DNA from: Chryseolinea lacunae
GTDB lineage: Bacteria; Bacteroidota; Bacteroidia; Cytophagales; Cyclobacteriaceae
Assembly: GCF_016735595.1 (NCBI RefSeq)
Contig: NZ_JAERRB010000001.1
Location: forward strand, 620,001 to 684,000
Reading direction: 5' to 3'
DNA: 64,000 nt
Each line of letters opens with the position of its first letter. The first letter of the stretch is position 1. The position numbers were made by a program, and so were the translations under genes. Positions 1 through 64,000 of the stretch are shown one piece after another. A model generated the notes under the pieces. The model was given only the letters and a program-made list of their open reading frames with translations. It ran no database searches and was not told the DNA's origin.

Positions 1-541
1 GGGTGGTGAGCGTGATGCGGAAGGCACTCACTTTGGGCACAAACACTTCTTTCACCAGCGCTTCCTTTTCGTGCAATACCGGGGTGTGCGGAAAAAGTGA
101 TGCGGTGTGGGCATCGTCGCCAAGCCCCAGCAAGATCAGGTCGAAGCGAACCGGCTTGTCGCCAAAGTAAGCCAGCAGGTCTGTTTCATAAGCCGATGCT
201 GCTTCTGGTGGCGTGAGGTCGGTGTTCATCCTGAAAACTTGCCCCGGCGTGATGTTCATGGGATCGAGCAACGTTTCTTTGGCCATGCGATAGTTGCTGT
301 CGGCATGCGTGGCCGGAACATAGCGCTCGTCGCCAAAAAAGAAAAACCACTGGGGCCACGCAATGCGTTCGCGATAGCCCGGGCTGGCCAGTGTTTCGAA
401 AAGTTTTTTGGGCGAACTCCCACCCGACAGCACCACGGAAAATCTACCGTGTTTGGCGATCGATTGGTTTGCTTCGTTCACCATGAAGTCGGCCAACGCC
501 ACAATAACCTCTTCCTGGGTTTTGCTGATGTGCATCTTCAT
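1..541 (-). CDS. pgl: 6-phosphogluconolactonase, C-terminus beyond left edge
   Basis: Hydrolyses 6-phosphogluconolactone to 6-phosphogluconate in the cytosol, the second step of the oxidative pentose-phosphate branch. I translated 180 residues from ATG 541-539. Visible family motifs are SGGSSP (about residues 39-44), FGDERYVP (about 69-76) and the LGLGDDAHTASLFP block (137-150), which matches the family's GxGxDGHTASLFP except that the G before the His is Ala. The family is usually about 235-250 residues, so roughly the last quarter is missing because the window ends; no stop is seen. The start lies 8 bp after the zwf stop, so the gene is surely co-transcribed and probably translationally coupled with zwf. 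A second ATG two codons in is possible. Confidence 0.95.
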   Translation of the reverse strand, partial: MKMHISKTQEEVIVALADFMVNEANQSIAKHGRFSVVLSGGSSPKKLFETLASPGYRERIAWPQWFFFFGDERYVPATHADSNYRMAKETLLDPMNITPGQVFRMNTDLTPPEAASAYETDLLAYFGDKPVRFDLILLGLGDDAHTASLFPHTPVLHEKEALVKEVFVPKVSAFRITLTT

Positions 542-549
542 CGTGTCGC

Positions 550-2076
550 CTATTTTTTTGTATTCTTCAGCGGCAGCGTGAACCAATGAAAACCATCCTG
601 GGCAATGAGCGCTTCGGCGGTTTCAGGTCCCCACGAGTCGGCCGAATAGTTGGGAAAGCTCAGGCTCTTTTTGCCGGCCCATGTGTTGAGGATCGGCATC
701 AGCAGTTCCCATGCCGCTTCCACCTGGTCGCCACGCATAAAGAGTGTTTGGTCGCCAATCATGGTGTCGAGCAACAGTGTTTCATAGGCTTCGGGTGTGT
801 CGCCTGTATACGTACCGTTGTAGTCAAATAACATATCTACGGGGTTCAGCGTCATTTCCAATCCGGGACGTTTGGCCTGCACCTGCAAACGCACACTCAT
901 CTCGGGCTGTATGCTGATGATGAGCCTGTTCTGTTGCCAGCTTTCCACCGCTTCCGAAGGGAAGATGAGGTGAGGCACGTCTTTGAACTGAATGGTGATG
1001 ACCGACGACGACTGATGCATGCGCTTGCCGGTGCGCAGGTAAAACGGCACACCGTGCCAGCGCCAGTTGTCGACAAAGAATTTTATGGCTGCAAAAGTTT
1101 CGGTGTTAGATTCCGGATTCACGCCGTTTTCTTCGCGATAGCCCGGCACTTCCTTGCCTTCAATCCAACCCTTGCTATACTGGCCGCGCACGGTATTTTT
1201 CTTGATGTCTTCCGGTGTAAATTTCCGGATCGAGTTCAGCACGTCCACTTTGCGGTTTCGCACTTCATCGGCTTTGAAGCTCACGGGAGGCTCCATGGCA
1301 ATGAGGCAAAGCAACTGCAGGATGTGGTTCTGAATCATGTCGCGCATTGCACCGGCTTCGTCATAGTAGCCGCCGCGGTTGCCCATGCCCAGTTGTTCCG
1401 TCACCGAAATCTGAATGTGTTCGATGTTGTTCCGGTTCCACACGGGTTCGAAAATGGAGTTGGCAAAACGGAAGGCCAGAATGTTCTGAACCGTTTCTTT
1501 GCCCAGGTAATGATCGATGCGATAGATCTGTCGCTCCGAAAAGATGCTACACAGTTGTTTGTTCAGTTCCTTGGCCGACTGCAGGTCGTGACCAAACGGC
1601 TTCTCGATCACAATGCGCGTGCGCTCGGCGTCGATGGCCAGTTTGTGTTTGGCCAGGTTTTCGGTGATGGCTCCGAAAAAACGCGGGGCCACGGCCAGGT
1701 AATAAATAACGTTCGGCGCAGTGCCGGCTTCCGCCGTAAATTTCTGAATGCGCTCGGCTTGCTCCACATAGGTGCTGGACTGGTTGATGTCCGACACCTG
1801 GAAATATACATGTTTGGAAAACTTGTCCCACTGCGCCTGGTCTGCTTTGCCACGACGCGAAAACTGGTTGATGTCTTTCAGCAGCTCTTCACGGAATTTC
1901 TCGTCGGTGAAGTTGGTCCGGCCCATGGCTACTATGGCCATGTGTTCGGGCATCCATCCGTCCAGGAAAAGATTAAAGAGCGCAGGGATCAGCTTGCGCG
2001 AGGTCAGGTCGCCGGTGCCCCCGAAAATAAAAAATATGGTGGGGTGGGCTTTGGCGGAATCTTCTAATTCACTCAT
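550..2076 (-). CDS. zwf: Glucose-6-phosphate 1-dehydrogenase
   Basis: Oxidises glucose-6-phosphate to 6-phosphogluconolactone with NADP(+), the entry step of the oxidative pentose-phosphate pathway. At 508 residues it is full length for the family. The N-terminal Rossmann dinucleotide motif GGTGDL is at residues 19-24, EKPFG at 158-162, and the substrate-binding/catalytic signature RIDHYLGKE at 186-194 with the catalytic His. It is the middle gene of a three-gene minus-strand operon: gnd ends 36 bp upstream and pgl begins 8 bp downstream. The ATG start at 2076 puts the Rossmann motif at the expected distance from the N-terminus. Nothing looks damaged. Confidence 0.97.
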   Translation of the reverse strand: MSELEDSAKAHPTIFFIFGGTGDLTSRKLIPALFNLFLDGWMPEHMAIVAMGRTNFTDEKFREELLKDINQFSRRGKADQAQWDKFSKHVYFQVSDINQSSTYVEQAERIQKFTAEAGTAPNVIYYLAVAPRFFGAITENLAKHKLAIDAERTRIVIEKPFGHDLQSAKELNKQLCSIFSERQIYRIDHYLGKETVQNILAFRFANSIFEPVWNRNNIEHIQISVTEQLGMGNRGGYYDEAGAMRDMIQNHILQLLCLIAMEPPVSFKADEVRNRKVDVLNSIRKFTPEDIKKNTVRGQYSKGWIEGKEVPGYREENGVNPESNTETFAAIKFFVDNWRWHGVPFYLRTGKRMHQSSSVITIQFKDVPHLIFPSEAVESWQQNRLIISIQPEMSVRLQVQAKRPGLEMTLNPVDMLFDYNGTYTGDTPEAYETLLLDTMIGDQTLFMRGDQVEAAWELLMPILNTWAGKKSLSFPNYSADSWGPETAEALIAQDGFHWFTLPLKNTKK

Positions 2077-2112
2077 CTCGATGTTGTTGATTGGGTTAAG
2101 TCTGTGGTTATC

Positions 2113-3522
2113 CTATTTTTTGAACCACTGGGTATGAAACACGCCTTCCTTGCCATTTCGTTCATAGGTGTGCGCCCCAAAATAGTCGCGTTGTGCCTGG
2201 ATGAGGTTGGATGGCATGCGGGCGCTGCGGAACGCATCGAAGTAGCTGAGCGATGCCGTGTAGGCCGGAATGGCGATGCCCGAAGTGGTCGCCGCAGACA
2301 CAACGCTACGCATACCCGCCACCGCACCGTTCACCTTGGCGGCAATGCCACCGTCCAGCAACAGGTGTTCCAGGGCCGTATCTTTTTTGTAGGCCTGGTA
2401 AATGTCTTCCAGGAACGTGGAGCGAATGATGCACCCACCCCGCCAGATGAGCGCGATCTGATCCATCTTCAACGCGTAGCCAAATTCTTTCGACGCCTGC
2501 GCCAGCAAGTGCATGCCTTGTGCATAGGCGATGACGGTGCTGAAGTACAGCGCATCTTCGAGCGAAGAAAGCAGCTTCGCCGAATCGCCTGTGATTTTCT
2601 GTGTGCCCGGATAGAGCGCCGAAGCCGCTACACGCGCGGTTTTGTATTTGGAGAGATCGCGCATCGACACCGCTGTGTCGATGGTGGGGATGGGCAGTTG
2701 CAGATCCATAGCCACCTGCGATGTCCACTTGCCGGTTCCCTTCGAACGGGCTTCGTCTTTTATATCTTCCAGCAAGAGGTGGTCGGCACCTGGCTCGCGG
2801 AACGCAAAAATGTCGCGTGTGATTTCGATGAGGAAAGATTGCAGGCGCCCTTCGTTCCATTGTTTGAAGGCGTCATGCATTTGAGTGGGTGAAAGGCCCA
2901 GGCCTTTTTGCATCACTTCGTAGGTCTCGGCAATAAGTTGCATCAGGCCATACTCGATGCCGTTGTGCACCATCTTCACAAAGTGGCCCGACGATCCGGG
3001 ACCGATGTAGGTCACACAGGGGTCGCCCTTCACTTTGGCGGCGATGGCTTCAAAAATCGGTTGCACCACTTTGTAGGCACCGGGGTCGCCACCGGGCATC
3101 ATGCTGGGTCCTTTGCGCGCGCCTTCTTCGCCACCCGAAACGCCCATGCCGAAGAAGTGAAGCCCTTTGGCCTTCAGCTCTTCTGCGCGACGGTTGGTGT
3201 CGGTGAAGTGGGAGTTGCCTCCGTCGATGATGAGGTCGCCTGCGTCGAGCAGGGGCGCGATGTCGGCAATGGCGGCGTCCACAATTTTGCCGGCGGGCAC
3301 CAGCAACATCACGGCACGGGGTTTTTGCAGGTTTTGGATGAACTCGGGCAGGGCCGAAAATCCTTTCACTTCGCCTTTCACAGTTTCCTTCCCGAGAAGG
3401 TCTACTTTGGAGGCGTCTTTATCGTAGCCGGCTACTTTGAAGCCGTGATCGGCCATGTTCAAGAGCAGGTTGCGGCCCATCGTTCCCAAACCCACCATGC
3501 CTAAAATGTAATTGCCTTGCAT
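2113..3522 (-). CDS. gnd: 6-phosphogluconate dehydrogenase, decarboxylating
   Basis: Converts 6-phosphogluconate to ribulose-5-phosphate plus CO2 with NADP(+). Its 469 residues fit the standard long-form enzyme. The Rossmann motif GLGTMG is at residues 11-16, the GVSGGEEGARKGPSMMPGG substrate-binding block at about 126-144, and the catalytic Lys/Asn pair in VKMVHNG at K182 and N186. It is the first gene of gnd-zwf-pgl, so all three oxidative-branch enzymes are made together. Upstream, 37 bp before the ATG, is a short perfect inverted repeat (CGCTTT-tcag-AAAGCG, 3559-3574) of unknown role. I found no convincing -7/-33 promoter pair. Confidence 0.97.
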   Translation of the reverse strand: MQGNYILGMVGLGTMGRNLLLNMADHGFKVAGYDKDASKVDLLGKETVKGEVKGFSALPEFIQNLQKPRAVMLLVPAGKIVDAAIADIAPLLDAGDLIIDGGNSHFTDTNRRAEELKAKGLHFFGMGVSGGEEGARKGPSMMPGGDPGAYKVVQPIFEAIAAKVKGDPCVTYIGPGSSGHFVKMVHNGIEYGLMQLIAETYEVMQKGLGLSPTQMHDAFKQWNEGRLQSFLIEITRDIFAFREPGADHLLLEDIKDEARSKGTGKWTSQVAMDLQLPIPTIDTAVSMRDLSKYKTARVAASALYPGTQKITGDSAKLLSSLEDALYFSTVIAYAQGMHLLAQASKEFGYALKMDQIALIWRGGCIIRSTFLEDIYQAYKKDTALEHLLLDGGIAAKVNGAVAGMRSVVSAATTSGIAIPAYTASLSYFDAFRSARMPSNLIQAQRDYFGAHTYERNGKEGVFHTQWFKK

Positions 3523-3812
3523 TGTTTTTTCGAATGAGTGTTTTAATGATCGTATAAACGCTTTTCAGAAAGCGGTACAATATCGGGCTTAAATTATATT
3601 AAGCAAAGCTTTAATGCCTTCGGCGGAGTGGTCAAACTACGTAGACAGATAGACGCCTTCCGGGGACAGCCACCCTTACACGCATTCGTTTTCCGAACAA
3701 CAGTCGTCCGCTACTGGTCACGTTCAAATTGAAGACCTTTGTTTCCAGGCTCCCGTGACGGAATTTTCCTGGCCTCATAATTGGAACAGGTCGTTTGCTT
3801 AACCTTGCCCTT
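3523..3812. other. Intergenic region between divergent gnd and FtsX permease
   Basis: About 290 bp separate the two divergent genes. It holds the small inverted repeat at 3559-3574 near gnd and a -7-like box TAACCTTG at 3800-3807 immediately before the permease ATG. I see no ORF of quality and no strong terminator. Confidence 0.5.
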
Positions 3813-6242
3813 ATGCTGAAAAACCATTTTATACTCGCCATCCGGAATCTGCGGCGCAACAAGACCTACTCGCTCATCACTATCCTTGGTCTCGCGCTGG
3901 GTGTGGCGTGTTGCCTCCTGCTGGTGCTCTACATCGAAGACGAAGTGCGCTACGATGCCCAGCACCCACAGCTCAACTCCCTCTATCGCGTGGTCACACA
4001 CATGGCACGCGACACACAATCGGAAGACCTGGCCGTTTGCTCACCCCCGTTAGCCCAGGCCATGGCCGACGAGCTTCCCGAAGTGACCGCCGCCCTGCGC
4101 CTCGTGAGCGCGCCCGGCGTGTCGGAAAACCTGGTGCGTTTCGAAGACAAAACCTTCTATGAACCCAACGGCTACATGGCCGACTCCACATTGTTCGATT
4201 TCTTTTCGTTTTCCTTTGTGGAAGGCACTCCCGTGCAGGCCTTGTCAAATCCCAACACCGTGGTAATCACCACCACCCTGGCACACAAACTCTTTGGCGA
4301 CGCATCGGCCCTCGACCGTGTCATCGCTATCAACCAAGGTGGCCCCGGCGGCGACTACAAAATCACCGGCGTGGTGAAAGACCTCGACCACAGCCACATC
4401 CAGGCAAACTTCTTTATCTCCCTGACAAGCTCCGGTGGATGGACTGAATTTATCCGGACCTCTGGCGAATGGGCAGGCCAAAATTTTGTTCCCTCCTACA
4501 TCAAGCTCACCGGTGGAAGCGACGTGCAAGCCGTAGAGAAAAAAATGAACGACGTGCTGGCGCGTCACGGTGCCGAAGCCATGAAAACATTTGGGTTCAC
4601 CAAGACACTCACGCTGGAGCCCGTGAAAGATATTTACCTGCGATCGTCGGTCGACAAAAATCCACGCATTGTCTACCTCTACATTGTGGGTGCCATTGCC
4701 ACGTTCATCCTGCTCATTGCCTGCATCAACTTCATCAACCTCACCACCGCGCGCGCCACACGACGCGCCACAGAAATCGGCGTTCGCAAAGTGATGGGAG
4801 CCTTCCGTGGCGTGCTCATCCGCCAACTCCTGGCCGAAGCCATGCTGGTGGTTGTGGTCGCGGTGATCATCAGTCTGATCATTCTGGAAATTACCCTGCC
4901 CGGGTTCAACACGCTGGTTGGAAAATCCATCTCGTTGCAAACCATGCCGTCGCTTTCGTTCCTGTTCACCTTGCTGGCCATCACGTTGCTGACCGGGCTG
5001 CTGGCGGGAAGTTATCCTGCGTTTTACCTCACCTCATTTTCGCCCGCCGTCGTGCTGAAAAACAAGATGGCCGTCGGGTCATCGGGCAGCTTGCGCAAGG
5101 GGCTGGTGGTCTTTCAATTTTCAGTAGCCATCGTGTTGGTCTGCGGCATGATCATGGTGTCGCAGCAACTTTCCTACATCCGCGAAAAAGAACTGGGCTT
5201 CGATGCGAAAGCGAAAGTTATTGTGCCCCTTCGCACAGACGCAGCCCGCAAGGCATACGCCACCCTGAAGCAAGCTTTTCAACAGCAACCGGCCGTGAAA
5301 AAATTATCGGGTGCCGACTATTTGCCGGGACAATACTGGAACGACATTGTATTGTTCCGGCCCGGCAAAACACGCGAAGAAGGCGTGGGACATTTCATGA
5401 ACAACGTGGCCCACGATCTCAATGACGTGCTCAACATCCGGCTCACGGCCGGTCGCCCTCTCTCCCCCAATCTGGCAGGCGACCAGGGAAAGATCATCAT
5501 CAACGAGGCCTCGGCCAAGGCGTTGGGCTTCACACCAACCCAGGCCATCGGGCAACGGGTGGAACAAAGCTTTTTTAAGAACGCCGACGGAACACCGGTG
5601 TCGCTTGAGATTGTGGGCGTGATGCAGGACTTTCATCGCACATCGCTACACGACCCCATCTCGCCGGCCTTCTTCATGGCACCTTCACTGGGTCAGGGTG
5701 AAAGCTTCAGCAACGTTGTGCTGGATGTGCGCACAGAATCCTTCGCCAAAACCATAGAAGGCCTGAAAGCAGACTGGAACAAGATTGTGAGCGACGCACC
5801 GTTTGAATACTCTTTCCTCGACCAAAGCCTGCAGCAACAATACACCCAGGATCAAAAAGCATCCACCATCATCACTACCTTCACCGTGGTAGCGTTCATG
5901 CTCTGCTGCCTGGGGTTGTATGGACTGTCGTCGTATGTGGCCGAACGCAGGGTGAAAGAGATTGGCGTGCGCAAGGTCATGGGCGCGTCGGTGCAGCAGA
6001 TCGTGACGCTCATGTCGTCGGAATTTATGAAGCCGGTGTGCATCGCCATTGTGCTGGCCGTTCCCGTGGCGTGGTATGCCATCGACAAATGGCTGGAAGG
6101 CTTTGCCTACAAAACGCCGCTTAGCGTTTTTGTCTTCATCGCTGGAGCACTCATTGCGTTGTCGGTGGCATGGCTCACAGTGAGTTTTGAGTCGCTGCGG
6201 GCAGCCTTGCGCAATCCGGCAGACGCCCTCCGGAACGAATAA
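3813..6242 (+). CDS. Double-FtsX (MacB-type) ABC transporter permease
   Basis: Inner-membrane permease of the ABC3/FtsX superfamily, 809 residues. It has two MacB-like halves. A first TM helix at about residues 15-40 follows the typical short cytosolic start (MLKNHFILAIRNL). A periplasmic domain follows to about 285, then three TM helices (about 288-430) containing TEIGVRKVMGA near residue 320. A second periplasmic domain follows, then a C-terminal TM group with KEIGVRKVMGA near 714. The reading frame extends upstream to a TTG at 3795, but ATG 3813 gives the canonical N-terminus. No ATP-binding subunit is encoded nearby. Substrate unknown; such permeases export lipids, peptides or drugs, or signal mechanically. 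Two paralogues lie at 13-18 kb. A terminator follows at 6262. Confidence 0.9.
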   Translation: MLKNHFILAIRNLRRNKTYSLITILGLALGVACCLLLVLYIEDEVRYDAQHPQLNSLYRVVTHMARDTQSEDLAVCSPPLAQAMADELPEVTAALRLVSAPGVSENLVRFEDKTFYEPNGYMADSTLFDFFSFSFVEGTPVQALSNPNTVVITTTLAHKLFGDASALDRVIAINQGGPGGDYKITGVVKDLDHSHIQANFFISLTSSGGWTEFIRTSGEWAGQNFVPSYIKLTGGSDVQAVEKKMNDVLARHGAEAMKTFGFTKTLTLEPVKDIYLRSSVDKNPRIVYLYIVGAIATFILLIACINFINLTTARATRRATEIGVRKVMGAFRGVLIRQLLAEAMLVVVVAVIISLIILEITLPGFNTLVGKSISLQTMPSLSFLFTLLAITLLTGLLAGSYPAFYLTSFSPAVVLKNKMAVGSSGSLRKGLVVFQFSVAIVLVCGMIMVSQQLSYIREKELGFDAKAKVIVPLRTDAARKAYATLKQAFQQQPAVKKLSGADYLPGQYWNDIVLFRPGKTREEGVGHFMNNVAHDLNDVLNIRLTAGRPLSPNLAGDQGKIIINEASAKALGFTPTQAIGQRVEQSFFKNADGTPVSLEIVGVMQDFHRTSLHDPISPAFFMAPSLGQGESFSNVVLDVRTESFAKTIEGLKADWNKIVSDAPFEYSFLDQSLQQQYTQDQKASTIITTFTVVAFMLCCLGLYGLSSYVAERRVKEIGVRKVMGASVQQIVTLMSSEFMKPVCIAIVLAVPVAWYAIDKWLEGFAYKTPLSVFVFIAGALIALSVAWLTVSFESLRAALRNPADALRNE

Positions 6243-6596
6243 CAACCAACGGTTTCGATTGCACTGCGTTTCTCCGCCATCGAAGGGACGCAGTGTTTTT
6301 TTTGTTTTTGAAAAAGGATCAAAAGTACAAGCAGAAGGGAAATCTGTCACGGCACTTTTCGGGTAGCAAACCGTTGGTAAGCTATAAGAAACCTACCCCT
6401 GATATGAAACGCCACACTACTCCATTGCCTCCCGGTGATTTTGCCCGGCACAAGACGCTTCAAAGCGATCCCCACACGGTGCCCATTCCCGGTCTGAACT
6501 TCTAAGGCCAACCCCCATGCTACGTTCCCTGCTGCCGACACCCTGCCGGATGTTTCTGTATTGCCGTACTCTATACTATCCCTACTATCGAGAAAA
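6243..6596. other. 354-bp intergenic region
   Basis: Contains the terminator at 6262-6303 and then about 290 bp without a supported gene. A 33-codon frame (6404-6505, beginning MKRHTTPLPP) is open, but I cannot support it as coding. No clear promoter for the downstream PAS gene was recognised. Confidence 0.5.
6262..6303 (+). terminator. Rho-independent terminator after the FtsX permease
   Basis: Perfect 8-bp stem CACTGCGT/ACGCAGTG (6262-6269 with 6288-6295), 18-nt loop, then an eight-T run. It begins 20 bp after the permease stop. Confidence 0.8.
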
Positions 6597-7625
6597 ATGA
6601 TACCCCATTTTAAAGACATCAGCAACGACGAAACGTTTGTGAATGCCATGGTAGACGCCATTGTGTCAAACATCCGTTTCCTGTTGCTCGACAAACAATT
6701 CAACATCGTGTGGGCCAACAAACAATTTTGCGAGCTTATCAAATCAAGCGACAAATATCTCATTGGCAAGCCCATCGAAAAGCTGGACTTCCTCTTCGAC
6801 GGACAAGTGATCCGCAACACCATTCTTCCCGCGCTGTCGGAAGGCGACAAATGGTCGGGCGAAATGAAATGCCACGCCATCGACGGCTCGCCCGTTTGGC
6901 TCAGCGCGCATTTCGTTCCCGTGCACTGGTCGCAGGACGTGGATGCCTATTTATTTCTGGGCGCCGACATCACCGCGCGGAAAAATCTACAGGAAGAAAA
7001 GTTCGCCTCCGTGGAGGCATTGCGGGAGAACGAAGCACGCTATCGGGCCCTTGTCGAAAATCAGTCCGACATCATCTCGATGTTCAAGGCCAACGGCGAC
7101 CGCATCTATGTGAACGAAAGTTATTCGCGCTTCACCGGCAAGAAGGCCGACGAACTGGTGGGCACCAACATCATGGAATTTGCCCTGAAGGGTGTGCCGC
7201 AATGGTTTCTGAAAAAACTATTTCTTCTCACACCCGAACATCCCGAATTGTCGCATGTGTTTGAAGTGGAAAACGCAGCACATCAGAAACAATGGGTGTT
7301 GTTGTATGTGAAAGGCATCTTCGATTCGTTTGGCAACCTCGTGGAATTTATGAGCATCGGCCGCAACGTAACCGAAATGAAAACCGCCGAGATCCGGCAG
7401 TCAGACTACATTGAGGCATTGGAACGCATTTCGTTCATGACCTCACACCGCATCCGGAGCCCCATCGCCACCATGCTGGGTTTGCTGGAACTGCTGCGCA
7501 TCAACGCCCTCGACGCGGATCAATCGCAACAGGCGCTGCTGCACCTGAAAAAATGTGTTGACGACCTGGACGTGTACAGTAAAGAACTGGGTAATTTCAT
7601 TTACCACCAGCAATTCGAAAATTAA
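6597..7625 (+). CDS. Two-PAS sensor protein with H-box segment but no ATPase domain
   Basis: A cytosolic, 342-residue protein without TM helices. An N-terminal PAS domain (about residues 20-130) is joined by a short linker with a PAC-like DITARKNLQEEK tail to a second PAS domain (about 145-265) ending IGRNVTEMK. A helical segment then resembles the HisKA dimerisation domain: SHRIRSPIATMLGL with His284 in the phospho-acceptor position, followed by a second helix to residue ~340. The protein stops there: no N, G1 or G2 boxes of a HATPase_c domain. The frame opens upstream at a TTG (6561), but ATG 6597 is preferred. It could be a phosphotransfer or dimerisation-only signalling protein. An AraC-type regulator follows 69 bp downstream on the same strand. 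Confidence 0.8.
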   Translation: MIPHFKDISNDETFVNAMVDAIVSNIRFLLLDKQFNIVWANKQFCELIKSSDKYLIGKPIEKLDFLFDGQVIRNTILPALSEGDKWSGEMKCHAIDGSPVWLSAHFVPVHWSQDVDAYLFLGADITARKNLQEEKFASVEALRENEARYRALVENQSDIISMFKANGDRIYVNESYSRFTGKKADELVGTNIMEFALKGVPQWFLKKLFLLTPEHPELSHVFEVENAAHQKQWVLLYVKGIFDSFGNLVEFMSIGRNVTEMKTAEIRQSDYIEALERISFMTSHRIRSPIATMLGLLELLRINALDADQSQQALLHLKKCVDDLDVYSKELGNFIYHQQFEN

Positions 7626-7672
7626 ACAAAACGCGCGCGTTTCTTCCAAGTCCAAAAAAGGCTGCGTACCTT

Positions 7673-7688
7673 AAGGATATACATCCTT
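7673..7688. promoter_or_regulatory. Short inverted repeat ahead of the AraC-type gene
   Basis: AAGGAT-N4-ATCCTT, perfect 6-bp arms, six bases before the AraC ATG. It could be a site for autoregulation or a chance palindrome. Confidence 0.3.
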
Positions 7689-7694
7689 TGCAGC

Positions 7695-8546
7695 ATGCAC
7701 CTGTTCCGTGAATTTAGCCAACGAAAAATTGGTCTGGCCCGTTTCGATTCCGTGCCCACACTCCAGGGGTTCCAGGTGGACCTGAAAGCCTACAACAAGG
7801 TGTTGTATCTGCGGGCCGGTTCGTCCGTACAGATTGATTTCAACGGCTACCATGTGCAACAGGACGCCCTCTTTTTTATCGGCGCCACGCAATACTTTCA
7901 ATTTCCCGACAAAGGCTATTGCCAGGGCGCGCTGGTCTATTTTAACACGGACTTCTATTGCATCCAACGACACGACGACGAGGTGTCGTGCAATGGCATA
8001 CTCTACAACAATGTATATGAAGCTACGGTGATCTTTCTGAACGAAAGCAACGGCGAAGGCATCAAACGCATATTTTTCGAGATGGCCGAAGAAGTACAAC
8101 GCGACGACACCAGCGTAGAAGAAATGTTACGCATCCTGCTGAAAGAAATGATCATCAAGGCCACACGCATGTGGAAGCAGAATGTATTTACACACGTTGA
8201 CACACCCGATGCCGAGTTTCTGCGACGATTCAGCCAGCTGATTGAAACGCACTACAAACAACAACACCAGGTAGCCGACTATGCCGCGCTACTCAACATT
8301 ACACCCAAAGCGCTGAACCAACGCGTGAGCCGCTTTCGCAATACGTCGCCACACGATCTCATCAAGGAACGAATTCTGCTGGAGGCCAAGCGCATGCTCA
8401 TCTACACCGACCACTCCATAAAAGAAATTGCGTTCGACCTTGGCTATGAAGATCCCGCATACTTCAACCGGATGTTCTCAAAAGAAACGGGCCTTGTGCC
8501 CACCGAATTCAGGAAGGATTATAAAGACGCGCTGCTTCGCGTCTGA
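7695..8546 (+). CDS. AraC-family transcriptional regulator
   Basis: 283 residues. The N-terminal ~170 residues form a ligand/effector domain with no specific match that I recognise. The C-terminal ~100 residues carry the AraC/XylS double helix-turn-helix: the QVADYAALLNITPKALNQRV first HTH near 205-225 and the SIKEIAFDLGYEDPAYFNRMF signature near 250-270. It acts as a DNA-binding activator or repressor of unknown targets. It lies 69 bp behind the PAS/H-box gene and may be read with it. A TTTGCAGC sequence abuts the ATG, and a small palindrome sits at 7673-7688. The nearest downstream gene is on the opposite strand. Confidence 0.9.
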   Translation: MHLFREFSQRKIGLARFDSVPTLQGFQVDLKAYNKVLYLRAGSSVQIDFNGYHVQQDALFFIGATQYFQFPDKGYCQGALVYFNTDFYCIQRHDDEVSCNGILYNNVYEATVIFLNESNGEGIKRIFFEMAEEVQRDDTSVEEMLRILLKEMIIKATRMWKQNVFTHVDTPDAEFLRRFSQLIETHYKQQHQVADYAALLNITPKALNQRVSRFRNTSPHDLIKERILLEAKRMLIYTDHSIKEIAFDLGYEDPAYFNRMFSKETGLVPTEFRKDYKDALLRV

Positions 8547-8601
8547 CCGTGTGCACTATTGATATTCTTTGCACTACAACTCAAACAGATACTGACGTTG
8601 C

Positions 8602-8634
8602 AAAAAAAAACGAAGCCCTCTTGTGAGGGCTTCG
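8602..8634 (-). terminator. Terminator of the lipoprotein esterase gene
   Basis: Perfect 10-bp stem CGAAGCCCTC/GAGGGCTTCG (8611-8620 with 8625-8634), 4-nt loop, with a run of nine A on the + strand that becomes the U-tract for the minus-strand esterase gene. It may also stop the AraC transcript weakly (TGTCTTT follows on +). Confidence 0.85.
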
Positions 8635-8672
8635 TGTCTTTATGCATTCAGAGAGCATCCTACACCAACTTC

Positions 8673-9548
8673 TTACGGCTTGGTGAATTGATACATCCAG
8701 GTATAAATGTCCTGTTTGAAAGGATCATACGAGGGATTCTCTTTGCCCATGCCGCTTCCGGAATAGGTCATTGTCCAGCTGTTGTGTCCCACGCCGGGGA
8801 AGAGCGTGAGTTTCGCTTTCACGGTTGGATTAAGCGCGTTGACGGCGGGAACAATTTGTTTCGAAAAATCGGGAAGTACTGTGCGGTCATCCTGACCGTG
8901 AAATACCCACAGTGGCACTTTCGAAATGCGTTTGGTGAACGTAGCGTTCATCACACCGCTACCGGCGATGGCCACAGCGGCTGCAATCTGGTTGTCGTCA
9001 TACGAATTCAATTGATCGAATGTGCCGAAGCCACCCATGCTAAGACCCGTGAGGTAGATACGCTTCGGATCTACCCGATAGGTTACGCTGATGTATTTGA
9101 TGAACGCACGAACATGATCGCGATCCCACCAACCTTCGTGACACTGCGGCGACACCACAATCATCTTATGTGAAGGAGCCCAGGTTTTTTTCTTGATCAT
9201 GCTTGGCGGGCCATGCGTCAGCACTTTGTCGAGATCGGCAGGATTGGTTTTGCTATTGCCCTGCTCGCCTGAACCGTGAAGGAAAATAATCACAGGAAAC
9301 GTGGGGCCTGTTTTTGTGTAGCCTGCGGGCGTGTAAACATAATATCCAAAAGGAGCGGCGTCCGAGCCCAGCGGCATGGCCTTGTGAACTGCAGCGGTCG
9401 TGGCGGCGCGTTCGGCTGATGCCGTGTCGGATGGCGTCTCCGTGACGGGTTTGGTTGGTTCTTCTGAAAGAAGATTATCAACCGGATCTTTTGAACACCC
9501 GAGAAGTATTACCCCGCAAGTCAACATTGTCATCACTAAATTTCTCAT
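8673..9548 (-). CDS. Lipoprotein alpha/beta-hydrolase (predicted esterase/peptidase)
   Basis: 291 residues. Signal peptide with lipobox LLGC (Cys18), so probably lipid-anchored to the outer membrane or periplasmic face, then a Ser/Thr/Pro-rich linker to ~55. The alpha/beta-hydrolase core shows HGSGE (91-95, oxyanion region), nucleophile elbow GLSMGG with Ser170, acid Asp220 or Asp221 in FHGQDD, and His255 in PGVGHN. It resembles the phospholipase/carboxylesterase or polyhydroxybutyrate-depolymerase-like 'predicted peptidase' group; the substrate is unknown. A perfect -7 element lies 41 bp upstream and a strong terminator 40 bp downstream, so it is probably monocistronic. Confidence 0.88.
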   Translation of the reverse strand: MRNLVMTMLTCGVILLGCSKDPVDNLLSEEPTKPVTETPSDTASAERAATTAAVHKAMPLGSDAAPFGYYVYTPAGYTKTGPTFPVIIFLHGSGEQGNSKTNPADLDKVLTHGPPSMIKKKTWAPSHKMIVVSPQCHEGWWDRDHVRAFIKYISVTYRVDPKRIYLTGLSMGGFGTFDQLNSYDDNQIAAAVAIAGSGVMNATFTKRISKVPLWVFHGQDDRTVLPDFSKQIVPAVNALNPTVKAKLTLFPGVGHNSWTMTYSGSGMGKENPSYDPFKQDIYTWMYQFTKP

Positions 9549-9588
9549 AACACAAATGGGTTAATAAATGATATTTTTTATTACGACG

Positions 9589-9596
9589 CAAAAGTA
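9589..9596 (-). promoter_or_regulatory. Candidate -7 promoter element for the lipoprotein esterase
   Basis: On the minus strand TACTTTTG, an exact match to TAnnTTTG, 41 bp upstream of the start. No good -33 TTTG at the usual distance was found, so this is only half a promoter. Confidence 0.4.
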
Positions 9597-9981
9597 TCAA
9601 ATAAAATGCCCACGCGTCGCTTTGAATGTCGGCATACAAGGTGGAGTTAAATATAGACCGTTAAACATCCTGCATTCCCCGTTGAGCCCGTTTGCGAAAC
9701 ACGTGAAAACAAACGCCAGTAAATAGATTCCAATTCATCGCGATGCTCAACGGGAATTTATTTCCCCACATTTTCAGCGCGTGCGTGCAGGCTTGGGTTG
9801 CTCACTCCACAACGTGCCGTGCCCACACGCGATTATGTACACTTCAAATCGTGTTTAATTTTGTCTTCTACAATACAACACGCTTTGCATCGTTCCCTAT
9901 TGTTGCCATTAACACGGGTGCGTTCACCCAAAGAAAACATTTTCTTCGGGCCTACCCTACCCTGCTCTCCTGGGAAACTTA
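9597..9981. other. Non-coding stretch between esterase promoter and SDR gene end
   Basis: About 385 bp with no supported gene. A frame starting at 9743 on the + strand is open for 123 codons, but it runs into and antisense to the SDR gene and has low-quality, Cys/His/Arg-rich content. No terminator or repeat was recognised. Confidence 0.5.
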
Positions 9982-10794
9982 TTACCGGAAATTGGCGGCA
10001 ATCTTTTCAAGGTATTCTTCTATCGGAAGTTCGCGACGCATGGCCACCAGGTTTTTTCCCGCGTCGCCCACCAGCGTTCTGAAGGCTTTGCTTTCGCCTG
10101 TGGCCAATGCATAGATGGTATTCACAATATCCTGTGGATCATCAAGTGCCTTGGGGTCGAGGTTGTTGAACAGGGTTTTCACTTTTGAGGTGATGTTGTC
10201 GTAGGCCGTGATGGCGGGGTTGGTGTTCCAGATGATGTTGTTCTGGAAATTGTTGTCGCGCGAGCCGCCTTGTTCAACGAGTCGCAGCGCAATGTTGAGT
10301 GGTTCAAGTTCGTAGTAGAGGGCTTCTGTCAATCCTTCCAGGGCAAACTTCGACATCGTGTAGAGCGAACCCACCGGTATAGCCGAGGTCACACCGATAA
10401 ACGAACTGATGTTGATGAACATGCCTCCGCCCTTACTTCTGAAGTGTGGCAGAAATTTACGGATCACATTGATGGGACCGCGAACATTCACAGCATACTG
10501 CCAGTCGATGGTCGATTCTTCGGCCAACTCCAGCGCCCCATACGATCCAAAGCCCGCATTGTTCACCACCACATCGATAGTACCAAACGCTTCCACCGCT
10601 GCAGCCACTGCCGCTTCGGTTTGCTGAGCATCCGTTACGTCGAGTTTGAACAGACGGATGTTGGGGTGCTTGCCAAGCTCAATCTCTTTTTCGGGCGAAC
10701 GCAGCGTGGCTGCCACGTTCCAGCCAGCATTGGCAAAATGAAGCGCCGCGAGCTTTCCCAGCCCGGTGCTGGTGATAAAAACAGTTTTTTTCAT
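9982..10794 (-). CDS. Short-chain dehydrogenase/reductase with shortened cofactor motif
   Basis: 270 residues, classical SDR by content: NNAG at 78-81, NISS near 128-131 and active-site YxxxK as YTMSK with Tyr145 and Lys149. It would oxidise or reduce a small alcohol/carbonyl with NAD(P). The N-terminal glycine motif is odd: the sequence reads FITSTGLGK where the family has TGAxxGxGK, as if two residues (G-A) had been lost in frame. The GG-SRDNNF segment near 196-203 also differs from the usual PG-x-x-T-x-F. Activity is therefore uncertain. Divergently transcribed from a TetR-family gene with shared operators, so it is probably that regulator's target. Confidence 0.88.
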   Translation of the reverse strand: MKKTVFITSTGLGKLAALHFANAGWNVAATLRSPEKEIELGKHPNIRLFKLDVTDAQQTEAAVAAAVEAFGTIDVVVNNAGFGSYGALELAEESTIDWQYAVNVRGPINVIRKFLPHFRSKGGGMFINISSFIGVTSAIPVGSLYTMSKFALEGLTEALYYELEPLNIALRLVEQGGSRDNNFQNNIIWNTNPAITAYDNITSKVKTLFNNLDPKALDDPQDIVNTIYALATGESKAFRTLVGDAGKNLVAMRRELPIEEYLEKIAANFR

Positions 10795-10813
10795 AGTTTC
10801 TACGTTTTATTAA

Positions 10814-10835
10814 TTACGGAACATTTATTCCGTAA
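10814..10835. promoter_or_regulatory. Operator 1 of SDR/TetR region
   Basis: TTACGGAA-N6-TTCCGTAA, perfect 8-bp arms. It overlaps the end of the minus-strand -7 element and the expected start of the SDR transcript. It shares the core GGAA-N6-TTCC with two other sites in this intergenic region. Confidence 0.7.
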
Positions 10836-10865
10836 ATCTAGTTAATAAGGAACGATCATTCCAAA
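10833..10865 (-). promoter_or_regulatory. Promoter for the SDR gene
   Basis: Minus strand: -33 TTTG (10865-10862), 21-bp spacer, -7 TAGATTTA (10840-10833), close to the Bacteroidota consensus TTTG-N19-21-TAnnTTTG. Operator 2 lies in the spacer and operator 1 overlaps the -7 box. Confidence 0.6.
10849..10862. promoter_or_regulatory. Operator 2 of SDR/TetR region
   Basis: GGAA-N6-TTCC, the same core and spacing as operators 1 and 3, located between the -33 and -7 of the SDR promoter. Confidence 0.6.
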
Positions 10866-10900
10866 TAATAGTTTCAAAAACGTGATCCCTGCCATACCAT

Positions 10901-10933
10901 TTTGGAATATAGGTTCCGTAATGTGTATCTTTA
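10901..10933 (+). promoter_or_regulatory. Promoter for the TetR-family gene
   Basis: TTTG (10901-10904), 21-bp spacer, TATCTTTA (10926-10933), 18 bp before the tetR ATG. Geometry is identical to the divergent SDR promoter. Operator 3 lies inside it, suggesting autorepression. Confidence 0.6.
10904..10921. promoter_or_regulatory. Operator 3 of SDR/TetR region
   Basis: GGAA-N6-TTCCGTAA (core 10904-10917), the same spacing as operators 1 and 2 and the same TTCCGTAA right arm as operator 1. It sits between -33 and -7 of the tetR promoter. Confidence 0.65.
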
Positions 10934-10951
10934 GGGCTCACCGCTACGCTT

Positions 10952-11536
10952 ATGGCACGCACAAAAGAATTCGATGAAACAGAAGTCCTGGACAAGGCTA
11001 TGGACCTCTTTTGGAGGAAAGGCTACAACGGTATCTCCGCGCAGGAGCTGGTGGATGGTCTGGGCCTGAGCCGCTCCAGTCTCTATGACACCTTCGTGGA
11101 TAAACACACGCTATTCACCCGGGCCCTGGAGCACTATCGCGCCAAGGGCACAAACGACATCGTGAATTTGCTGGACAACGCCACCAGCATTCCGGAGGCC
11201 ATCAAAGAAGTTTTGATCCGCGCGCAAAAGAGCAGTCTTCAAAACAAAGACGCCCGTGGTTGCTTCATGGTGAACACACGCGTGGAATTGGCGCCGCACG
11301 ATCCGGAGATCGCCGCCATTGTGAAAGAAAACTGGCAGGCGCTGGAAGACGCCTACTATCGTGCACTGAAGCGAGGCCAGGACATGGGCCAGATCACAAC
11401 AACCCAAAATGCGCGGGCACTTGCGCGCTTTGTGGTGAACAATTCATGGGGGCTCAGCGTCTACGGAAAATCGGACGCTGACAAAAAAGTGATAGACGAC
11501 ATCATCCGCGTGACGCTGCAAACGCTTACCCCCTAA
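10952..11536 (+). CDS. TetR/AcrR-family transcriptional regulator
   Basis: 194 residues. The N-terminal ~60 residues hold the TetR HTH (DKAMDLFWRKGYNGISAQEL, then GLGLSRSSLYDTFVDKHTLF). The rest is a helical ligand-binding domain, of the type found in YcdC/RutR-like or AcrR-like members; ligand unknown. It is divergent from the SDR gene. Three GGAA-N6-TTCC operators in the 157-bp gap overlap both promoters, so it very probably represses itself and the SDR. The start ATG is 18 bp after a TATCTTTA -7 box. Confidence 0.93.
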   Translation: MARTKEFDETEVLDKAMDLFWRKGYNGISAQELVDGLGLSRSSLYDTFVDKHTLFTRALEHYRAKGTNDIVNLLDNATSIPEAIKEVLIRAQKSSLQNKDARGCFMVNTRVELAPHDPEIAAIVKENWQALEDAYYRALKRGQDMGQITTTQNARALARFVVNNSWGLSVYGKSDADKKVIDDIIRVTLQTLTP

Positions 11537-11549
11537 ACCCTTCGGGCGT

Positions 11550-11990
11550 TTACTGACCTTTCAACTCCTCGGCCTTCCTGGCCAGCACCGTAGCTATATA
11601 CAGCATAGTGTTTACGCCCCAGTGTTCGAAATACTGTCCGTCCTTTATGGTCACAATGTCCATGACGTTGATGACCACATCTTCCTGGGTGGCAGGTGCC
11701 CCCATAAATGTACCGGTGTGTTTCCCGCTGATGGTTTTGCGCGTCGTCACTTTGTCGCCCTCTGCAATCTGATCGTAGATCGTTACTTTCAATCCCGAAA
11801 ATGCGGGACGCAACACATTTTCGAACGTGTGCCAGATACCTGCCGATCCTTTGTCGACACCCGGCGCGGCCGTGTGATTGATAAAGTCTTTGTGCATGAT
11901 CGCTCTAAAGGTTTCTGCGTTGGCCTGTTCGATGATCTCTGTGTTGAAGCGGCGCACGATGGCTTTGTTTTTTTCGAGCTGTGATTCCAT
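11550..11990 (-). CDS. SnoaL-like (NTF2-fold) protein
   Basis: 146 residues, length and pattern of the SnoaL/ester-cyclase class of the NTF2 fold: N-terminal helix with NKAIVRRFNTEI, then DFINHTAAPG, and the C-terminal strand ending YFEHWGV. Members are polyketide cyclases, small hydrolases or proteins of no known activity; nothing here indicates a substrate. It is convergent with the TetR gene, whose stop is 13 bp away, and may be read through from the DinB gene upstream despite the terminator between them. It is cytosolic, with no signal peptide. Confidence 0.8.
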   Translation of the reverse strand: MESQLEKNKAIVRRFNTEIIEQANAETFRAIMHKDFINHTAAPGVDKGSAGIWHTFENVLRPAFSGLKVTIYDQIAEGDKVTTRKTISGKHTGTFMGAPATQEDVVINVMDIVTIKDGQYFEHWGVNTMLYIATVLARKAEELKGQ

Positions 11991-12050
11991 GTGTTGTCTG
12001 AATTAGGGTGGTTAATAAATTCCGCTGCCGTTCGGTTTCGCTTGGCAGCT

Positions 12051-12090
12051 AAAAAAAAACCGGCATCGCTCTCCGGTGAAGAACGATGCC
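12051..12090 (-). terminator. Terminator after the DinB-family gene
   Basis: Stem GGCATCG/CGATGCC (12062-12068 with 12084-12090). On the minus strand it is followed by a run of nine T (A-run 12051-12059 on +). It lies 23 bp after the DinB gene's stop and upstream of the SnoaL-like gene. Confidence 0.75.
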
Positions 12091-12112
12091 TTGTGAAATG
12101 TATGATCGCCGT

Positions 12113-12595
12113 TTATTTCCTCAACCACACCAACTGGCCCAGGTGGTAGGCCACATGGTTCGTGCGGCTGATAAGCACGTTAAGCTTATTGCGATGAGGT
12201 TCTTTCTTAAAGTCCTCGGGCGACACCTGGGTATGCCGTTGCAACCATTCTGACGGAAGGAGCTTGGCCAGGTGATCGGCAAGTTTCGCATTCACGTCGC
12301 TCCAGTATTGCCTCAGCTCGGCCACGGTGGGTTGTGGAAGTCCGGACTTGTCGGGGTTGGAGAGGAACGGTGCATCCAGTTCAGGATGGAGTCTGGCGCC
12401 CAGGTCGAGCAGTTCGAAAAGGCGGTCGTGTGTGGCCGTGAGATGGCCGAGTAAATACTGCCCTGAGTTTTTGCCCGGTGCAATTTCGGCCTGAAGCTGT
12501 TCGTCGGTGAAGCCGGCAAAAAGCTGATCGGCTCTTTTTAGTTGCCCCTTCCAGGCATTGAGTGTCAATTCCAAAAGTAATTGTTCGGATGTCAT
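12113..12595 (-). CDS. DinB-family protein (putative metal-dependent enzyme)
   Basis: 160 residues from ATG 12595; the frame continues upstream to a TTG at 12622, but the ATG gives the usual N-terminus MTSEQLLLEL. The four-helix DinB/YfiT fold is suggested by the spaced histidines: GHLTATHDRL in helix 2 (about 48-57) and the TNHVAYHLGQL C-terminal signature with its two His, which together form the usual metal-binding triad. Family members include thiol-dependent S-transferases (bacillithiol or mycothiol); the actual reaction here is unknown. Located in a run of small accessory genes, with its own terminator downstream. Confidence 0.85.
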   Translation of the reverse strand: MTSEQLLLELTLNAWKGQLKRADQLFAGFTDEQLQAEIAPGKNSGQYLLGHLTATHDRLFELLDLGARLHPELDAPFLSNPDKSGLPQPTVAELRQYWSDVNAKLADHLAKLLPSEWLQRHTQVSPEDFKKEPHRNKLNVLISRTNHVAYHLGQLVWLRK

Positions 12596-12749
12596 GAGAG
12601 TGGTGGTTAAGTAAGCAGACAAATACTGCCTGCGAATGCCAACCGGATTTTTGCTAAAAAAGTTTGTTACACATCCTGGAGAAGGAAGAATATTTTTTTT
12701 ATGATGGCAAACGTTTGCCCGGCGTGATTAAAGCTGTTTTGGCAATGGA

Positions 12750-13082
12750 CTATAGCACCGCAGGGAAGTGCTTCTTGCCTTTGCGCGTCACTTTCAAAAA
12801 GAACGAGCGCGGGTCGTAAGGCAATTTGGCAAGACGAATAAGGTCGCGGGCTTCAAGGTCGAGCTTCACCTGCAAGATATACCAGCTCTTCATGCTCTCA
12901 GAATCGCAGGGCAAATCGCGCTGGGCATATTCCAGTAGCTGGGGCAACGTGAGGTTTTCTTCCGAACTCACCTTTGACAGAATATACATCGACAACGATT
13001 CGTAGTAGTGTTTCTTCATCGTGAAACCCTTTTTACCATCAGGTCTCAACGTGGTGATCGTGCGCTCCGGTTCATCTTCCAT
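12750..13082 (-). CDS. Small winged-helix-like protein of unknown function (DUF6958-like)
   Basis: 110 residues, charged, no signal peptide or TM. The pattern of an N-terminal beta segment (RTITTLRPDGKKGFTMKKHYY), a central helical HTH-like part (LTLPQLLEYAQ), then SWYILQVKLDLEARDLIR and a C-terminal strand resembles the DUF6958 family from memory; I am not certain. The frame extends upstream to 13229, but ATG 13082 is preceded by an exact -7 element TAACTTTG (minus strand, 13098-13091), which would make the upstream extension untranscribed. The downstream neighbour of an FtsX permease on the same strand; a regulatory role is possible but unproven. Confidence 0.65.
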   Translation of the reverse strand: MEDEPERTITTLRPDGKKGFTMKKHYYESLSMYILSKVSSEENLTLPQLLEYAQRDLPCDSESMKSWYILQVKLDLEARDLIRLAKLPYDPRSFFLKVTRKGKKHFPAVL

Positions 13083-13090
13083 ACAAGTAG

Positions 13091-13098
13091 CAAAGTTA
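13091..13098 (-). promoter_or_regulatory. Candidate -7 element for the small winged-helix-like gene
   Basis: Minus strand TAACTTTG, an exact TAnnTTTG match ending 8 nt before ATG 13082. No -33 box at standard spacing. If used, the leader is only a few bases long. Confidence 0.4.
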
Positions 13099-13225
13099 TG
13101 GTATGTAAACGTAAACCAGGCTACCGCAGGTATAACGAATAGCCCAGTGGCTTCCTTCTGAAAACGATTACGTCCTAAAATGCTACCAAACGCCCAATTT
13201 CTGCGATGAGAAAAATGATGAGCGG

Positions 13226-15598
13226 TCACTCTGTCTTCAGCGACGTTGCCGGATTCATCGCGGCCGCTTTCATGGATTGGTAACCTACCGTTAACAAAGC
13301 GATAACAACCGTCACCGCAAAGGCCAGCATAAAAATCCAGGGTTCAAGCGCCACGGCGTATTTGAAATCCTGAAGCCATGCATGCATCAACCACCAGGCT
13401 ATGGGCCCGGCAATGACAAATGAAAATACAACCAGCGCTGAAAACTCGCGTCCAAAAATCCAGAGGATGTGTGTCACCGTTCCGCCCAACACTTTGCGGA
13501 TACCGATCTCTTTTGTCTTCTGGTTGGCCATGAACGACACCAGACCATACAGCCCCATGCAACCGATGGCGATGGCTATGCCGGCAAACACCTGGATAAG
13601 CTTCAACAACGTCTCCTCGGTTTGATAGAAGCCCGCTATTTTTTCGTCTAGAAACTGATACTCAAAAATCTGATTGGGATACTGCGCCGACCACACCTTG
13701 TCGATGGCCGCTATTGTCCGCCCCAGGTCAGCGATTTTCACCTTCAGCGCATAAAAATTGAACATGTCGCCGGCAGTTGAGAAGAACATCGGGCTGACAT
13801 CTTCGTGAAAAGTTCGGTCGTGAAAATCCTTCACCACGCCCACCACCCTGGCCTTGTAGTCTCCTCCGTCGGCCGAGATCACCGTGCCCAGGATGGCTTC
13901 GGGCGAACTTAGGTTGAGCTTTTGAACAAGAGTTTCGTTCACGAGAAACTCACGCACCGTGTCGGAAGGCTCAAGGTTGCGGCCCGCCACCAGGGTCAGG
14001 TTGAAAAGGTTCACATATTGATCGTCGGCACCGCGGAAGGTGATGGCAAAGTCTTCCGGCTCCGTGCGCCCTTCATACACCATGGTGGTGCGCCACGACA
14101 TGTCAGATGCCGGCGCATCATAACACTGCGAGATTTGTTCAACTCCCGGAACGCGTGCAAGTTCGTTTCGAAGTGTGTTTCGCGTATCCTGCGATCCGAT
14201 GGGCACCATCACAATCGCATCCTTTGCAAAACCGATATCGCCTTTCGTGGCATAGCGCATTTGATACACTACCACAATCAGCCCAATGACAAGCACCTGC
14301 GATATCGTGAACTGCATCACAATGAGCGAGCGGCGCAAGTTGAAACCACCGGCATGCAAACTGGAAAGCTTGCCCTTCAGTGCCATGGCCGGCCGGTAGC
14401 CCGACAAGAGCAGGCCTGGGTAGGCACCCGCAATAAACGTGACCAACACGGCCAACACCGGAACGAACAACTGCAGTCCTCCATCCGTACCAAAGTCGAG
14501 CGCCATACGCGATCCAAACGATAGATTGATCGTGGGCAACATCGCCGCAGCAAGACTGATGGCAATGACCATGGCCAGCACCACAACGCAACTCGTCTCG
14601 GTCATGAATTGCCAAAACAGTTGCGCCCTCATGCTGCCAAGCACTTTTCGCACGCCCACTTCGTGCGCGCGGTTTAACGCCTGGGCCGTAGCGAGATTTA
14701 CAAAGTTCACACAGGCGGTGACCAGCAGAAAAAAACCAACAAACGACAACACCCACAGGTCGCGTTTTTCCATGGGGCCACCAAAGCGCGCGTTGTAGTG
14801 CATGTCGTGCAATGGCTGTAGCCTGTATACATGCACATTCTTGTGCGTGGGCCGATATTTTTTGACCAGGGCCGGCAATGCTGCCTCAACCTGAGCCGGC
14901 GCCACACCGGGACGAAGGCGAACAAAACAACTCATCGAGCTGGATATTCCACCCCACGAGTCGTCGCTGGCCATCCATTCGTCATATCGTTTCAGGCTGC
15001 CATACGCCACAAAAAGTTCAACCTGCAAATCGGTGTTTTCCGGAATGTCTTTCAGAATGCCGACGATCTTCACGTCGATAAGGTTGTTGAGACGCAATGT
15101 TTTTGAGAGCGGGTTGTCATCGCCAAAATATTTCCGGGCAAGACGTTCGGTGATGAACGCTGTGTTGGGTTCGTGAAGCCTGGTTGCGCCGTGCAGCACA
15201 GGGAAGTTGAAGATGTCGAAGAATTCTTCTTCGGCAAACGCCAGATCGTCTTTGAATTTCTTTGCCTCCCCTTGTTCGTCCACGGCCACCAGCGTGTGAT
15301 CGAAGATGACCTGACGCGCCACTTTTTCTCCAAACGTATAGTCGTCGCGGAACACTTTGCCGAACGGGTTCGGCACGTGGGCCGTATACGTCACCTCATC
15401 GCGGTGTTGCTCGGTCACCACCCTGTAGACGCGATCGCCGTCGCTATGAAAATTTTCGAAGTTCAGGTGATGTTTCACCAGCGCAAACAGGATAATCACA
15501 CAGGACATGCCCAGCGCTAAGCCCCCTATGTTAATGAAGGCGTAGGAAGGATTTCGGGTGATGTTTCGAAAAGCAATTTTCAGATGATTGATGAGCAT
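13226..15598 (-). CDS. Double-FtsX (MacB-type) ABC transporter permease
   Basis: 790 residues from ATG 15598, which gives the standard MLINHLKIAFRNITRN start; the frame stays open to 15631. Same plan as the 3.8-kb paralogue: TM1 at about 15-40, periplasmic MacB-like domain, TM group at about 275-430 with HEVGVRKVLGS, second periplasmic domain, and a C-terminal TM group with KEIGIRKVLGG near 685. No ATPase subunit is adjacent. It is downstream of a second permease on the same strand, separated by about 186 bp. Function (export or signalling) cannot be assigned. Confidence 0.9.
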   Translation of the reverse strand: MLINHLKIAFRNITRNPSYAFINIGGLALGMSCVIILFALVKHHLNFENFHSDGDRVYRVVTEQHRDEVTYTAHVPNPFGKVFRDDYTFGEKVARQVIFDHTLVAVDEQGEAKKFKDDLAFAEEEFFDIFNFPVLHGATRLHEPNTAFITERLARKYFGDDNPLSKTLRLNNLIDVKIVGILKDIPENTDLQVELFVAYGSLKRYDEWMASDDSWGGISSSMSCFVRLRPGVAPAQVEAALPALVKKYRPTHKNVHVYRLQPLHDMHYNARFGGPMEKRDLWVLSFVGFFLLVTACVNFVNLATAQALNRAHEVGVRKVLGSMRAQLFWQFMTETSCVVVLAMVIAISLAAAMLPTINLSFGSRMALDFGTDGGLQLFVPVLAVLVTFIAGAYPGLLLSGYRPAMALKGKLSSLHAGGFNLRRSLIVMQFTISQVLVIGLIVVVYQMRYATKGDIGFAKDAIVMVPIGSQDTRNTLRNELARVPGVEQISQCYDAPASDMSWRTTMVYEGRTEPEDFAITFRGADDQYVNLFNLTLVAGRNLEPSDTVREFLVNETLVQKLNLSSPEAILGTVISADGGDYKARVVGVVKDFHDRTFHEDVSPMFFSTAGDMFNFYALKVKIADLGRTIAAIDKVWSAQYPNQIFEYQFLDEKIAGFYQTEETLLKLIQVFAGIAIAIGCMGLYGLVSFMANQKTKEIGIRKVLGGTVTHILWIFGREFSALVVFSFVIAGPIAWWLMHAWLQDFKYAVALEPWIFMLAFAVTVVIALLTVGYQSMKAAAMNPATSLKTE

Positions 15599-15784
15599 AT
15601 CATGGGGTGTTGACGCTTCGCCATGCAACACAATCGTGCCAAACCCGAAGAACGTTCTCCATGCGTTGCTTTCCGCTTATCCGGTCATTGTGTTGGTCGG
15701 TTTTGAAACGTCGTTGTTCGATTCCATACGATTCCATTTACGACGCATTCGGGTTGGCCGGTTTGGGTTGCGGCGTGTTAAAGC

Positions 15785-18217
15785 TTACTCGCTGCGCAAT
15801 GCCTCGGTAGGATTTCCTTTTGCTGCCCTGATAATATGACCGCTCAACGCCAGGCCCGTGATGAAAAGCACTGCCACGCCGGCGAGTGCAAATATCCACC
15901 AGCTCAGTGATGCGCGATAGGCAAAGTTGCTCAACCATTGCTCTACCAAATAATACGAAACGGCCGACCCGGCCACAATGGCCACCACAATCCAGCGCAC
16001 AAAATCGCGCGACAGCAATGTAGCGATATTCAGCACCGAGGCGCCCAATACTTTTCGAACCCCGATCTCTTTGGTGCGAAGGGCGGTAAAAAACGAGGCC
16101 AATCCCAATAACCCAACCGACGCGATGAGCACGGCCAGAATTGAAAACGCCGAGTAGATCTTGGCCGTGGTTTGCTCGCGGGCAAAAAGTCGATTAAAAT
16201 CCTGATCCAGAAAAGAATAGTCGAATACATAGCCGTTCGACAAGCGCTTCCACGTTTGCTCGATACCCTGCAACGTACCGGCTACATCGCTTCCCTCGAT
16301 TTTCACGAGAATATACGTAGCCTCGTTCTCCATTTTGCGCATGTCGCCATTCGGGAAATAGAGCACTAAAGGTTCAATGGCATGATGGAACGATTTGAAA
16401 TGAAAATCCTTTACCACGCCGACCACGTTCACATCTTTTTTCCCAAGCGTGCCATTGTCAATGATAGTCTGCAATGGATCGTCGAGGTGCAGGGCCTTCA
16501 CGGCGGCTTCGTTCAGAATGGCTTGTGATTTTTCTGTGCCGTCTGCGGTATATCCTTTTCCGGCAACCAGTTTCAGCGAAAGCGTTTCCAGAATGTCGGC
16601 GTCGGCAACCAACGGAAAAACCGTATAAAAATCGTCGGCGTCAGTGCCCGCAAAATGTTGTCCGTGTCCGTCGAAGTGGCGGCCGGGCGTGGTGTTGGTG
16701 AAGCTCACGTTCAACACGCCCGACTGTTTCAACAGTTCGTTCTTGAAGGCCTGCCGGTTTTCACCGAGTCCCTGCGGGCGCTTCAGCACCACGAGGTGAT
16801 CTTTTGCAAAGCCCAGGTTTCGGCTGGTCATATAAGCCAGCTGGCGATAGGCCACCAGCGTGCAAACCACCATGGCCACACAGATGGAAAATTGAAAGAT
16901 GACAAGCCCGTTGCGCAGCCATTCGTGGTTGCCGCGAATCATCACACGGCCCTTCAGCGCGCGAATGGGATTGAACGAGGCAAACGTGAGCGCCGGATAA
17001 ATTCCGGACACCACCCCCAGCAGTACGGCAAAGCCCACAAGCCCCAGCACAAATACGGGGTTTGTATAGGAAAGGTGAATATTTTTGTCGGCCACCACAT
17101 TAAATAACGGCAGCCCCAGCTCCAGCAAACCAATGCCCACCAGCAACCCGATGAGCGCCACCAAAACCGACTCGGTGAGGAACTGTTTAAACAACATAAC
17201 GCCGCGGCTACCCGACACCTTCCGGATGCCTACTTCCTTTGTTCGCTGCAACGACAACGCCGTGGCCAGGTTGGTATAGTTGATGCACACCAGCAACAGG
17301 ATGATGGCCGCTATACCAATCAGGGCGTAGATCAACGTTTGTTTACCCTCCTGATTCTCGAAAATCATCGTGCTCAGATGCACCTCGGCCAACGGCATAA
17401 AGAAGAAGGCATACCGATCGGTCCCCGCATAGGTTTCTGCATATGTCTTTTTAAACTTCTTCACCAGAAAAGGCTCGTAGTAGGCTTTGACAAATTTTGG
17501 CAATCCACTTTCCACCTGGTCAATGGATGCGTTTTTATTCAACAACACATAGGTGCTGAACGTGTGATTGTTCCAGCTGTCGGTGAAATCAAAATTGATG
17601 GATTTGAATGAGCTGAGCGACACCAGCATGTCGAATGTGAAGTGACCGTTGGGGGGATAGTCTTTCACAACACCCGTCACCTTGCATTCGCTAAAGAACG
17701 TCTCAAAGTTCAGCGTTTGTCCAATCGGGTTTTCGTCTCCAAAATATTTGCGGGCTGTCGATTCGGTGATGACCACCGCGTTGGGCTCTTTCAGTGCCGT
17801 TTTCGGATTGCCTTTCAGAAAAGGAATGGTAAAGATATCGAAGACGGTAGAGTCGGCTCCAAGAATGTGATCTTCTGCGTGCTGACGTTCGCCACGGCGC
17901 ACCATCACATCTTCGAACCAGAAACACAACCGGGCAGAAGCTTCGATCTCGGGATAGAATTCTTTCAGGGCCGGCCCGGTGGGTGGCGTGGTCCATCCCG
18001 TGCGACCTTCCTCCTGATCCGACTTGCTATCGACACCTACCAAATAGATACGGTCTTTTTTCTCATGAAAATTGTCGTAGCTCAGCTCGTCATAGGCATA
18101 CAAACCCAGCATCAACGAGGCCGCTATGCCCACGGCCAGGCCGAGGGTGAGCAGCACAGAATAGAACTTGTTTCGGACAATGTTGCGCCAGGAAATAAGG
18201 ATGTAGTGCTTCAGCAT
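15785..18217 (-). CDS. Double-FtsX (MacB-type) ABC transporter permease
   Basis: 810 residues. It begins MLKHYILISWRNIVRNK with TM1 at about 20-42, then a periplasmic domain to ~280, TM helices in the 285-430 range containing KEVGIRKVSGS, a second periplasmic half, and a C-terminal TM group with KEIGVRKVLGA. It is related to, but clearly diverged from, the other two permeases in the window, so the tandem pair with 13.2 kb is an old duplication rather than a recent one. No nucleotide-binding subunit, adaptor or outer-membrane factor is adjacent. Substrate unknown. Confidence 0.9.
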   Translation of the reverse strand: MLKHYILISWRNIVRNKFYSVLLTLGLAVGIAASLMLGLYAYDELSYDNFHEKKDRIYLVGVDSKSDQEEGRTGWTTPPTGPALKEFYPEIEASARLCFWFEDVMVRRGERQHAEDHILGADSTVFDIFTIPFLKGNPKTALKEPNAVVITESTARKYFGDENPIGQTLNFETFFSECKVTGVVKDYPPNGHFTFDMLVSLSSFKSINFDFTDSWNNHTFSTYVLLNKNASIDQVESGLPKFVKAYYEPFLVKKFKKTYAETYAGTDRYAFFFMPLAEVHLSTMIFENQEGKQTLIYALIGIAAIILLLVCINYTNLATALSLQRTKEVGIRKVSGSRGVMLFKQFLTESVLVALIGLLVGIGLLELGLPLFNVVADKNIHLSYTNPVFVLGLVGFAVLLGVVSGIYPALTFASFNPIRALKGRVMIRGNHEWLRNGLVIFQFSICVAMVVCTLVAYRQLAYMTSRNLGFAKDHLVVLKRPQGLGENRQAFKNELLKQSGVLNVSFTNTTPGRHFDGHGQHFAGTDADDFYTVFPLVADADILETLSLKLVAGKGYTADGTEKSQAILNEAAVKALHLDDPLQTIIDNGTLGKKDVNVVGVVKDFHFKSFHHAIEPLVLYFPNGDMRKMENEATYILVKIEGSDVAGTLQGIEQTWKRLSNGYVFDYSFLDQDFNRLFAREQTTAKIYSAFSILAVLIASVGLLGLASFFTALRTKEIGVRKVLGASVLNIATLLSRDFVRWIVVAIVAGSAVSYYLVEQWLSNFAYRASLSWWIFALAGVAVLFITGLALSGHIIRAAKGNPTEALRSE

Positions 18218-18366
18218 AGCGTAGGTTTAGGATGAAGATAATACAAAAACGTGCCAATGGGAAGAACGCGGTTTCAAACGAGGTAACGCCCCTTCACGTG
18301 AGCACGGCTTCAAAAAGATGTTCGCTGGCGGTCGGCTTGTGTCTGATGTTGACACGACTTCGCCGA

Positions 18367-19437
18367 TTAGAGCAGCCGGGATGTCATCCCCAAAAATTTT
18401 CCATAGTGCTTGGCAGCCGTCAGCAAACTCTCCTTTTTCGATTTGGATAAGGGCACGAGCAGGGTTGGGGTGATGGTGACGCGATCTTTTTCCAACGTGC
18501 GTTTCCACGTGCCGGCAATACGCTGGTCGGCAATAACAACGGGGCTGAAGATTCCATTGCCGGCAGCCGCGGCATGTGCTTCGTCCAGCACAATGCTGCG
18601 GTCTTTGTAGGCCACTGTATACTCATCGTAAGGAGGAAGAAAATAGACGGCATCGCCCACATGTTTCACCTTGTTGGGCAACGGTGCAAACCAGTATGTT
18701 TCTCCGTCGACAATGACGGTCTCGAACGATGTTTTCACGTCTTCCAAATGTTTTTTTGCCTCGGCCAGTGTCAGGCCCGCCCACCACGCAAAGTCGGCCA
18801 CCGTGGCGGGGCCATGACTTGTGAAATAGCGCTTTGCCAGCTGCGCCAGTGCCTCATCGCGTGAGGGAATTTTTGCAGTGGCAGGTATCCATTCGTCCAT
18901 CAGGGTGAACGTGGGTTGCTTGCCTTTGCGGGGCGCCACACAGATGAGGCCTTGCAGTGCGACATAGACCAGAATGTGAAGGCCGCGTTGCTCGTCGATA
19001 TTGATTTTAGCGTTGGTCAGTATGCCGTATACTTCCTGTCGCGTGAGTTGCTGGTTTCCCTCCATGCCTTTGCTCAACACCTTCATGCTGCGCGTGAGCA
19101 CCTTGGTGTCCAGCTCAGCCTTTCTGAAAACACTGGCATGTTTGGTCACTACGCGTGGCGCAAGATAGTTCAGCATCCAGCGCACATCTTCCGGCATCAC
19201 ATAGTGCAGCGTGCCCCGCAAAGGCCAGGTACGCACAATGGTCTTCTTTGCCAGGGCATCCTCCACGCTTTTCTCCGTTCCATTTTTCAGGCGCAGCCCT
19301 ACGGCCCACAGCGACTGCAGATAGTCTTGTGCCTGCACAGTGCCCAGCCATTGCACCACATCTTCGGGTTTTGAAAATGCGTGATGTGAAATCTGCTGTT
19401 GGTGCAAGCGAAGGCGGGCGATGTCGGCATGCTTCAT
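18367..19437 (-). CDS. Winged-helix DNA-binding protein, HTH_42 / AlkZ-like
   Basis: 356 residues, full length for the HTH_42 family, which includes the AlkZ/YcaQ DNA glycosylases that unhook interstrand crosslinks. The N-terminal segment contains VQAQD (Q35-A-Q37-D38), at the place where AlkZ enzymes carry their catalytic QxQ motif. It is followed by the WAVGLRL and TWPLRGTLHYV blocks. A middle region (about 205-240) reads TVADFAWWAGLTLAEAK, a winged-helix element. Biochemical function here is inferred from family only; many homologues are uncharacterised. Divergent from the APH-like gene, with a 164-bp gap between. Confidence 0.82.
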   Translation of the reverse strand: MKHADIARLRLHQQQISHHAFSKPEDVVQWLGTVQAQDYLQSLWAVGLRLKNGTEKSVEDALAKKTIVRTWPLRGTLHYVMPEDVRWMLNYLAPRVVTKHASVFRKAELDTKVLTRSMKVLSKGMEGNQQLTRQEVYGILTNAKINIDEQRGLHILVYVALQGLICVAPRKGKQPTFTLMDEWIPATAKIPSRDEALAQLAKRYFTSHGPATVADFAWWAGLTLAEAKKHLEDVKTSFETVIVDGETYWFAPLPNKVKHVGDAVYFLPPYDEYTVAYKDRSIVLDEAHAAAAGNGIFSPVVIADQRIAGTWKRTLEKDRVTITPTLLVPLSKSKKESLLTAAKHYGKFLGMTSRLL

Positions 19438-19589
19438 AAGCGTGTTGGGTTGTTCAGCCCAGTAAGGGCGGTGAATCTTTTTGATTTTACAAGATGAAAG
19501 TTAAGACATATCGTTGTGACTTCGGATGGTCTCTTCAGATTTTCGCACACGAAGGCGTTGCCAACCGAAGGTGTGTCGAATGAATCTGT

Positions 19590-19597
19590 TATTTTTG
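19590..19597 (+). promoter_or_regulatory. -7-like element abutting the APH-like gene start
   Basis: TATTTTTG, an exact TAnnTTTG match ending four bases before ATG 19602. With the usual distance to the transcription start, the mRNA would begin at or next to the start codon. No -33 partner seen. Confidence 0.35.
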
Positions 19598-19601
19598 CAG
19601 C

Positions 19602-20621
19602 ATGCCCGAAATCTTTCCCACCCAATACTCTACCCTCTCATCCAAAGCCTTAAAAGACTACCTCGCGCAACGCTATGCGTTAAACGTGCTGGCCTGCCGT
19701 TATTTGCTACGAGGTGTAAGCGACACCTACGTTATAGAATGCCCGAATGAAAAATACATCTTCAAACTCTACCGCGATGCGCATCGCTCGCTCACCGAAA
19801 TAAAAGGAGAAGTGGCATTGCTTGAGGCACTCACGCAAAAAGGAGCAAAAGTAGCGGGCGTTGTGGCCGATGCCCAGGGCCAGACTGTGCAGGCATTGTC
19901 TGCCGCCGAAGGAACACGGCACGGAGTGCTGTTCAAATTCGCCCCGGGCAAAAACGTTTACGACCTAACCCCCAACCAACTGACGGTGCTGGGCCATGAG
20001 ATGGCCTTCATTCACAACATCACCGCCACCCTAACCCTACCCTTCGCGCGAAAGGCCTACACCCTCCACACCACCCTAACCCAACCCCTGGAGGTCGTCA
20101 AACCATTTTTTCGCGACTTCCCGGAAGGCCACGCCGCCCTGGTCGCCGAAGCAGCATACGCCACCAAAACACTGGAAGAACTCGGATCAGACACGTTCGG
20201 TCAAGGCTATTGCCACTATGACTATCTCCCGAAAAATTTTCACTTCGACGAACACGACAACATCACCCTGTTTGACTTTGATTTCGCTGGGTGGGGATTT
20301 CTTGCCAACGATCTGGCGGCTTTTTCGATACACCTTTATTTCCACATGGTGCACAAAAAGATCACGCAGGAAGAAGCCGCTTCGGCCTTTCATACGCTGG
20401 TTCGGAACTATCGTCAATATCGGCCGCTCTCCGACAACGAGCTTCTTGCCATTCCGGCACTGGGTGTCATGTTCTGGTTGTTTTACTTAGGATTCCAGTG
20501 CGAAAACTTCGACGACTGGTCCAACACCTTCATGGGACCCCGCTACCTTCGCGAGCGAACCGCCACTATTCAACACTACCGTCAGTGTTTTCAATCCTTT
20601 CCGCTAACCTATTCAACCTAA
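19602..20621 (+). CDS. APH-fold phosphotransferase (aminoglycoside/homoserine kinase-like)
   Basis: 339 residues with a kinase-like APH fold. The ATP-binding lobe has KYIFKLYRDAH (Lys55) and Glu70 in EIKGEVALL. The catalytic loop is HYDYLPKNFHF (205-215) in place of HGDLHxxN, with Asp207 and Asn212 conserved, and the Mg site is FDFDFAG (224-230). It phosphorylates a small hydroxylated or amino substrate; homologues are often labelled phosphotransferase or homoserine-kinase type II, and resistance need not be implied. Cytosolic, single gene. A perfect -7 element ends four bases before the ATG, so a leaderless message is possible. Confidence 0.85.
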   Translation: MPEIFPTQYSTLSSKALKDYLAQRYALNVLACRYLLRGVSDTYVIECPNEKYIFKLYRDAHRSLTEIKGEVALLEALTQKGAKVAGVVADAQGQTVQALSAAEGTRHGVLFKFAPGKNVYDLTPNQLTVLGHEMAFIHNITATLTLPFARKAYTLHTTLTQPLEVVKPFFRDFPEGHAALVAEAAYATKTLEELGSDTFGQGYCHYDYLPKNFHFDEHDNITLFDFDFAGWGFLANDLAAFSIHLYFHMVHKKITQEEAASAFHTLVRNYRQYRPLSDNELLAIPALGVMFWLFYLGFQCENFDDWSNTFMGPRYLRERTATIQHYRQCFQSFPLTYST

Positions 20622-20666
20622 CGTAAACCACTCGCCCCCGTTTAATCCGCTCGTTTTTTTGCATCG

Positions 20667-21002
20667 TCACTTCTTCGAGGCCTTCGCCACTTTGTTGAAT
20701 GCCAACGCCAGCCCGACCCAATAGTCAAACTGCTTTTTGGAGCGGATACCATCTTCGCTCACAAACACAAAGCCCTTCATCACTCGCTTGCCATGAATCA
20801 TGGCCCGGCAGCCCGGTTGTTCCAGGGCTTCTTCGTAGGCATCGGGGCCCACACGGAACATCAATTCATCGGCGCCCACACAGATGCACATCTTCTTGTT
20901 CACCATGAAGCAGACGCCGTTAAACATCACTTTCTCATCTACTTTCTTTTGATCGACAAGGGCTTCACGCACTTTGTCGGCAAGCTTTTCACTATAGGCC
21001 AT
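20667..21002 (-). CDS. TfoX N-terminal-domain protein
   Basis: 111 residues from ATG 21002 (MAYSEKLADKVREAL); the open frame further upstream is not convincing. It matches the TfoX_N domain: EKVMFNGVCFMVNKKMCICV, then MFRVGPDAYEEAL, and a C-terminal MKGFVFV strand with a helical tail. In gamma-proteobacteria the domain belongs to the competence regulator TfoX/Sxy, but the stand-alone version in Bacteroidota has no established role. Convergent with the APH-like gene (46 bp between stops) and divergent from a 48-codon gene. Confidence 0.85.
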   Translation of the reverse strand: MAYSEKLADKVREALVDQKKVDEKVMFNGVCFMVNKKMCICVGADELMFRVGPDAYEEALEQPGCRAMIHGKRVMKGFVFVSEDGIRSKKQFDYWVGLALAFNKVAKASKK

Positions 21003-21114
21003 GGTGTTTTTTTTAGGGATGATAAATACAACGTGAACACCGTATCCGGGGTTTCCATGTTCCGATGAACACAATTCCGTTTTCGATTCGCTTGAAATCT
21101 TTACCTTCGTGACG

Positions 21115-21261
21115 ATGAAAAAATCATTTTTCAAAGTGCTGGCCCGCATCAACAAGGTGATTCTGCCCCGCTATAGCCGACGCGACATTAACCGGTTATC
21201 CAAAATCGATAAAGCTTTTGTCGCTTTTCGCTATTGGGTGACGGTGAACTCACTCGATTGA
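21115..21261 (+). CDS. 48-residue conserved-type small basic protein
   Basis: ATG at 21115, TGA at 21259-21261, 48 residues: MKKSFFKVLARINKVILP at the N-terminus, RYWVTVNSLD at the C-terminus, strongly basic in between. It matches my recollection of a small Bacteroidota family (about 48-50 residues, ending RYWVTxNALD) that databases often mislabel as SsrA-binding protein, although it lacks the SmpB fold. Function unknown. A -7-like box TACCTTCG (21102-21109) lies five bases before the ATG. It is divergent from the TfoX_N gene. Confidence 0.65.
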   Translation: MKKSFFKVLARINKVILPRYSRRDINRLSKIDKAFVAFRYWVTVNSLD

Positions 21262-21441
21262 CCTGACTTCACTTTCCCGGTCAACATTCTGAAAATGAAG
21301 ACGCACATAAAATTGCGGTCTGCATTCCTTCACATTGCCAGCGGTACATACGCAAGTATTAAAACCGCTTTTTATCCCGACGCCAGCATATGTTAACCGT
21401 CTATCTTTAACTATTCTGAATGTCGTTAAAGAAGGATCGTT

Positions 21442-21702
21442 ATGGTAATACCACCCGTCTTGTCAGAACTTATCAGTAGTGATCTGCGCAGAAACATGCT
21501 GGAGATTATTCTGGCACAGGAAGAAGCCTTTTCCATCCAGGCCATCTTTGACGCCATGCTGCAACGCGATGTCTACATTAGCAAACCTACCGTCCAAAAC
21601 TTTCTCATCATGCTCACCCGCCGTGGCTTCCTCATGGAAGTTCCCGCCGACACCGCAAAGGGACGAGGCCGGCCGACGTTGAAGTTCGCACTTTCAAAGT
21701 AA
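21442..21702 (+). CDS. Small winged-helix DNA-binding protein
   Basis: 86 residues. An N-terminal helix (LRRNMLEIILAQEEAFSIQAIF) is followed by the turn and recognition helix (ISKPTVQNFLIMLTRRGFL) and a wing with GRGRPTLKFAL, the pattern of winged-helix regulators of the Fur N-terminal or MarR type. There is no ligand or metal domain, so it is a minimal DNA-binding protein. A TATCTTTA box at 21402-21409, identical to the one before tetR at 10926, could be its -7. The exported esterase gene starts 55 bp downstream, with a perfect palindrome between them, suggesting the two are linked by regulation. Confidence 0.75.
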   Translation: MVIPPVLSELISSDLRRNMLEIILAQEEAFSIQAIFDAMLQRDVYISKPTVQNFLIMLTRRGFLMEVPADTAKGRGRPTLKFALSK

Positions 21703-21722
21703 TTTTTCAGTCAGGGCTTTTA

Positions 21723-21741
21723 TTGTGTATATTGTACACAA
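21723..21741. promoter_or_regulatory. Palindromic operator candidate before the exported esterase
   Basis: TTGTGTA-N5-TACACAA with perfect 7-bp arms, 16 bp before the esterase ATG and 20 bp after the winged-helix gene. The size suits a dimeric winged-helix regulator. Confidence 0.5.
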
Positions 21742-21757
21742 CAAAATCCAAACGCCT

Positions 21758-22621
21758 ATGAAAAATACGTTTACAATGCTTCTTGTCCTGCTTTCCCTCA
21801 GCGCCTACGCCCAACAAAAAGTGATTCGACTCTACGATGGACCAGCGCCCGGTTCAGAAAACTGGAAGCAACAGGAAAAAGAAAACAACAACAATATGTG
21901 GCAGACCCGCATTGTCTACAATGTAGTGAATCCAACCCTCACCGTGTTCACACCAGCCAAACCCAACGGCACGGCGATGGTTATTTGCCCCGGCGGTGGC
22001 TTTCATGCCCTGTCGATCGATAGCGAAGGCTTTGACGTGGCGAAGTGGTTGACGGCAAAAGGTGTTACGTGCTTCGTTTTGAAATACCGGCTGGTAGAAT
22101 GCAAAACAGACGACCCCACGAAAGAACTCATGGCCAAAGGACCACAGATGGACACGGATGTGAAGCCCGTTGTGAAACTTGCCGCAGCCGATGGCAGCGC
22201 AGCCATTGCCTATGTTCGCAAGCACGCCGCCGAATATGGCATCAACACAAGCCGCATCGGCATCATCGGTTTCTCTGCCGGCGGCACCGTCACGGCATCA
22301 ACTGCCTTTAACTACACGCCCGAGAGCCGTCCCGATTTTGTTGCCCCGATTTATCTGGCCTATGACTGGGTCAATAAAAAAGAAGTACCGGCCGATGCAC
22401 CGCCCATGTTCATCCTCGCAGCATCCGACGATCAGCTCGGTCTTGCACCTCACAGCGTTCGTTTGTACAACGACTGGATGGCCGTAAAAAAATCAACCGA
22501 ACTCCACATGCTTGCCAAAGGCGGACACGGCTTCGGCATGCGCAAACAAAATCTTCCCTCCGACCATTGGATCGACTTGCTTGGCACATGGATGGAAGGG
22601 CTGGGATTGCTTACCAAGTAA
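21758..22621 (+). CDS. Exported alpha/beta-hydrolase (acetylesterase-like)
   Basis: 287 residues from ATG 21758. Signal peptide MKNTFTMLLVLLSLSAYAQ (cleavage near 19), so periplasmic or secreted. The hydrolase core has the oxyanion motif CPGGGF (77-82), nucleophile GFSAGG with Ser173, acid Asp224 or Asp225 in ASDDQLG, and His257 in GGHGFG. It resembles BD-FAE/acetyl-xylan-esterase-type carbohydrate esterases, which remove acyl groups from plant polysaccharides; the exact substrate is not shown. An upstream winged-helix gene and palindrome suggest regulated expression. A strong bidirectional terminator follows. Confidence 0.87.
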   Translation: MKNTFTMLLVLLSLSAYAQQKVIRLYDGPAPGSENWKQQEKENNNNMWQTRIVYNVVNPTLTVFTPAKPNGTAMVICPGGGFHALSIDSEGFDVAKWLTAKGVTCFVLKYRLVECKTDDPTKELMAKGPQMDTDVKPVVKLAAADGSAAIAYVRKHAAEYGINTSRIGIIGFSAGGTVTASTAFNYTPESRPDFVAPIYLAYDWVNKKEVPADAPPMFILAASDDQLGLAPHSVRLYNDWMAVKKSTELHMLAKGGHGFGMRKQNLPSDHWIDLLGTWMEGLGLLTK

Positions 22622-22641
22622 TGATCACACGTTCTCTATCA

Positions 22642-22678
22642 AAAAAAAATATCCGGTTCATCGCCGGATATTTTTTTG
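22642..22678. terminator. Bidirectional terminator between convergent esterase and PorE-like genes
   Basis: Stem ATATCCGG/CCGGATAT (22649-22656 with 22664-22671), 7-nt loop, flanked by a run of A on one side and T on the other, so it can stop transcription in both directions. Confidence 0.85.
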
Positions 22679-22700
22679 ATCTTCAGTGGAAGACGAGTCA

Positions 22701-25700
22701 TCAATCGGCCAATGTCATAAAGGCCGGAAAAGCAATGCGTTCATTCTTGTAGAAGATCGACACCGTGGCATCTTTCACACCGCGTTCAATCACTTGTTTC
22801 CGGATTGCTTCGGCAGCGTTCAGTGTGGGGAAGCCGGCCAGGTAATAGTAGGTGATGCCGTTTTCCTGTTTCATTTCTACAGCACCCAGGTCTTTCAATT
22901 CGTCGAACGTGAGGGCGTTGTTGAAACGGTATGCGCCAATGCTGAGTTTAAAAACCAGGTCGGTTGCTTGTTTGTCGCCATAGCGATCGAGCAGGTCGGC
23001 ATAGCGGCGCTGCTCACGCTTTTGTTTGCCACGAGCAACCGGGGCAGTATCTTCCGAAGACCGGGCCGTGTGCCCGAACAGCAATTCGGCGCGACGGTTT
23101 TGCTGATGTTGTGCTTCCGTGCAGTCGCCCGTTTCGCAAGGCACCACAGGCCGCGATTCGCCATAGGCGTTTACTTCCAACTGACGTGCGTTCACGTTTT
23201 GTTTCTCCAGATATGACACCACGTTTTTGCCACGCTTTTTGGAAAGGTTGACATTGTAGTTTGCACCCCCACGATCGTCGGCGTGTGCATCGATGGCCAA
23301 CACCAACGATGGATCGCGAAGCAGCAACGTTTTCACTTTGTCGAGTTCGGCCTTGTCGAGTTCGTCGAGCGTGGCATTGTTGAAATCAAAGTACAGGGTT
23401 TGGATGGCCATGGTGTGATCGGTGTCCAAACCTTTGGCGCGCAGGTACGGTTGCGGATTGTCCTTAAGTTGCGCCAGTGTTCCACTGCCCAGGTTCTTTC
23501 GCTCAATTCCGTTTTGATAATACAGCGCACCGTTTTCCTCCACAATCTCCCCATGGCCCGAGCCCGACGTGATGTAGAACTTCGGTGTGGCCGACGACTC
23601 ATTCAAAATAACCAGCGTTGATGTGGTGTTGGCATTGGGATGTGTCGACATCAGCTGCACCTTCAGGGTGGTGAGTGCTGTGGCATTGGCCTCTATCACC
23701 ACCTCTCGTGTCTCTGCTGTGAAATCAGAGGCTTCGAGCGCAACCTTGTAAGTATGACCTTTCTCGCCAACAAAAGCGAACACACCATCGTGCACTTGCG
23801 CGGTTGTCACATTTCCGTTAGCCTTATCCGTAGCCTTCACGGTGGCGTTCGGAATCGCTTTGCCGTGCTCATCGGTTATCCTGCCCGCTATCGGCACTGC
23901 CTTGGCGGGGTCGTTGTTTGCAGGAACAGGATGGACGACAGACGTTTTTTCCATGCCTTTCTCCACCGTGCCGGAATGCATGCCGGTGTAGCCGTTCTTG
24001 TCGGCAATCAAAACATACGAGGTGCCTTCGGGTAATGAAAAATCTACCAGGCCTTCGGCGTTGGCTGTCAGGTCCTGATCGGCCTCCACGAAGCTGATAA
24101 TTTTTACGTTGGCTGCTCCCAATGGCGTTTGGTCGGCAGCTTTGAAAATCCGCGCAGCCAATAGAACCGCTGGAGGTGCCTGTACTTTATTTTTGTTGAT
24201 GGTCAGAATTACCTTCTGAACGTCGGTTGTTTTCTCGGGCACAGCAACCTCCAGGGGTTGCGACTGGTGGTCTTCATGCGTGATGGCCACGCTGTACAAT
24301 TTTCCTTTCTCACCAAAGAATGTCACCACCCCATCTTTCACCTGGCCGTCTATTTTTTTACCCGAGCCGCGTTCGGTAATCACCACGCGGGCGGCACTCA
24401 CCACTTCGCCATAATCGTTCACCACTTGCGCTACCACAGGCACAGACTTCGCAGGGTCGCGATGCGCAGGGATGGGATGGACGACTTTTGATTTATCTGT
24501 TCCTTCTTCGGCGAAGCCGGAATGCATGCCGGTGTAGCCATCCTTATCGGCGATCACCACATACGACGCTTCTTCGGGCAGCGTAAATTCCACCACGCCT
24601 TCTGCATTCGCAGTCAGGTCAAGGTCAGGTTCTTCAAAGCTGATCACCTTCACCTGCGCGCCGGCCAACACCGTTTGATCGTCGGCTTTGAACACACGTG
24701 CCGCCATGGCAAACATCGTCACCGGCTTGCGCTCCAGATCGATGGCCACTTTTTCGATGGACCTGGTTGTGTCGGACAAGACAATTGTTGTCTCGCTATC
24801 CTGGAAATTTTTATGGTTCACGCTAACGCCGTATGTCTTTCCTTTCTCACCCAAAAACGTGACCAGGCCATCTTTCACATCCACAGGCATTCGCTCGCCC
24901 GATGCATTTTCTGTCACGACCACTTTTGTATTGTCGATCACCTCCCCTTTGTTGTCTGTTACGAGTACCATCACCGGCATCGTGTTTTGCGCATCGCCCC
25001 GCATCGGAATGGGATGTACAATAAATTTTTTGTCGGCATCAGGCTCGGCCATGCCGGAATACATTCCCGACAAACCTTCTGCGTCTGCGATGGCCATAAA
25101 TGCCGTGCCGTTTGGTAACGAGAAATCTATTCGCCCTTGGTCGTCCGTTGTCAGCTCCAGGTCAGGATCGGAAAAGGTGATGATCTTCACAGCAGCACGG
25201 GGCATGGACTGGTTGCTGTCTTGTTTGAAAACATGAGCAGCAAGTTGTATGGTGGTGAGTGATTCTTTCAACGTCATGGTCCACGTCTTCGCGCCGGTTT
25301 CGTTGGTCGCCACCGTCAAGTCGTGCGTGGTGGTGTCGCCATTGTCGTTTTCAATTTCAACGGTGTAGGCATGCCCTCTCTCGCCGAGAAAACTCACCAC
25401 GGGTTTGTCGGTGGACTGAGGATACATTTTGCCCGTTGTTTTGTCGCGTACGATAATTTTCGAAGCGGTCTGCGAAACTCCGGTCGCGTCTTTTATGATG
25501 CCGACGCAGGCAATGCGATTGGTGTCGCCATAGACGGGTATCTGATGCGTTGTGTGCGCGCGGTCTTCGGCGGTGATGCTAAAGGCCGACGTCATGCCGG
25601 TCTTGCCGTCTTTTGTGCCGATGAGAATAAAGGTGGATTCGTCGGGCAATTCGAAGGGTATCATTCCGGCCTCATCCGAAGTCAGCGTGCGGTCGTCGCC

Positions 25701-27047
25701 ATCCGAAGAGATCAGTTGAACTTTTGCGCCAGCCAGCACGGTGCGGCTTTCGCCGTCGTAGATGTGGGCCAGAAGCTGAATGGGCAACGGCCGTTTTTTC
25801 AAGGTATATAAATCGTCGTTGCCGCTTCGGGATGATGAAAAATAGCCCGACTTGCCATCGGGTGTCATGATCAGTGAAAAATCGTCGGCGGTCGAGTTCA
25901 GGGGATACCCTGCATTCACTGCCCGAGCAAAACCATTCACGGTCACAACACTTTTGAAAATGTCCAGTCCACCCAAGCCACCGTGGCCGTTGGATGCAAA
26001 ATACAACTGGTTGTTCACGAGGAAAGGAAACGCTTCGTTGCCCGGTGTGTTAATGCCCGGACCAAGGTTGTAAGGTTTACCCCACACGCCGTTGGTACGC
26101 ACCACACGATAGAGGTCAGTGCCGCCATAGCCGCCCGGTTTGTCGGATGTGAAATACAAAATGTTGCCGTCTTCCGAAATGGCCGGATGTGCCATGGACG
26201 ATGACGGCTCGTTGAATGGAAGTTTGGTCAACAACCATTTGCCATCAACCGGGTTCCGCGTTGCTTCATACAAGGAAAGATTCCACAGCCACATGTCCTT
26301 CGCACCCGAAGCCACCACGGGCTCGTTCCGGGTCAGGATCATTTTATCATAACCACCAAAAAAGGTAGCGGGCCCGTCGTGAAATCGCGTGTCTAGAGAC
26401 TTGTCAAACAACACGGGCTTTTGAAAAACCTGGTCGTCTGATTTCGGGCTGTAGAACAGCTTGAGGTAGCTGCTGTTGTCCCAATGGTATTTTTGCCTCG
26501 ACGAACTTTGCTCTTGCGCTGAAGAAAACACAAGGCCATCCTTATAGAACGCCGGACCAAAGTCGGACGCCGGCGAATTGATGATTAGCGGCTTCACTTC
26601 CGACGCGATAGAATCCTGATAGTATTGATGAACGTGACCAAGGTCGTTCAACAGCTTCGAGGCATATTGCGCATCGGGATACTTCTGGAGCAACGCTTTC
26701 AATTGTTGTTCGGCGGCTTCCCGCTTGCCTTTCATCAACAGGGCTTGCACGTAATCATAAGCATCTTCCGGACTGAAGGCAGCTTTCTGTGCGGCGGCCT
26801 TCTCAAACCAGCCCTCCGCTTCCTGCGCGTTGTTCATTTTGAAATAGCTGCGCGCCATGTGAAGCTGGATGTCGCCGGTGCGGTCCGAATTTTTCAACGC
26901 CCGCTCATAGTAGCGAACGGCTTGAAAATAGTTGTGATAGCGAAAGAGTGAATCGGCGAGTTTGTAGTATGCCCTGCTGCTTTGGTTCTGTGCAAACACA
27001 GAGACCGAAAGCATGAAAAAAAAGAGCGAAAAAAGTATGCGTTTCAT
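22701..27047 (-). CDS. PorE-like multidomain OmpA-family protein: TPR, PD40, four tandem repeats, OmpA, SPOR-like
   Basis: 1448 residues, exported (signal peptide ending VFAQ near 20). In order: TPR-like helices (about 22-135), PD40/WD40-like propeller strands (about 170-420; YFTSDKPGGYGGTDLY, YFASNGHGGLGGLDIF), four tandem repeats of about 180 residues (starts near 427, 605, 782 and 962), each beginning with a carboxypeptidase-regulatory-like unit (xVFKxDDQ...LTANAEG), then an OmpA peptidoglycan-binding domain (about 1212-1325: LYFDFNNATL, HADDRGG, NRRAELLF), and a C-terminal SPOR-like segment (about 1355-1448). The TPR/propeller/CRD/OmpA order is that of PorE, which anchors type IX secretion/gliding complexes to peptidoglycan. 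It directly follows a PorP/SprF gene (5-bp gap). The repeats and the SPOR-like tail are beyond the basic PorE plan. Confidence 0.88.
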   Translation of the reverse strand: MKRILFSLFFFMLSVSVFAQNQSSRAYYKLADSLFRYHNYFQAVRYYERALKNSDRTGDIQLHMARSYFKMNNAQEAEGWFEKAAAQKAAFSPEDAYDYVQALLMKGKREAAEQQLKALLQKYPDAQYASKLLNDLGHVHQYYQDSIASEVKPLIINSPASDFGPAFYKDGLVFSSAQEQSSSRQKYHWDNSSYLKLFYSPKSDDQVFQKPVLFDKSLDTRFHDGPATFFGGYDKMILTRNEPVVASGAKDMWLWNLSLYEATRNPVDGKWLLTKLPFNEPSSSMAHPAISEDGNILYFTSDKPGGYGGTDLYRVVRTNGVWGKPYNLGPGINTPGNEAFPFLVNNQLYFASNGHGGLGGLDIFKSVVTVNGFARAVNAGYPLNSTADDFSLIMTPDGKSGYFSSSRSGNDDLYTLKKRPLPIQLLAHIYDGESRTVLAGAKVQLISSDGDDRTLTSDEAGMIPFELPDESTFILIGTKDGKTGMTSAFSITAEDRAHTTHQIPVYGDTNRIACVGIIKDATGVSQTASKIIVRDKTTGKMYPQSTDKPVVSFLGERGHAYTVEIENDNGDTTTHDLTVATNETGAKTWTMTLKESLTTIQLAAHVFKQDSNQSMPRAAVKIITFSDPDLELTTDDQGRIDFSLPNGTAFMAIADAEGLSGMYSGMAEPDADKKFIVHPIPMRGDAQNTMPVMVLVTDNKGEVIDNTKVVVTENASGERMPVDVKDGLVTFLGEKGKTYGVSVNHKNFQDSETTIVLSDTTRSIEKVAIDLERKPVTMFAMAARVFKADDQTVLAGAQVKVISFEEPDLDLTANAEGVVEFTLPEEASYVVIADKDGYTGMHSGFAEEGTDKSKVVHPIPAHRDPAKSVPVVAQVVNDYGEVVSAARVVITERGSGKKIDGQVKDGVVTFFGEKGKLYSVAITHEDHQSQPLEVAVPEKTTDVQKVILTINKNKVQAPPAVLLAARIFKAADQTPLGAANVKIISFVEADQDLTANAEGLVDFSLPEGTSYVLIADKNGYTGMHSGTVEKGMEKTSVVHPVPANNDPAKAVPIAGRITDEHGKAIPNATVKATDKANGNVTTAQVHDGVFAFVGEKGHTYKVALEASDFTAETREVVIEANATALTTLKVQLMSTHPNANTTSTLVILNESSATPKFYITSGSGHGEIVEENGALYYQNGIERKNLGSGTLAQLKDNPQPYLRAKGLDTDHTMAIQTLYFDFNNATLDELDKAELDKVKTLLLRDPSLVLAIDAHADDRGGANYNVNLSKKRGKNVVSYLEKQNVNARQLEVNAYGESRPVVPCETGDCTEAQHQQNRRAELLFGHTARSSEDTAPVARGKQKREQRRYADLLDRYGDKQATDLVFKLSIGAYRFNNALTFDELKDLGAVEMKQENGITYYYLAGFPTLNAAEAIRKQVIERGVKDATVSIFYKNERIAFPAFMTLAD

Positions 27048-27052
27048 ACGGG

Positions 27053-28087
27053 TTAAAAATAGCGGGGAGAAAGTACCATGTTTTTTGTACGCTTCACACG
27101 ATACGTCACCACCACTTCATGCGTACCCGACTGCAATGCCGCGAGGCTGCTGGTGGGATATCCATACGAATAGCCCATGCTCAATTGATCGTTCACATTC
27201 CACTGCAACAAGCCGTCGATCGAATCCTGCATGCGATACGACACCCCAACCCAAACCACATCCTGCACCAGTAGGTTGGCGTTCAGATCGTATTGAAACG
27301 GTCCGTTCTCAACCCACTTCAGCAAAACATTGGGCTTGAACTTCAGGGAAGGACTGAGATCAAACACGCGGCCCGCGGTTAAAAAATAGTGGCGTTGTTG
27401 CGTCGCCTTCACCAAAGGGTCCTGGTTGTTCCATTTGTTATCGATCAACGTCGGCAGGGAAAGACCAACGTAAGTTCGCTTACTATAGTAATAAACGCCA
27501 ATGCCAAGATTGGGCAAGACGCGACTGCTGGTGGCTGCGAAGGCGGGATCGACCTGACCGTTTTGTGTCACCACCTCCAGGTCGTTTAGCTTGGCAGTAT
27601 AATAGGTCATGCCCACTTGTCCACCAACGGAGAGCCTGGCGTTTTCCGATACGGGAATGCGATACGCATACGTGCCATACATCATGTATTGATGCGTCAC
27701 CCCTACCATGTCGTGCGTGGCCACAACGCCGGCGGCCGAACGGCTGAACTTGATGGGCGAGTGCATGGAAAAGATCTGGGTTTGGGGTGCTCCCTTAATG
27801 CCTGTCCACTGTCGGCGCAGGGCCGCCGTGAGCGTGATCGACTCGTGACTTCCCGTGTAGGCCGGATTGATCACCAGGCCATTAAACATGTATTGTGTAT
27901 ACAAGGGGTGTTGCTGTGCGAAACCTTCGTGAGCGGACAGCGATGCAACGCATAGCAAGGTCCCGACAAAAAAGCGTGTGGCTGATCTTACCGGTACCCG
28001 CACAAGTGCAGGCTTGGGATGGAGCAACCGTAGTCCAGACGCCTGAAGAAGCTTCAGAATGAGGGTTAGGGGTTTTACAGGTTTCAT
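27053..28087 (-). CDS. PorP/SprF-family outer-membrane protein (type IX secretion)
   Basis: 344 residues from ATG 28087 (MKPVKPLTLILKL); the frame runs on to 28138 without adding a recognisable N-terminus. An unusually long basic N-region precedes the hydrophobic core of the signal peptide (about 35-58, ending GFAQQ). The mature start QHPLYTQYMFNGLVINPAYTGS is the family hallmark, followed by alternating beta-strands of a 14-strand-type barrel. PorP/SprF proteins sit in the outer membrane and help export or attach type IX cargo such as SprB-like adhesins. Immediately upstream of the PorE-like gene (5 bp between), so the two form one unit. No adhesin gene is adjacent. Confidence 0.9.
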   Translation of the reverse strand: MKPVKPLTLILKLLQASGLRLLHPKPALVRVPVRSATRFFVGTLLCVASLSAHEGFAQQHPLYTQYMFNGLVINPAYTGSHESITLTAALRRQWTGIKGAPQTQIFSMHSPIKFSRSAAGVVATHDMVGVTHQYMMYGTYAYRIPVSENARLSVGGQVGMTYYTAKLNDLEVVTQNGQVDPAFAATSSRVLPNLGIGVYYYSKRTYVGLSLPTLIDNKWNNQDPLVKATQQRHYFLTAGRVFDLSPSLKFKPNVLLKWVENGPFQYDLNANLLVQDVVWVGVSYRMQDSIDGLLQWNVNDQLSMGYSYGYPTSSLAALQSGTHEVVVTYRVKRTKNMVLSPRYF

Positions 28088-28240
28088 ACTTTTAAACCAT
28101 GGGGGTGGTCTGCCTTCTACATCCAATGGATGTACCAAAAGAACTGTGCCGGCCTAAAGCGTGAAAAATGAGATGATTAAGAGGATTTTGGCGAGATCCT
28201 AAAAGGGATGCGACACATAGATTTTACAATTTTGGGAAAA

Positions 28241-28282
28241 TAAAAAAGGATTGTCCTGAAATTGGATCAATCTTTTCTTTTG
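28241..28282 (-). terminator. Weak terminator candidate downstream of the amylase gene
   Basis: Imperfect stem GATTG/CAATC (28249-28253 with 28268-28272) extended by inner CC/GG pairs. On the minus strand it is followed by CTTTTTT. It lies about 100 bp after the GH13 stop and before porP. Confidence 0.35.
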
Positions 28283-28381
28283 TGATGGCATCAAACCTGA
28301 AGGCCCCTTCGCCTTCTGTCTTCAGCGCAACACGACTCAATTCCGGCTAACCCTTTGCCCGGAAAGGTGTTGCCGAAGTCA

Positions 28382-29752
28382 TTAGTTCTTCTTTAAAATC
28401 CGGTACTCATAACCACCCAGCACCACGTTCGTGGAAAGCGAAACGGCGGATCCATCGATCGCGCTGGTCCAGGTTGAGTTTTGAAGGCTGGCATCCAGGA
28501 TGATTTCCTGTTCGTCGGCCCGAACGTTCACCAGCACCAGGTATTCATCGGCGCCGCTCACGCGTTTGAAGGCGGCGATGTTGTCGCTGTTAAAGTATTG
28601 CAGCGAGCCGGTGGTGAAAGCCGTTGTGCTGTTGTAGATGGCGAATAGCTTTTCGTATGCCGCTTGCATGTCGGTGTTTTTTGTCCAGTCGATGGGTTGG
28701 CGGGTGAAGAACGGGAGGTTCTCCGCCTGTCCCACTTCCTGGCTTCCATAAAGCAGCGGCACGGCGCTGGTCAGCACCGTCACCACAGATGCTGACAGTG
28801 CGCCTTTCACGCCGCCAAACAGTGCGACGGGTGTGCCGTCGTATGCCGATTGGTCGTGGTTGGTGGTGTAGCGCAATTTACGTGCGCCGCCCGGGATGCT
28901 GCTGTATTCTGCAAGGTGTGTGCTAAAGATGGAGCCCGCCGGTTTGTTTTCTGCATAGACCTGTTTCAGGTTGTTGTAAAAATCCCAAGCATAGTTCATT
29001 TGAAATCCGGAGGTGAAGTTGTCGGCCTTGCCGCCTTCGGCCAACAGAATCAGGTTGCGGCCGGGAATGGCTTTGAGTTCATCCAAAGCCTGCTTCCAGA
29101 AATCGGCAGGCACAAAGTCTACGGCGTCGCAGCGAAAGCCGTCCACGTTCGCTTCGAGCACCCAATATTTCATGGCAGCGATCATCGCCTTGCGCATGTC
29201 GGCGTTGTTGAAATTCAGTTCGGCCACATCCTGCCAGTTGGTTCCGGGTGGAATGATAATGTTGCCGGACGCATCCTGTGTGTACCACGATTTGTTTTTT
29301 ATCCACACATTGTCCCAAGCGGTGTGATTGGCCACCCAGTCGAGAATGACGGCCATGTTTTTGTCGTGCGCTTTCTGCACCAGCTCCCGCAGTTTTTCCA
29401 GGGTACCAAACTCGGGGTTCACTTCGCGATAGTTCTGCACCGCATAGAGCGACCCAAGCCCGCCCGCCGATTTTTCTTTCCCGACGGGATGGATCGGCAT
29501 GAGCCAAATGGTGTTCACGCCCAGGGCCTTGATGTTGTCCAGGCGGTCGATGATGCCCTGAAGATTTCCCACCGTACTAAAGGCGCGCGGATTCACTTCA
29601 TACATCACCACGTTTTGCGTAGCCGGCACATTTGAAAACGGAACGCCATATTGTTTTGGAGCATCGTCGACCGGGGGTGTTACCGGTGTGGGATCGGTCT
29701 TATCCGTGCTGCACGAAAACATCATGAACACGATCGCAGTAAGCTTCTTCAT
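28382..29752 (-). CDS. Lipoprotein alpha-amylase, GH13 (SusG-like)
   Basis: 456 residues from ATG 29752. Lipobox MFSC (Cys14) predicts an outer-membrane, probably surface-exposed lipoprotein. All four GH13 regions are present: I, DWVANH (138-143); II, GFRCDA with nucleophile Asp209; III, LLAEG with acid/base Glu239; IV, TNHD with Asp300. It is short for SusG (no extra CBM58). It should cut alpha-1,4-glucans into oligosaccharides for the SusCD complex. Last gene of the susR-susC-susD-susE-GH13 set, 176 bp behind susE, with a strong hairpin in that gap. Confidence 0.93.
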   Translation of the reverse strand: MKKLTAIVFMMFSCSTDKTDPTPVTPPVDDAPKQYGVPFSNVPATQNVVMYEVNPRAFSTVGNLQGIIDRLDNIKALGVNTIWLMPIHPVGKEKSAGGLGSLYAVQNYREVNPEFGTLEKLRELVQKAHDKNMAVILDWVANHTAWDNVWIKNKSWYTQDASGNIIIPPGTNWQDVAELNFNNADMRKAMIAAMKYWVLEANVDGFRCDAVDFVPADFWKQALDELKAIPGRNLILLAEGGKADNFTSGFQMNYAWDFYNNLKQVYAENKPAGSIFSTHLAEYSSIPGGARKLRYTTNHDQSAYDGTPVALFGGVKGALSASVVTVLTSAVPLLYGSQEVGQAENLPFFTRQPIDWTKNTDMQAAYEKLFAIYNSTTAFTTGSLQYFNSDNIAAFKRVSGADEYLVLVNVRADEQEIILDASLQNSTWTSAIDGSAVSLSTNVVLGGYEYRILKKN

Positions 29753-29880
29753 CGGTATTAAAACAGAAAGGTAGTTAAGCATTTGGTAAAGACGTTATAA
29801 CGACTGCCTGCATGAATGCTCCGATTGTTCTCGCGAACATTTTCTTTCTCAAGCATCATGCACCATTCGTTTTATTAAAC

Positions 29881-29920
29881 CTTCGGAATGTCGCGTGTTG
29901 TCATGGCGACATTCCGGAAG
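29881..29920 (-). promoter_or_regulatory. Strong intercistronic hairpin between susE and GH13
   Basis: Perfect 11-bp stem CGGAATGTCGC/GCGACATTCCG (29884-29894 with 29906-29916), 11-nt loop, plus three more outer pairs across a one-base bulge. It begins 9 bp after the susE stop. No U-tract follows on the minus strand, so an mRNA-stabilising or attenuating role is more likely than simple termination. Confidence 0.6.
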
Positions 29921-29928
29921 GCATTGGA

Positions 29929-30987
29929 TTAATTTTTCTTCACAGTATAGGAATACAGGTAAGGCGACTTCGATCTGCTTAGGTCGAGTGTTACTGTATA
30001 GTTTCCATCTTCGGGAATGGTGATGGCGTCGTCGGTAGCGGTAAGGGTTCCTTTCAGGTCGCTGCTGTTGGTTGGCCCATAATTGATGGCCCAGCCATCG
30101 TTCGCTCTGAATTTCAAGGCACCCTTCACCAGGTTCACCGTCTTCGACCATGTGCCTTTCACCTGATCGAATGTCATCGCTGTCGACGTTGTCCATTCGC
30201 CGGGTGTGGCCGTGCCGATCAAACCCCATGTGGTGATGCGACCAATCTGGTAGGTAAGCTTGTCTGTGTCTACTCTGAACTTGTAGTAACCCGACTCCGG
30301 AAGCGACAAGCCATCGGCCTTGCCATCGGTGGTGAGGACGCCGGTTGTTTTTGAATCGCCATAGTTGATGTGGTCCCAATCGGGAGCCGATGTGAACTTG
30401 AATGCAGTGCCGCTGGCGATGTAGACATACCCTTCAAAAATGGTTTCGCTCACAGCCAGAATCACGGGTGCGTTCGCGGGGTTCCAACCCTGGTATCCGC
30501 CCGGTAGCCATAGCGTGGCGGGTTTGTCTGCTTCAATCGGTTTCCAGGGCGTTACGGTGATCTTCACCACATTTGATACTGTGGGAAATTTGGTATTCAC
30601 CGAAGCGCGCACGCGCAGCTCAAGCGCCGAAGCCACATTGGGTGTCACCTTCAATTGCTCCAGCAATTTTGTATTGAGGTCGCCCAGCGTGGTGCCCAGC
30701 GACTTGCCCGCCGTGCTTCCCAACGTTACCGGACTGGTGAAGGACCGTCCAACCGAATCCAATTCCAGCACATACGTCACTTCCGTGCTCACACCATACT
30801 CAGCCCCGCTCCAATCGAACTTGAGCATCTCGCCCGTAGTCTCTTCTGTGATCGTCTTGGTGAATCCATTGGCCTGACTGGTGATTTGTGGCGCCACCGC
30901 CTCAGGACTCAACACGGCTTTTGTTTCCTCTTTCTCGCATCCTACCAGCAGCAGAAGTGCAAAACATGCTATTGATAATTTTTTCAT
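29929..30987 (-). CDS. susE: SusE-like surface starch-binding lipoprotein
   Basis: 352 residues. Signal peptide with lipobox LVGC (Cys17) directly followed by charged EKEE. The N-terminal SusE domain (about 25-150: an Ig-like fold with VTYVLELDSVGRSF and a TVTPW end) is followed by two SusE/SusF-type starch-binding modules, at about 155-250 (TLWLPGGYQGWNP, YKFRVDTDKLTY) and about 253-350 (WGLIGTATPGEW, FRANDGWAINYGP). It binds glucans at the cell surface without catalysis. Starts 10 bp after susD, in the susC-susD-susE-GH13 order typical of starch Sus loci. No separate susF is present. Confidence 0.9.
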   Translation of the reverse strand: MKKLSIACFALLLLVGCEKEETKAVLSPEAVAPQITSQANGFTKTITEETTGEMLKFDWSGAEYGVSTEVTYVLELDSVGRSFTSPVTLGSTAGKSLGTTLGDLNTKLLEQLKVTPNVASALELRVRASVNTKFPTVSNVVKITVTPWKPIEADKPATLWLPGGYQGWNPANAPVILAVSETIFEGYVYIASGTAFKFTSAPDWDHINYGDSKTTGVLTTDGKADGLSLPESGYYKFRVDTDKLTYQIGRITTWGLIGTATPGEWTTSTAMTFDQVKGTWSKTVNLVKGALKFRANDGWAINYGPTNSSDLKGTLTATDDAITIPEDGNYTVTLDLSRSKSPYLYSYTVKKN

Positions 30988-30997
30988 GTCGTTCAGG

Positions 30998-32596
30998 TTA
31001 GTATCCGGGATTTTGTTCCAGGTTGGTGTTCACCGCGCGGTCGGCCGCGGGTATGGGGAAGATGGTAAAGTGTTCGCCTGTGCCGGCACCATTTTTCACA
31101 TTGCCTTTCCAATCCCACAGGTAGGTATCGCCACTAAACACACCAAAGCGAATAAGGTCCGTTCTGCGTTGTGCTTCCCAATACAACTCGCGACCGCGTT
31201 CGTCGAGGATGAAAGACAGCGTCAGGTCGGTAGCCGAAATATTTCCGGAGGCGTTGCCATACGCACGCTCTCTCAATTTGTTCACATAGGATACGGCCGT
31301 GTTCAGGTCGCCACCGTTGCCACCGCGCTTCACAGCTTCTGCATACATCAGGTATACATCGGCCAGCCGGAACAACGGGAAGTCTGTGTCTACAAACGTT
31401 TCGTTCTGGCCTTTTGCTCCCGTCGATGTCAGGTTCTTATACTTCGCGCAGAGATACCCTTCGGTGAACACCGTGGGGTGATCGATCTCCAGCGTCTGAC
31501 CATCGGTATAGAAAATGGCGCGACGATCCGTGTTGCCCGATGCGTCGTCAAATTTGTTGACAAACGTCGTGGTCATGCGATTGCCAGACCATCCACCCGA
31601 CTTGATTCCAAAGCCGTTGTCGGCATCCATCGAGCCACCCACTTCGGCGTGTATCACGAACGTCATGCCGCCATAGCCGCGGGTGCTGTTGCCATCTTCG
31701 GCGATGGGAAAAATCACCTCGGTGCGCAGCCTGTCGTTATCGGCCAGGAAAAGCTCCCGGTAATTGGTGTGCAGGGCAAACTTGTTCGAGTTGATGATGT
31801 TGTTGCAATACGTGAGGCATTCGGTGTAGCGTGTGGTGCCCTTGCCCAGATACACTTCGGCATTCAGGTTTAGTTTGGCCAGTAGCATCCAGGCTGCGGC
31901 CTGATCGGCACGTGCATATTCGTTTGTTCCTGCAGGAGCCATTTCGGGGAGCACGGCTTCAAGCTCCGACTCCACATAAGCATAGAGGTCGGCACGCAGA
32001 ATTTGTTTTGGCAAAAATGCACCGGGCAGATCCGCCTCGGTCACGAAGGGAACATTACCCCACAGGTCAAGGGCTACCGAATAATAGTAGGCGCGAAGAA
32101 AGCGTGCTTCTGCCAGATAACGTTTCACATCCGCCTGCATGTCGGCAGAAAGGCTGGGCACACGCGGTGTCACTTCCCGAATAAATTCGTTGCAGTAGGC
32201 AATGTTAATGAACACACGTTGATAGAGCAGCTGCACATAGCCGTTTTGCGACGACCAGTTGTGGCCGTGAAATTCCGTGAGGCCAGGATCACCCCAGGCG
32301 CTAAGACATTCGTCGGTGGTGATTTCCTGCGCGCTCCAGTAGGTGCGCATAAACGAAGTTGTGCCTTCGTCGGGTGCCGTAATTTCGGGTTGCCCATACT
32401 CGCCCCGTTGACCCGTGAGCGTCATGGCGCCGTAGAGTTTTGCGAGAAATTGTTTGTAGGCAGAGGGGTCGTCATAGACCGTGGCCGCTGTAATGATGCG
32501 GCTGTTTAAGGGTTCGGTGTCCAGGTCGTTGAGGCATGAGGTCATCATGCATCCTGCAAGGAGCACAGCGAAGGCTGATTTTGTATAGCGATTCAT
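30998..32596 (-). CDS. susD: SusD/RagB-family outer-membrane lipoprotein
   Basis: 532 residues. The signal peptide ends in lipobox MTSC (Cys21). The SusD-family N-terminal element LNDLDTEPLNS follows the Cys; helical TPR-like scaffold segments (YCNEFIREV, AEARFLRAYYYSVALDLWGNVPFVTE, ARADQAAAWMLLAKLNLNAE) are characteristic, as is the C-terminal half with DERGRELYWEAQRRTDLIRFG. SusD forms the lid on the SusC transporter and captures oligosaccharide; the neighbours (SusE, GH13) point to starch or malto-oligosaccharides. It starts 15 bp after susC and is followed by susE after 10 bp: one operon. Confidence 0.95.
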   Translation of the reverse strand: MNRYTKSAFAVLLAGCMMTSCLNDLDTEPLNSRIITAATVYDDPSAYKQFLAKLYGAMTLTGQRGEYGQPEITAPDEGTTSFMRTYWSAQEITTDECLSAWGDPGLTEFHGHNWSSQNGYVQLLYQRVFINIAYCNEFIREVTPRVPSLSADMQADVKRYLAEARFLRAYYYSVALDLWGNVPFVTEADLPGAFLPKQILRADLYAYVESELEAVLPEMAPAGTNEYARADQAAAWMLLAKLNLNAEVYLGKGTTRYTECLTYCNNIINSNKFALHTNYRELFLADNDRLRTEVIFPIAEDGNSTRGYGGMTFVIHAEVGGSMDADNGFGIKSGGWSGNRMTTTFVNKFDDASGNTDRRAIFYTDGQTLEIDHPTVFTEGYLCAKYKNLTSTGAKGQNETFVDTDFPLFRLADVYLMYAEAVKRGGNGGDLNTAVSYVNKLRERAYGNASGNISATDLTLSFILDERGRELYWEAQRRTDLIRFGVFSGDTYLWDWKGNVKNGAGTGEHFTIFPIPAADRAVNTNLEQNPGY

Positions 32597-32611
32597 ATCG
32601 TTTCTTGGATG

Positions 32612-35569
32612 TTAAAAAGTTGCGTTCAGACTCAGGAAGAAAGTGCGTGTGCGGGGGAAGAAGTTGTTGTCCAGACCACCCGATACTTCGGGATCAAGTC
32701 CTTTGTACTTCGTGATCACGAACACGTTTTGCACACCGGCACCGATGCGAACATTCAATTTTTCCCTGTACAGCTCGCGGAACGTGTAGCCCAGGTTGAT
32801 GTTGTCCATGCGGAAGAACGATGCGTTCTCGATGTAGTAGTCGGAGAAGCGCGTGTTTTGCGCCGTGGTGAACTGCGTGTCGTTGGCGAGCTTACTCACG
32901 TTGCTGAGAAACTGCATGGAGTTATAGAGCGTGCGGTAGGTGCTGTTCGCGGCCACGTTGTTATACACATAGTTGCCAAAGCTGGCGCGACCGGAGAACG
33001 AGAAGTCCCAGTTCTTCACATTTAATCGCGAGTTGATACCCATGTATACCGTGGCGTCGGGTTTCTGATACACATACAGGTCGCTGGTGTTGATCACCCC
33101 GTCGTTGTTGCGATCTACATAGGCATCTTCAACGGGCTTGCCGTTTGTGTCATAAATTTGTTGATACACAAAATATGACTGACGCGAGTAGCCCACTTTC
33201 TGAACCTGAATGGTTCCGGAGGTTGTTCCGCCCACGTTGCCCAGCGGTATATTGAAGTCTGGATTGTCGGTGAGGTTCAGCTTTGTGATTTCATTTTTAT
33301 TGTACGTCACGTTATAGCCCACAGTCCACTGCACATCGTCCGTCGAGATCACATCGGCACTGAGGTTCAATTCCACACCGCGGTTCTTCATGGTGCCCAC
33401 GTTGGTGTAGAGTGTGCTGGTGAAGTTTGTTCCGACGGCAATCGGAATTTTAGCAAGAAGATCTTTCGATTCTTTTTCATACACATCCAGCGAACCTGTG
33501 ATACGATTCTGGAACAATCCAAAATCAAGTCCTGCGTTCACCGTCGTGGTTTGCTCCCACTTGATATTGGCGTCGTATCCATCCGGACGCAACGTGTTGT
33601 AGAGCGTGTTGCCAAAGCGGTAGCGCGCTGCAATGTCGCTTCGTGTATAGGTGGCAATGTAGGGATAGTCTGCACCGATGTCTTGCTGACCGGTCACGCC
33701 ATAGCCGAGCCGGAGTTTTAAGGATGATAGTGTTTTGCTTTCGCTCAGGAAAGTTTCATCGCTGATCTTCCAGGCAAACGCCACGGCGGGAAACAAGCCC
33801 CAACGATTGGACGGTGCAAAACGTGACGTAGCATCGTCGCGCAATGTTCCCGTGAGAATATATTTTCCTTTGAAGGTGTAGTTCAAACGACCAAAGAACG
33901 ACAGAAGGTAATACTCGGATTCATAGACGTTGACACGTGTTGTGCCTTCGCTTTTCTGGTTCATGGTGGAATCGCTTCCTGCATTGTAGAAGTGCGACCA
34001 ACTGTAGCCTCCCATCACATCGATTTTGCTGTCGATAGATTTCAGCTCTTTCGAGTAGTTGAGGTAAAAATCAAGCAGTTGGTTTTTGCTGGTGGCCTGG
34101 TAGGGATTGATGCGGCCGCCGGCGGTGGTGGGCAGGTACACCCACTGTGTGCTGTCGCGCACGTTGTTGCGTCCGCGGGTTTCGGAATAGTCGTAGGCCA
34201 GGTTCAGGTTGGCGTGGAGGTCTTTCAGGAACGGAAGCTCATAGTCAAACTTCGCATTGCCGATGCTGCGTTTCACCGTCGAGGTGTTGTCGGTCAGGTT
34301 CAGGCGTGCCACGGGGTTGCCGGGCGCCAGGTTTATGCTCGGACCTTCAGGGCCTGCAGTGGTCCAGGTGGTGTAGCCCAGCCAGCGTTTGTTGCCGTTG
34401 TAGACGGGTTGGGTTGGATCATAGGCCACGGCGTCGCCAATGGCACCCTGGTCGGCAAAGTTGTTGTCGTTCAGCATGCCCTTCACGTTGATGTTCACCT
34501 TCAGGCTGTTGTTCAGGAACGTCGGATCAAGTCCTATGGAGGCCGTGGTGCGTTTGAAGTTGTAGGTCTTCAGAATACCGTCGGTGTTGTTGTAGCCCAC
34601 CGACACGCGATAGGGAATTTTTTTCGCCGTGCCGGAAATGTTCAGGCTATGATCCTGACCGATGGCGGTCCGATAAATTTCTTTTTGCCAGTCGGTGTTG
34701 GCGGTGCCCATCAGCGAAAGGGCTGCGGGTGTGCCAGACCATTGCTGGTTCATCAACGCGCGGAACTCGTCGCCCTTGAGCACATCCACTTTTTTGGGTG
34801 CTGTGTAGGCCGTGCCCGTAACCGTGTAGTTGATTTTGAATTCCTTGCCACCGCGCTTGGTGGTGATGATGATGACACCGTTAGAGGCGCGCGATCCATA
34901 GATGGCCGTGGCCGATGCATCTTTCAGCACCGTGAACGTTTCGATGTCGTTCGGGTTCAGGGTGGCCAGTATGTTGGGGGAGCCTCCCAGGTTGTTGTTG
35001 GTGATGGGCACGCCGTCGATCACAATCAACGGGTCGTTGCTCGCATCCAGTGACGCTCCACCCCGGATTCGGATGGTTGATGCATTGCCGGGAGCGCCGC
35101 TGTTGGTGGTGATCGACACCCCCGCGGTTTTGCCCATCAGCAATTCCTGCGGCGAGTTCACCACGCCTTTGTTGAACGACTCGGAGCTTACCGTGGCCAC
35201 CGATCCGCTGGCATCCGTTTTCTTCACAACGCCGTAGCCGATCACAACCACTTCTTCCAGAGTGGAGATGTCCGGCAAAAGAACCACGGCAATGTCGGAT
35301 TGATTTCCTACCTGCACCTCTTGCGGCCCATAGCCTACAAAAGAGAAAACCAACGTGGCGTTGTCTTTCACCAGGATCGAATAGTTTCCCTGAGCGTCGG
35401 TCACGGTGCCGTTCGTGGTACCTTTCTCCAGGACATTGACCCCGGGGAGATAATTGTCGTCATCCGACGACTTCACCTTTCCGGTGACGGTCCGGCTTTG
35501 CGCCATGGCCGTGGTAGCCACAAAACAGAGCAGGGCCAGACACCTTGCGATTGAATAGAGTTTCATCAT
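32612..35569 (-). CDS. susC: SusC/RagA-family TonB-dependent outer-membrane transporter
   Basis: 985 residues. Signal peptide (about 1-23, ending AMAQ), an N-terminal carboxypeptidase-regulatory-like domain (about 25-105: VTGKVKSSDD...NYSILV), TonB-box-like region LEEVVVIGYGVVKK, plug domain (about 110-235, with IRIRGGASL and DPLIVIDGVPI), and a 22-strand-type barrel ending in FFLSLNATF with the terminal Phe. It imports oligosaccharides across the outer membrane using TonB energy. First gene of susC-susD-susE-GH13. The start could be either of two adjacent ATG codons. A SusR-like gene lies 254 bp upstream on the same strand, and an inverted repeat lies 30-71 bp before the start. Confidence 0.95.
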   Translation of the reverse strand: MMKLYSIARCLALLCFVATTAMAQSRTVTGKVKSSDDDNYLPGVNVLEKGTTNGTVTDAQGNYSILVKDNATLVFSFVGYGPQEVQVGNQSDIAVVLLPDISTLEEVVVIGYGVVKKTDASGSVATVSSESFNKGVVNSPQELLMGKTAGVSITTNSGAPGNASTIRIRGGASLDASNDPLIVIDGVPITNNNLGGSPNILATLNPNDIETFTVLKDASATAIYGSRASNGVIIITTKRGGKEFKINYTVTGTAYTAPKKVDVLKGDEFRALMNQQWSGTPAALSLMGTANTDWQKEIYRTAIGQDHSLNISGTAKKIPYRVSVGYNNTDGILKTYNFKRTTASIGLDPTFLNNSLKVNINVKGMLNDNNFADQGAIGDAVAYDPTQPVYNGNKRWLGYTTWTTAGPEGPSINLAPGNPVARLNLTDNTSTVKRSIGNAKFDYELPFLKDLHANLNLAYDYSETRGRNNVRDSTQWVYLPTTAGGRINPYQATSKNQLLDFYLNYSKELKSIDSKIDVMGGYSWSHFYNAGSDSTMNQKSEGTTRVNVYESEYYLLSFFGRLNYTFKGKYILTGTLRDDATSRFAPSNRWGLFPAVAFAWKISDETFLSESKTLSSLKLRLGYGVTGQQDIGADYPYIATYTRSDIAARYRFGNTLYNTLRPDGYDANIKWEQTTTVNAGLDFGLFQNRITGSLDVYEKESKDLLAKIPIAVGTNFTSTLYTNVGTMKNRGVELNLSADVISTDDVQWTVGYNVTYNKNEITKLNLTDNPDFNIPLGNVGGTTSGTIQVQKVGYSRQSYFVYQQIYDTNGKPVEDAYVDRNNDGVINTSDLYVYQKPDATVYMGINSRLNVKNWDFSFSGRASFGNYVYNNVAANSTYRTLYNSMQFLSNVSKLANDTQFTTAQNTRFSDYYIENASFFRMDNINLGYTFRELYREKLNVRIGAGVQNVFVITKYKGLDPEVSGGLDNNFFPRTRTFFLSLNATF

Positions 35570-35598
35570 ATGGATTGGGTTTGAGCGTAAATAATGGC

Positions 35599-35640
35599 CC
35601 GCAATCCGTTGCGAAATTTGAGTTCATCAAACGATTGCGG
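35599..35640. promoter_or_regulatory. Inverted repeat upstream of susC
   Basis: Arms CCGCAATCcGTT and AACGATTGCGG (35599-35610 and 35629-35640), 11 paired bases with one bulge, 18-nt spacing, starting 30 bp before susC. It could be a regulator site (for example of the SusR-like protein) or a leader hairpin. I found no convincing -33/-7 pair in this gap. Confidence 0.4.
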
Positions 35641-35823
35641 ACATGACAAAGGAAAGCACCTCGGCAGGGCAGGTTCAATTCGTCGCGCGAAAATCTAGAA
35701 AATCTTACGGGTCATTTTTAATCAAACGACTGTAGCACAAACACTTGGATGGATTGGGGTGAGCGAAAAATCTCAGCCGTTTCTTGGGTTATCGGGGGCT
35801 GTATACGCAGGGTTGGGGCGAGG

Positions 35824-37416
35824 TCAGATGGCGCGGATGGTCATGATCTGTTTCTCGAAGTCCTCGTTGGGCAGGACGGACTTGCTGCGGATGCGGGTCT
35901 TGTAGGTATAGATCGTTGTTACCGAATAGTCGAGGATCTTCGCAATTTTCTCGTTGTCGTGGATGCCCATGCGGATGAGCGCGAAGATTCGCAACTCCGT
36001 GTTTAGCAGCTGGCCTTCCTTCAGGTGTATGCGGTCTTCTTCCGCGAAAAAGGAATTGAAGTGGGTCACAAAATTCGGGAAGAGTTTGAGGAATACCGTG
36101 TCGAAGTTGTGGTAAAGCTCTTCACGTTCTTTTTTGATATTAATGCTGTCGACGGTGAAACGGAGGTCTTCCAGTTTCTTTGTCATCAGCTTCATGTCCA
36201 TGGATTTCTTGAGACCATCCAGTTTGTTGATGTAATCGGCCGTGGTTGTAAAATAATACCAGATGTATTCCTCCTTGATCTTGTTTGCATCGCCAAGCTG
36301 GTGGTTGGTTTCGGTGAGCACATCGTTGGCTTCCGATATCGTGCGCTTCGCGATTTGCAGCTTTTGGAATTGTTTATAGATGATGACCGAGAACACAATG
36401 GTGAGCAACGTCAGCACCGTGATGACGGACGAATACAAAAAGAGCATCCTCCGGCGCGACTCTATTATACTAAGCTGTTTTCCTTCAATGATGGGAAACA
36501 CAGCGGCAATCTGGATTTTGCGGTGACGTGCGCCATAATAGTTGGCATCTTCCATCGCCACTTTCACATATTTATAGGCACTTTCAATATCACCCTCTTT
36601 GTAGAGCATGTCGGCCAGGTTTAGGGTGGCCAGTGTTTCCTTGGTCGATGCCCGCACGTCGGCGATGGCCGCGCGGATCAGCATGTCTTTCGATTTTTGA
36701 GGTTCGTTCGAATACAGGTAGATAAAGCTCAGGGTGCTGGCGGCCACAGCAAAATCGGTGTCGGAGAGTTTGAATTGGGTGATCATTTCCTCGAATGCCT
36801 GGCGGGCCGTGGCCATGTCGCGAAGCCGCGTGGCTTTCAGTCCTTTCAGGAGGCGGAATTTCGCTACGTCCCTTGGAATGAGGTGCAGGGCCGAATCAAT
36901 AAAGGCATCGCCTCGGCGTGTGTATTGTTCGCTATAGAAATTGTCGCGGTCAAAGTCGGCCAGGTCATAGCTCGTCCGGGCCATCAGGTAATAATATTCA
37001 ATCTTTGTGCTGTCGGGCACCCAGCGTGGCTTCACGGTCTGCAACGTATCCAACGCCTCTGAGAACAAGCCAGACGAAACCAGCACAAATCCCGATTTCA
37101 GCTTTGCCTGCATGATTTTCACCGGGTCTTTTGTGCGATAGGAAATGTCTTGCAGCTTGCGGGCATAGGAAAAGGCTGAGTCGTAAATAAAGGACTTGTA
37201 TTCTTCGTAGATCCGGAGGTACACATTAAACAACGCCTCATCTTTCACCTGGGTCGACAGCGTTGTCAACCGGCCAATGCGATCCAGCTTTTCCTTTAGC
37301 AAAACGTCGCGCTTGGCAATCGTTTCATTGAGTTCGCGAAACAAACTGTCCGTTGTCGAAGCCGCCCTCACTGAAAATAACATCAGGCATAACCCAATGA
37401 TGAAACAAGCTCTCAT
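35824..37416 (-). CDS. SusR-like membrane regulator: periplasmic TPR, TM, coiled coil, LuxR-type HTH
   Basis: 530 residues. N-terminal signal sequence/anchor (1-18), a periplasmic helical TPR region (about 20-325), one TM helix (about 330-352: LFLYSSVITVLTLLTIVFSVIIY), a cytosolic coiled coil (about 355-400), and a C-terminal part ending in a LuxR-like HTH (about 465-520: ELRIFALIRMGIHDNEKIAKILDYSVTTIYTY). This is the layout of SusR-type one-component sensors (DUF6377 class), which sense a sugar in the periplasm and activate the sus genes. It lies 254 bp upstream of susC on the same strand, so it probably controls this locus; maltose-type ligands are expected but not shown. Confidence 0.85.
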   Translation of the reverse strand: MRACFIIGLCLMLFSVRAASTTDSLFRELNETIAKRDVLLKEKLDRIGRLTTLSTQVKDEALFNVYLRIYEEYKSFIYDSAFSYARKLQDISYRTKDPVKIMQAKLKSGFVLVSSGLFSEALDTLQTVKPRWVPDSTKIEYYYLMARTSYDLADFDRDNFYSEQYTRRGDAFIDSALHLIPRDVAKFRLLKGLKATRLRDMATARQAFEEMITQFKLSDTDFAVAASTLSFIYLYSNEPQKSKDMLIRAAIADVRASTKETLATLNLADMLYKEGDIESAYKYVKVAMEDANYYGARHRKIQIAAVFPIIEGKQLSIIESRRRMLFLYSSVITVLTLLTIVFSVIIYKQFQKLQIAKRTISEANDVLTETNHQLGDANKIKEEYIWYYFTTTADYINKLDGLKKSMDMKLMTKKLEDLRFTVDSINIKKEREELYHNFDTVFLKLFPNFVTHFNSFFAEEDRIHLKEGQLLNTELRIFALIRMGIHDNEKIAKILDYSVTTIYTYKTRIRSKSVLPNEDFEKQIMTIRAI

Positions 37417-37540
37417 GTCCTTTTGGTAAACAGAGCAATGTAATGAGAAACTCCGGATGTCGGAAAATCAAACTTGCTGAAGATTCAACGGGCAGCCTCC
37501 GGTTGAGAAAAGCCCGCGAAGCCCGGCTTATTTCTTACCC

Positions 37541-38665
37541 TCAATAATATCTTCCGATCAGGGCATTCTCCACAATCAGCTTCTTCATTTTCAACGGATC
37601 GATCGGTCCCTGCTGGCTGTATACAATTTTTCCTCCGGGTTCCACCAACACCGTGTAGGGCAGCGCTCCTTGCCATTTGGGGTCAACGGCTTCAATGAGA
37701 TCGTAGATGTTGTCTTTGTTGAATATGAAGTTGGCGTTGGCCGCCTGTTTCAGCTTGAGGAACTTCAGTGCCTTTTCCTTGCTGGCGATCTTGTCGGCGC
37801 TGATGGCGATAAACTCAAAATCACGGCCGCGATACATGCGGTCGATGGTGATGAAATCGGGGAACTCCTGCGTACAAGGTCCGCACCAGGTCGCCCAGAT
37901 GTTGATGAGGCGAAGTTTGTCGCCTTTGTTTTTTAATAGCTCCTGCACACCGGTCACGTCAATCTCATTCAGCGTGACAGGCATTGCCGCCCATTCGGCC
38001 ATTAGCTTTTGTGTATATTCATTTTTCCACGACCACTTCATGGAGCAGCCAAATACTTTGGTGTTGGCCGGTTCCGGCTTGCGTCCGGCCAACACGGCAT
38101 CGATGGCCTGTCGCAGATCTTCACCCTTTCCGGTGCCGGGCTTTTCGTGCTGATCGATCCGTCCGGCATATTGAAGTCTGCGGTCTTTGTCAAACACAAA
38201 CGCATGCGGCGTGGCAACCGGTCCATAGGCCAGCGCCACTTTCTGATCGTCGCCATCGTAGAGGTATGGGAAATTAAAGGCCTTGTCTTTGGCGCGGACA
38301 ATCATCTCTTCAAACGTGTCGCCCAGCTCCGTGTATCCCAACTCAGCCAGGTTCAACGCGGGTGGGTTGTTTGACGATATCACAATCAACGTCACGCCTT
38401 TGCTTTTGTAGTCCTGTGTGATGTTTATGATGCGATCTTCATAGGCCTGCGCCGTGGGGCAGTGGTTTGCATTGAACACGATCACCAGCGCTTTGGCTGC
38501 GCTGTATTCTTTCAGCGAATGAAACTTGCCATCGATGCCTTTCAGGTTGAAGTCCGGCGCGGCGGCGCCAAGGGCCAGCGTTGTCGGGTCGTCGTGGTGC
38601 GTCTCCTGGGCGGGCAGCGAAGTGGTCAGGAACAGGAGTGCAAAACAAATCACAAGTCTGGTCAT
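37541..38665 (-). CDS. Exported protein with two thioredoxin-like domains
   Basis: 374 residues from ATG 38665; the frame starts earlier (38686) but the ATG here gives a clean signal peptide MTRLVICFALLFLTTSLPAQ. Domain 1 (about 30-200) is a peroxiredoxin/AhpC-TSA-like fold with FNANHCPTAQ, a single Cys69 in place of CxxC and the cis-Pro region VATPHAF. Domain 2 (about 245-374) is TlpA/ResA-like with WCGPC (CxxC at 261-264) and cis-Pro region ALPYTVLVEPGG. An extra Cys207 sits in the linker. Likely a periplasmic thiol-disulphide oxidoreductase; the single-Cys domain may be structural or accept electrons from the CxxC domain. It is divergent from the sialate esterase. Confidence 0.88.
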   Translation of the reverse strand: MTRLVICFALLFLTTSLPAQETHHDDPTTLALGAAAPDFNLKGIDGKFHSLKEYSAAKALVIVFNANHCPTAQAYEDRIINITQDYKSKGVTLIVISSNNPPALNLAELGYTELGDTFEEMIVRAKDKAFNFPYLYDGDDQKVALAYGPVATPHAFVFDKDRRLQYAGRIDQHEKPGTGKGEDLRQAIDAVLAGRKPEPANTKVFGCSMKWSWKNEYTQKLMAEWAAMPVTLNEIDVTGVQELLKNKGDKLRLINIWATWCGPCTQEFPDFITIDRMYRGRDFEFIAISADKIASKEKALKFLKLKQAANANFIFNKDNIYDLIEAVDPKWQGALPYTVLVEPGGKIVYSQQGPIDPLKMKKLIVENALIGRYY

Positions 38666-38819
38666 ATGTTCTGGGGGTTGATGCAAAACAAGGAAGACGC
38701 CTCACCTGCAAGACGGTCGGCACGCTATCGGTCCCTAAGGCAAACTCATCTAAAATAACATTTATTCTGCTCCCACAGAAGCGCCGGGCCCGAAGGATGA
38801 CGATGAATTCCACAAAGGG

Positions 38820-38850
38820 TTTGATAAATGGATCAGGAATACTAAACTTG
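38820..38850 (+). promoter_or_regulatory. Promoter for the sialate O-acetylesterase gene
   Basis: TTTG (38820-38823), 19-bp spacer, TAAACTTG (38843-38850), one mismatch to TAnnTTTG, 48 bp before the ATG. Confidence 0.5.
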
Positions 38851-38898
38851 GTATGCCCGCAAACGGCAAATCAAAATTAAAGACAACACAACCCCATT

Positions 38899-40863
38899 AT
38901 GAAACGATTACACATCAGCTTTTTCCTCTCCCTGCTGGCCCTGACCACCAGCGCCAACGTGAAGCTCCCCCGCATCTTCAGCGACAACATGGTGCTGCAA
39001 CGCGACCATGTTATCACGGTGTGGGGATGGGCCGACGGAAAAGAGAAGATCACCGTTCAATTCAACACACAATCCAAAACCGTCACCGCTGGCAAAGACG
39101 GCAAGTGGAAGATCCAGCTGGCGTCCGAAGCTGCCGGTGGGCCTTATGTGCTCACGGTGAAAGGAAAAAATACACTCGTGCTCAACAACGTGCTTGTGGG
39201 CGATGTGTGGATCTGCTCCGGACAATCGAACATGGAGTGGACCGTGCGCAACAGCAACAACTCCACCACAGAAATTGCGCAGGCCAACTTTCCGCAGATC
39301 CGGCATTTCAAAGTGCCCAACACCGTAGCCGTCTCGCCCCGCGACGACGTGGCCGGTGGCGATTGGAAAGTGTGTTCGCCAGACAACGTGAGCGACTTCA
39401 CGGCCGTGGGCTATTTCTTTGCGCGCGAACTTTACAAGGAGCTGAATATTCCCATCGGGCTGATCAACACCTCGTGGGGAGGCACACATTCGGAAACGTG
39501 GACCAGCCGCAGCGCGTTTGAAAGCAGCGACGAGTTTCGTTCCATGATAACCGGCATGCCACACCTCAACCTCGACTCACTTGCCAACGTCAAAGCGTCG
39601 GCGGCCAAGGCGCGCATCGTGAAAATGCAGGGCGCCATAGACGAACCCGTCAACGTGGTGCAAACCTGGAAGTCGCCCACCTTCGACGACCAGGCATGGC
39701 CAACGATGACCCTACCCGCCGTTTGGGAAGGTCAGTCGCTGGGCGATGTAGACGGACTGGTGTGGTTGCGCAAAACCATCACACTCAACGCCAATCAAGC
39801 CGGCAAGGACGCGACGCTCTCGCTGGCCATGATCGACGACTCTGACGAAACGTTTGTGAATGGTGTGCCCGTGGGCAGCACCAAAAACCAATACAGCGCC
39901 AAGCGTGTCTACAACGTTCCGGCGGGCGTATTGCAAGAAGGCAAGAACGTGATCGCCATTCGCGTGGAAGACACGGGCGGTGGTGGTGGCGTGTTTGGCG
40001 ATGCGCAAGATCTGTCGCTCGCGTTTGCCAGCACCAAGCTCCCGTTGGCCGGGGCGTGGACCTATCGCGTGGAAGGGGTTCAAAAAAATGCAGGCGTCGG
40101 TCCCAACAGCTACCCTACCCTGCTCTTCAACGCCATGATCAATCCATTGCTGCCCATGACCATCAAAGGTGCCATCTGGTATCAGGGCGAGTCCAACGCG
40201 GGGCGCGCGTATCAATATCGAAAAGCATTTCCGCTCATGATCAACGATTGGCGCAAGCATTGGGGCCTAGGCGATTTTCCGTTCTACTTTGTGCAGCTGG
40301 CCAGCTACAACGCGGATAACGGCAATAGCAAAAACGGAAGCAACTGGGCCGAGCTGCGCGAAGCTCAGACGCTCACCCTAAGCCTGCCCCGCACTGGCAT
40401 GGCCGTCACCACCGACATCGGCGATCCCCACGACATTCACCCGCGCAACAAACAGGATGTGGGCAAGCGCCTCGCGGCCGTGGCCCTGCACGATACCTAT
40501 GGAAAGAATGTGGTCTATAGCGGTCCCGTGTTTCAAAGTCTGAAAGTAGAAGGACAGAAAGCCATTCTCTCGTTCACACAAACCGGAAGCGGCCTGCTGG
40601 TGAAAGACCGGTATGGCTATGCCAAAGGCTTTGAAGTGGCCGGCGCCGACGGCGTGTTTCACTATGCAAAAGCCTTCGTAGAAGGCGACCACGTGGTGGT
40701 CTACCAGGACGATGTGAAGACACCCGTGGCCGTTCGCTACGGCTGGGCCGACGATGCGAGCGATGACAACCTCTTTAACAAAGAAGGCTTCCCCGCCCCA
40801 CCCTTCCGCACCGACAACGTCAAAGGCATTACCGAACAAGCCAAGTTTGACTATGAACATTAA
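38899..40863 (+). CDS. Sialate O-acetylesterase-like SGNH hydrolase
   Basis: 654 residues, the usual length for this family. Signal peptide (1-19, ending SAN). The mature protein opens with the family's VKLPRIFSDNMVLQR block, then the SGNH nucleophile in ICSGQSNMEW (Ser110), LINTSWGGT near 195, an inserted jelly-roll/beta-galactosidase-like domain (about 250-380), GAIWYQGESN near 430 and the catalytic Asp/His in IGDPHDIHP near 510-518. Periplasmic or surface carbohydrate deacetylase acting on sialic acids or, in such bacteria, acetylated xylan or other glycans; the substrate is not fixed. It has its own promoter and a strong bidirectional terminator downstream. Confidence 0.92.
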   Translation: MKRLHISFFLSLLALTTSANVKLPRIFSDNMVLQRDHVITVWGWADGKEKITVQFNTQSKTVTAGKDGKWKIQLASEAAGGPYVLTVKGKNTLVLNNVLVGDVWICSGQSNMEWTVRNSNNSTTEIAQANFPQIRHFKVPNTVAVSPRDDVAGGDWKVCSPDNVSDFTAVGYFFARELYKELNIPIGLINTSWGGTHSETWTSRSAFESSDEFRSMITGMPHLNLDSLANVKASAAKARIVKMQGAIDEPVNVVQTWKSPTFDDQAWPTMTLPAVWEGQSLGDVDGLVWLRKTITLNANQAGKDATLSLAMIDDSDETFVNGVPVGSTKNQYSAKRVYNVPAGVLQEGKNVIAIRVEDTGGGGGVFGDAQDLSLAFASTKLPLAGAWTYRVEGVQKNAGVGPNSYPTLLFNAMINPLLPMTIKGAIWYQGESNAGRAYQYRKAFPLMINDWRKHWGLGDFPFYFVQLASYNADNGNSKNGSNWAELREAQTLTLSLPRTGMAVTTDIGDPHDIHPRNKQDVGKRLAAVALHDTYGKNVVYSGPVFQSLKVEGQKAILSFTQTGSGLLVKDRYGYAKGFEVAGADGVFHYAKAFVEGDHVVVYQDDVKTPVAVRYGWADDASDDNLFNKEGFPAPPFRTDNVKGITEQAKFDYEH

Positions 40864-40880
40864 CAGATTGGCCAGGTCAT

Positions 40881-40921
40881 AAAAAAAGAGAGCGCGTAAA
40901 ATATACGCGCTCTCTTTTTTT
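40881..40921. terminator. Bidirectional terminator between esterase and RND pump genes
   Basis: Perfect 12-bp stem AGAGAGCGCGTA/TACGCGCTCTCT (40887-40898 with 40904-40915), 5-nt loop, A-run before and T-run after. It serves both convergent genes. Confidence 0.9.
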
Positions 40922-40938
40922 ACACTGATACATCAAGA

Positions 40939-43900
40939 TTATACCGCAGCCGCTACTGGTTCCACTTTTGGTGGTATGAGTTTATAGACCACCGGCGTCA
41001 CAATGCGCGACAGAAGGGTCGAACTGATCAGCCCGCCAATCAACACGATGGCCAACGGCGAGATGAGTGGATTAACCGACAATGCGATGGGCAACAGACC
41101 ACCGATGGCGGTGAGCGATGTCAACACGATGGGAAGGAAACGCACTTCACCGGCTTCGCGAATCGCGTCTTCGATCGACTTGCCTTGCTGACGCAACTGG
41201 TTGGTGAAATCTACCAGCAATATGGAATTCTTCACCTCCACACCGGCCAGCGCTATCAACCCGATGATGGCCACGAACGACAATGAATTGCCTGTGAAAA
41301 ACAACGCCAGCACCGCGCCTACAATGCCCAGCGGAATAACGCTCAACACAATGAGCATGCTCTTGAATGTTTTGAACATCAGCACCAACACGGCCACAAA
41401 CATGAACACGGTAACGATAATCACGGTGCCCAAGCCGCCAAACGATTCGTTGCCGGCTTCCACATCGCCGCCCATCATGAAGGTGTAGCCCGCGGGCAGC
41501 TTCATGCTTTCCATTTGCTTCACCACGTCTTTGATGACGTTGTCGTTGAGGTATCCCTTCTTCACAAATGCCGACACCGACACCATTCTGTTTTTGTTGT
41601 AGTGATCGATGCGCAAGGGCGACGTCTCCAATTGCAAGCCGGCAATCTGCGCCAGTGGCACGGCCGCACCTTGCCTGGTGTTCACAAAAAGATTTTCGAG
41701 CGATGCCAGTGTGGCGCGTTCTTTCTTGGGTGTGGTGAGGTGTATGTTGTAGTCCTCGCCTTCCACGTCAGAGAAACTTCCCATGTCGAGTCCGGCCACG
41801 GCGAGTCGCACGGTGCGGTCGATGTCAACCGTGTTGATGCCGGTCATGCGGGCTTTGTCGCGGTTGATGACCACGCGCATGTCGCTCTTCAAATTGCTCA
41901 CGGGGTTGTTCACGTAGAGCGTTCCTTCGGTGTGCTTCAGGTTTTGTTCCACCTTCGAAGCCAGTGCGCGAAGGGTGTCGAGGTTGTCGCCCATCAACCG
42001 GATTTCAATGGGGGCGGTAACGGGAGGACCTTGTTCAAAATTCTTTACTTCAATTTTAGCACCGGGAAACTGACCAAAGGTGTCGCGCAGCGTGTTGATG
42101 ATTTCGAGTTTGCGATCAGGCGAAACATGATCGCCCAGCTGCACAAAGGTCTGTGCGAAATCGGTGCGTTCGTTTTCCTGCGTCACGTTATAGTAGATGC
42201 GCGGATTTCCTTTTCCCACGTTGGTGGCAAAAAAGTTTACTTCCGGAATGGCACTCACCACTTTCTCCACATAGCGCGACACGGTGTCTGTTCGCTCCAG
42301 GTTTGTTTGCAGGGGTGTGATGGTGTTGATTATGAATTGTGGTTTTTCAGACATCGGGAAAAGACTGAAACCGATCACGGGAAAGAGTTGCAGCGATCCG
42401 AAGAAAATAACGCCCGCCACCACCATGGTGATCACCGGTTTTCTCAATGCCACATCCAGCAACCTCGAGTAGCTACCATGAATAAGACGTTGAAGACCAC
42501 GCAGAAAAATGTTGCCATGATCGTCGCCCTTTTCTTTCAGGATACGGCTCGACAGGAAGGGGATGATGGTGATCGACACCAGCATCGATGCCAGCACCGC
42601 CATGATTACCGCGAGCGGTAAGCCACGAATAAAATCGCCGGCACCTTCGGGCAAAAACACCAGCGGCATAAAGGCAATGATGAGCGTGACGGTGCAACCC
42701 ACCACCGCCAGTCCAATCTGGCGTGTCGCCTTGATGGTCGCATCAAATCGCGAATGGCCATCGCGCATCCAGCGCTCGATGTTTTCCACCACCACGATGC
42801 TGTCGTCCACCAACAATCCCAACGCCACCACCAATCCCACAATGCTAAGCTGGTTTAGGCTGATGCCCAACAGATTCAACAGCACAAGGCCAATGGACAA
42901 CGACAAGGGTATGGATATCATAACAATGGCCGCCGCACGACCACCCAACGGCAACAGCGTGATGGACACCAGCAGAATGGCGATGAGAAAATCTTTTCCC
43001 AATCCCGCCAACCGGCCGTTCACATTGTCGGCCTGGTCGAAGTGATGCACCATGGCCACATTGGGCGGCAGCGACGCCTCAAATTTTTCAAGCACGGGCT
43101 TATACGCCTTTTGGGTGTTGGTGATGTTTAGCCCGGGTTTCTGTGCCGCGACAACAAACACACAACGATGACCATTGAGCCTGGTGATGTGTGTGGTTTC
43201 ATCAAACGTGATGTAGGCATCGGCCACGTCGCGCAACAACACGTTCTTTCCGTTGGCAGCATACACGATGGTGTTTTTGATTTCGTCCAGCGTGGTGTAG
43301 TTGCCGCTGGTTTTGATGTTGAATGATTTTGATCCGGCCACAACGCTCCCACCGGGAATGTTGGCCATCTCGCTCTGCAAACTTCCCACGATGGCGTCCA
43401 TCGGGATATGCATCTGCGCAATTTTTTCGAGGCGCAGTTCGATGCGGACAATTTGTTCGGGCAGTCCCTGAATCTCCACATTTTTCAACATGGGGATTTT
43501 CTCCAACTCATCCTGCAATGCTTCAGCTTCCTTTTTCAACGTGGCCCGCGAGGCGTTTTCGGAAATCAATGCAATCTGCACGATGTTCACGTCAGAGGGC
43601 TGAAACTTGTTCACGTCAATGGAGTAGATGTCTTTGGGCAGCTCGGCGCGAAGGCCGTTCAACTCGCGCACCAATTCCTGATACTTTTCGTCGGGGTCGC
43701 TTTCATATTTAAACTCCACACGAAACACGGCCAACCCATCGCTCACCGTAGTGCGTATGCGTTTGATGTCTTCCAGTTCATTCACTTTGTCTTCGATGGG
43801 ATCGACCACCAGCTCTTCCATGTCTTTGGGACTCGTGCCAGGGTAAACAATGATGACGGCATATTGCGGCGACTCCACTTCGGGATCTTCGCTGCGCGGC

Positions 43901-43995
43901 ATCGTCAACAACGTGGTGATGCCCACGGCCGCGGCCATCAAAAACATGATGAGCGTGAACTGATAGTTGCGGACGGCGTATTCTGAAATTTTCAT
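40939..43995 (-). CDS. RND-family efflux transporter (HAE1/AcrB-like inner-membrane pump)
   Basis: 1018 residues, full length for RND pumps. First TM near 12-30, periplasmic loop to ~330, a central TM bundle with GLLVDDSIVVVENIERW (paired Asp of the proton relay, about 392-408), second large periplasmic loop from ~555 to ~835, and the C-terminal TM group. Drug/proton antiporter type by the paired Asp; metal-pump (CusA) Met triads were not recognised. The last gene of a tetR-tolC-adaptor-RND operon; it begins 8 bp after the adaptor's stop. Substrates are unknown. Confidence 0.95.
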   Translation of the reverse strand: MKISEYAVRNYQFTLIMFLMAAAVGITTLLTMPRSEDPEVESPQYAVIIVYPGTSPKDMEELVVDPIEDKVNELEDIKRIRTTVSDGLAVFRVEFKYESDPDEKYQELVRELNGLRAELPKDIYSIDVNKFQPSDVNIVQIALISENASRATLKKEAEALQDELEKIPMLKNVEIQGLPEQIVRIELRLEKIAQMHIPMDAIVGSLQSEMANIPGGSVVAGSKSFNIKTSGNYTTLDEIKNTIVYAANGKNVLLRDVADAYITFDETTHITRLNGHRCVFVVAAQKPGLNITNTQKAYKPVLEKFEASLPPNVAMVHHFDQADNVNGRLAGLGKDFLIAILLVSITLLPLGGRAAAIVMISIPLSLSIGLVLLNLLGISLNQLSIVGLVVALGLLVDDSIVVVENIERWMRDGHSRFDATIKATRQIGLAVVGCTVTLIIAFMPLVFLPEGAGDFIRGLPLAVIMAVLASMLVSITIIPFLSSRILKEKGDDHGNIFLRGLQRLIHGSYSRLLDVALRKPVITMVVAGVIFFGSLQLFPVIGFSLFPMSEKPQFIINTITPLQTNLERTDTVSRYVEKVVSAIPEVNFFATNVGKGNPRIYYNVTQENERTDFAQTFVQLGDHVSPDRKLEIINTLRDTFGQFPGAKIEVKNFEQGPPVTAPIEIRLMGDNLDTLRALASKVEQNLKHTEGTLYVNNPVSNLKSDMRVVINRDKARMTGINTVDIDRTVRLAVAGLDMGSFSDVEGEDYNIHLTTPKKERATLASLENLFVNTRQGAAVPLAQIAGLQLETSPLRIDHYNKNRMVSVSAFVKKGYLNDNVIKDVVKQMESMKLPAGYTFMMGGDVEAGNESFGGLGTVIIVTVFMFVAVLVLMFKTFKSMLIVLSVIPLGIVGAVLALFFTGNSLSFVAIIGLIALAGVEVKNSILLVDFTNQLRQQGKSIEDAIREAGEVRFLPIVLTSLTAIGGLLPIALSVNPLISPLAIVLIGGLISSTLLSRIVTPVVYKLIPPKVEPVAAAV

Positions 43996-44003
43996 ACCGA
44001 GGC

Positions 44004-45074
44004 TTATTTAAGGATTTGGATGGGCGAATTGTCCGACAGATAGGCGCTGCCCGCAATGATGAGCGAGGTTGCATCTTCAAGCCCGGCACTGATACGAATG
44101 GTCTTGCCGTCGAACGAGAGAATGTTCACGGGTTGCTTGTGTGCTGTTTTGCCGTCGGCGGTCACAAACACAAAACCTTCGCCCCCGTTGGCGTCGAGCA
44201 CAGCTTCATAGGGCACGCTCCACGACGATGCTGCCTGGCCCGAGTGGATCTGGGTTGAGCCAAACATGCCGGCCGCCAGTTTTTCGTGGTCGCTGTCCAC
44301 CGTCAGCTCAAGTGTGAACGCTCCGGTTTGCGCATCCGAGGTTTCCGATTTTCGCAGCACGGTTCCTTTGAATGTTTTTCCGGGGAAGGCATCGATCGCG
44401 ATGGTGGCAGCATCACCTTTCTTCGCGGCGGCCCATTGCTTGTCGCCCACGCCTACTTTCAGAATCCAGTTTCCTTGTGCCGCGCCGTTGGTTGTCAGCA
44501 CGGGGTTGCCTGTGCTCACTACCTGCCCACTGTTCACAAATTTTTTCAGCACGTAGCCGTTAGCGGGTGCGTGAATTTCAGCAAAGGTCCGGTTGAAGAT
44601 CACGGCGTCCAGTTGTTGTTTCGAAATGTCGAGACCGGTTTGCACGTTTTGCAGTTGCTCCAACGTTGCCACGCTGTCGCGATATAAGTTGGTGACGCGC
44701 TGCAAGTCGCGTTGAGCTTTCTCATAACCAAAGCGTGCCTGCGCCACTTGTGCATTCAGCTCGGTGAGATCGAGTGTGGCGAGCAATTGTCCTTTGCGAA
44801 CGGCTTCGCCTTCCTTCACCAGCACCGCGCTCACCACGCCGCCGCTTTTGAAGCTCAGCACGGTTTCGTCGTCGGTGGTCAGTTGTCCTGAAGCGGTGAT
44901 GTCGATTGTTGCGCTCGACTTTTCAAGCGTGATAATTTTCACGGGCACGGGGTCGGCTGCATTGGGGATGGCTTTGCGTTCGCCTTTGCTGTCGGTGCAC
45001 GATTGCAACACAGCCCCTGTCAACAGCACAACGCCGGCCAACAGTAGATTTCTTTTTGTAGTGTTCATATACAT
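44004..45074 (-). CDS. RND efflux periplasmic adaptor (membrane-fusion lipoprotein)
   Basis: 356 residues. Lipobox LQSC (Cys26) anchors it in the membrane; the start could also be the ATG two codons later. A barrel-sandwich lipoyl domain flanks a short alpha-hairpin: VSAVLVKEGEAVRKGQLLATLD (about 80-101), a coiled coil (about 102-160), then FAEIHAPANGYVLKKFVNSGQVVSTG (about 164-189), followed by a beta-barrel and membrane-proximal domain. It links the RND pump to the TolC channel. The adaptor ends 8 bp before the pump gene and starts 20 bp after the tolC stop: one operon. Confidence 0.93.
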   Translation of the reverse strand: MYMNTTKRNLLLAGVVLLTGAVLQSCTDSKGERKAIPNAADPVPVKIITLEKSSATIDITASGQLTTDDETVLSFKSGGVVSAVLVKEGEAVRKGQLLATLDLTELNAQVAQARFGYEKAQRDLQRVTNLYRDSVATLEQLQNVQTGLDISKQQLDAVIFNRTFAEIHAPANGYVLKKFVNSGQVVSTGNPVLTTNGAAQGNWILKVGVGDKQWAAAKKGDAATIAIDAFPGKTFKGTVLRKSETSDAQTGAFTLELTVDSDHEKLAAGMFGSTQIHSGQAASSWSVPYEAVLDANGGEGFVFVTADGKTAHKQPVNILSFDGKTIRISAGLEDATSLIIAGSAYLSDNSPIQILK

Positions 45075-45094
45075 TTCGGGTAGATAGGATTATT

Positions 45095-46456
45095 TTATAA
45101 AGTATAGGCTGCCGTTTCGCGTTCCAGTCGCGCCGCTGCCGTCAGCATTTCAAACAAACGCAGGCTTTGCTGCAATTGGGAAGATGTAAGTTGATTGCGC
45201 CCGTCCAAAAATTCGATGAGCGTGTTGATGCCTTGCTGGTATCCCTTTTCCACGAGATTAAAATAGCTCTGTGCTGATTTCAATTGCTCGCGCGAGGCCA
45301 CATAGTTCTGCACGGTAGTCTGCAAATCGTTCTTTGCTACATCGGCCGCCAACTGCAGTTGTTGTGTGGTGCGCGAAAGATTCAATTCCGTCTTGCGCAG
45401 TTCCAGGTTATTCTGTCGGATGCTGATGTTGTTGCGAAAGCCCTGAAACAATGGCAGCGACAATTGTACGCCTACCAGGTAGTAGCGCGATTTATCATTG
45501 AACTTCCAGTCCGATGCCTGCGAGCCAAGATCCAGAAAAGCGTTCACCTTGGGCACGCGGGCCAGCTTGTTCAGCCGCACGCTGGCGTGATTGATCTCGC
45601 GCGTGGTCGCAATCATTTTCAACTCTTCGCGTGCGTCCACGGAAGTGAGCGCAGTGTCGGGCACTACCGTCTCCGCTACGGTGTAGTGTTCGTCTATTTC
45701 GGTGTCGAGTGGTTTGTTGAGCAGGAAATTAAAATACTTGCGGGCGTTCACCACACGATTGGCTGCGCTGTTCAGGTCTGCCTTTACCCGTTCGGCTTCG
45801 CTCTTGCTGCGCAGGTAGTTTGCAGGAAGGCTCTTGCCATTGCGCAACAGCGATTCGTTCACCTCCACATTCTTATTGACCAACCCAAGCCCGCTCTCAT
45901 AGATCTTCACTGCCGACACGGCCGCGAGATAGCTGAAGTAGGCCGACTTGATGTCGAGCACCAATTGGCGTTTAAAGAGCTCAACTTCATATTGCTTCAA
46001 CACCACCTGATGGCTTTGGATTGACCGGTTCACATACAGGTCGGTGTTCACCAGCGGCAGCGAGGTGCGCACACGCGCATCGTAGAAATTGTGCGGAAAG
46101 AAGTTCTGATTCACGTTGTCGATCTGCGGAAACTGGTCGCCTTGCGTCAGCTGGTTCAGCGAAGCATAGACCGGGTTCAGCAAATCGCCAACCGGAATGG
46201 AAATGCTCCGGCCCCCTTCTCCCGACGTGTAGTCACCCAGTAGGTTCACCGAAGGATAGAAGTAGCTGCGGGCAATCTGCAATGACTGTTGTGCCTGCTC
46301 CAGCGAGATGTTTTTCTGCTGCAGCACCTGGTTGTCTTTCAACCCTTCGCGAACATAGTTGTCCAGCACGGTTTGCGCCGTTAAGGCAGGCGATAGCGCA
46401 GTCAACGCCGCCAAAAGGCTGAACCGAAGTCGTTGTGTGAGTGGTCTAGTTTTCAT
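45095..46456 (-). CDS. TolC-family outer-membrane efflux channel
   Basis: 453 residues with a signal peptide (about 1-28, ending LTAQ). Two structural repeats of the TolC/OEP family: long helical segments alternating with beta-strands, including EQAQQSLQIARSYFYPSVNL and, in the second half, VQLSLPLFQGFRNNISI, and the C-terminal helix that ends EMLTAAARLERETAAY. It provides the outer-membrane duct of the tripartite pump. It follows the tetR gene by 41 bp, with a degenerate copy of the TetR operator inside the gap. Confidence 0.93.
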   Translation of the reverse strand: MKTRPLTQRLRFSLLAALTALSPALTAQTVLDNYVREGLKDNQVLQQKNISLEQAQQSLQIARSYFYPSVNLLGDYTSGEGGRSISIPVGDLLNPVYASLNQLTQGDQFPQIDNVNQNFFPHNFYDARVRTSLPLVNTDLYVNRSIQSHQVVLKQYEVELFKRQLVLDIKSAYFSYLAAVSAVKIYESGLGLVNKNVEVNESLLRNGKSLPANYLRSKSEAERVKADLNSAANRVVNARKYFNFLLNKPLDTEIDEHYTVAETVVPDTALTSVDAREELKMIATTREINHASVRLNKLARVPKVNAFLDLGSQASDWKFNDKSRYYLVGVQLSLPLFQGFRNNISIRQNNLELRKTELNLSRTTQQLQLAADVAKNDLQTTVQNYVASREQLKSAQSYFNLVEKGYQQGINTLIEFLDGRNQLTSSQLQQSLRLFEMLTAAARLERETAAYTL

Positions 46457-46465
46457 TGAACATAA

Positions 46466-46482
46466 AGTTTACACTGTTAATT
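46466..46482. promoter_or_regulatory. Degenerate operator before tolC
   Basis: AGTTTAC-N3-GTTAATT, the same 7-3-7 geometry as the perfect site upstream of tetR (47169-47185), with five of seven bases symmetric. It ends just before the tolC start codon by about 10 bp. Confidence 0.35.
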
Positions 46483-46497
46483 AATGTGGCAAATTTT

Positions 46498-47148
46498 TTA
46501 CGATGGAGTATAATTATGGGAACGATCCAGAATTTCGTTGATCATCTCGCAAGCGCGTTGTGCCAAATCTTTTTGATTCAGCTCGGAAATGACCGAACAA
46601 CGGTTCCTGATTTCCAGTGAACACACACCATGCACCATCGACCACGTTGTGAAGGCCAGGATCTCGGCATTCATGCCTTTGAACGAACCCATGGCGATAC
46701 ATTCTTCGATGGTGTTCACCAGAAAGGCAAAGGCACGGTTGCCTTCCTCCCAATCGGGATCGTCTTTTTTGTCTGACTTATCTTTTTTCAAAGCGTCCAT
46801 CGGCGATTGCAGAATGAACATCAGGTCGTAGAGCTCGCCGTTTTCGATGGCAAACGTGATATAGGCCTTGCTGATGGCCTTCAGCCGTTCGAATGGGTTG
46901 GCGACGTGACTCAGGGGGCGGAAATACTGATTGAGCAACACAAAACCTTCGCGGTGGAGGGCGTAGAAAATATCGTCTTTGTCCTTGAAATATAGATAGA
47001 TGGTGGTGGGAGAATATTCAATGCGCTCGGCAATGTTCCGGATCGAAGTCGCCTCATAGCCATGCTCCATAAACAGCTCTTTGGCTGTTTGCAGGATTTT
47101 GGCCTTCAGTTCCTCCTTTTGACGCTCTTTTCGGGTTGAAATAGTCAT
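46498..47148 (-). CDS. TetR/AcrR-family regulator of the efflux operon
   Basis: 216 residues. N-terminal HTH of the TetR type: AKILQTAKELFMEHGYEATSIRNIAERIEYSPTTIYLYFKDKDDI (about 15-60, typical spacing), then a helical ligand-binding domain with a charged Lys/Asp-rich loop (about 119-131: KKDKSDKKDDPD). First gene of tetR-tolC-adaptor-RND, all on the minus strand, and probably an autorepressor of the pump. A perfect ACTTAAC-N3-GTTAAGT palindrome sits 20 bp before the start, and a degenerate copy before tolC. The inducer is unknown. Confidence 0.92.
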   Translation of the reverse strand: MTISTRKERQKEELKAKILQTAKELFMEHGYEATSIRNIAERIEYSPTTIYLYFKDKDDIFYALHREGFVLLNQYFRPLSHVANPFERLKAISKAYITFAIENGELYDLMFILQSPMDALKKDKSDKKDDPDWEEGNRAFAFLVNTIEECIAMGSFKGMNAEILAFTTWSMVHGVCSLEIRNRCSVISELNQKDLAQRACEMINEILDRSHNYTPS

Positions 47149-47168
47149 TTCCGGTCAGTTGATGATTT

Positions 47169-47185
47169 ACTTAACGGTGTTAAGT
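47169..47185. promoter_or_regulatory. Operator of the efflux operon upstream of tetR
   Basis: ACTTAAC-GGT-GTTAAGT, perfect 7-bp arms with 3-bp spacing, 20 bp before the tetR ATG. Size and position fit a TetR dimer site for autorepression. Confidence 0.6.
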
Positions 47186-47400
47186 TACTATTTGTTTTCC
47201 GAATCCTCAAAAAAATTGGTGCCATCTAAAGCAATCGAAGCAGGGTTAGGCTGGACACTATATAATAGAGCATCCTGACTACGTCTGAATCCTCAAAAAA
47301 CACTAAGAAAACAGGCGCCGAAAAAAGGTGAGCGCTTGGCGTTTTGGGCCAAATCCAGTTGAATCAGGTTGGAACGTGATTTAAGGAAGACCTGGGATGG

Positions 47401-48822
47401 TCAGTTTACGCGCATTTTCAGCTTTTTGCCGAGGTCGTCTACGGTAGCTTTGAAGTTGGGATCGGTCTTCATCATGTCTTCCACCGATTCCAGGGCGTGG
47501 ATCACTGTGCTGTGGTCGCGGCCGCCAAAGTTTTCGCCGATAAGGGCGAGGGTCAATTGCGTGTAGCGCTTGCAGAAATACATGGCCACCTGGCGGGGGA
47601 TCACAATTTCGCGTTTTTTCACTTTGCCCTTCATCGCATCCAAATCCACTTTAAACGATTCGGCTACTGTTTTCTGGATGAAGTCTACGCTAACGTCTGA
47701 CTGAATTTCCTTGATGATGTTTTTCAACACTTCCTTTGCCAGCTCCAGGTCGATTTCTTTTTTGAGCAGGGTGGCGTGGAAGATGAGCGAATTCAACACG
47801 CCTTCCATGTCGCGGAGGTTGGTGTCGACACTGTAGGCCAGGTATTCCGACACTTCTGTGGGAATCTGGATGCCGTCGGCCTGCATCTTGCGGTTGATGA
47901 TGGCCAGCTTGGTTTCGAAATCGGGCTCCTGCAAATCGGCTGTGAGTCCCCATTTGAAGCGGGACAGCAGTCTTTCCTGGAAACCCTTCATATCGCGCGG
48001 CGGGCAATCGCTGGTCATGATGATCTGTTTGCCCGACTGGTGAAGCTGGTTGAAGATATGGAAGAACATCTCCTGTGTTTTTTCGCGGCCTGCCAGAAAC
48101 TGCACGTCGTCGAGAATGAGGAGGTCTACTTGCTGATAGAAGTTCTGAAAGTCCTGCAGCTTGTGATTTTGCAGGGCATTGAGAAACTGGTTTGTGAAAT
48201 CGCTTTGATCAACATACAACACCACTTTGCTGGGCATGTTGCTTTTGATTTCGTTGCCGATGGCTTGCACCAGGTGGGTTTTGCCCACGCCAACACCACC
48301 ATAGAGCATCAATGGATTGAACGATGTGATGCCGGGCTTTTTGGCCACTGCCACACCGGCCGAACGCGCCAACCGGTTGCAATCGCCCTCCACAAAATTA
48401 TCAAAACTGTAGGCTGCGTTGAGACGCGAGTTTACGGTGTGTGGATTTAAGGCTTTATAGGAAAAGGGGGAATAATCATCGTTGCCAAAGCCATTCACTG
48501 CGCTTCTGCGATTGCCCGCACCATTCACAGGATAGTTCACCGACACGGCAGGGGCTTGTTGATTACCACTGTCGACCACCACAGAATACTCCAGCCGACC
48601 TGTTGGACCCAGCACGGTGTGTATGGCGCGTTTCAGCACAGGGACATAGTTATCCTCAAGCCATTCGTAGAAGAACTGAGAAGGAACCTGTATCGTTAAC
48701 ACGTCGCCATCCACACGCAAGGGCGTTATGGGTTTAAACCATGTGTTGAAGTTCTCTTCCCCGACGTTCTCACGAATCACCTCAAGACAATCATTCCATA
48801 CTGTTCCGCAGCTAACTTCCAT
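47401..48822 (-). CDS. dnaA: Chromosomal replication initiator protein DnaA
   Basis: 473 residues, full length. Domain I (about 1-80: VWNDCLEVIRENVGEENFNTWF), a variable linker, and the AAA+ domain III with Walker A GGVGVGKTH (about 175-183), Walker B LLILDD (about 234-239), and the sensor region QIIMTSD. Domain IV has the DnaA-box-binding helix region RDHSTVIHALESV (about 435-447). It melts the origin and loads the helicase. It is divergent from mutA across a 194-bp AT-rich gap; I found no cluster of TTATNCACA boxes there, so the origin is not evidently in this window. The start at 48822 is the first Met and fits domain I. Confidence 0.97.
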   Translation of the reverse strand: MEVSCGTVWNDCLEVIRENVGEENFNTWFKPITPLRVDGDVLTIQVPSQFFYEWLEDNYVPVLKRAIHTVLGPTGRLEYSVVVDSGNQQAPAVSVNYPVNGAGNRRSAVNGFGNDDYSPFSYKALNPHTVNSRLNAAYSFDNFVEGDCNRLARSAGVAVAKKPGITSFNPLMLYGGVGVGKTHLVQAIGNEIKSNMPSKVVLYVDQSDFTNQFLNALQNHKLQDFQNFYQQVDLLILDDVQFLAGREKTQEMFFHIFNQLHQSGKQIIMTSDCPPRDMKGFQERLLSRFKWGLTADLQEPDFETKLAIINRKMQADGIQIPTEVSEYLAYSVDTNLRDMEGVLNSLIFHATLLKKEIDLELAKEVLKNIIKEIQSDVSVDFIQKTVAESFKVDLDAMKGKVKKREIVIPRQVAMYFCKRYTQLTLALIGENFGGRDHSTVIHALESVEDMMKTDPNFKATVDDLGKKLKMRVN

Positions 48823-49016
48823 TGTTGATCTCCAAATTCTGTGATTTTTTAAGATACCCTTTGGGAAAGGGAGACAAAGATGTGAAAAAAGACTTTAACA
48901 AAACAAGCCGCCCTATCCTTGATTTTTCAGAAAAATATATGATGCAAAAAATTTAAAAATAAAAGGCGATCTGTTGGCAAAAACTTGATTAAAATTGAGA
49001 TATAAAATTCACCCGC
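48823..49016. other. AT-rich gap between dnaA and mutA
   Basis: 194 bp, clearly more AT-rich than the surrounding genes. No DnaA-box array, no exact -7/-33 pair and no repeat were recognised. It holds the divergent control regions of dnaA and the methylmalonyl-CoA mutase genes by position. Confidence 0.5.
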
Positions 49017-50146
49017 ATGTCTGAATCGCCTCTTCACAACCTTCTGCAACAATCTTTTTCAAAAACCAACAAAGCGGATTGGCTAAAGGCCGCCGCCGCG
49101 GAGATAGAAGGAAAAAATCCCGAAGAGGCATTGGCGTGGAACAGCGCAGGGCTATCGTTTTTGCCCTATTATGACCGCCACGACACGGCCGCCCTAACCT
49201 ATCTTCAGCAATTTGAAATACAACCTTCGCAACACCCGCACAGCAATGCCCGCTATTGGGAAAATGTTCCACGGGTCACGGTCACCGATGAAAAGAAAGC
49301 CAACAGCACTATTCTACATCATTTAAATCATGGTGCTGATGGCATTTTGTTGGATGTACAGAATCGCCCAACGGTTGATTTCGCAGGTCTGTTGGAAAAT
49401 ATTGACTGGCCTTACTGCAGTGTCTCTTTTTTGGCGACGCACAACACACCGATAGACAATGGCATCACCGCTTTCCTGGATAAAAAAAACTTCGCAGCCA
49501 ACACCCTCACCGGCACCGTGTGGTGGACACACTTGCCTGAAAAAAATATTCCCAAGCTTGATGTGTTGTCACACCTAAATCATTTTCATCGCTGGGGTAT
49601 CATCGAACCATCGTCGACCGCCGTCGATGAAGTTGCCGGTGCCCTCACCAAAGCTGCACGCCTCATGGATGCACTGACCGAAGAAGGCATCGAAAAAGAA
49701 ATAGCGTGGAAAAATATCGCCTTGTCACTTCCGGTGGGAACAGATTTTTACGCGTCCATCGCCAAGCTGAAAGCCCTTCGCTTGTTGTGGTCGTCGCTCG
49801 CACAAGCGTTTCACATCGTGCCTTCTGCAGACACCGCGCTGCATCTTCATGTGCGTTCAGAAGTTTGGATCAACGAAAAGTTTCAGCCCCATGGCAACCT
49901 GCTAAAGTCAACCACAGCCGCCATGGCCGCCGTGATGGGCGGATGCGATGCCCTGACCGTGGATGCTGAAGTGGAAGAACACACCATGATGATGCGCATG
50001 GCACGCAACGTGTCCACCATCCTGCGCGAAGAGTCGCACCTCGACAAGGTGGCCGATCCGTTGGCCGGCGCCTATGCCGTGAACCAACTCACACACACCA
50101 TCGCACAAGCCGCCTGGCAATCGTTACAACAAAACCTGCAACACGG

Positions 50147-50150
<4 letters not shown>
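49017..50150 (+). CDS. mutA: Methylmalonyl-CoA mutase small subunit
   Basis: 377 residues, the non-catalytic subunit of heterodimeric methylmalonyl-CoA mutase. It has the TIM-barrel features of MutB but no B12-binding DxHxxG motif, and ends shortly after the [31 protein letters not shown] block that MutB shares ([32 protein letters not shown]). The whole C-terminal B12-type domain is absent, so it is shorter than the ~600-residue MutA of actinobacteria and proteobacteria. The stop overlaps the mutB start (ATGA, 50147-50150), indicating translational coupling. Cytosolic; pairs with MutB in propionate/succinate interconversion. Confidence 0.92.
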
Positions 50151-52276
<2,126 letters not shown>

Positions 52277-52414
52277 ATTACCAACACCACCGTCGTCTTC
52301 GCAACGCTCCGGGTTGGGATGAATACTTGAATTCAGGTGCACAGCATTGTGCGTGGCCCCGTGTGCGCTACTGAAAATTCATTACTTTAGTAGTCCAATT
52401 CAAACCCTTGCTCC

Positions 52415-55400
52415 ATGAAACGTGTCAGGTTGTTCCTGTTTGTGGTAATGTTCATCGTTGCCGCTCAACCCTTGCTTGCGCAGAATAAGAAGTTCGACAA
52501 AAGTCTGAAGAAGGTCGACGCCAGCTTTGCTTCCGGCAGTTTCGAAAAGGCCAGCAGCGGATTGCAGAAGCTGAAGAAATCTGTCGTCGCAAAAATGGGC
52601 CAGCAGAATTCCTACATGCCGGGCATTATCTTTCGCGAAGCCCGCATCAACCTTTCGTTGGGCTTGCTCACGGATTTTGACAAAACATTGAACGATGCGC
52701 TGCTGGCCAGCCAGACCATGTATGGCGACAACAGTGCAACCTATGCCAACATGCTGCTGGACGTGGCGGAGCTCTACAACGAATACGGAAACTATCGCAT
52801 CGCCCGCGACTACATCACCAAAGCAAAAGAACTGCTCACAAAAGCCAACCTGATGTCGGATGCTTTTAAAGGACGCATTGCCCTGGCCGAAGGTGAAGCG
52901 TTGACAGGACAAGGATTTTGCAACGAAGCCATTGCCGTGTTGCGCAGCGTGGAAAGTTACTACGCAGGACGCGCGGTGGAAAAAGAAACCAAAGTGGATG
53001 GTGCCAGCATCAAAACACAACGCGTGCCCGACGAAGAGTTGCTACCACGCCATTCTGCTTACGCCAGGCTCCTCACGTTGACGGCAAACGCCTATTCAAA
53101 AAAAGGGGCATTGATCTCTGCCGACTCAGCCTTCAAGGCAGCGCAAACCTGGATTCGTAAGAACCAGCGCTTCATGGGAGAAACCGGACTCTATCTCGTC
53201 CAAAACAATTTTCTATACGCCCGCATGCTCGTGGACAACGGCAACGAGGACCGCGAAAAAGAACTTGAATTCGACAACTTGCTCAACGACCTGAAACGCC
53301 GTACCACACCTACCAGCGCGTTGGGCCATGATCTTTACCTGGCTTACCTCCACAACTTACTGGAAGAAGATAACCGCGCGCGCTACCTCAACGTGAAGCT
53401 GGAGTATGAGAAGATGATCGACAAATATTTTCCCAAGGCCAGCCTTGTACGCATCAATCTGAAGGCAGTGGAATTTGACTCGAAAGTGCAACGCGACAAA
53501 ACAAAAGACCTTGAGAACGACGCGATGGGCCTGATCAATTCCAAATCGCTCCCCAAAAACTACCGCACCACTGAACGCACGCTCAATTTTCTCTATGACT
53601 TGTCGCTTCGCGAGAAGCGCTACACAAACGCAGAAAACTATTTGAATCAGATAACCGACATCGAGAAGGAACTTTGTGGCGAGAACTCTCCCACCTATCA
53701 CCTCGCGCGTTTGCGTCTGGCCGGTTTCTACTTGGACTACACCAACAAGATTGAAGAAGCTTCAAAAATTTATGACGAGAGCTATACCAAAATTGTCTCG
53801 AAAGAAATCGGGCCATGGCAAAAAGACAACCTCGACATCCTGAATCACCTCGCCTTCCTCTACGAATTCTCCGATAAATATGCGCAGGCCTCTGCCACAC
53901 TCTCCCAGGCGTCGGATGTGGCGCGGTCGAAATACAGCAACAACGATCCTGACTATGGCGTTGAGCTTGATCGCATCGCACAGCTGGAAATCAAACTCGG
54001 CCAATACGAAAAGGCAGAACAACACCTTGCACAAGCCCTAACCATTCTGGAAGAAAAACGCAAAGACGAAAATCGCATCGGCGACTATGTTCACCTGCTC
54101 GATACGCAGGCAAAGCTCTACGGCATCAAAGGTCTTTTTGATGAGGCCGAAACCAACCTCGAGCGCTCTGCCAAGCTGATTAAAAATGCAAAAATTGTGG
54201 TGGGCAGCGAGCTCTCTGCCGCCGAAGAATTGACCGCACTCTTCATTCAATTGGGCCGCTATTCAGACGCCGATCATTTGCTGAGCACGCAGATTCCGGA
54301 ATACGAGAAACTCTATGGTGGCAACTCGTTGCGCCTCATCGAACCGCTTGTTAATAAAGGACGCCTCATGCTTGCCAAAGGCGACTACACCGAAGCCGAA
54401 CGCATCGCCACACGCGCCAACCAGATCGCCGTGAAATCGTATGGCGAAATCTCCACGAAAACGGCGCCGACACAAAAACTTCTCAGCGACATCTACTACA
54501 CGCTCGGCGACTACGACAAGGCCGAGAAGAACGTAACAAAAGCCATCACGAGCCAGGAAAAACAATTCGGACGCAACCACATTGAAGTGGCCAAATCGCT
54601 TTCACAACTGGCCCTTATCAAATTCTATAAAGGCGACAAACCTCAGGATGTGGAAAGGCTGATGCTGGAATCGCGCGACATCATGGCCGCACGTCTTGGC
54701 AAGGAGAATCCGCAGTATGCCGAGATCCTGAAGAACGTAGCGGTACTTTATATCTCCGAAAAGAAATTCGACCTCGCGTTCAATTCACTGACCGTTGCCG
54801 AAAACATCTGGCGCACCAAAACCGGCACAAAGAACAACATCAACGCCGCCTCCATCTATACGCTCACCGGCGATGTTTATTATCAATTGAAAAACTACAA
54901 GAAAGCCGAGGAATTCTATAATCAGTCAAAAAATCTGTACGAGAAATTCTTTAGTGCCACGCACCCCGAATATGTGAAGGTGTTGTCGAAGCTCAGCAAG
55001 GTGGCCTACATGCAGAAGGACTATAAACGTTCGAAACGCCTCATCGAAGAATCGCTCTCCAACTACGAGAACTTCATCAAACAATTTTTCCCCGCCCTGA
55101 GCGAACGCGAAAAAGCAAAATACTGGAATACCATCAAGGGCGATTTCGAATTCTATAACACCCTTGCCTTGAGCAACCTCGACGACTTCCGCGACCTTTC
55201 GGGAAAAGTCTACAACTATCAATTGCTCACCAAGGCGTTGCTGCTCAGCTCGTCCATCAAAATCCGCGAGCGCATTTTGCACAGCACCGACGATCAGCTC
55301 AAACTTCAATACAGCATGTGGGTGGAGAAAAAAGAAAAACTCACCCTCGCCCTGTCGATGAGCGCATCACAGTTGTTGGAAAATGGCATAGACCCCGGTG

Positions 55401-56638
55401 CGCTGCAGAGCGAAGTGGAACGCCTGGAGAAAGACCTCAGCCAGAAATCGGAATTGTTTGGCCAGAGCTTCGACAACAAACGCATCACGTTCGAAGATGT
55501 GAAGAAAGCCCTGAAGACAAACGAGACGGCCATCGAGATGGTGCGCTATCGCTACTTCAACCACGACTTCACCGACTCGGTGATTTATGCGGCGCTGTAT
55601 CTTAAATCCGATATATCAAAACCCAAAGCCATTCTCTTGAAAGACGGCAAGAAACTGGAAACGCGTTACTTCAAATTCTATCGCAACGCCATCACCGGCA
55701 AAATACCCGACGAAGTTTCGTACGGCGTTTTCTGGAAACCTCTGCAAGACGAAATCGGCCAGTCGGCCACCATCTATCTTTCGGCCGATGGTGTCTACAA
55801 CCAGATCAACCTCGAAGCCATTCCCACACCCGACGGCAAATATGTGATCGACAATGCCAACATCGTGCTGGTGAGCAACACCAAAGATTTGTATCTGCGA
55901 AAAGTGAAATCAAAAGCCACCGCGCCACAGAACACCGCGTCGATGTTTGGCAATCCTACTTTCTATGCGGCAGCCACCGCCGACCAATCCATCTCGGCAT
56001 TGCCCGGCACGGAGAAGGAAGTGAACCAATTGCAGTTCATGCTGAAACAAAAGGGATGGATCACCGCCGAGTATGTTGAGCAAACAGCGTCCGAAGAAAA
56101 CGTGAAGGAAATTAACAGTCCCAAAATTTTCCACATCGCCACACACGGTTTCTATCGCCCCACGGCACAAGTAAAGCTGGAAGACGAACTGCAAGGCAGC
56201 GAAGCCACACTCAACCAAAATCCGCTGATGCGCACCGGTCTGTTGCTGCGTGGCGCCGGCGACCTGATGGACAAAACAGAATACAACTTCAACATGGAGA
56301 ACGGCATCCTCACCGCCTATGAAGCCATGAGCCTGAACCTCGACAAGACCGACCTTGTGGTGCTGAGCGCCTGCGAAACGGGCCTTGGCGAACTCGAAGC
56401 CGGCGAAGGGGTATATGGCCTGCAACGTGCCTTCCTGGTGGCCGGTGCAAAAGTTCTTATCATGAGCATGTTCAAAGTAGATGATGACGCCACCCAAAAA
56501 CTGATGCTGAAATTTTATCAGAAGTGGCTCAACTCAAACAACCTTCGTCAGAGTTTCATCGAAGCCAAAAAAGAACTCCGCGTAGAATACCCGGAGCCCA
56601 TCTATTGGGGAGCTTTTATGATGATCGGGCTGGATTAA
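52415..56638 (+). CDS. Exported TPR-CHAT protein (caspase-like protease fold)
   Basis: 1407 residues. A signal peptide (1-22: MKRVRLFLFVVMFIVAAQPL then LAQ) sends it out of the cytosol. Residues ~30-900 are a long series of TPR-like helical pairs (YADAEN-, YEKAEQHL-, YTEAER-type repeats). A linker (about 900-1080) precedes the C-terminal CHAT domain (about 1085-1407) with the catalytic dyad intact: ATHGF (His1244) and SACETG (Cys1320), plus the GVYGLQRAFLVAGAKVLIMSMFKVDD block. CHAT domains are Cys-proteases related to caspases and separase; here the target is unknown. It stands alone with its own putative -7 box TACTTTAG (52383-52390). Function cannot be inferred from neighbours. Confidence 0.9.
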   Translation: MKRVRLFLFVVMFIVAAQPLLAQNKKFDKSLKKVDASFASGSFEKASSGLQKLKKSVVAKMGQQNSYMPGIIFREARINLSLGLLTDFDKTLNDALLASQTMYGDNSATYANMLLDVAELYNEYGNYRIARDYITKAKELLTKANLMSDAFKGRIALAEGEALTGQGFCNEAIAVLRSVESYYAGRAVEKETKVDGASIKTQRVPDEELLPRHSAYARLLTLTANAYSKKGALISADSAFKAAQTWIRKNQRFMGETGLYLVQNNFLYARMLVDNGNEDREKELEFDNLLNDLKRRTTPTSALGHDLYLAYLHNLLEEDNRARYLNVKLEYEKMIDKYFPKASLVRINLKAVEFDSKVQRDKTKDLENDAMGLINSKSLPKNYRTTERTLNFLYDLSLREKRYTNAENYLNQITDIEKELCGENSPTYHLARLRLAGFYLDYTNKIEEASKIYDESYTKIVSKEIGPWQKDNLDILNHLAFLYEFSDKYAQASATLSQASDVARSKYSNNDPDYGVELDRIAQLEIKLGQYEKAEQHLAQALTILEEKRKDENRIGDYVHLLDTQAKLYGIKGLFDEAETNLERSAKLIKNAKIVVGSELSAAEELTALFIQLGRYSDADHLLSTQIPEYEKLYGGNSLRLIEPLVNKGRLMLAKGDYTEAERIATRANQIAVKSYGEISTKTAPTQKLLSDIYYTLGDYDKAEKNVTKAITSQEKQFGRNHIEVAKSLSQLALIKFYKGDKPQDVERLMLESRDIMAARLGKENPQYAEILKNVAVLYISEKKFDLAFNSLTVAENIWRTKTGTKNNINAASIYTLTGDVYYQLKNYKKAEEFYNQSKNLYEKFFSATHPEYVKVLSKLSKVAYMQKDYKRSKRLIEESLSNYENFIKQFFPALSEREKAKYWNTIKGDFEFYNTLALSNLDDFRDLSGKVYNYQLLTKALLLSSSIKIRERILHSTDDQLKLQYSMWVEKKEKLTLALSMSASQLLENGIDPGALQSEVERLEKDLSQKSELFGQSFDNKRITFEDVKKALKTNETAIEMVRYRYFNHDFTDSVIYAALYLKSDISKPKAILLKDGKKLETRYFKFYRNAITGKIPDEVSYGVFWKPLQDEIGQSATIYLSADGVYNQINLEAIPTPDGKYVIDNANIVLVSNTKDLYLRKVKSKATAPQNTASMFGNPTFYAAATADQSISALPGTEKEVNQLQFMLKQKGWITAEYVEQTASEENVKEINSPKIFHIATHGFYRPTAQVKLEDELQGSEATLNQNPLMRTGLLLRGAGDLMDKTEYNFNMENGILTAYEAMSLNLDKTDLVVLSACETGLGELEAGEGVYGLQRAFLVAGAKVLIMSMFKVDDDATQKLMLKFYQKWLNSNNLRQSFIEAKKELRVEYPEPIYWGAFMMIGLD

Positions 56639-56675
56639 GAAATATCACAACGCCGGATCGCGGTCTCACGATTCG

Positions 56676-56726
56676 AAAAAGAAAAGCGCCCCGCCTGAAG
56701 TACATTCAAGCGGGGCGCTTCTGTTT
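56676..56726. terminator. Terminator between convergent CHAT and hflX genes
   Basis: 11-bp stem AAGCGCCCCGC/GCGGGGCGCTT (56684-56694 with 56710-56720), with four further pairs in the loop (TGAA/TTCA). It is flanked by an A-rich run on the + side (T-rich for hflX), so mainly a minus-strand terminator that may also serve the CHAT gene. Confidence 0.8.
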
Positions 56727-56746
56727 ATAAAATATTCCATTGAAGG

Positions 56747-57946
56747 TTATGCCTGTTCCTGTGGCCAGGGTGCAAACTCATAGCCATCTTTGAAAAAGTT
56801 GGGGAAGATCTGAATATGTTTCTGTTTGATCTCTTCGAACATGAGTCGTTTCAGCGCCGTGATGTTTTCGTTTTTCGTAGCCGATACAAAGATGACATGT
56901 TGAAATCCCATTTCACGATAGTAGCCTTTGCGTTCTTCCAGATCGGCTTCCGGATTTTGCTTCAGGTAAAGATCGATCTTGTTCAACACCAATATGGTGG
57001 TGATGTTGGCAGCGCCAATTTCCTGCAGCGTTTTCGACACTACCTCAATCTGGTTGTCGTGAAACGGATGGGCGAAGTCCACCACGTGCAACAGGATGTC
57101 GGCCTCACGCACTTCGTCGAGTGTGGACTTGAACGATTCGATGAGATGATGGGGAAGTTTGCGAATGAACCCTACCGTGTCTGACAACAGAAAGGGCACA
57201 TTGCCAAACGTGACCTTGCGCACGGTGGCGTCGACGGTGGCAAACAGTTTGTTTTCCGCCAGCACGCCCGAACCTGAAAGCAAATTCATGAGGGTGGATT
57301 TGCCTACGTTGGTATAGCCCACAAGCGCCACACGCACCACGTTGCCGCGCGACTTTCGTTGGGTGATTTTCTGCTTTTCGATTTTTTCAAGCCGGTCCTT
57401 CAACACGCTGATCTGGTTGCGGATGTTTCGCCGGTCGGTTTCAATTTCACGCTCGCCCGAGCCGCCCCGTGTGCCGGTGCCCCCGCGCTGGCGTTCCAAG
57501 TGGGTCCACATCCGGGTTAGGCGGGGCAGTAAATATTGGTTTCTGGCCAGTTCCACCTGGGTGCGGGCCTGGGCCGTTTGTGCACGCCACAGAAAAATGT
57601 CGAGGATCAACAAACTGCGATCGTAGATGCGCACTTTAAACTCGTCGTCGTCCTGCCCGTTAAATTCCTTCTCCAGGTTGCGGAGCTGAGACGGGGTCAG
57701 ATCTTCGTCAAAAATGACATTGTTGACGCGGGCGGCCAGAACATATTCTTTGATCTCCGCGAGCTTGCCTTTCCCCACAAACGTACGTGAATCGGGGTGT
57801 GGAAGATTTTGCACAAACTGCTTCAAGGTCTTCACCCCGGCCGTTTCGGCCAGGAAGGCCAGCTCGTCGAGGTGTTCCTGTGTAACTTCCTGATCCTGTG
57901 AGCCTCCAAGGGCTATCAATACTGCTTTCTTTTCCTGAACTGCCAT
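56747..57946 (-). CDS. hflX: Ribosome-associated GTPase HflX
   Basis: 399 residues from ATG 57946. N-terminal HflX domain (about 1-180, with TFVGKGKLAEI and FDEDLTPSQLRNLE), a glycine-rich linker RQRGGTGTRGGSGEREIETDRR, then the G domain: G1 GYTNVGKST (about 206-214), the DTVGF G3 motif and NKID G4. It splits stalled 70S ribosomes after heat stress. The frame continues to a TTG at 57967, but an exact minus-strand -7 element (57972-57965) covers that codon, which decides for ATG 57946. Divergent from the polysaccharide operon. Confidence 0.95.
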   Translation of the reverse strand: MAVQEKKAVLIALGGSQDQEVTQEHLDELAFLAETAGVKTLKQFVQNLPHPDSRTFVGKGKLAEIKEYVLAARVNNVIFDEDLTPSQLRNLEKEFNGQDDDEFKVRIYDRSLLILDIFLWRAQTAQARTQVELARNQYLLPRLTRMWTHLERQRGGTGTRGGSGEREIETDRRNIRNQISVLKDRLEKIEKQKITQRKSRGNVVRVALVGYTNVGKSTLMNLLSGSGVLAENKLFATVDATVRKVTFGNVPFLLSDTVGFIRKLPHHLIESFKSTLDEVREADILLHVVDFAHPFHDNQIEVVSKTLQEIGAANITTILVLNKIDLYLKQNPEADLEERKGYYREMGFQHVIFVSATKNENITALKRLMFEEIKQKHIQIFPNFFKDGYEFAPWPQEQA

Positions 57947-57964
57947 TCGTTTTGTTAAACCGAA

Positions 57965-57972
57965 CAAACATA
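57965..57972 (-). promoter_or_regulatory. -7 element for hflX
   Basis: Minus strand TATGTTTG, an exact TAnnTTTG match ending 18 bp before ATG 57946. It overlaps the alternative TTG codon. No -33 at standard spacing. Confidence 0.5.
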
Positions 57973-57994
57973 ACGGATATATTTTAAACTAAGT

Positions 57995-58025
57995 TTTAGG
58001 CGGGCTGTTACTTTTTATACCTTTG
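57995..58025 (+). promoter_or_regulatory. Promoter of the exopolysaccharide operon
   Basis: TTTA (57995-57998, one mismatch to TTTG), 19-bp spacer, TACCTTTG (58018-58025, exact -7 match). It lies 101 bp upstream of the glycosyltransferase ATG, implying a leader of roughly 95 nt. Confidence 0.55.
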
Positions 58026-58126
58026 TTGAATCCAAACCAGAGAAAGTTGAAGATAACCCCTAAAAACGACCGTTCGTCGGAGCCAAGGGACCGGAAATTT
58101 TCTCGACAATCAGAGCCAAAGAGAGG

Positions 58127-59239
58127 ATGAGAATTGCGATCGTATTGAACACGTCCTGGAATATCTACAATTTCAGGATGAATTTCGTGCGCGCCCTGCA
58201 AGCGCAAGGCCACGAAGTTCACACTATAGCTCCCGAAGATGACTACACGCCTCTTCTAAGACAAGCCGGATGCGTGCACCACAAGGTAAAAATGGATAGC
58301 CGGGGCGCCAATCCCATAAAAGACTCTCTGCTCGTCGCCGAACTTTACATGATCTACCGCAAGGTTAGGCCGGATATTATTCTGCATTACACGATTAAGC
58401 CCAATGTTTATGGCACGCTGGCAGCCTCGTTGCTGAGGATTCCCGTGATTAACAACGTGTGTGGGCTGGGCACCGTGTTCCTCAAAGACAATCTGGTGTC
58501 GGCGGTGGCCATATTTCTCTATCGCATCAGCTTCCGGTTTGCCAACAAGGTGTTCTTCCAGAACCCGGACGACCTGAAACTATTCCTCGACAAAAAACTT
58601 GTTCCCGCGAAAGCGGTCGACATACTGCCGGGCTCGGGCATTGACCTGAAACATTTTCAGCCGGTGCCGTTCAAACGAAACGAAAAATTTACGTTCCTCC
58701 TCATCTCCCGCCTCATCACCGACAAGGGTGTGATTGAGTTCATCGACGCGGTGCGCAAGCTGAAAAGCAAAGGCGTGAACGCGCGCTTCCAGGTGCTGGG
58801 CGCCAAAGATCCCGAACACAAACGCGGCATCAAGCTGGATGTGATTCAGGAATGGATCGACAGCGGCACCATCGAATACCTGGGCACAACAAACGATGTG
58901 CGCTCGTTTATCAATGATGCCGACTGTGTTGTGCTGCCCTCCTACCGCGAAGGCACACCCCGCACGTTGCTTGAGGCCGCAAGCTCATCGAAGCCCATCA
59001 TCGCCACCGACGTTCCCGGCTGCAACCACGTGGTGCAGAACGACTATAACGGCTTTCTCTGCAAACTGAAGGATGCCGACGACCTGGCCGAAAAAATGAA
59101 ACAGATGGCAAATCTCGGCGACGACAAATTGCAGGTGTTTGGCCAGAACGGCCGCATAAAGATGGAGGCTGAATATGATGAATCTGTTGTCATAAACAAG
59201 TACCTTGCGGCATTGTCGGCATTTCGGCAAGCATCCTAA
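58127..59239 (+). CDS. Glycosyltransferase family 4 (GT-B fold)
   Basis: 370 residues. N-terminal GT-B lobe (MRIAIVLNTSWNIYNFRMNFVRAL, HEVHTIAPEDDYTPLLRQAGC) and C-terminal nucleotide-sugar lobe with FLLISRLITDKGVIEF (about 187-202), VVLPSYREGTPRTLLEAASSSKPIIATDVPGC (about 266-297). The E-x7-E class motif appears as EGTPRTLLE. It transfers a sugar to a growing lipid-linked repeat unit, probably at the cytosolic face; donor not identifiable. First gene of the exopolysaccharide operon, 101 bp behind a good -7/-33 promoter and 17 bp ahead of rfbC. It is divergent from hflX. Confidence 0.92.
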   Translation: MRIAIVLNTSWNIYNFRMNFVRALQAQGHEVHTIAPEDDYTPLLRQAGCVHHKVKMDSRGANPIKDSLLVAELYMIYRKVRPDIILHYTIKPNVYGTLAASLLRIPVINNVCGLGTVFLKDNLVSAVAIFLYRISFRFANKVFFQNPDDLKLFLDKKLVPAKAVDILPGSGIDLKHFQPVPFKRNEKFTFLLISRLITDKGVIEFIDAVRKLKSKGVNARFQVLGAKDPEHKRGIKLDVIQEWIDSGTIEYLGTTNDVRSFINDADCVVLPSYREGTPRTLLEAASSSKPIIATDVPGCNHVVQNDYNGFLCKLKDADDLAEKMKQMANLGDDKLQVFGQNGRIKMEAEYDESVVINKYLAALSAFRQAS

Positions 59240-59256
59240 AACACAACGTTTCATTC

Positions 59257-59808
59257 ATGGAAGTAAAAGCAACCGGCATGGAAGGCCTGGTGGAAATTTA
59301 TCCTACCCTCTACAAAGACGACCGGGGTTGGTTCTACGAATTCTATAAAGACGACACGTTCAAAAAACACAACATCTCCTACACGTTCCTGCAGGAGAAC
59401 CAATCCTTCTCCAAAAAGGGCGTGGTGCGCGGCCTGCACATGCAACGCGCGCCGTATGCTCAGGCCAAGCTGGTGACCTGCCTGGCCGGCAAAGTGCTGG
59501 ACGTGGTGGTTGACCTGCGCGCAGGTTCCAAAACTTTTGCCCAGGTATACTACTGCCTGCTCGAGTCCGAGAAGCGAAACATGCTGATGGTGCCCGAAGG
59601 CTTTGCCCACGGCTTTGCCGCACTGGAAGACTCCGTGTTCTTCTACAAATGTTCCAATCTCTACGACAAGGCCTCCGAGACTGGTGTGCGCTGGAACGAT
59701 CCGGCCCTCAACATCGATTGGCGTGTGCAGGATCCCATCATCTCCGAGAAGGACATGGTGCTACCGACGATGGATGAATTGTTAAGAAAATCAGTAATTT
59801 CACGGTAA
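59257..59808 (+). CDS. rfbC: dTDP-4-dehydrorhamnose 3,5-epimerase
   Basis: 183 residues, the normal length for RmlC/RfbC. A cupin fold with RGLHMQ (about 62-67, catalytic His; family usually has RGLHYQ), VPEGFAHGF (about 111-119), and YKCSNLYDKASETGVRWNDP (about 130-149) with the conserved Tyr and WNDP. It makes dTDP-4-keto-L-rhamnose from the 4-keto-6-deoxyglucose precursor. The other dTDP-rhamnose genes (rfbA, rfbB, rfbD) are not in this window, though they may follow beyond the right edge. In the polysaccharide operon between a GT4 and a Wza-like lipoprotein, indicating a rhamnose-type sugar in the polymer. Confidence 0.95.
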   Translation: MEVKATGMEGLVEIYPTLYKDDRGWFYEFYKDDTFKKHNISYTFLQENQSFSKKGVVRGLHMQRAPYAQAKLVTCLAGKVLDVVVDLRAGSKTFAQVYYCLLESEKRNMLMVPEGFAHGFAALEDSVFFYKCSNLYDKASETGVRWNDPALNIDWRVQDPIISEKDMVLPTMDELLRKSVISR

Positions 59809-59826
59809 TGAACCAACGCCTCGTAC

Positions 59827-60594
59827 GTGAAACAAAAACTTTTTCGGCATTCGCATAGCGCGCTTCTTCTTTTCAGCGTCTTCCTCGTCTCCTGTGGCTC
59901 CTACAAGCAGAACATCATGTTCCGCCTGCCCGAAGGACAAGCCTTGAAACAACAAACCGACGAGGCCGAAAAAAACTACGTCATCCAGAAAAACGACTAT
60001 CTGACTATCGAAGTCTACACCAGCAAAGGCGAACGGCTTATCGACCCCGATGCCAAACTGGTGCAGGAAACCAGAAGTCAGGAAACATCAAGTCGCCCCG
60101 TGCCAACCTACTTGGTCGATGTGAACGGCGTATGCAAGTTCCCCATGGTGGGCGAAACCAAAGTGGAAGGCCTTTCGATCCGGCAGGCCGAAGAAGTGCT
60201 ACAGCAAGCGTATGGGCTATACTACCAGCAATCCTTTGTGGTGCTGCGCTACACCAACAAACGCGTGGTGGTGCTGGGCGCCCCGGGCGGACAAGTGATC
60301 CCGCTGGTGAACGAAAACATGCACCTCGTGGAAGTGCTGGCCCTGGCAAAGGGTGTATCCAACGATGCCAAAGCCCACAACATCCGGGTGCTGCGCGGCA
60401 AGGAAGTGTTCCTGGCCGACCTCACCACGTTCGACGGCTACCTGAAAAACAACATTACCATAGAACCCGGTGATGTGATCTATGTTGAACCCATTCGCAG
60501 ACCCTTTACCGAAGCCGTGCGCGACTATGGACCGGTCATCAGTATACTCACCAGTTTGACCACTTTGGTGGTAGTTCTTTTTAGTATAAACTAA
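59827..60594 (+). CDS. Polysaccharide export lipoprotein (Wza-like)
   Basis: 255 residues. Signal peptide with lipobox LVSC (about Cys23), so an outer-membrane lipoprotein. A Poly_export domain (about 45-140: NYVIQKNDYLTIEVYTSK, YLVDVNGVCKFPMVGETKV) and an SLBB domain (about 143-225: VVVLGAPGGQVIPL) follow, and the protein ends with a hydrophobic helix (about 230-255), matching the C-terminal amphipathic helix of Wza. It forms the outer-membrane pore for polymer export. The start is GTG at 59827: an in-frame TGA at 59809-59811 rules out anything upstream. Next gene begins 7 bp downstream. Confidence 0.92.
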   Translation: MKQKLFRHSHSALLLFSVFLVSCGSYKQNIMFRLPEGQALKQQTDEAEKNYVIQKNDYLTIEVYTSKGERLIDPDAKLVQETRSQETSSRPVPTYLVDVNGVCKFPMVGETKVEGLSIRQAEEVLQQAYGLYYQQSFVVLRYTNKRVVVLGAPGGQVIPLVNENMHLVEVLALAKGVSNDAKAHNIRVLRGKEVFLADLTTFDGYLKNNITIEPGDVIYVEPIRRPFTEAVRDYGPVISILTSLTTLVVVLFSIN

Positions 60595-60600
60595 CGGCTC

Positions 60601-62934
60601 TTGGAAACGCAAAGGCAAACGTCACATCTTTCACCACAGGCGAGCGAAACCATCGACCTCACCAAACTCAAAACCATTTTCAGGGGCAACTGGATCTGGA
60701 TGGTGCTGATTTTGGCGGTGATCAATTCCATTGCCTACCTCACGGTGCGCTACACCAAAAACCTGTATGAGTCGTCGTCGGAAGTGAAGCTTGACATCAA
60801 GAAAGAAGCCACGGAGTTCGGCATCAAGAGCGCCATGGAAGACCAGAGCGTGAACCTGATCTCCGGCGAAATTGAACTCATTGAATCGCGTTTGTTTCTG
60901 AGCCGGGTGCTCGACTCGTCGCACCTGAACGTGAGCTATTTCAGCGTGGGCCGTGTGCTGAACGACGAGTTGTTTAACAACACCCCATTTGTGGTGCGCT
61001 ATGTTGCTGCGAATGAAAGCGTCTTTAATGTGCCCATCTATTTTGAAGAACTCAATGAACATGAGTTTTCCGTGCACGTGGGCGACAACGGCAAAGAAAC
61101 ACCCGGTCGCTACAACGATCACCTGACGCTGAGTGGCGTGGACCTTGTGTTCGAACGCAATCCTAACTTCGCCAAAGGCGATGAGATCGGCTACTTCTTT
61201 GTGCTGAACAGCCGCGAATACCTGCTCGACTATCTGCTGCGAAACCTCACGGCCGAACCCCTGAACCTGAACGCCAACACGGTGCGCATTGCCTTCAAGG
61301 ACAACAATCCCTTCAAGGCACACGCCATCCTCAACAAGATCGACTCGATCTACCTGAACTACAGCAACGAACAAAAGAACCTGGCCAACAAGCAGAAGAT
61401 CGACTGGGTGTCGCACGAGCTGGTGAACATTGAACGGAAGATGGAAGACTATGAAGACTACTTCGAAAACTTCACCCTCCAAAACAAAACAAACGACCTG
61501 GACGCCGATCTAAAAATAACTGTGGCGGCCATCAACAAACTGGATTCGCAGCGCTATGAAATCAGCCAGCGCATTGTTGATGCTGCCACCCTGATGGACG
61601 GCTTGCGCAGCGACAATCTTTTTGTCTCCCTTTCGCAACGCAACAGTCTTCCGCCTTCGGTTTCCAAAAATCTGGAACAGCTGGAAAATCTTTTTCTGGA
61701 TCAGGAAAAACTAAAGCTTTCCTACAACGAGGTCACGTTTGCCTACCGCCAGCGTCAAAAGGAAATTGAGACACTGAAGGAAAAAGCCTATCATCAACTG
61801 GACGAATTGAAAACGGTCTGGACAAAACGGTTGCAAGAGATCAACAAAAAGAAATTGCGTCTTGAACACGAGTTTGTGAACATCCCCGACAAGAGCACGC
61901 AGTTCTCGAAGAACCTCCGCTTCTATAAACTCTACGAGCAATTCTATCTGTCGCTCATGCAGTCGAAGTCTGAATTCGAAATTGCGCAGGCCGGAAGCAT
62001 CCCCGATTTCAAAATATTGTCGCCCGCCACCATGCCGCACACGCCCATATCGCCCAACAGGATGATGGTGACGGCCGTGGGCTTTGTGGCCAGCATCATC
62101 CTGATTTTGTTTTTTGTTGGGGTCCTCTACCTGCTCAACAACAAGATCACCACACTGCAGGACATTGAGCGCATTCACAACATCCCTGTGCTGGGCGTGG
62201 TACCGTCGTCGCGCCACTCCAACGGGCAAGACCTGCACGTGAAAGATCACCCCAAGTCGATGGTGAGCGAAGCCTTCCGTACACTGCGTACCAATCTTGA
62301 CTACTTCAATGCACACGGCAAGAAAAAAGTGATTGCCATATCGTCGACCGTGTCGGGCGAAGGAAAATCGTTTATCGCTCTCAACCTGGGTGGTGTGATG
62401 GCGCTGTCGAAAAAGAAAGTGATTCTGCTGGACCTCGACATGCGCAAACCAAAGGTGAACCTGCCCGTGAAAATCGACGACAACTCCAAAGGGGTAAGCA
62501 CGATTCTGATCCGCAAAAACACCTGGCAGGAATGTCTGGCCAGCACAGCCCTTTCCAACTTTGACTACATTCCCTCGGGACCTCACCCGCCCAATCCGTC
62601 CGAGCTTTTGCTAAACGGTGAATTCGAAGACCTGGTGAACGATCTCAAACAACACTACGACTACATCATTCTCGACACGCCACCCGTGGGCCTCGTCACC
62701 GACGGCATCATGGCCATGAAGCGCGCCGACATTTCCATCTACATCTTCAGGGCCGACTATTCCAAAAAGGATTTCATCACGAACCTGAATCGCATCGTCA
62801 CCATTAACAAGTTTTCGAATATCACCACGCTGCTCAACGCGTTGCCTTCAACCGGCGAGCAGAGCTATGGCTATGGTTACTACGAAGAACCTACGCGACG
62901 TCCCTGGCTGAAAAAAATCTTTAGCTCCTCCTAA
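60601..62934 (+). CDS. Wzc-like tyrosine autokinase / chain-length regulator
   Basis: 777 residues. An N-terminal Wzz domain with TM1 (about 31-50, WIWMVLILAVINSIAYL), a long periplasmic coiled-coil loop to ~480, TM2 (about 485-510), then a cytosolic BY-kinase: Walker A STVSGEGKS (about 577-585), Walker A' ILLDLDMRKP (about 610-619), Walker B YIILDTPPVG (about 682-691), and a C-terminal Tyr cluster (SYGYGYYEE, about 759-767) typical of autophosphorylation tails. It drives polymerisation and export with the Wza-like lipoprotein. Start is TTG at 60601; no other start codon precedes the Wzz domain. Starts 7 bp after the previous gene. Confidence 0.93.
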   Translation: METQRQTSHLSPQASETIDLTKLKTIFRGNWIWMVLILAVINSIAYLTVRYTKNLYESSSEVKLDIKKEATEFGIKSAMEDQSVNLISGEIELIESRLFLSRVLDSSHLNVSYFSVGRVLNDELFNNTPFVVRYVAANESVFNVPIYFEELNEHEFSVHVGDNGKETPGRYNDHLTLSGVDLVFERNPNFAKGDEIGYFFVLNSREYLLDYLLRNLTAEPLNLNANTVRIAFKDNNPFKAHAILNKIDSIYLNYSNEQKNLANKQKIDWVSHELVNIERKMEDYEDYFENFTLQNKTNDLDADLKITVAAINKLDSQRYEISQRIVDAATLMDGLRSDNLFVSLSQRNSLPPSVSKNLEQLENLFLDQEKLKLSYNEVTFAYRQRQKEIETLKEKAYHQLDELKTVWTKRLQEINKKKLRLEHEFVNIPDKSTQFSKNLRFYKLYEQFYLSLMQSKSEFEIAQAGSIPDFKILSPATMPHTPISPNRMMVTAVGFVASIILILFFVGVLYLLNNKITTLQDIERIHNIPVLGVVPSSRHSNGQDLHVKDHPKSMVSEAFRTLRTNLDYFNAHGKKKVIAISSTVSGEGKSFIALNLGGVMALSKKKVILLDLDMRKPKVNLPVKIDDNSKGVSTILIRKNTWQECLASTALSNFDYIPSGPHPPNPSELLLNGEFEDLVNDLKQHYDYIILDTPPVGLVTDGIMAMKRADISIYIFRADYSKKDFITNLNRIVTINKFSNITTLLNALPSTGEQSYGYGYYEEPTRRPWLKKIFSSS

Positions 62935-63666
62935 GTGTTCTCCTGGTTCAAAAAGAAAACAAAACCGTCGGAAGCCCCACCCCTGCTCACCGACATTCAC
63001 TCGCACCTGCTGCCGGGGCTGGACGACGGCGTGCAAACCTATGAACAAGCCGAAGAAGTGATCCTCTTCTTTCAGAAGCTGGGCTACAAAAAACTGATCA
63101 CCTCACCCCACGTGATGAGTGACGCTTATCGCAACACACCCGAGATTATTCTCGACGCCCTCGAAAAACTCCGCGCCTACCTGGCGTCACGCAACATCGA
63201 CATGGCGCTCGACACCGTGGCCGAATATTACCTCGACGAATACATGTTGCGCATGGTAGAAGAAAATCAAAAGCTGCTGACGTTTGGAAAAAACTACCTG
63301 CTCTTTGAAACCAACTTCATCAACGAGCCCCTCAACCTCAACGAGTTTATTTTCAAGGCCAACACAAAAGGATACAAGCCGGTGCTGGCCCACCCCGAAC
63401 GCTATCTCTATCTTCAGAACAACATCGAGAAAGCCGAAGACCTGTTGAACCGTGGCGTGCTCTTTCAAATCAACATCAGCTCGCTCACCGGCCACTATTC
63501 CAAGAATGCGCAACGCACCGCGCAAAAGCTCATCGACAACGGATGGGTGCACATGCTGGGCAGCGATTGCCACGGCATGCCTCACGCGCAGCTTGTGGCC
63601 GCAGCACAGTCTACGCGGCATTTTCAAAAAGCACTATCTTTGCCCCTGCTCAACCGTTCGCTTTGA
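62935..63666 (+). CDS. Tyrosine-protein phosphatase, CpsB/YwqE-like (PHP domain)
   Basis: 243 residues. PHP-fold metal-dependent phosphatase: DIHSHLLPGLDDG (about 19-31, metal-binding DxHxH), SPHVMSD (about 56-62), the metal-ligand His in LAHPERY (about 144-150), and GSDCHG near the C-terminus (about 205-210). CpsB-type enzymes dephosphorylate the Tyr cluster of the BY-kinase and so control export. The start is GTG at 62935, directly abutting the TAA of the upstream kinase gene, suggesting tight translational coupling. It is cytosolic, and followed after 43 bp by the epimerase gene. Confidence 0.93.
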   Translation: MFSWFKKKTKPSEAPPLLTDIHSHLLPGLDDGVQTYEQAEEVILFFQKLGYKKLITSPHVMSDAYRNTPEIILDALEKLRAYLASRNIDMALDTVAEYYLDEYMLRMVEENQKLLTFGKNYLLFETNFINEPLNLNEFIFKANTKGYKPVLAHPERYLYLQNNIEKAEDLLNRGVLFQINISSLTGHYSKNAQRTAQKLIDNGWVHMLGSDCHGMPHAQLVAAAQSTRHFQKALSLPLLNRSL

Positions 63667-63709
63667 CGGCGGTCTGTAATTTTCATTTTATGTCAAAACG
63701 CTTTTTCAT

Positions 63710-64000
63710 ATGATCGCGGTCACCGGTGCCAACGGCTTGTTGGGGAGTTTCATTGTGCGGGAGCTCATCGCACACAACCAACCCTTTGTGGCCCTCAAAC
63801 GCTCGGGCAGCGACACGTCGCTGCTGAACGATGTGGCCCACAACATCACCTGGCGCGATGCTGACGTGCTGGACGCTGTGGCCCTGACGGAAGCCTTTCA
63901 GGATGTGACGCATGTGTTTCACACCGCAGCCATCGTGTCGTTCAATCCGCGCCGCGCCAAGGAAGTGATGGACATCAACGTGCAAGGCACTCGTCATGTG
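63710..64000 (+). CDS. NAD-dependent epimerase/dehydratase, 5' part (runs off right edge)
   Basis: I translated 97 residues from ATG 63710. Extended-SDR Rossmann motif TGANGLLG (about 5-12), then VFHTAAIVSF (about 71-80) and MDINVQGTRHV (about 87-97), the hallmarks of NAD-dependent epimerase/dehydratases such as dihydroflavonol-4-reductase-like or sugar-nucleotide epimerases. The catalytic YxxxK lies beyond the window. Read in the same direction as the exopolysaccharide genes, 43 bp after the phosphatase, so it may modify a sugar nucleotide or be the start of a new unit. Confidence 0.88.
   Translation, partial: MIAVTGANGLLGSFIVRELIAHNQPFVALKRSGSDTSLLNDVAHNITWRDADVLDAVALTEAFQDVTHVFHTAAIVSFNPRRAKEVMDINVQGTRHV

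Follow-up and report, generated by a model that had tools for sequence, protein, structure and literature searches.

The best match of the TetR-family protein considered here, by sequence as well as by fold, is CifR of Pseudomonas aeruginosa (PDB 6nsn, 6nsr, 6nsm), which carries a cysteine at the matching place. In the passages of PMC8244358 that deal with it, CifR is described as repressing an adjoining enzyme operon and as being released by certain epoxides, and the title of a work cited there gives it two binding sites. The likeness applies at the protein level, with ~26% identity, and the target of CifR is an epoxide hydrolase operon, not a short-chain dehydrogenase (SDR) gene. NemR of Escherichia coli (PDB 4yze), also a TetR-family repressor, matches in fold (TM 0.84); this is again a comparison of proteins, at 16% identity, and its targets are other ones. 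According to excerpts of PMC7464077, NemR represses reductase and glyoxalase genes and responds to electrophiles and HOCl via its cysteines.

Two other systems resemble the present one by description. AltR of Pantoea ananatis is presented in passages of PMC13178969 as an autorepressing TetR-family protein with an N6-centred inverted repeat over its promoter and one key cysteine, three features that recall the system described below. Its half-sites differ, however (CAATCTAC-N6-GTAGATTG), and the term 'short-chain' does not occur there and no SDR is named. DitR of Stenotrophomonas maltophilia is likewise of the TetR type, with three binding boxes over one promoter and cysteine-based release (extracts of PMC9342713). 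The protein type, the three boxes and the cysteine are all shared by description, but the target of DitR is a transporter operon. Where TetR-family genes lie <200 bp from a divergent neighbour, this neighbour was repressed in all five cases tested, according to passages of PMC3511530.

Switches of this type are ordinary and well known. To our knowledge, Bacteroidota have few mapped repressor operators, and their promoters are unlike the E. coli type. The main -7 box of Flavobacterium psychrophilum is TAnnTTTG, according to excerpts of PMC9723704. The operator code described here was not found in the literature searched: six typical site sequences have no occurrence in the texts, and none of the papers listed on TetR and SDR in Bacteroidetes or Flavobacterium, or on CifR, describes this system in its title or at the start of its abstract.

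The divergent SDR/TetR gap

In the 64 kb window, by which we mean the whole stretch of DNA analysed, an SDR gene (SDR-A) and a TetR gene diverge from a short gap (Table 1). We propose, with a probability of roughly 0.87, that this gap serves as common control region for a self-repressing TetR regulator and its SDR target, and that a second SDR encoded elsewhere in the genome, SDR-B, is most likely repressed as well.

Table 1. Features of the gap, its flanking genes and the second operator pair (window coordinates unless a contig is named)
Feature	Position	Strand	Remarks
Intergenic gap	10795-10951		157 bp, between the SDR-A and TetR genes
SDR-A, short-chain dehydrogenase	9982..10794	-	270 aa
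TetR-family repressor	10952..11536	+	194 aa; TetR_N and TetR_C_13; conserved Cys104
Operator 1, GGAACATTTATTCC	10818..10831		SDR promoter, predicted downstream-type site; one base past the -7 box
Operator 1, 22-bp version	10814-10835		Full arms
Operator 2, GGAACGATCATTCC	10849..10862		SDR promoter, predicted upstream-type site; fused to the TTTG box
Operator 3, GGAATATAGGTTCC	10904..10917		TetR promoter, predicted site; fused to the TTTG box
SDR promoter string, TTTG-N21-TAnnTTTA	10865-10833	-	
SDR promoter -33 box, TTTG	10862..10865	-	
SDR promoter -7 box, TAGATTTA	10833..10840	-	TACCTTTA at the corresponding place in G002
TetR promoter string, TTTG-N21-TAnnTTTA	10901-10933	+	
TetR promoter -33 box, TTTG	10901..10904	+	
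TetR promoter -7 box, TATCTTTA	10926..10933	+	TACTTTTG in G002, spacer 20
SDR-B operator pair	C3:104648-104695		Pitch 34; before SDR-B, a 251-aa SDR

The window holds three copies of the palindrome GGAA-N6-TTCC, all of them inside the gap and where the first-pass annotation had placed them. Over 64 kb this number is unremarkable (mean of 1.2 in shuffled sequences, with three reached in 10 of 100 shuffles). At the density of the genome, 213 places in 7.9 Mb, three copies in this gap have a P of ~1e-8, and ~5e-4 such gaps would be expected genome-wide. The two promoter strings that had been read in the gap, one per strand, are also present, and no further TTTG-N19..23-TAnnTTT[AG] string occurs on either strand of the window. 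Operators 2 and 3 lie in the two promoter spacers as proposed, apart from their first G, which the TTTG box shares. The proposed overlap of operator 1 with the SDR -7 box depends on the length considered: the 14-bp core ends one base before the box, so only the 22-bp version overlaps it. Full 22-bp arms are found at operator 1 alone, with two mismatches at the third site and more than three at the second. Operator 3 does not have the YRNNYR form.

Three ORFs of ~800 aa flank the locus on both sides (3795-6242, 13226-15631 and 15785-18217) and look, by eye, like FtsX/MacB-type permeases. A search for viral relatives gave four stretches with peptide-pattern matches, none of which was confirmed.

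Another genome of the same genus, G002, has the same divergent gene pair, with TetR and SDR proteins 67% and 64% identical to those of the window. Its gap of 145 bp holds three exact sites with pitches of 31 and 34 bp and promoter spacers of 21 and 20; the window pitches are 31 bp (sites 1-2) and 55 bp (sites 2-3). Operator 1 has an identical string at an identical place, the pitch of 31 bp between operators 1 and 2 is kept, and operator 3 has its counterpart in the third site. Thus, the sites, the promoters and the SDR-side pitch are conserved although the gap length has changed, and the check that the first-pass annotation had suggested, conservation of the sites in an orthologous SDR/TetR gap, found all three retained. 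The pitches between sites 2 and 3 differ by 21 bp, or two helical turns; as this is a single case, we make no claim on helical phasing. SDR-A orthologs (E <= 1e-60) were searched in 194 genomes of the order, a sample to which G002 evidently did not belong and in which apparently at most 13 first candidates were scored per genome, and were found in its own genome only. In G003, also of this genus, there are 23 GGAAYRNNYRTTCC places versus 2 for the control pattern.

Operator pairs and promoter layout across Bacteroidota

We searched 390 genomes of the order for pairs of GGAA-N6-TTCC sites separated by 14-21 bases. There were 40 such pairs in 35 genomes; the reversed control pattern gave 14, in 13 genomes. 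We placed 36 of the 40 pairs relative to genes, with longer fetches replacing loci L064 and L076; the other four, which have no fetched locus, are not YRNNYR by eye. Both sites are YRNNYR in 16 of the 36. All 16 have an SDR gene <=120 bp downstream, and 12 also have a TetR gene within 3 kb. At the other 20 placed pairs, SDR and TetR genes were found together in three cases, TetR alone in one and neither in 16.

A public genome collection was scanned with GGAAYRNNYRTTCC-N14..21-GGAAYRNNYRTTCC, which gave at least 118 stretches, versus a chance expectation of ~2 for the whole collection at even base composition. Among the 118 matches listed, TetR relatives were found at 68, and an SDR gene lies <=120 bp downstream in 85, of which 65 also have a TetR relative; the two genes are on one strand, in the order SDR then TetR, in 64 of these 65. 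Bacteroidota account for 86 of the matches listed and have an SDR downstream in 81. The remaining five are L120, L160 and L167, with TetR only, L128, whose SDR start is visible by eye and truncated by the locus end, and L172, where the pair lies inside a 481-aa ORF. Among the 32 listed matches from outside Bacteroidota, an SDR follows in four (L117, L136, L149 and L187). No SDR was detected directly downstream in 33 of the 118, and 28 of these 33 are from outside Bacteroidota, far above the chance figure. Thus, this TetR/SDR system is not alone in having the palindrome pair. In L107 (Aquabacterium), it precedes, by eye, another TetR-like gene, and L190 holds a tandem run of the site. GGAA-N6-TTCC was seen near the TetR start in 18 of the 68 TetR loci among the matches listed, at least two of the 18 being poor.

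In two Flavobacteriaceae loci (L120, 1373-3344; L160, 6057-7269), the operator pair and a related TetR gene are found with CMD-like and AhpC/TSA genes and no SDR. L083 (865-2308), from another family of the order, has a divergent TetR/SDR gap with two identical GGAACTATAATTCC sites at a pitch of 28; its TetR is only 31% identical, and divergent arrangements may have evolved repeatedly. In Nocardia aurantia (L117), a similar operator pair with a pitch of 35 stands before an SDR gene whose product shares 40% identity with SDR-B; a TetR relative (29%) is encoded on the opposite strand, a hint of the operator code outside Bacteroidota.

The 81 Bacteroidota promoters among the matches listed, which have an upstream-type site like operator 2, give the core consensus GGAAYRATYRTTCC, preceded by Y and followed by R; its YR letters were preset by the search pattern and its central AT was free. 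The consensus with TTAC/GTAA arms that had been put forward for the window does not apply generally to these 81 promoters, since what precedes the downstream core there is the final part of the -7 box and then a C, and we correct it to YGGAAYRATYRTTCCR. At site 1, too, the TTAC arm consists of the last letters of the -7 box and a C. The longer form TTACGGAA-N6-TTCCGTAA was rejected as a general consensus, with one perfect and one two-mismatch match in the window and its arms absent across the 81 promoters.

Read in the SDR direction, the usual order is TTTG on the upstream core, 21 or 23 bases, TAnnTTT and the downstream core, which lies one or four bases behind the -7 box in the listed Bacteroidota promoters; operator 1 is placed likewise. 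TAnnTTT stands between the cores in 72 of these 81 promoters, versus a mean of 13 and a maximum of 24 when the inter-core letters were shuffled, and nine have no -7 box string there. TTTG is exactly fused to the upstream core in 42 of the 81. The commonest spacer (21, in 36 of the 72) and the commonest gap (1, in 49 of the 72) are the values of the window SDR promoter. The pitch follows the TetR tree, with 25 changes versus a shuffled mean of 62; in this count, a locus without a YRNNYR pair formed a separate state and the pitch of G002 was entered as 34 (sites 2-3).

In the tandem SDR-TetR gaps (L092-L209; e.g. L116, L144, L198 and L204), TAnnTTTG is present in 55 of the 63 listed. A terminator-like hairpin with a T run occurs in 22 of the 63, versus 17 of 1260 shuffled gaps, and in 19 of the 22 hairpin gaps listed, versus 1 of 1260 shuffled gaps, a TAnnTTTG box and the 5' arm of the hairpin stem overlap. 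A transcript begun at that box would lack the hairpin arm, so that SDR transcripts would stop and TetR transcripts escape.

The regulator and its candidate targets

The window TetR scores 36.7 bits with PF00440 (TetR_N, the N-terminal helix-turn-helix; cut-off 24) and 31.7 bits with PF16925 (TetR_C_13, the C-terminal ligand/dimer domain; cut-off 27). Its structural model (pLDDT 91.8) has nine helices and the all-helical TetR fold; the closest structure is CifR bound to operator DNA (TM 0.83), followed by Rhodococcus 2i10 and NemR. Identification as AcuR (NF051457) was dismissed, at 31.8 bits versus an equivalog cut-off of 247. In a quick tree, for which part of the rows were chosen by motif, the window TetR is placed among 58 rows that form one clade (SH-aLRT 99). 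We compared the recognition helix with the operator at 27 of 30 loci picked by protein similarity: SRSS and the site occur together in six, another helix and the site in four, SRSS without the site in one and neither in 16. A rule equating SRSS with this operator is thus not strict across the 27 loci. The window TetR is best read as an autorepressing TetR of the CifR/NemR type that would control SDRs, and conservation supports the view that the predicted operators belong with this TetR family.

The relatives compared keep Cys104 without exception (102 of 102), a count made over non-identical TetR ORFs of 170-225 aa, with the duplicate loci L046-L048, L052, L065, L070 and L218 unused. It aligns with a cysteine of CifR (the Cys107 place) that is a serine in entry 6nsm, titled C107S.

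SDR-A matches PF00106 (adh_short) with 119.9 bits (cut-off 26.6); its best subfamily model, PRK06180, is below cut-off, and its type differs from that of the SDRs in SDR-TetR operons. In SDRs, TGxxxGxG is the cofactor loop motif and YxxxK the catalytic motif. The latter is present in the alignment as YTMSK. The glycine-rich cofactor loop reads TSTGLG, versus TGTSSGLG in the G002 ortholog, relative to which it has a two-residue in-frame deletion, and it does not match TGxxxGxG. SDR-A is possibly a failing enzyme with an impaired cofactor loop, and if the deletion inactivates it, SDR-B may be the target of importance. That an SDR is the likely target of the operators, as the first-pass annotation held, is supported by conservation.

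The operator pair is found at only two places in the own genome, the gap and contig C3 (Table 1), and the control pattern at none. SDR-B is 76% identical to a G002 SDR that is followed by its own regulator, TetR-2, itself 39% identical to the window TetR. TetR-2 belongs to a separate clade of 12 rows (SH-aLRT 99), and the other 11 rows have a pitch of 34. It was not found in the own genome, rated 100% complete, where its best match is the window TetR (39%), followed by proteins with 32% and 30%. There is no exact TAnnTTT between the SDR-B sites. Two other SDR-B-like genes of the own genome have no site within the ~250 bp scanned upstream, even at one mismatch. SDR-B is likely a trans target of the window TetR that has lost its own TetR-2: with its operator pair perfect here and TetR-2 missing, SDR-B is most simply read as having come under the window TetR as well.

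The expectation that the regulon could be read straight from the sequence holds for operator-pair targets, at two places. It fails for single-site targets, which cannot be read, because single YRNNYR sites in the own genome (14) are hardly above the control (9). With a looser pattern, GGAAYRNNNRTTCC, the own genome yields 34 distinct places, of which 31 are in ORFs of >=110 aa; this proves little, since such ORFs cover 87% of the bases examined, and even operator 1 of the window and the two sites on C3 fall in them. One asymmetric GGAA-N6-TTCC place, GGAATTTTTATTCC, lies outside ORFs of >=110 aa (G000:C25:132667).

The proposed switch and its alternatives

As the palindrome pair lies over matching promoter parts before related SDR genes in many Bacteroidota, the switch looks real. 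We infer that a TetR dimer would bind the palindrome YGGAAYRATYRTTCCR. At the SDR promoter, one operator would reach from the TTTG (-33) box into the spacer and the other would lie one base behind the -7 box, over the predicted start, so that bound repressor would block RNA polymerase twice. With the -7 box taken as spanning -12 to -5, as in PMC9723704, transcription would be predicted to start near 10828 for the SDR and near 10938 for the TetR gene. The TetR probably represses its own gene, and the single operator at the TTTG box of its promoter would make this autorepression weaker. The repressor would be released by an inducer, for which a thiol-reactive or carbonyl compound that acts at Cys104 is the most likely candidate. 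The window TetR would most likely repress SDR-B on contig C3 too, the pair having been kept and the own TetR lost.

In sequence, SDR-B comes closest, with 57-65% identity, to SDRs that Chitinophaga and Niastella encode in operons of pitch 34. The TetRs of these operons form another clade, which they share with TetR-2 of G002, a regulator absent from the own genome. The window TetR might thus bind its sites but control the window locus alone, the SDR-B operators being a relic of the loss of TetR-2. We regard this as possible but less likely than not, since both SDR-B operators are perfect here, whereas one is degenerate in G002, which kept TetR-2, and since window site 1 and the first SDR-B site are an identical string on opposite strands. 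Far more improbable is a reading in which some other, global regulator binds the palindromes and the TetR is a mere passenger. Although 50 of the 118 matches listed have no TetR above 40 bits within 2.5 kb, partly because the locus is cut, the scan used the motif alone and yet yielded TetR at the other 68, and in the own genome the pair stands at two SDR genes only.

As to the inducer, our preferred guess is an oxidant or electrophile, based on the alignment of Cys104 with the CifR cysteine, on cysteine release in NemR, AltR and DitR and on the operons with AhpC/TSA and CMD-like genes. Many TetR-family regulators bind their ligands non-covalently, and Cys104 is equally conserved in the 18 relatives for which no site is seen in the fetched locus, as expected of a structural residue. 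That the TetR responds reversibly to a small substrate or product of the SDR, and that the role of Cys104 is purely structural, accordingly comes close to an even chance, while falling short of it: the CifR cysteine aligned with Cys104 is one that the depositors mutated, and AhpC/TSA-like and CMD-like genes replace the SDR in the operons of two relatives, pointing to oxidants or electrophiles.

A broader reading of the whole, which we advance tentatively, would be that of a Bacteroidota-wide, cysteine-sensing TetR family that controls SDR genes, and sometimes peroxiredoxin-like genes, from a fixed two-operator promoter. Where a paralogous TetR was lost, this genome being an example, the remaining TetR would have taken over the orphaned dehydrogenase because both TetRs read one palindrome, and in many relatives the TetR -7 box would lie within the SDR terminator stem. 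Regulator, operator, promoter geometry and targets are tied together by conservation, which makes the system a test bed for the inducer and a set of parts for Bacteroidota genetics. With a code common to two paralogous repressors, the takeover of an orphan target would be directly testable.
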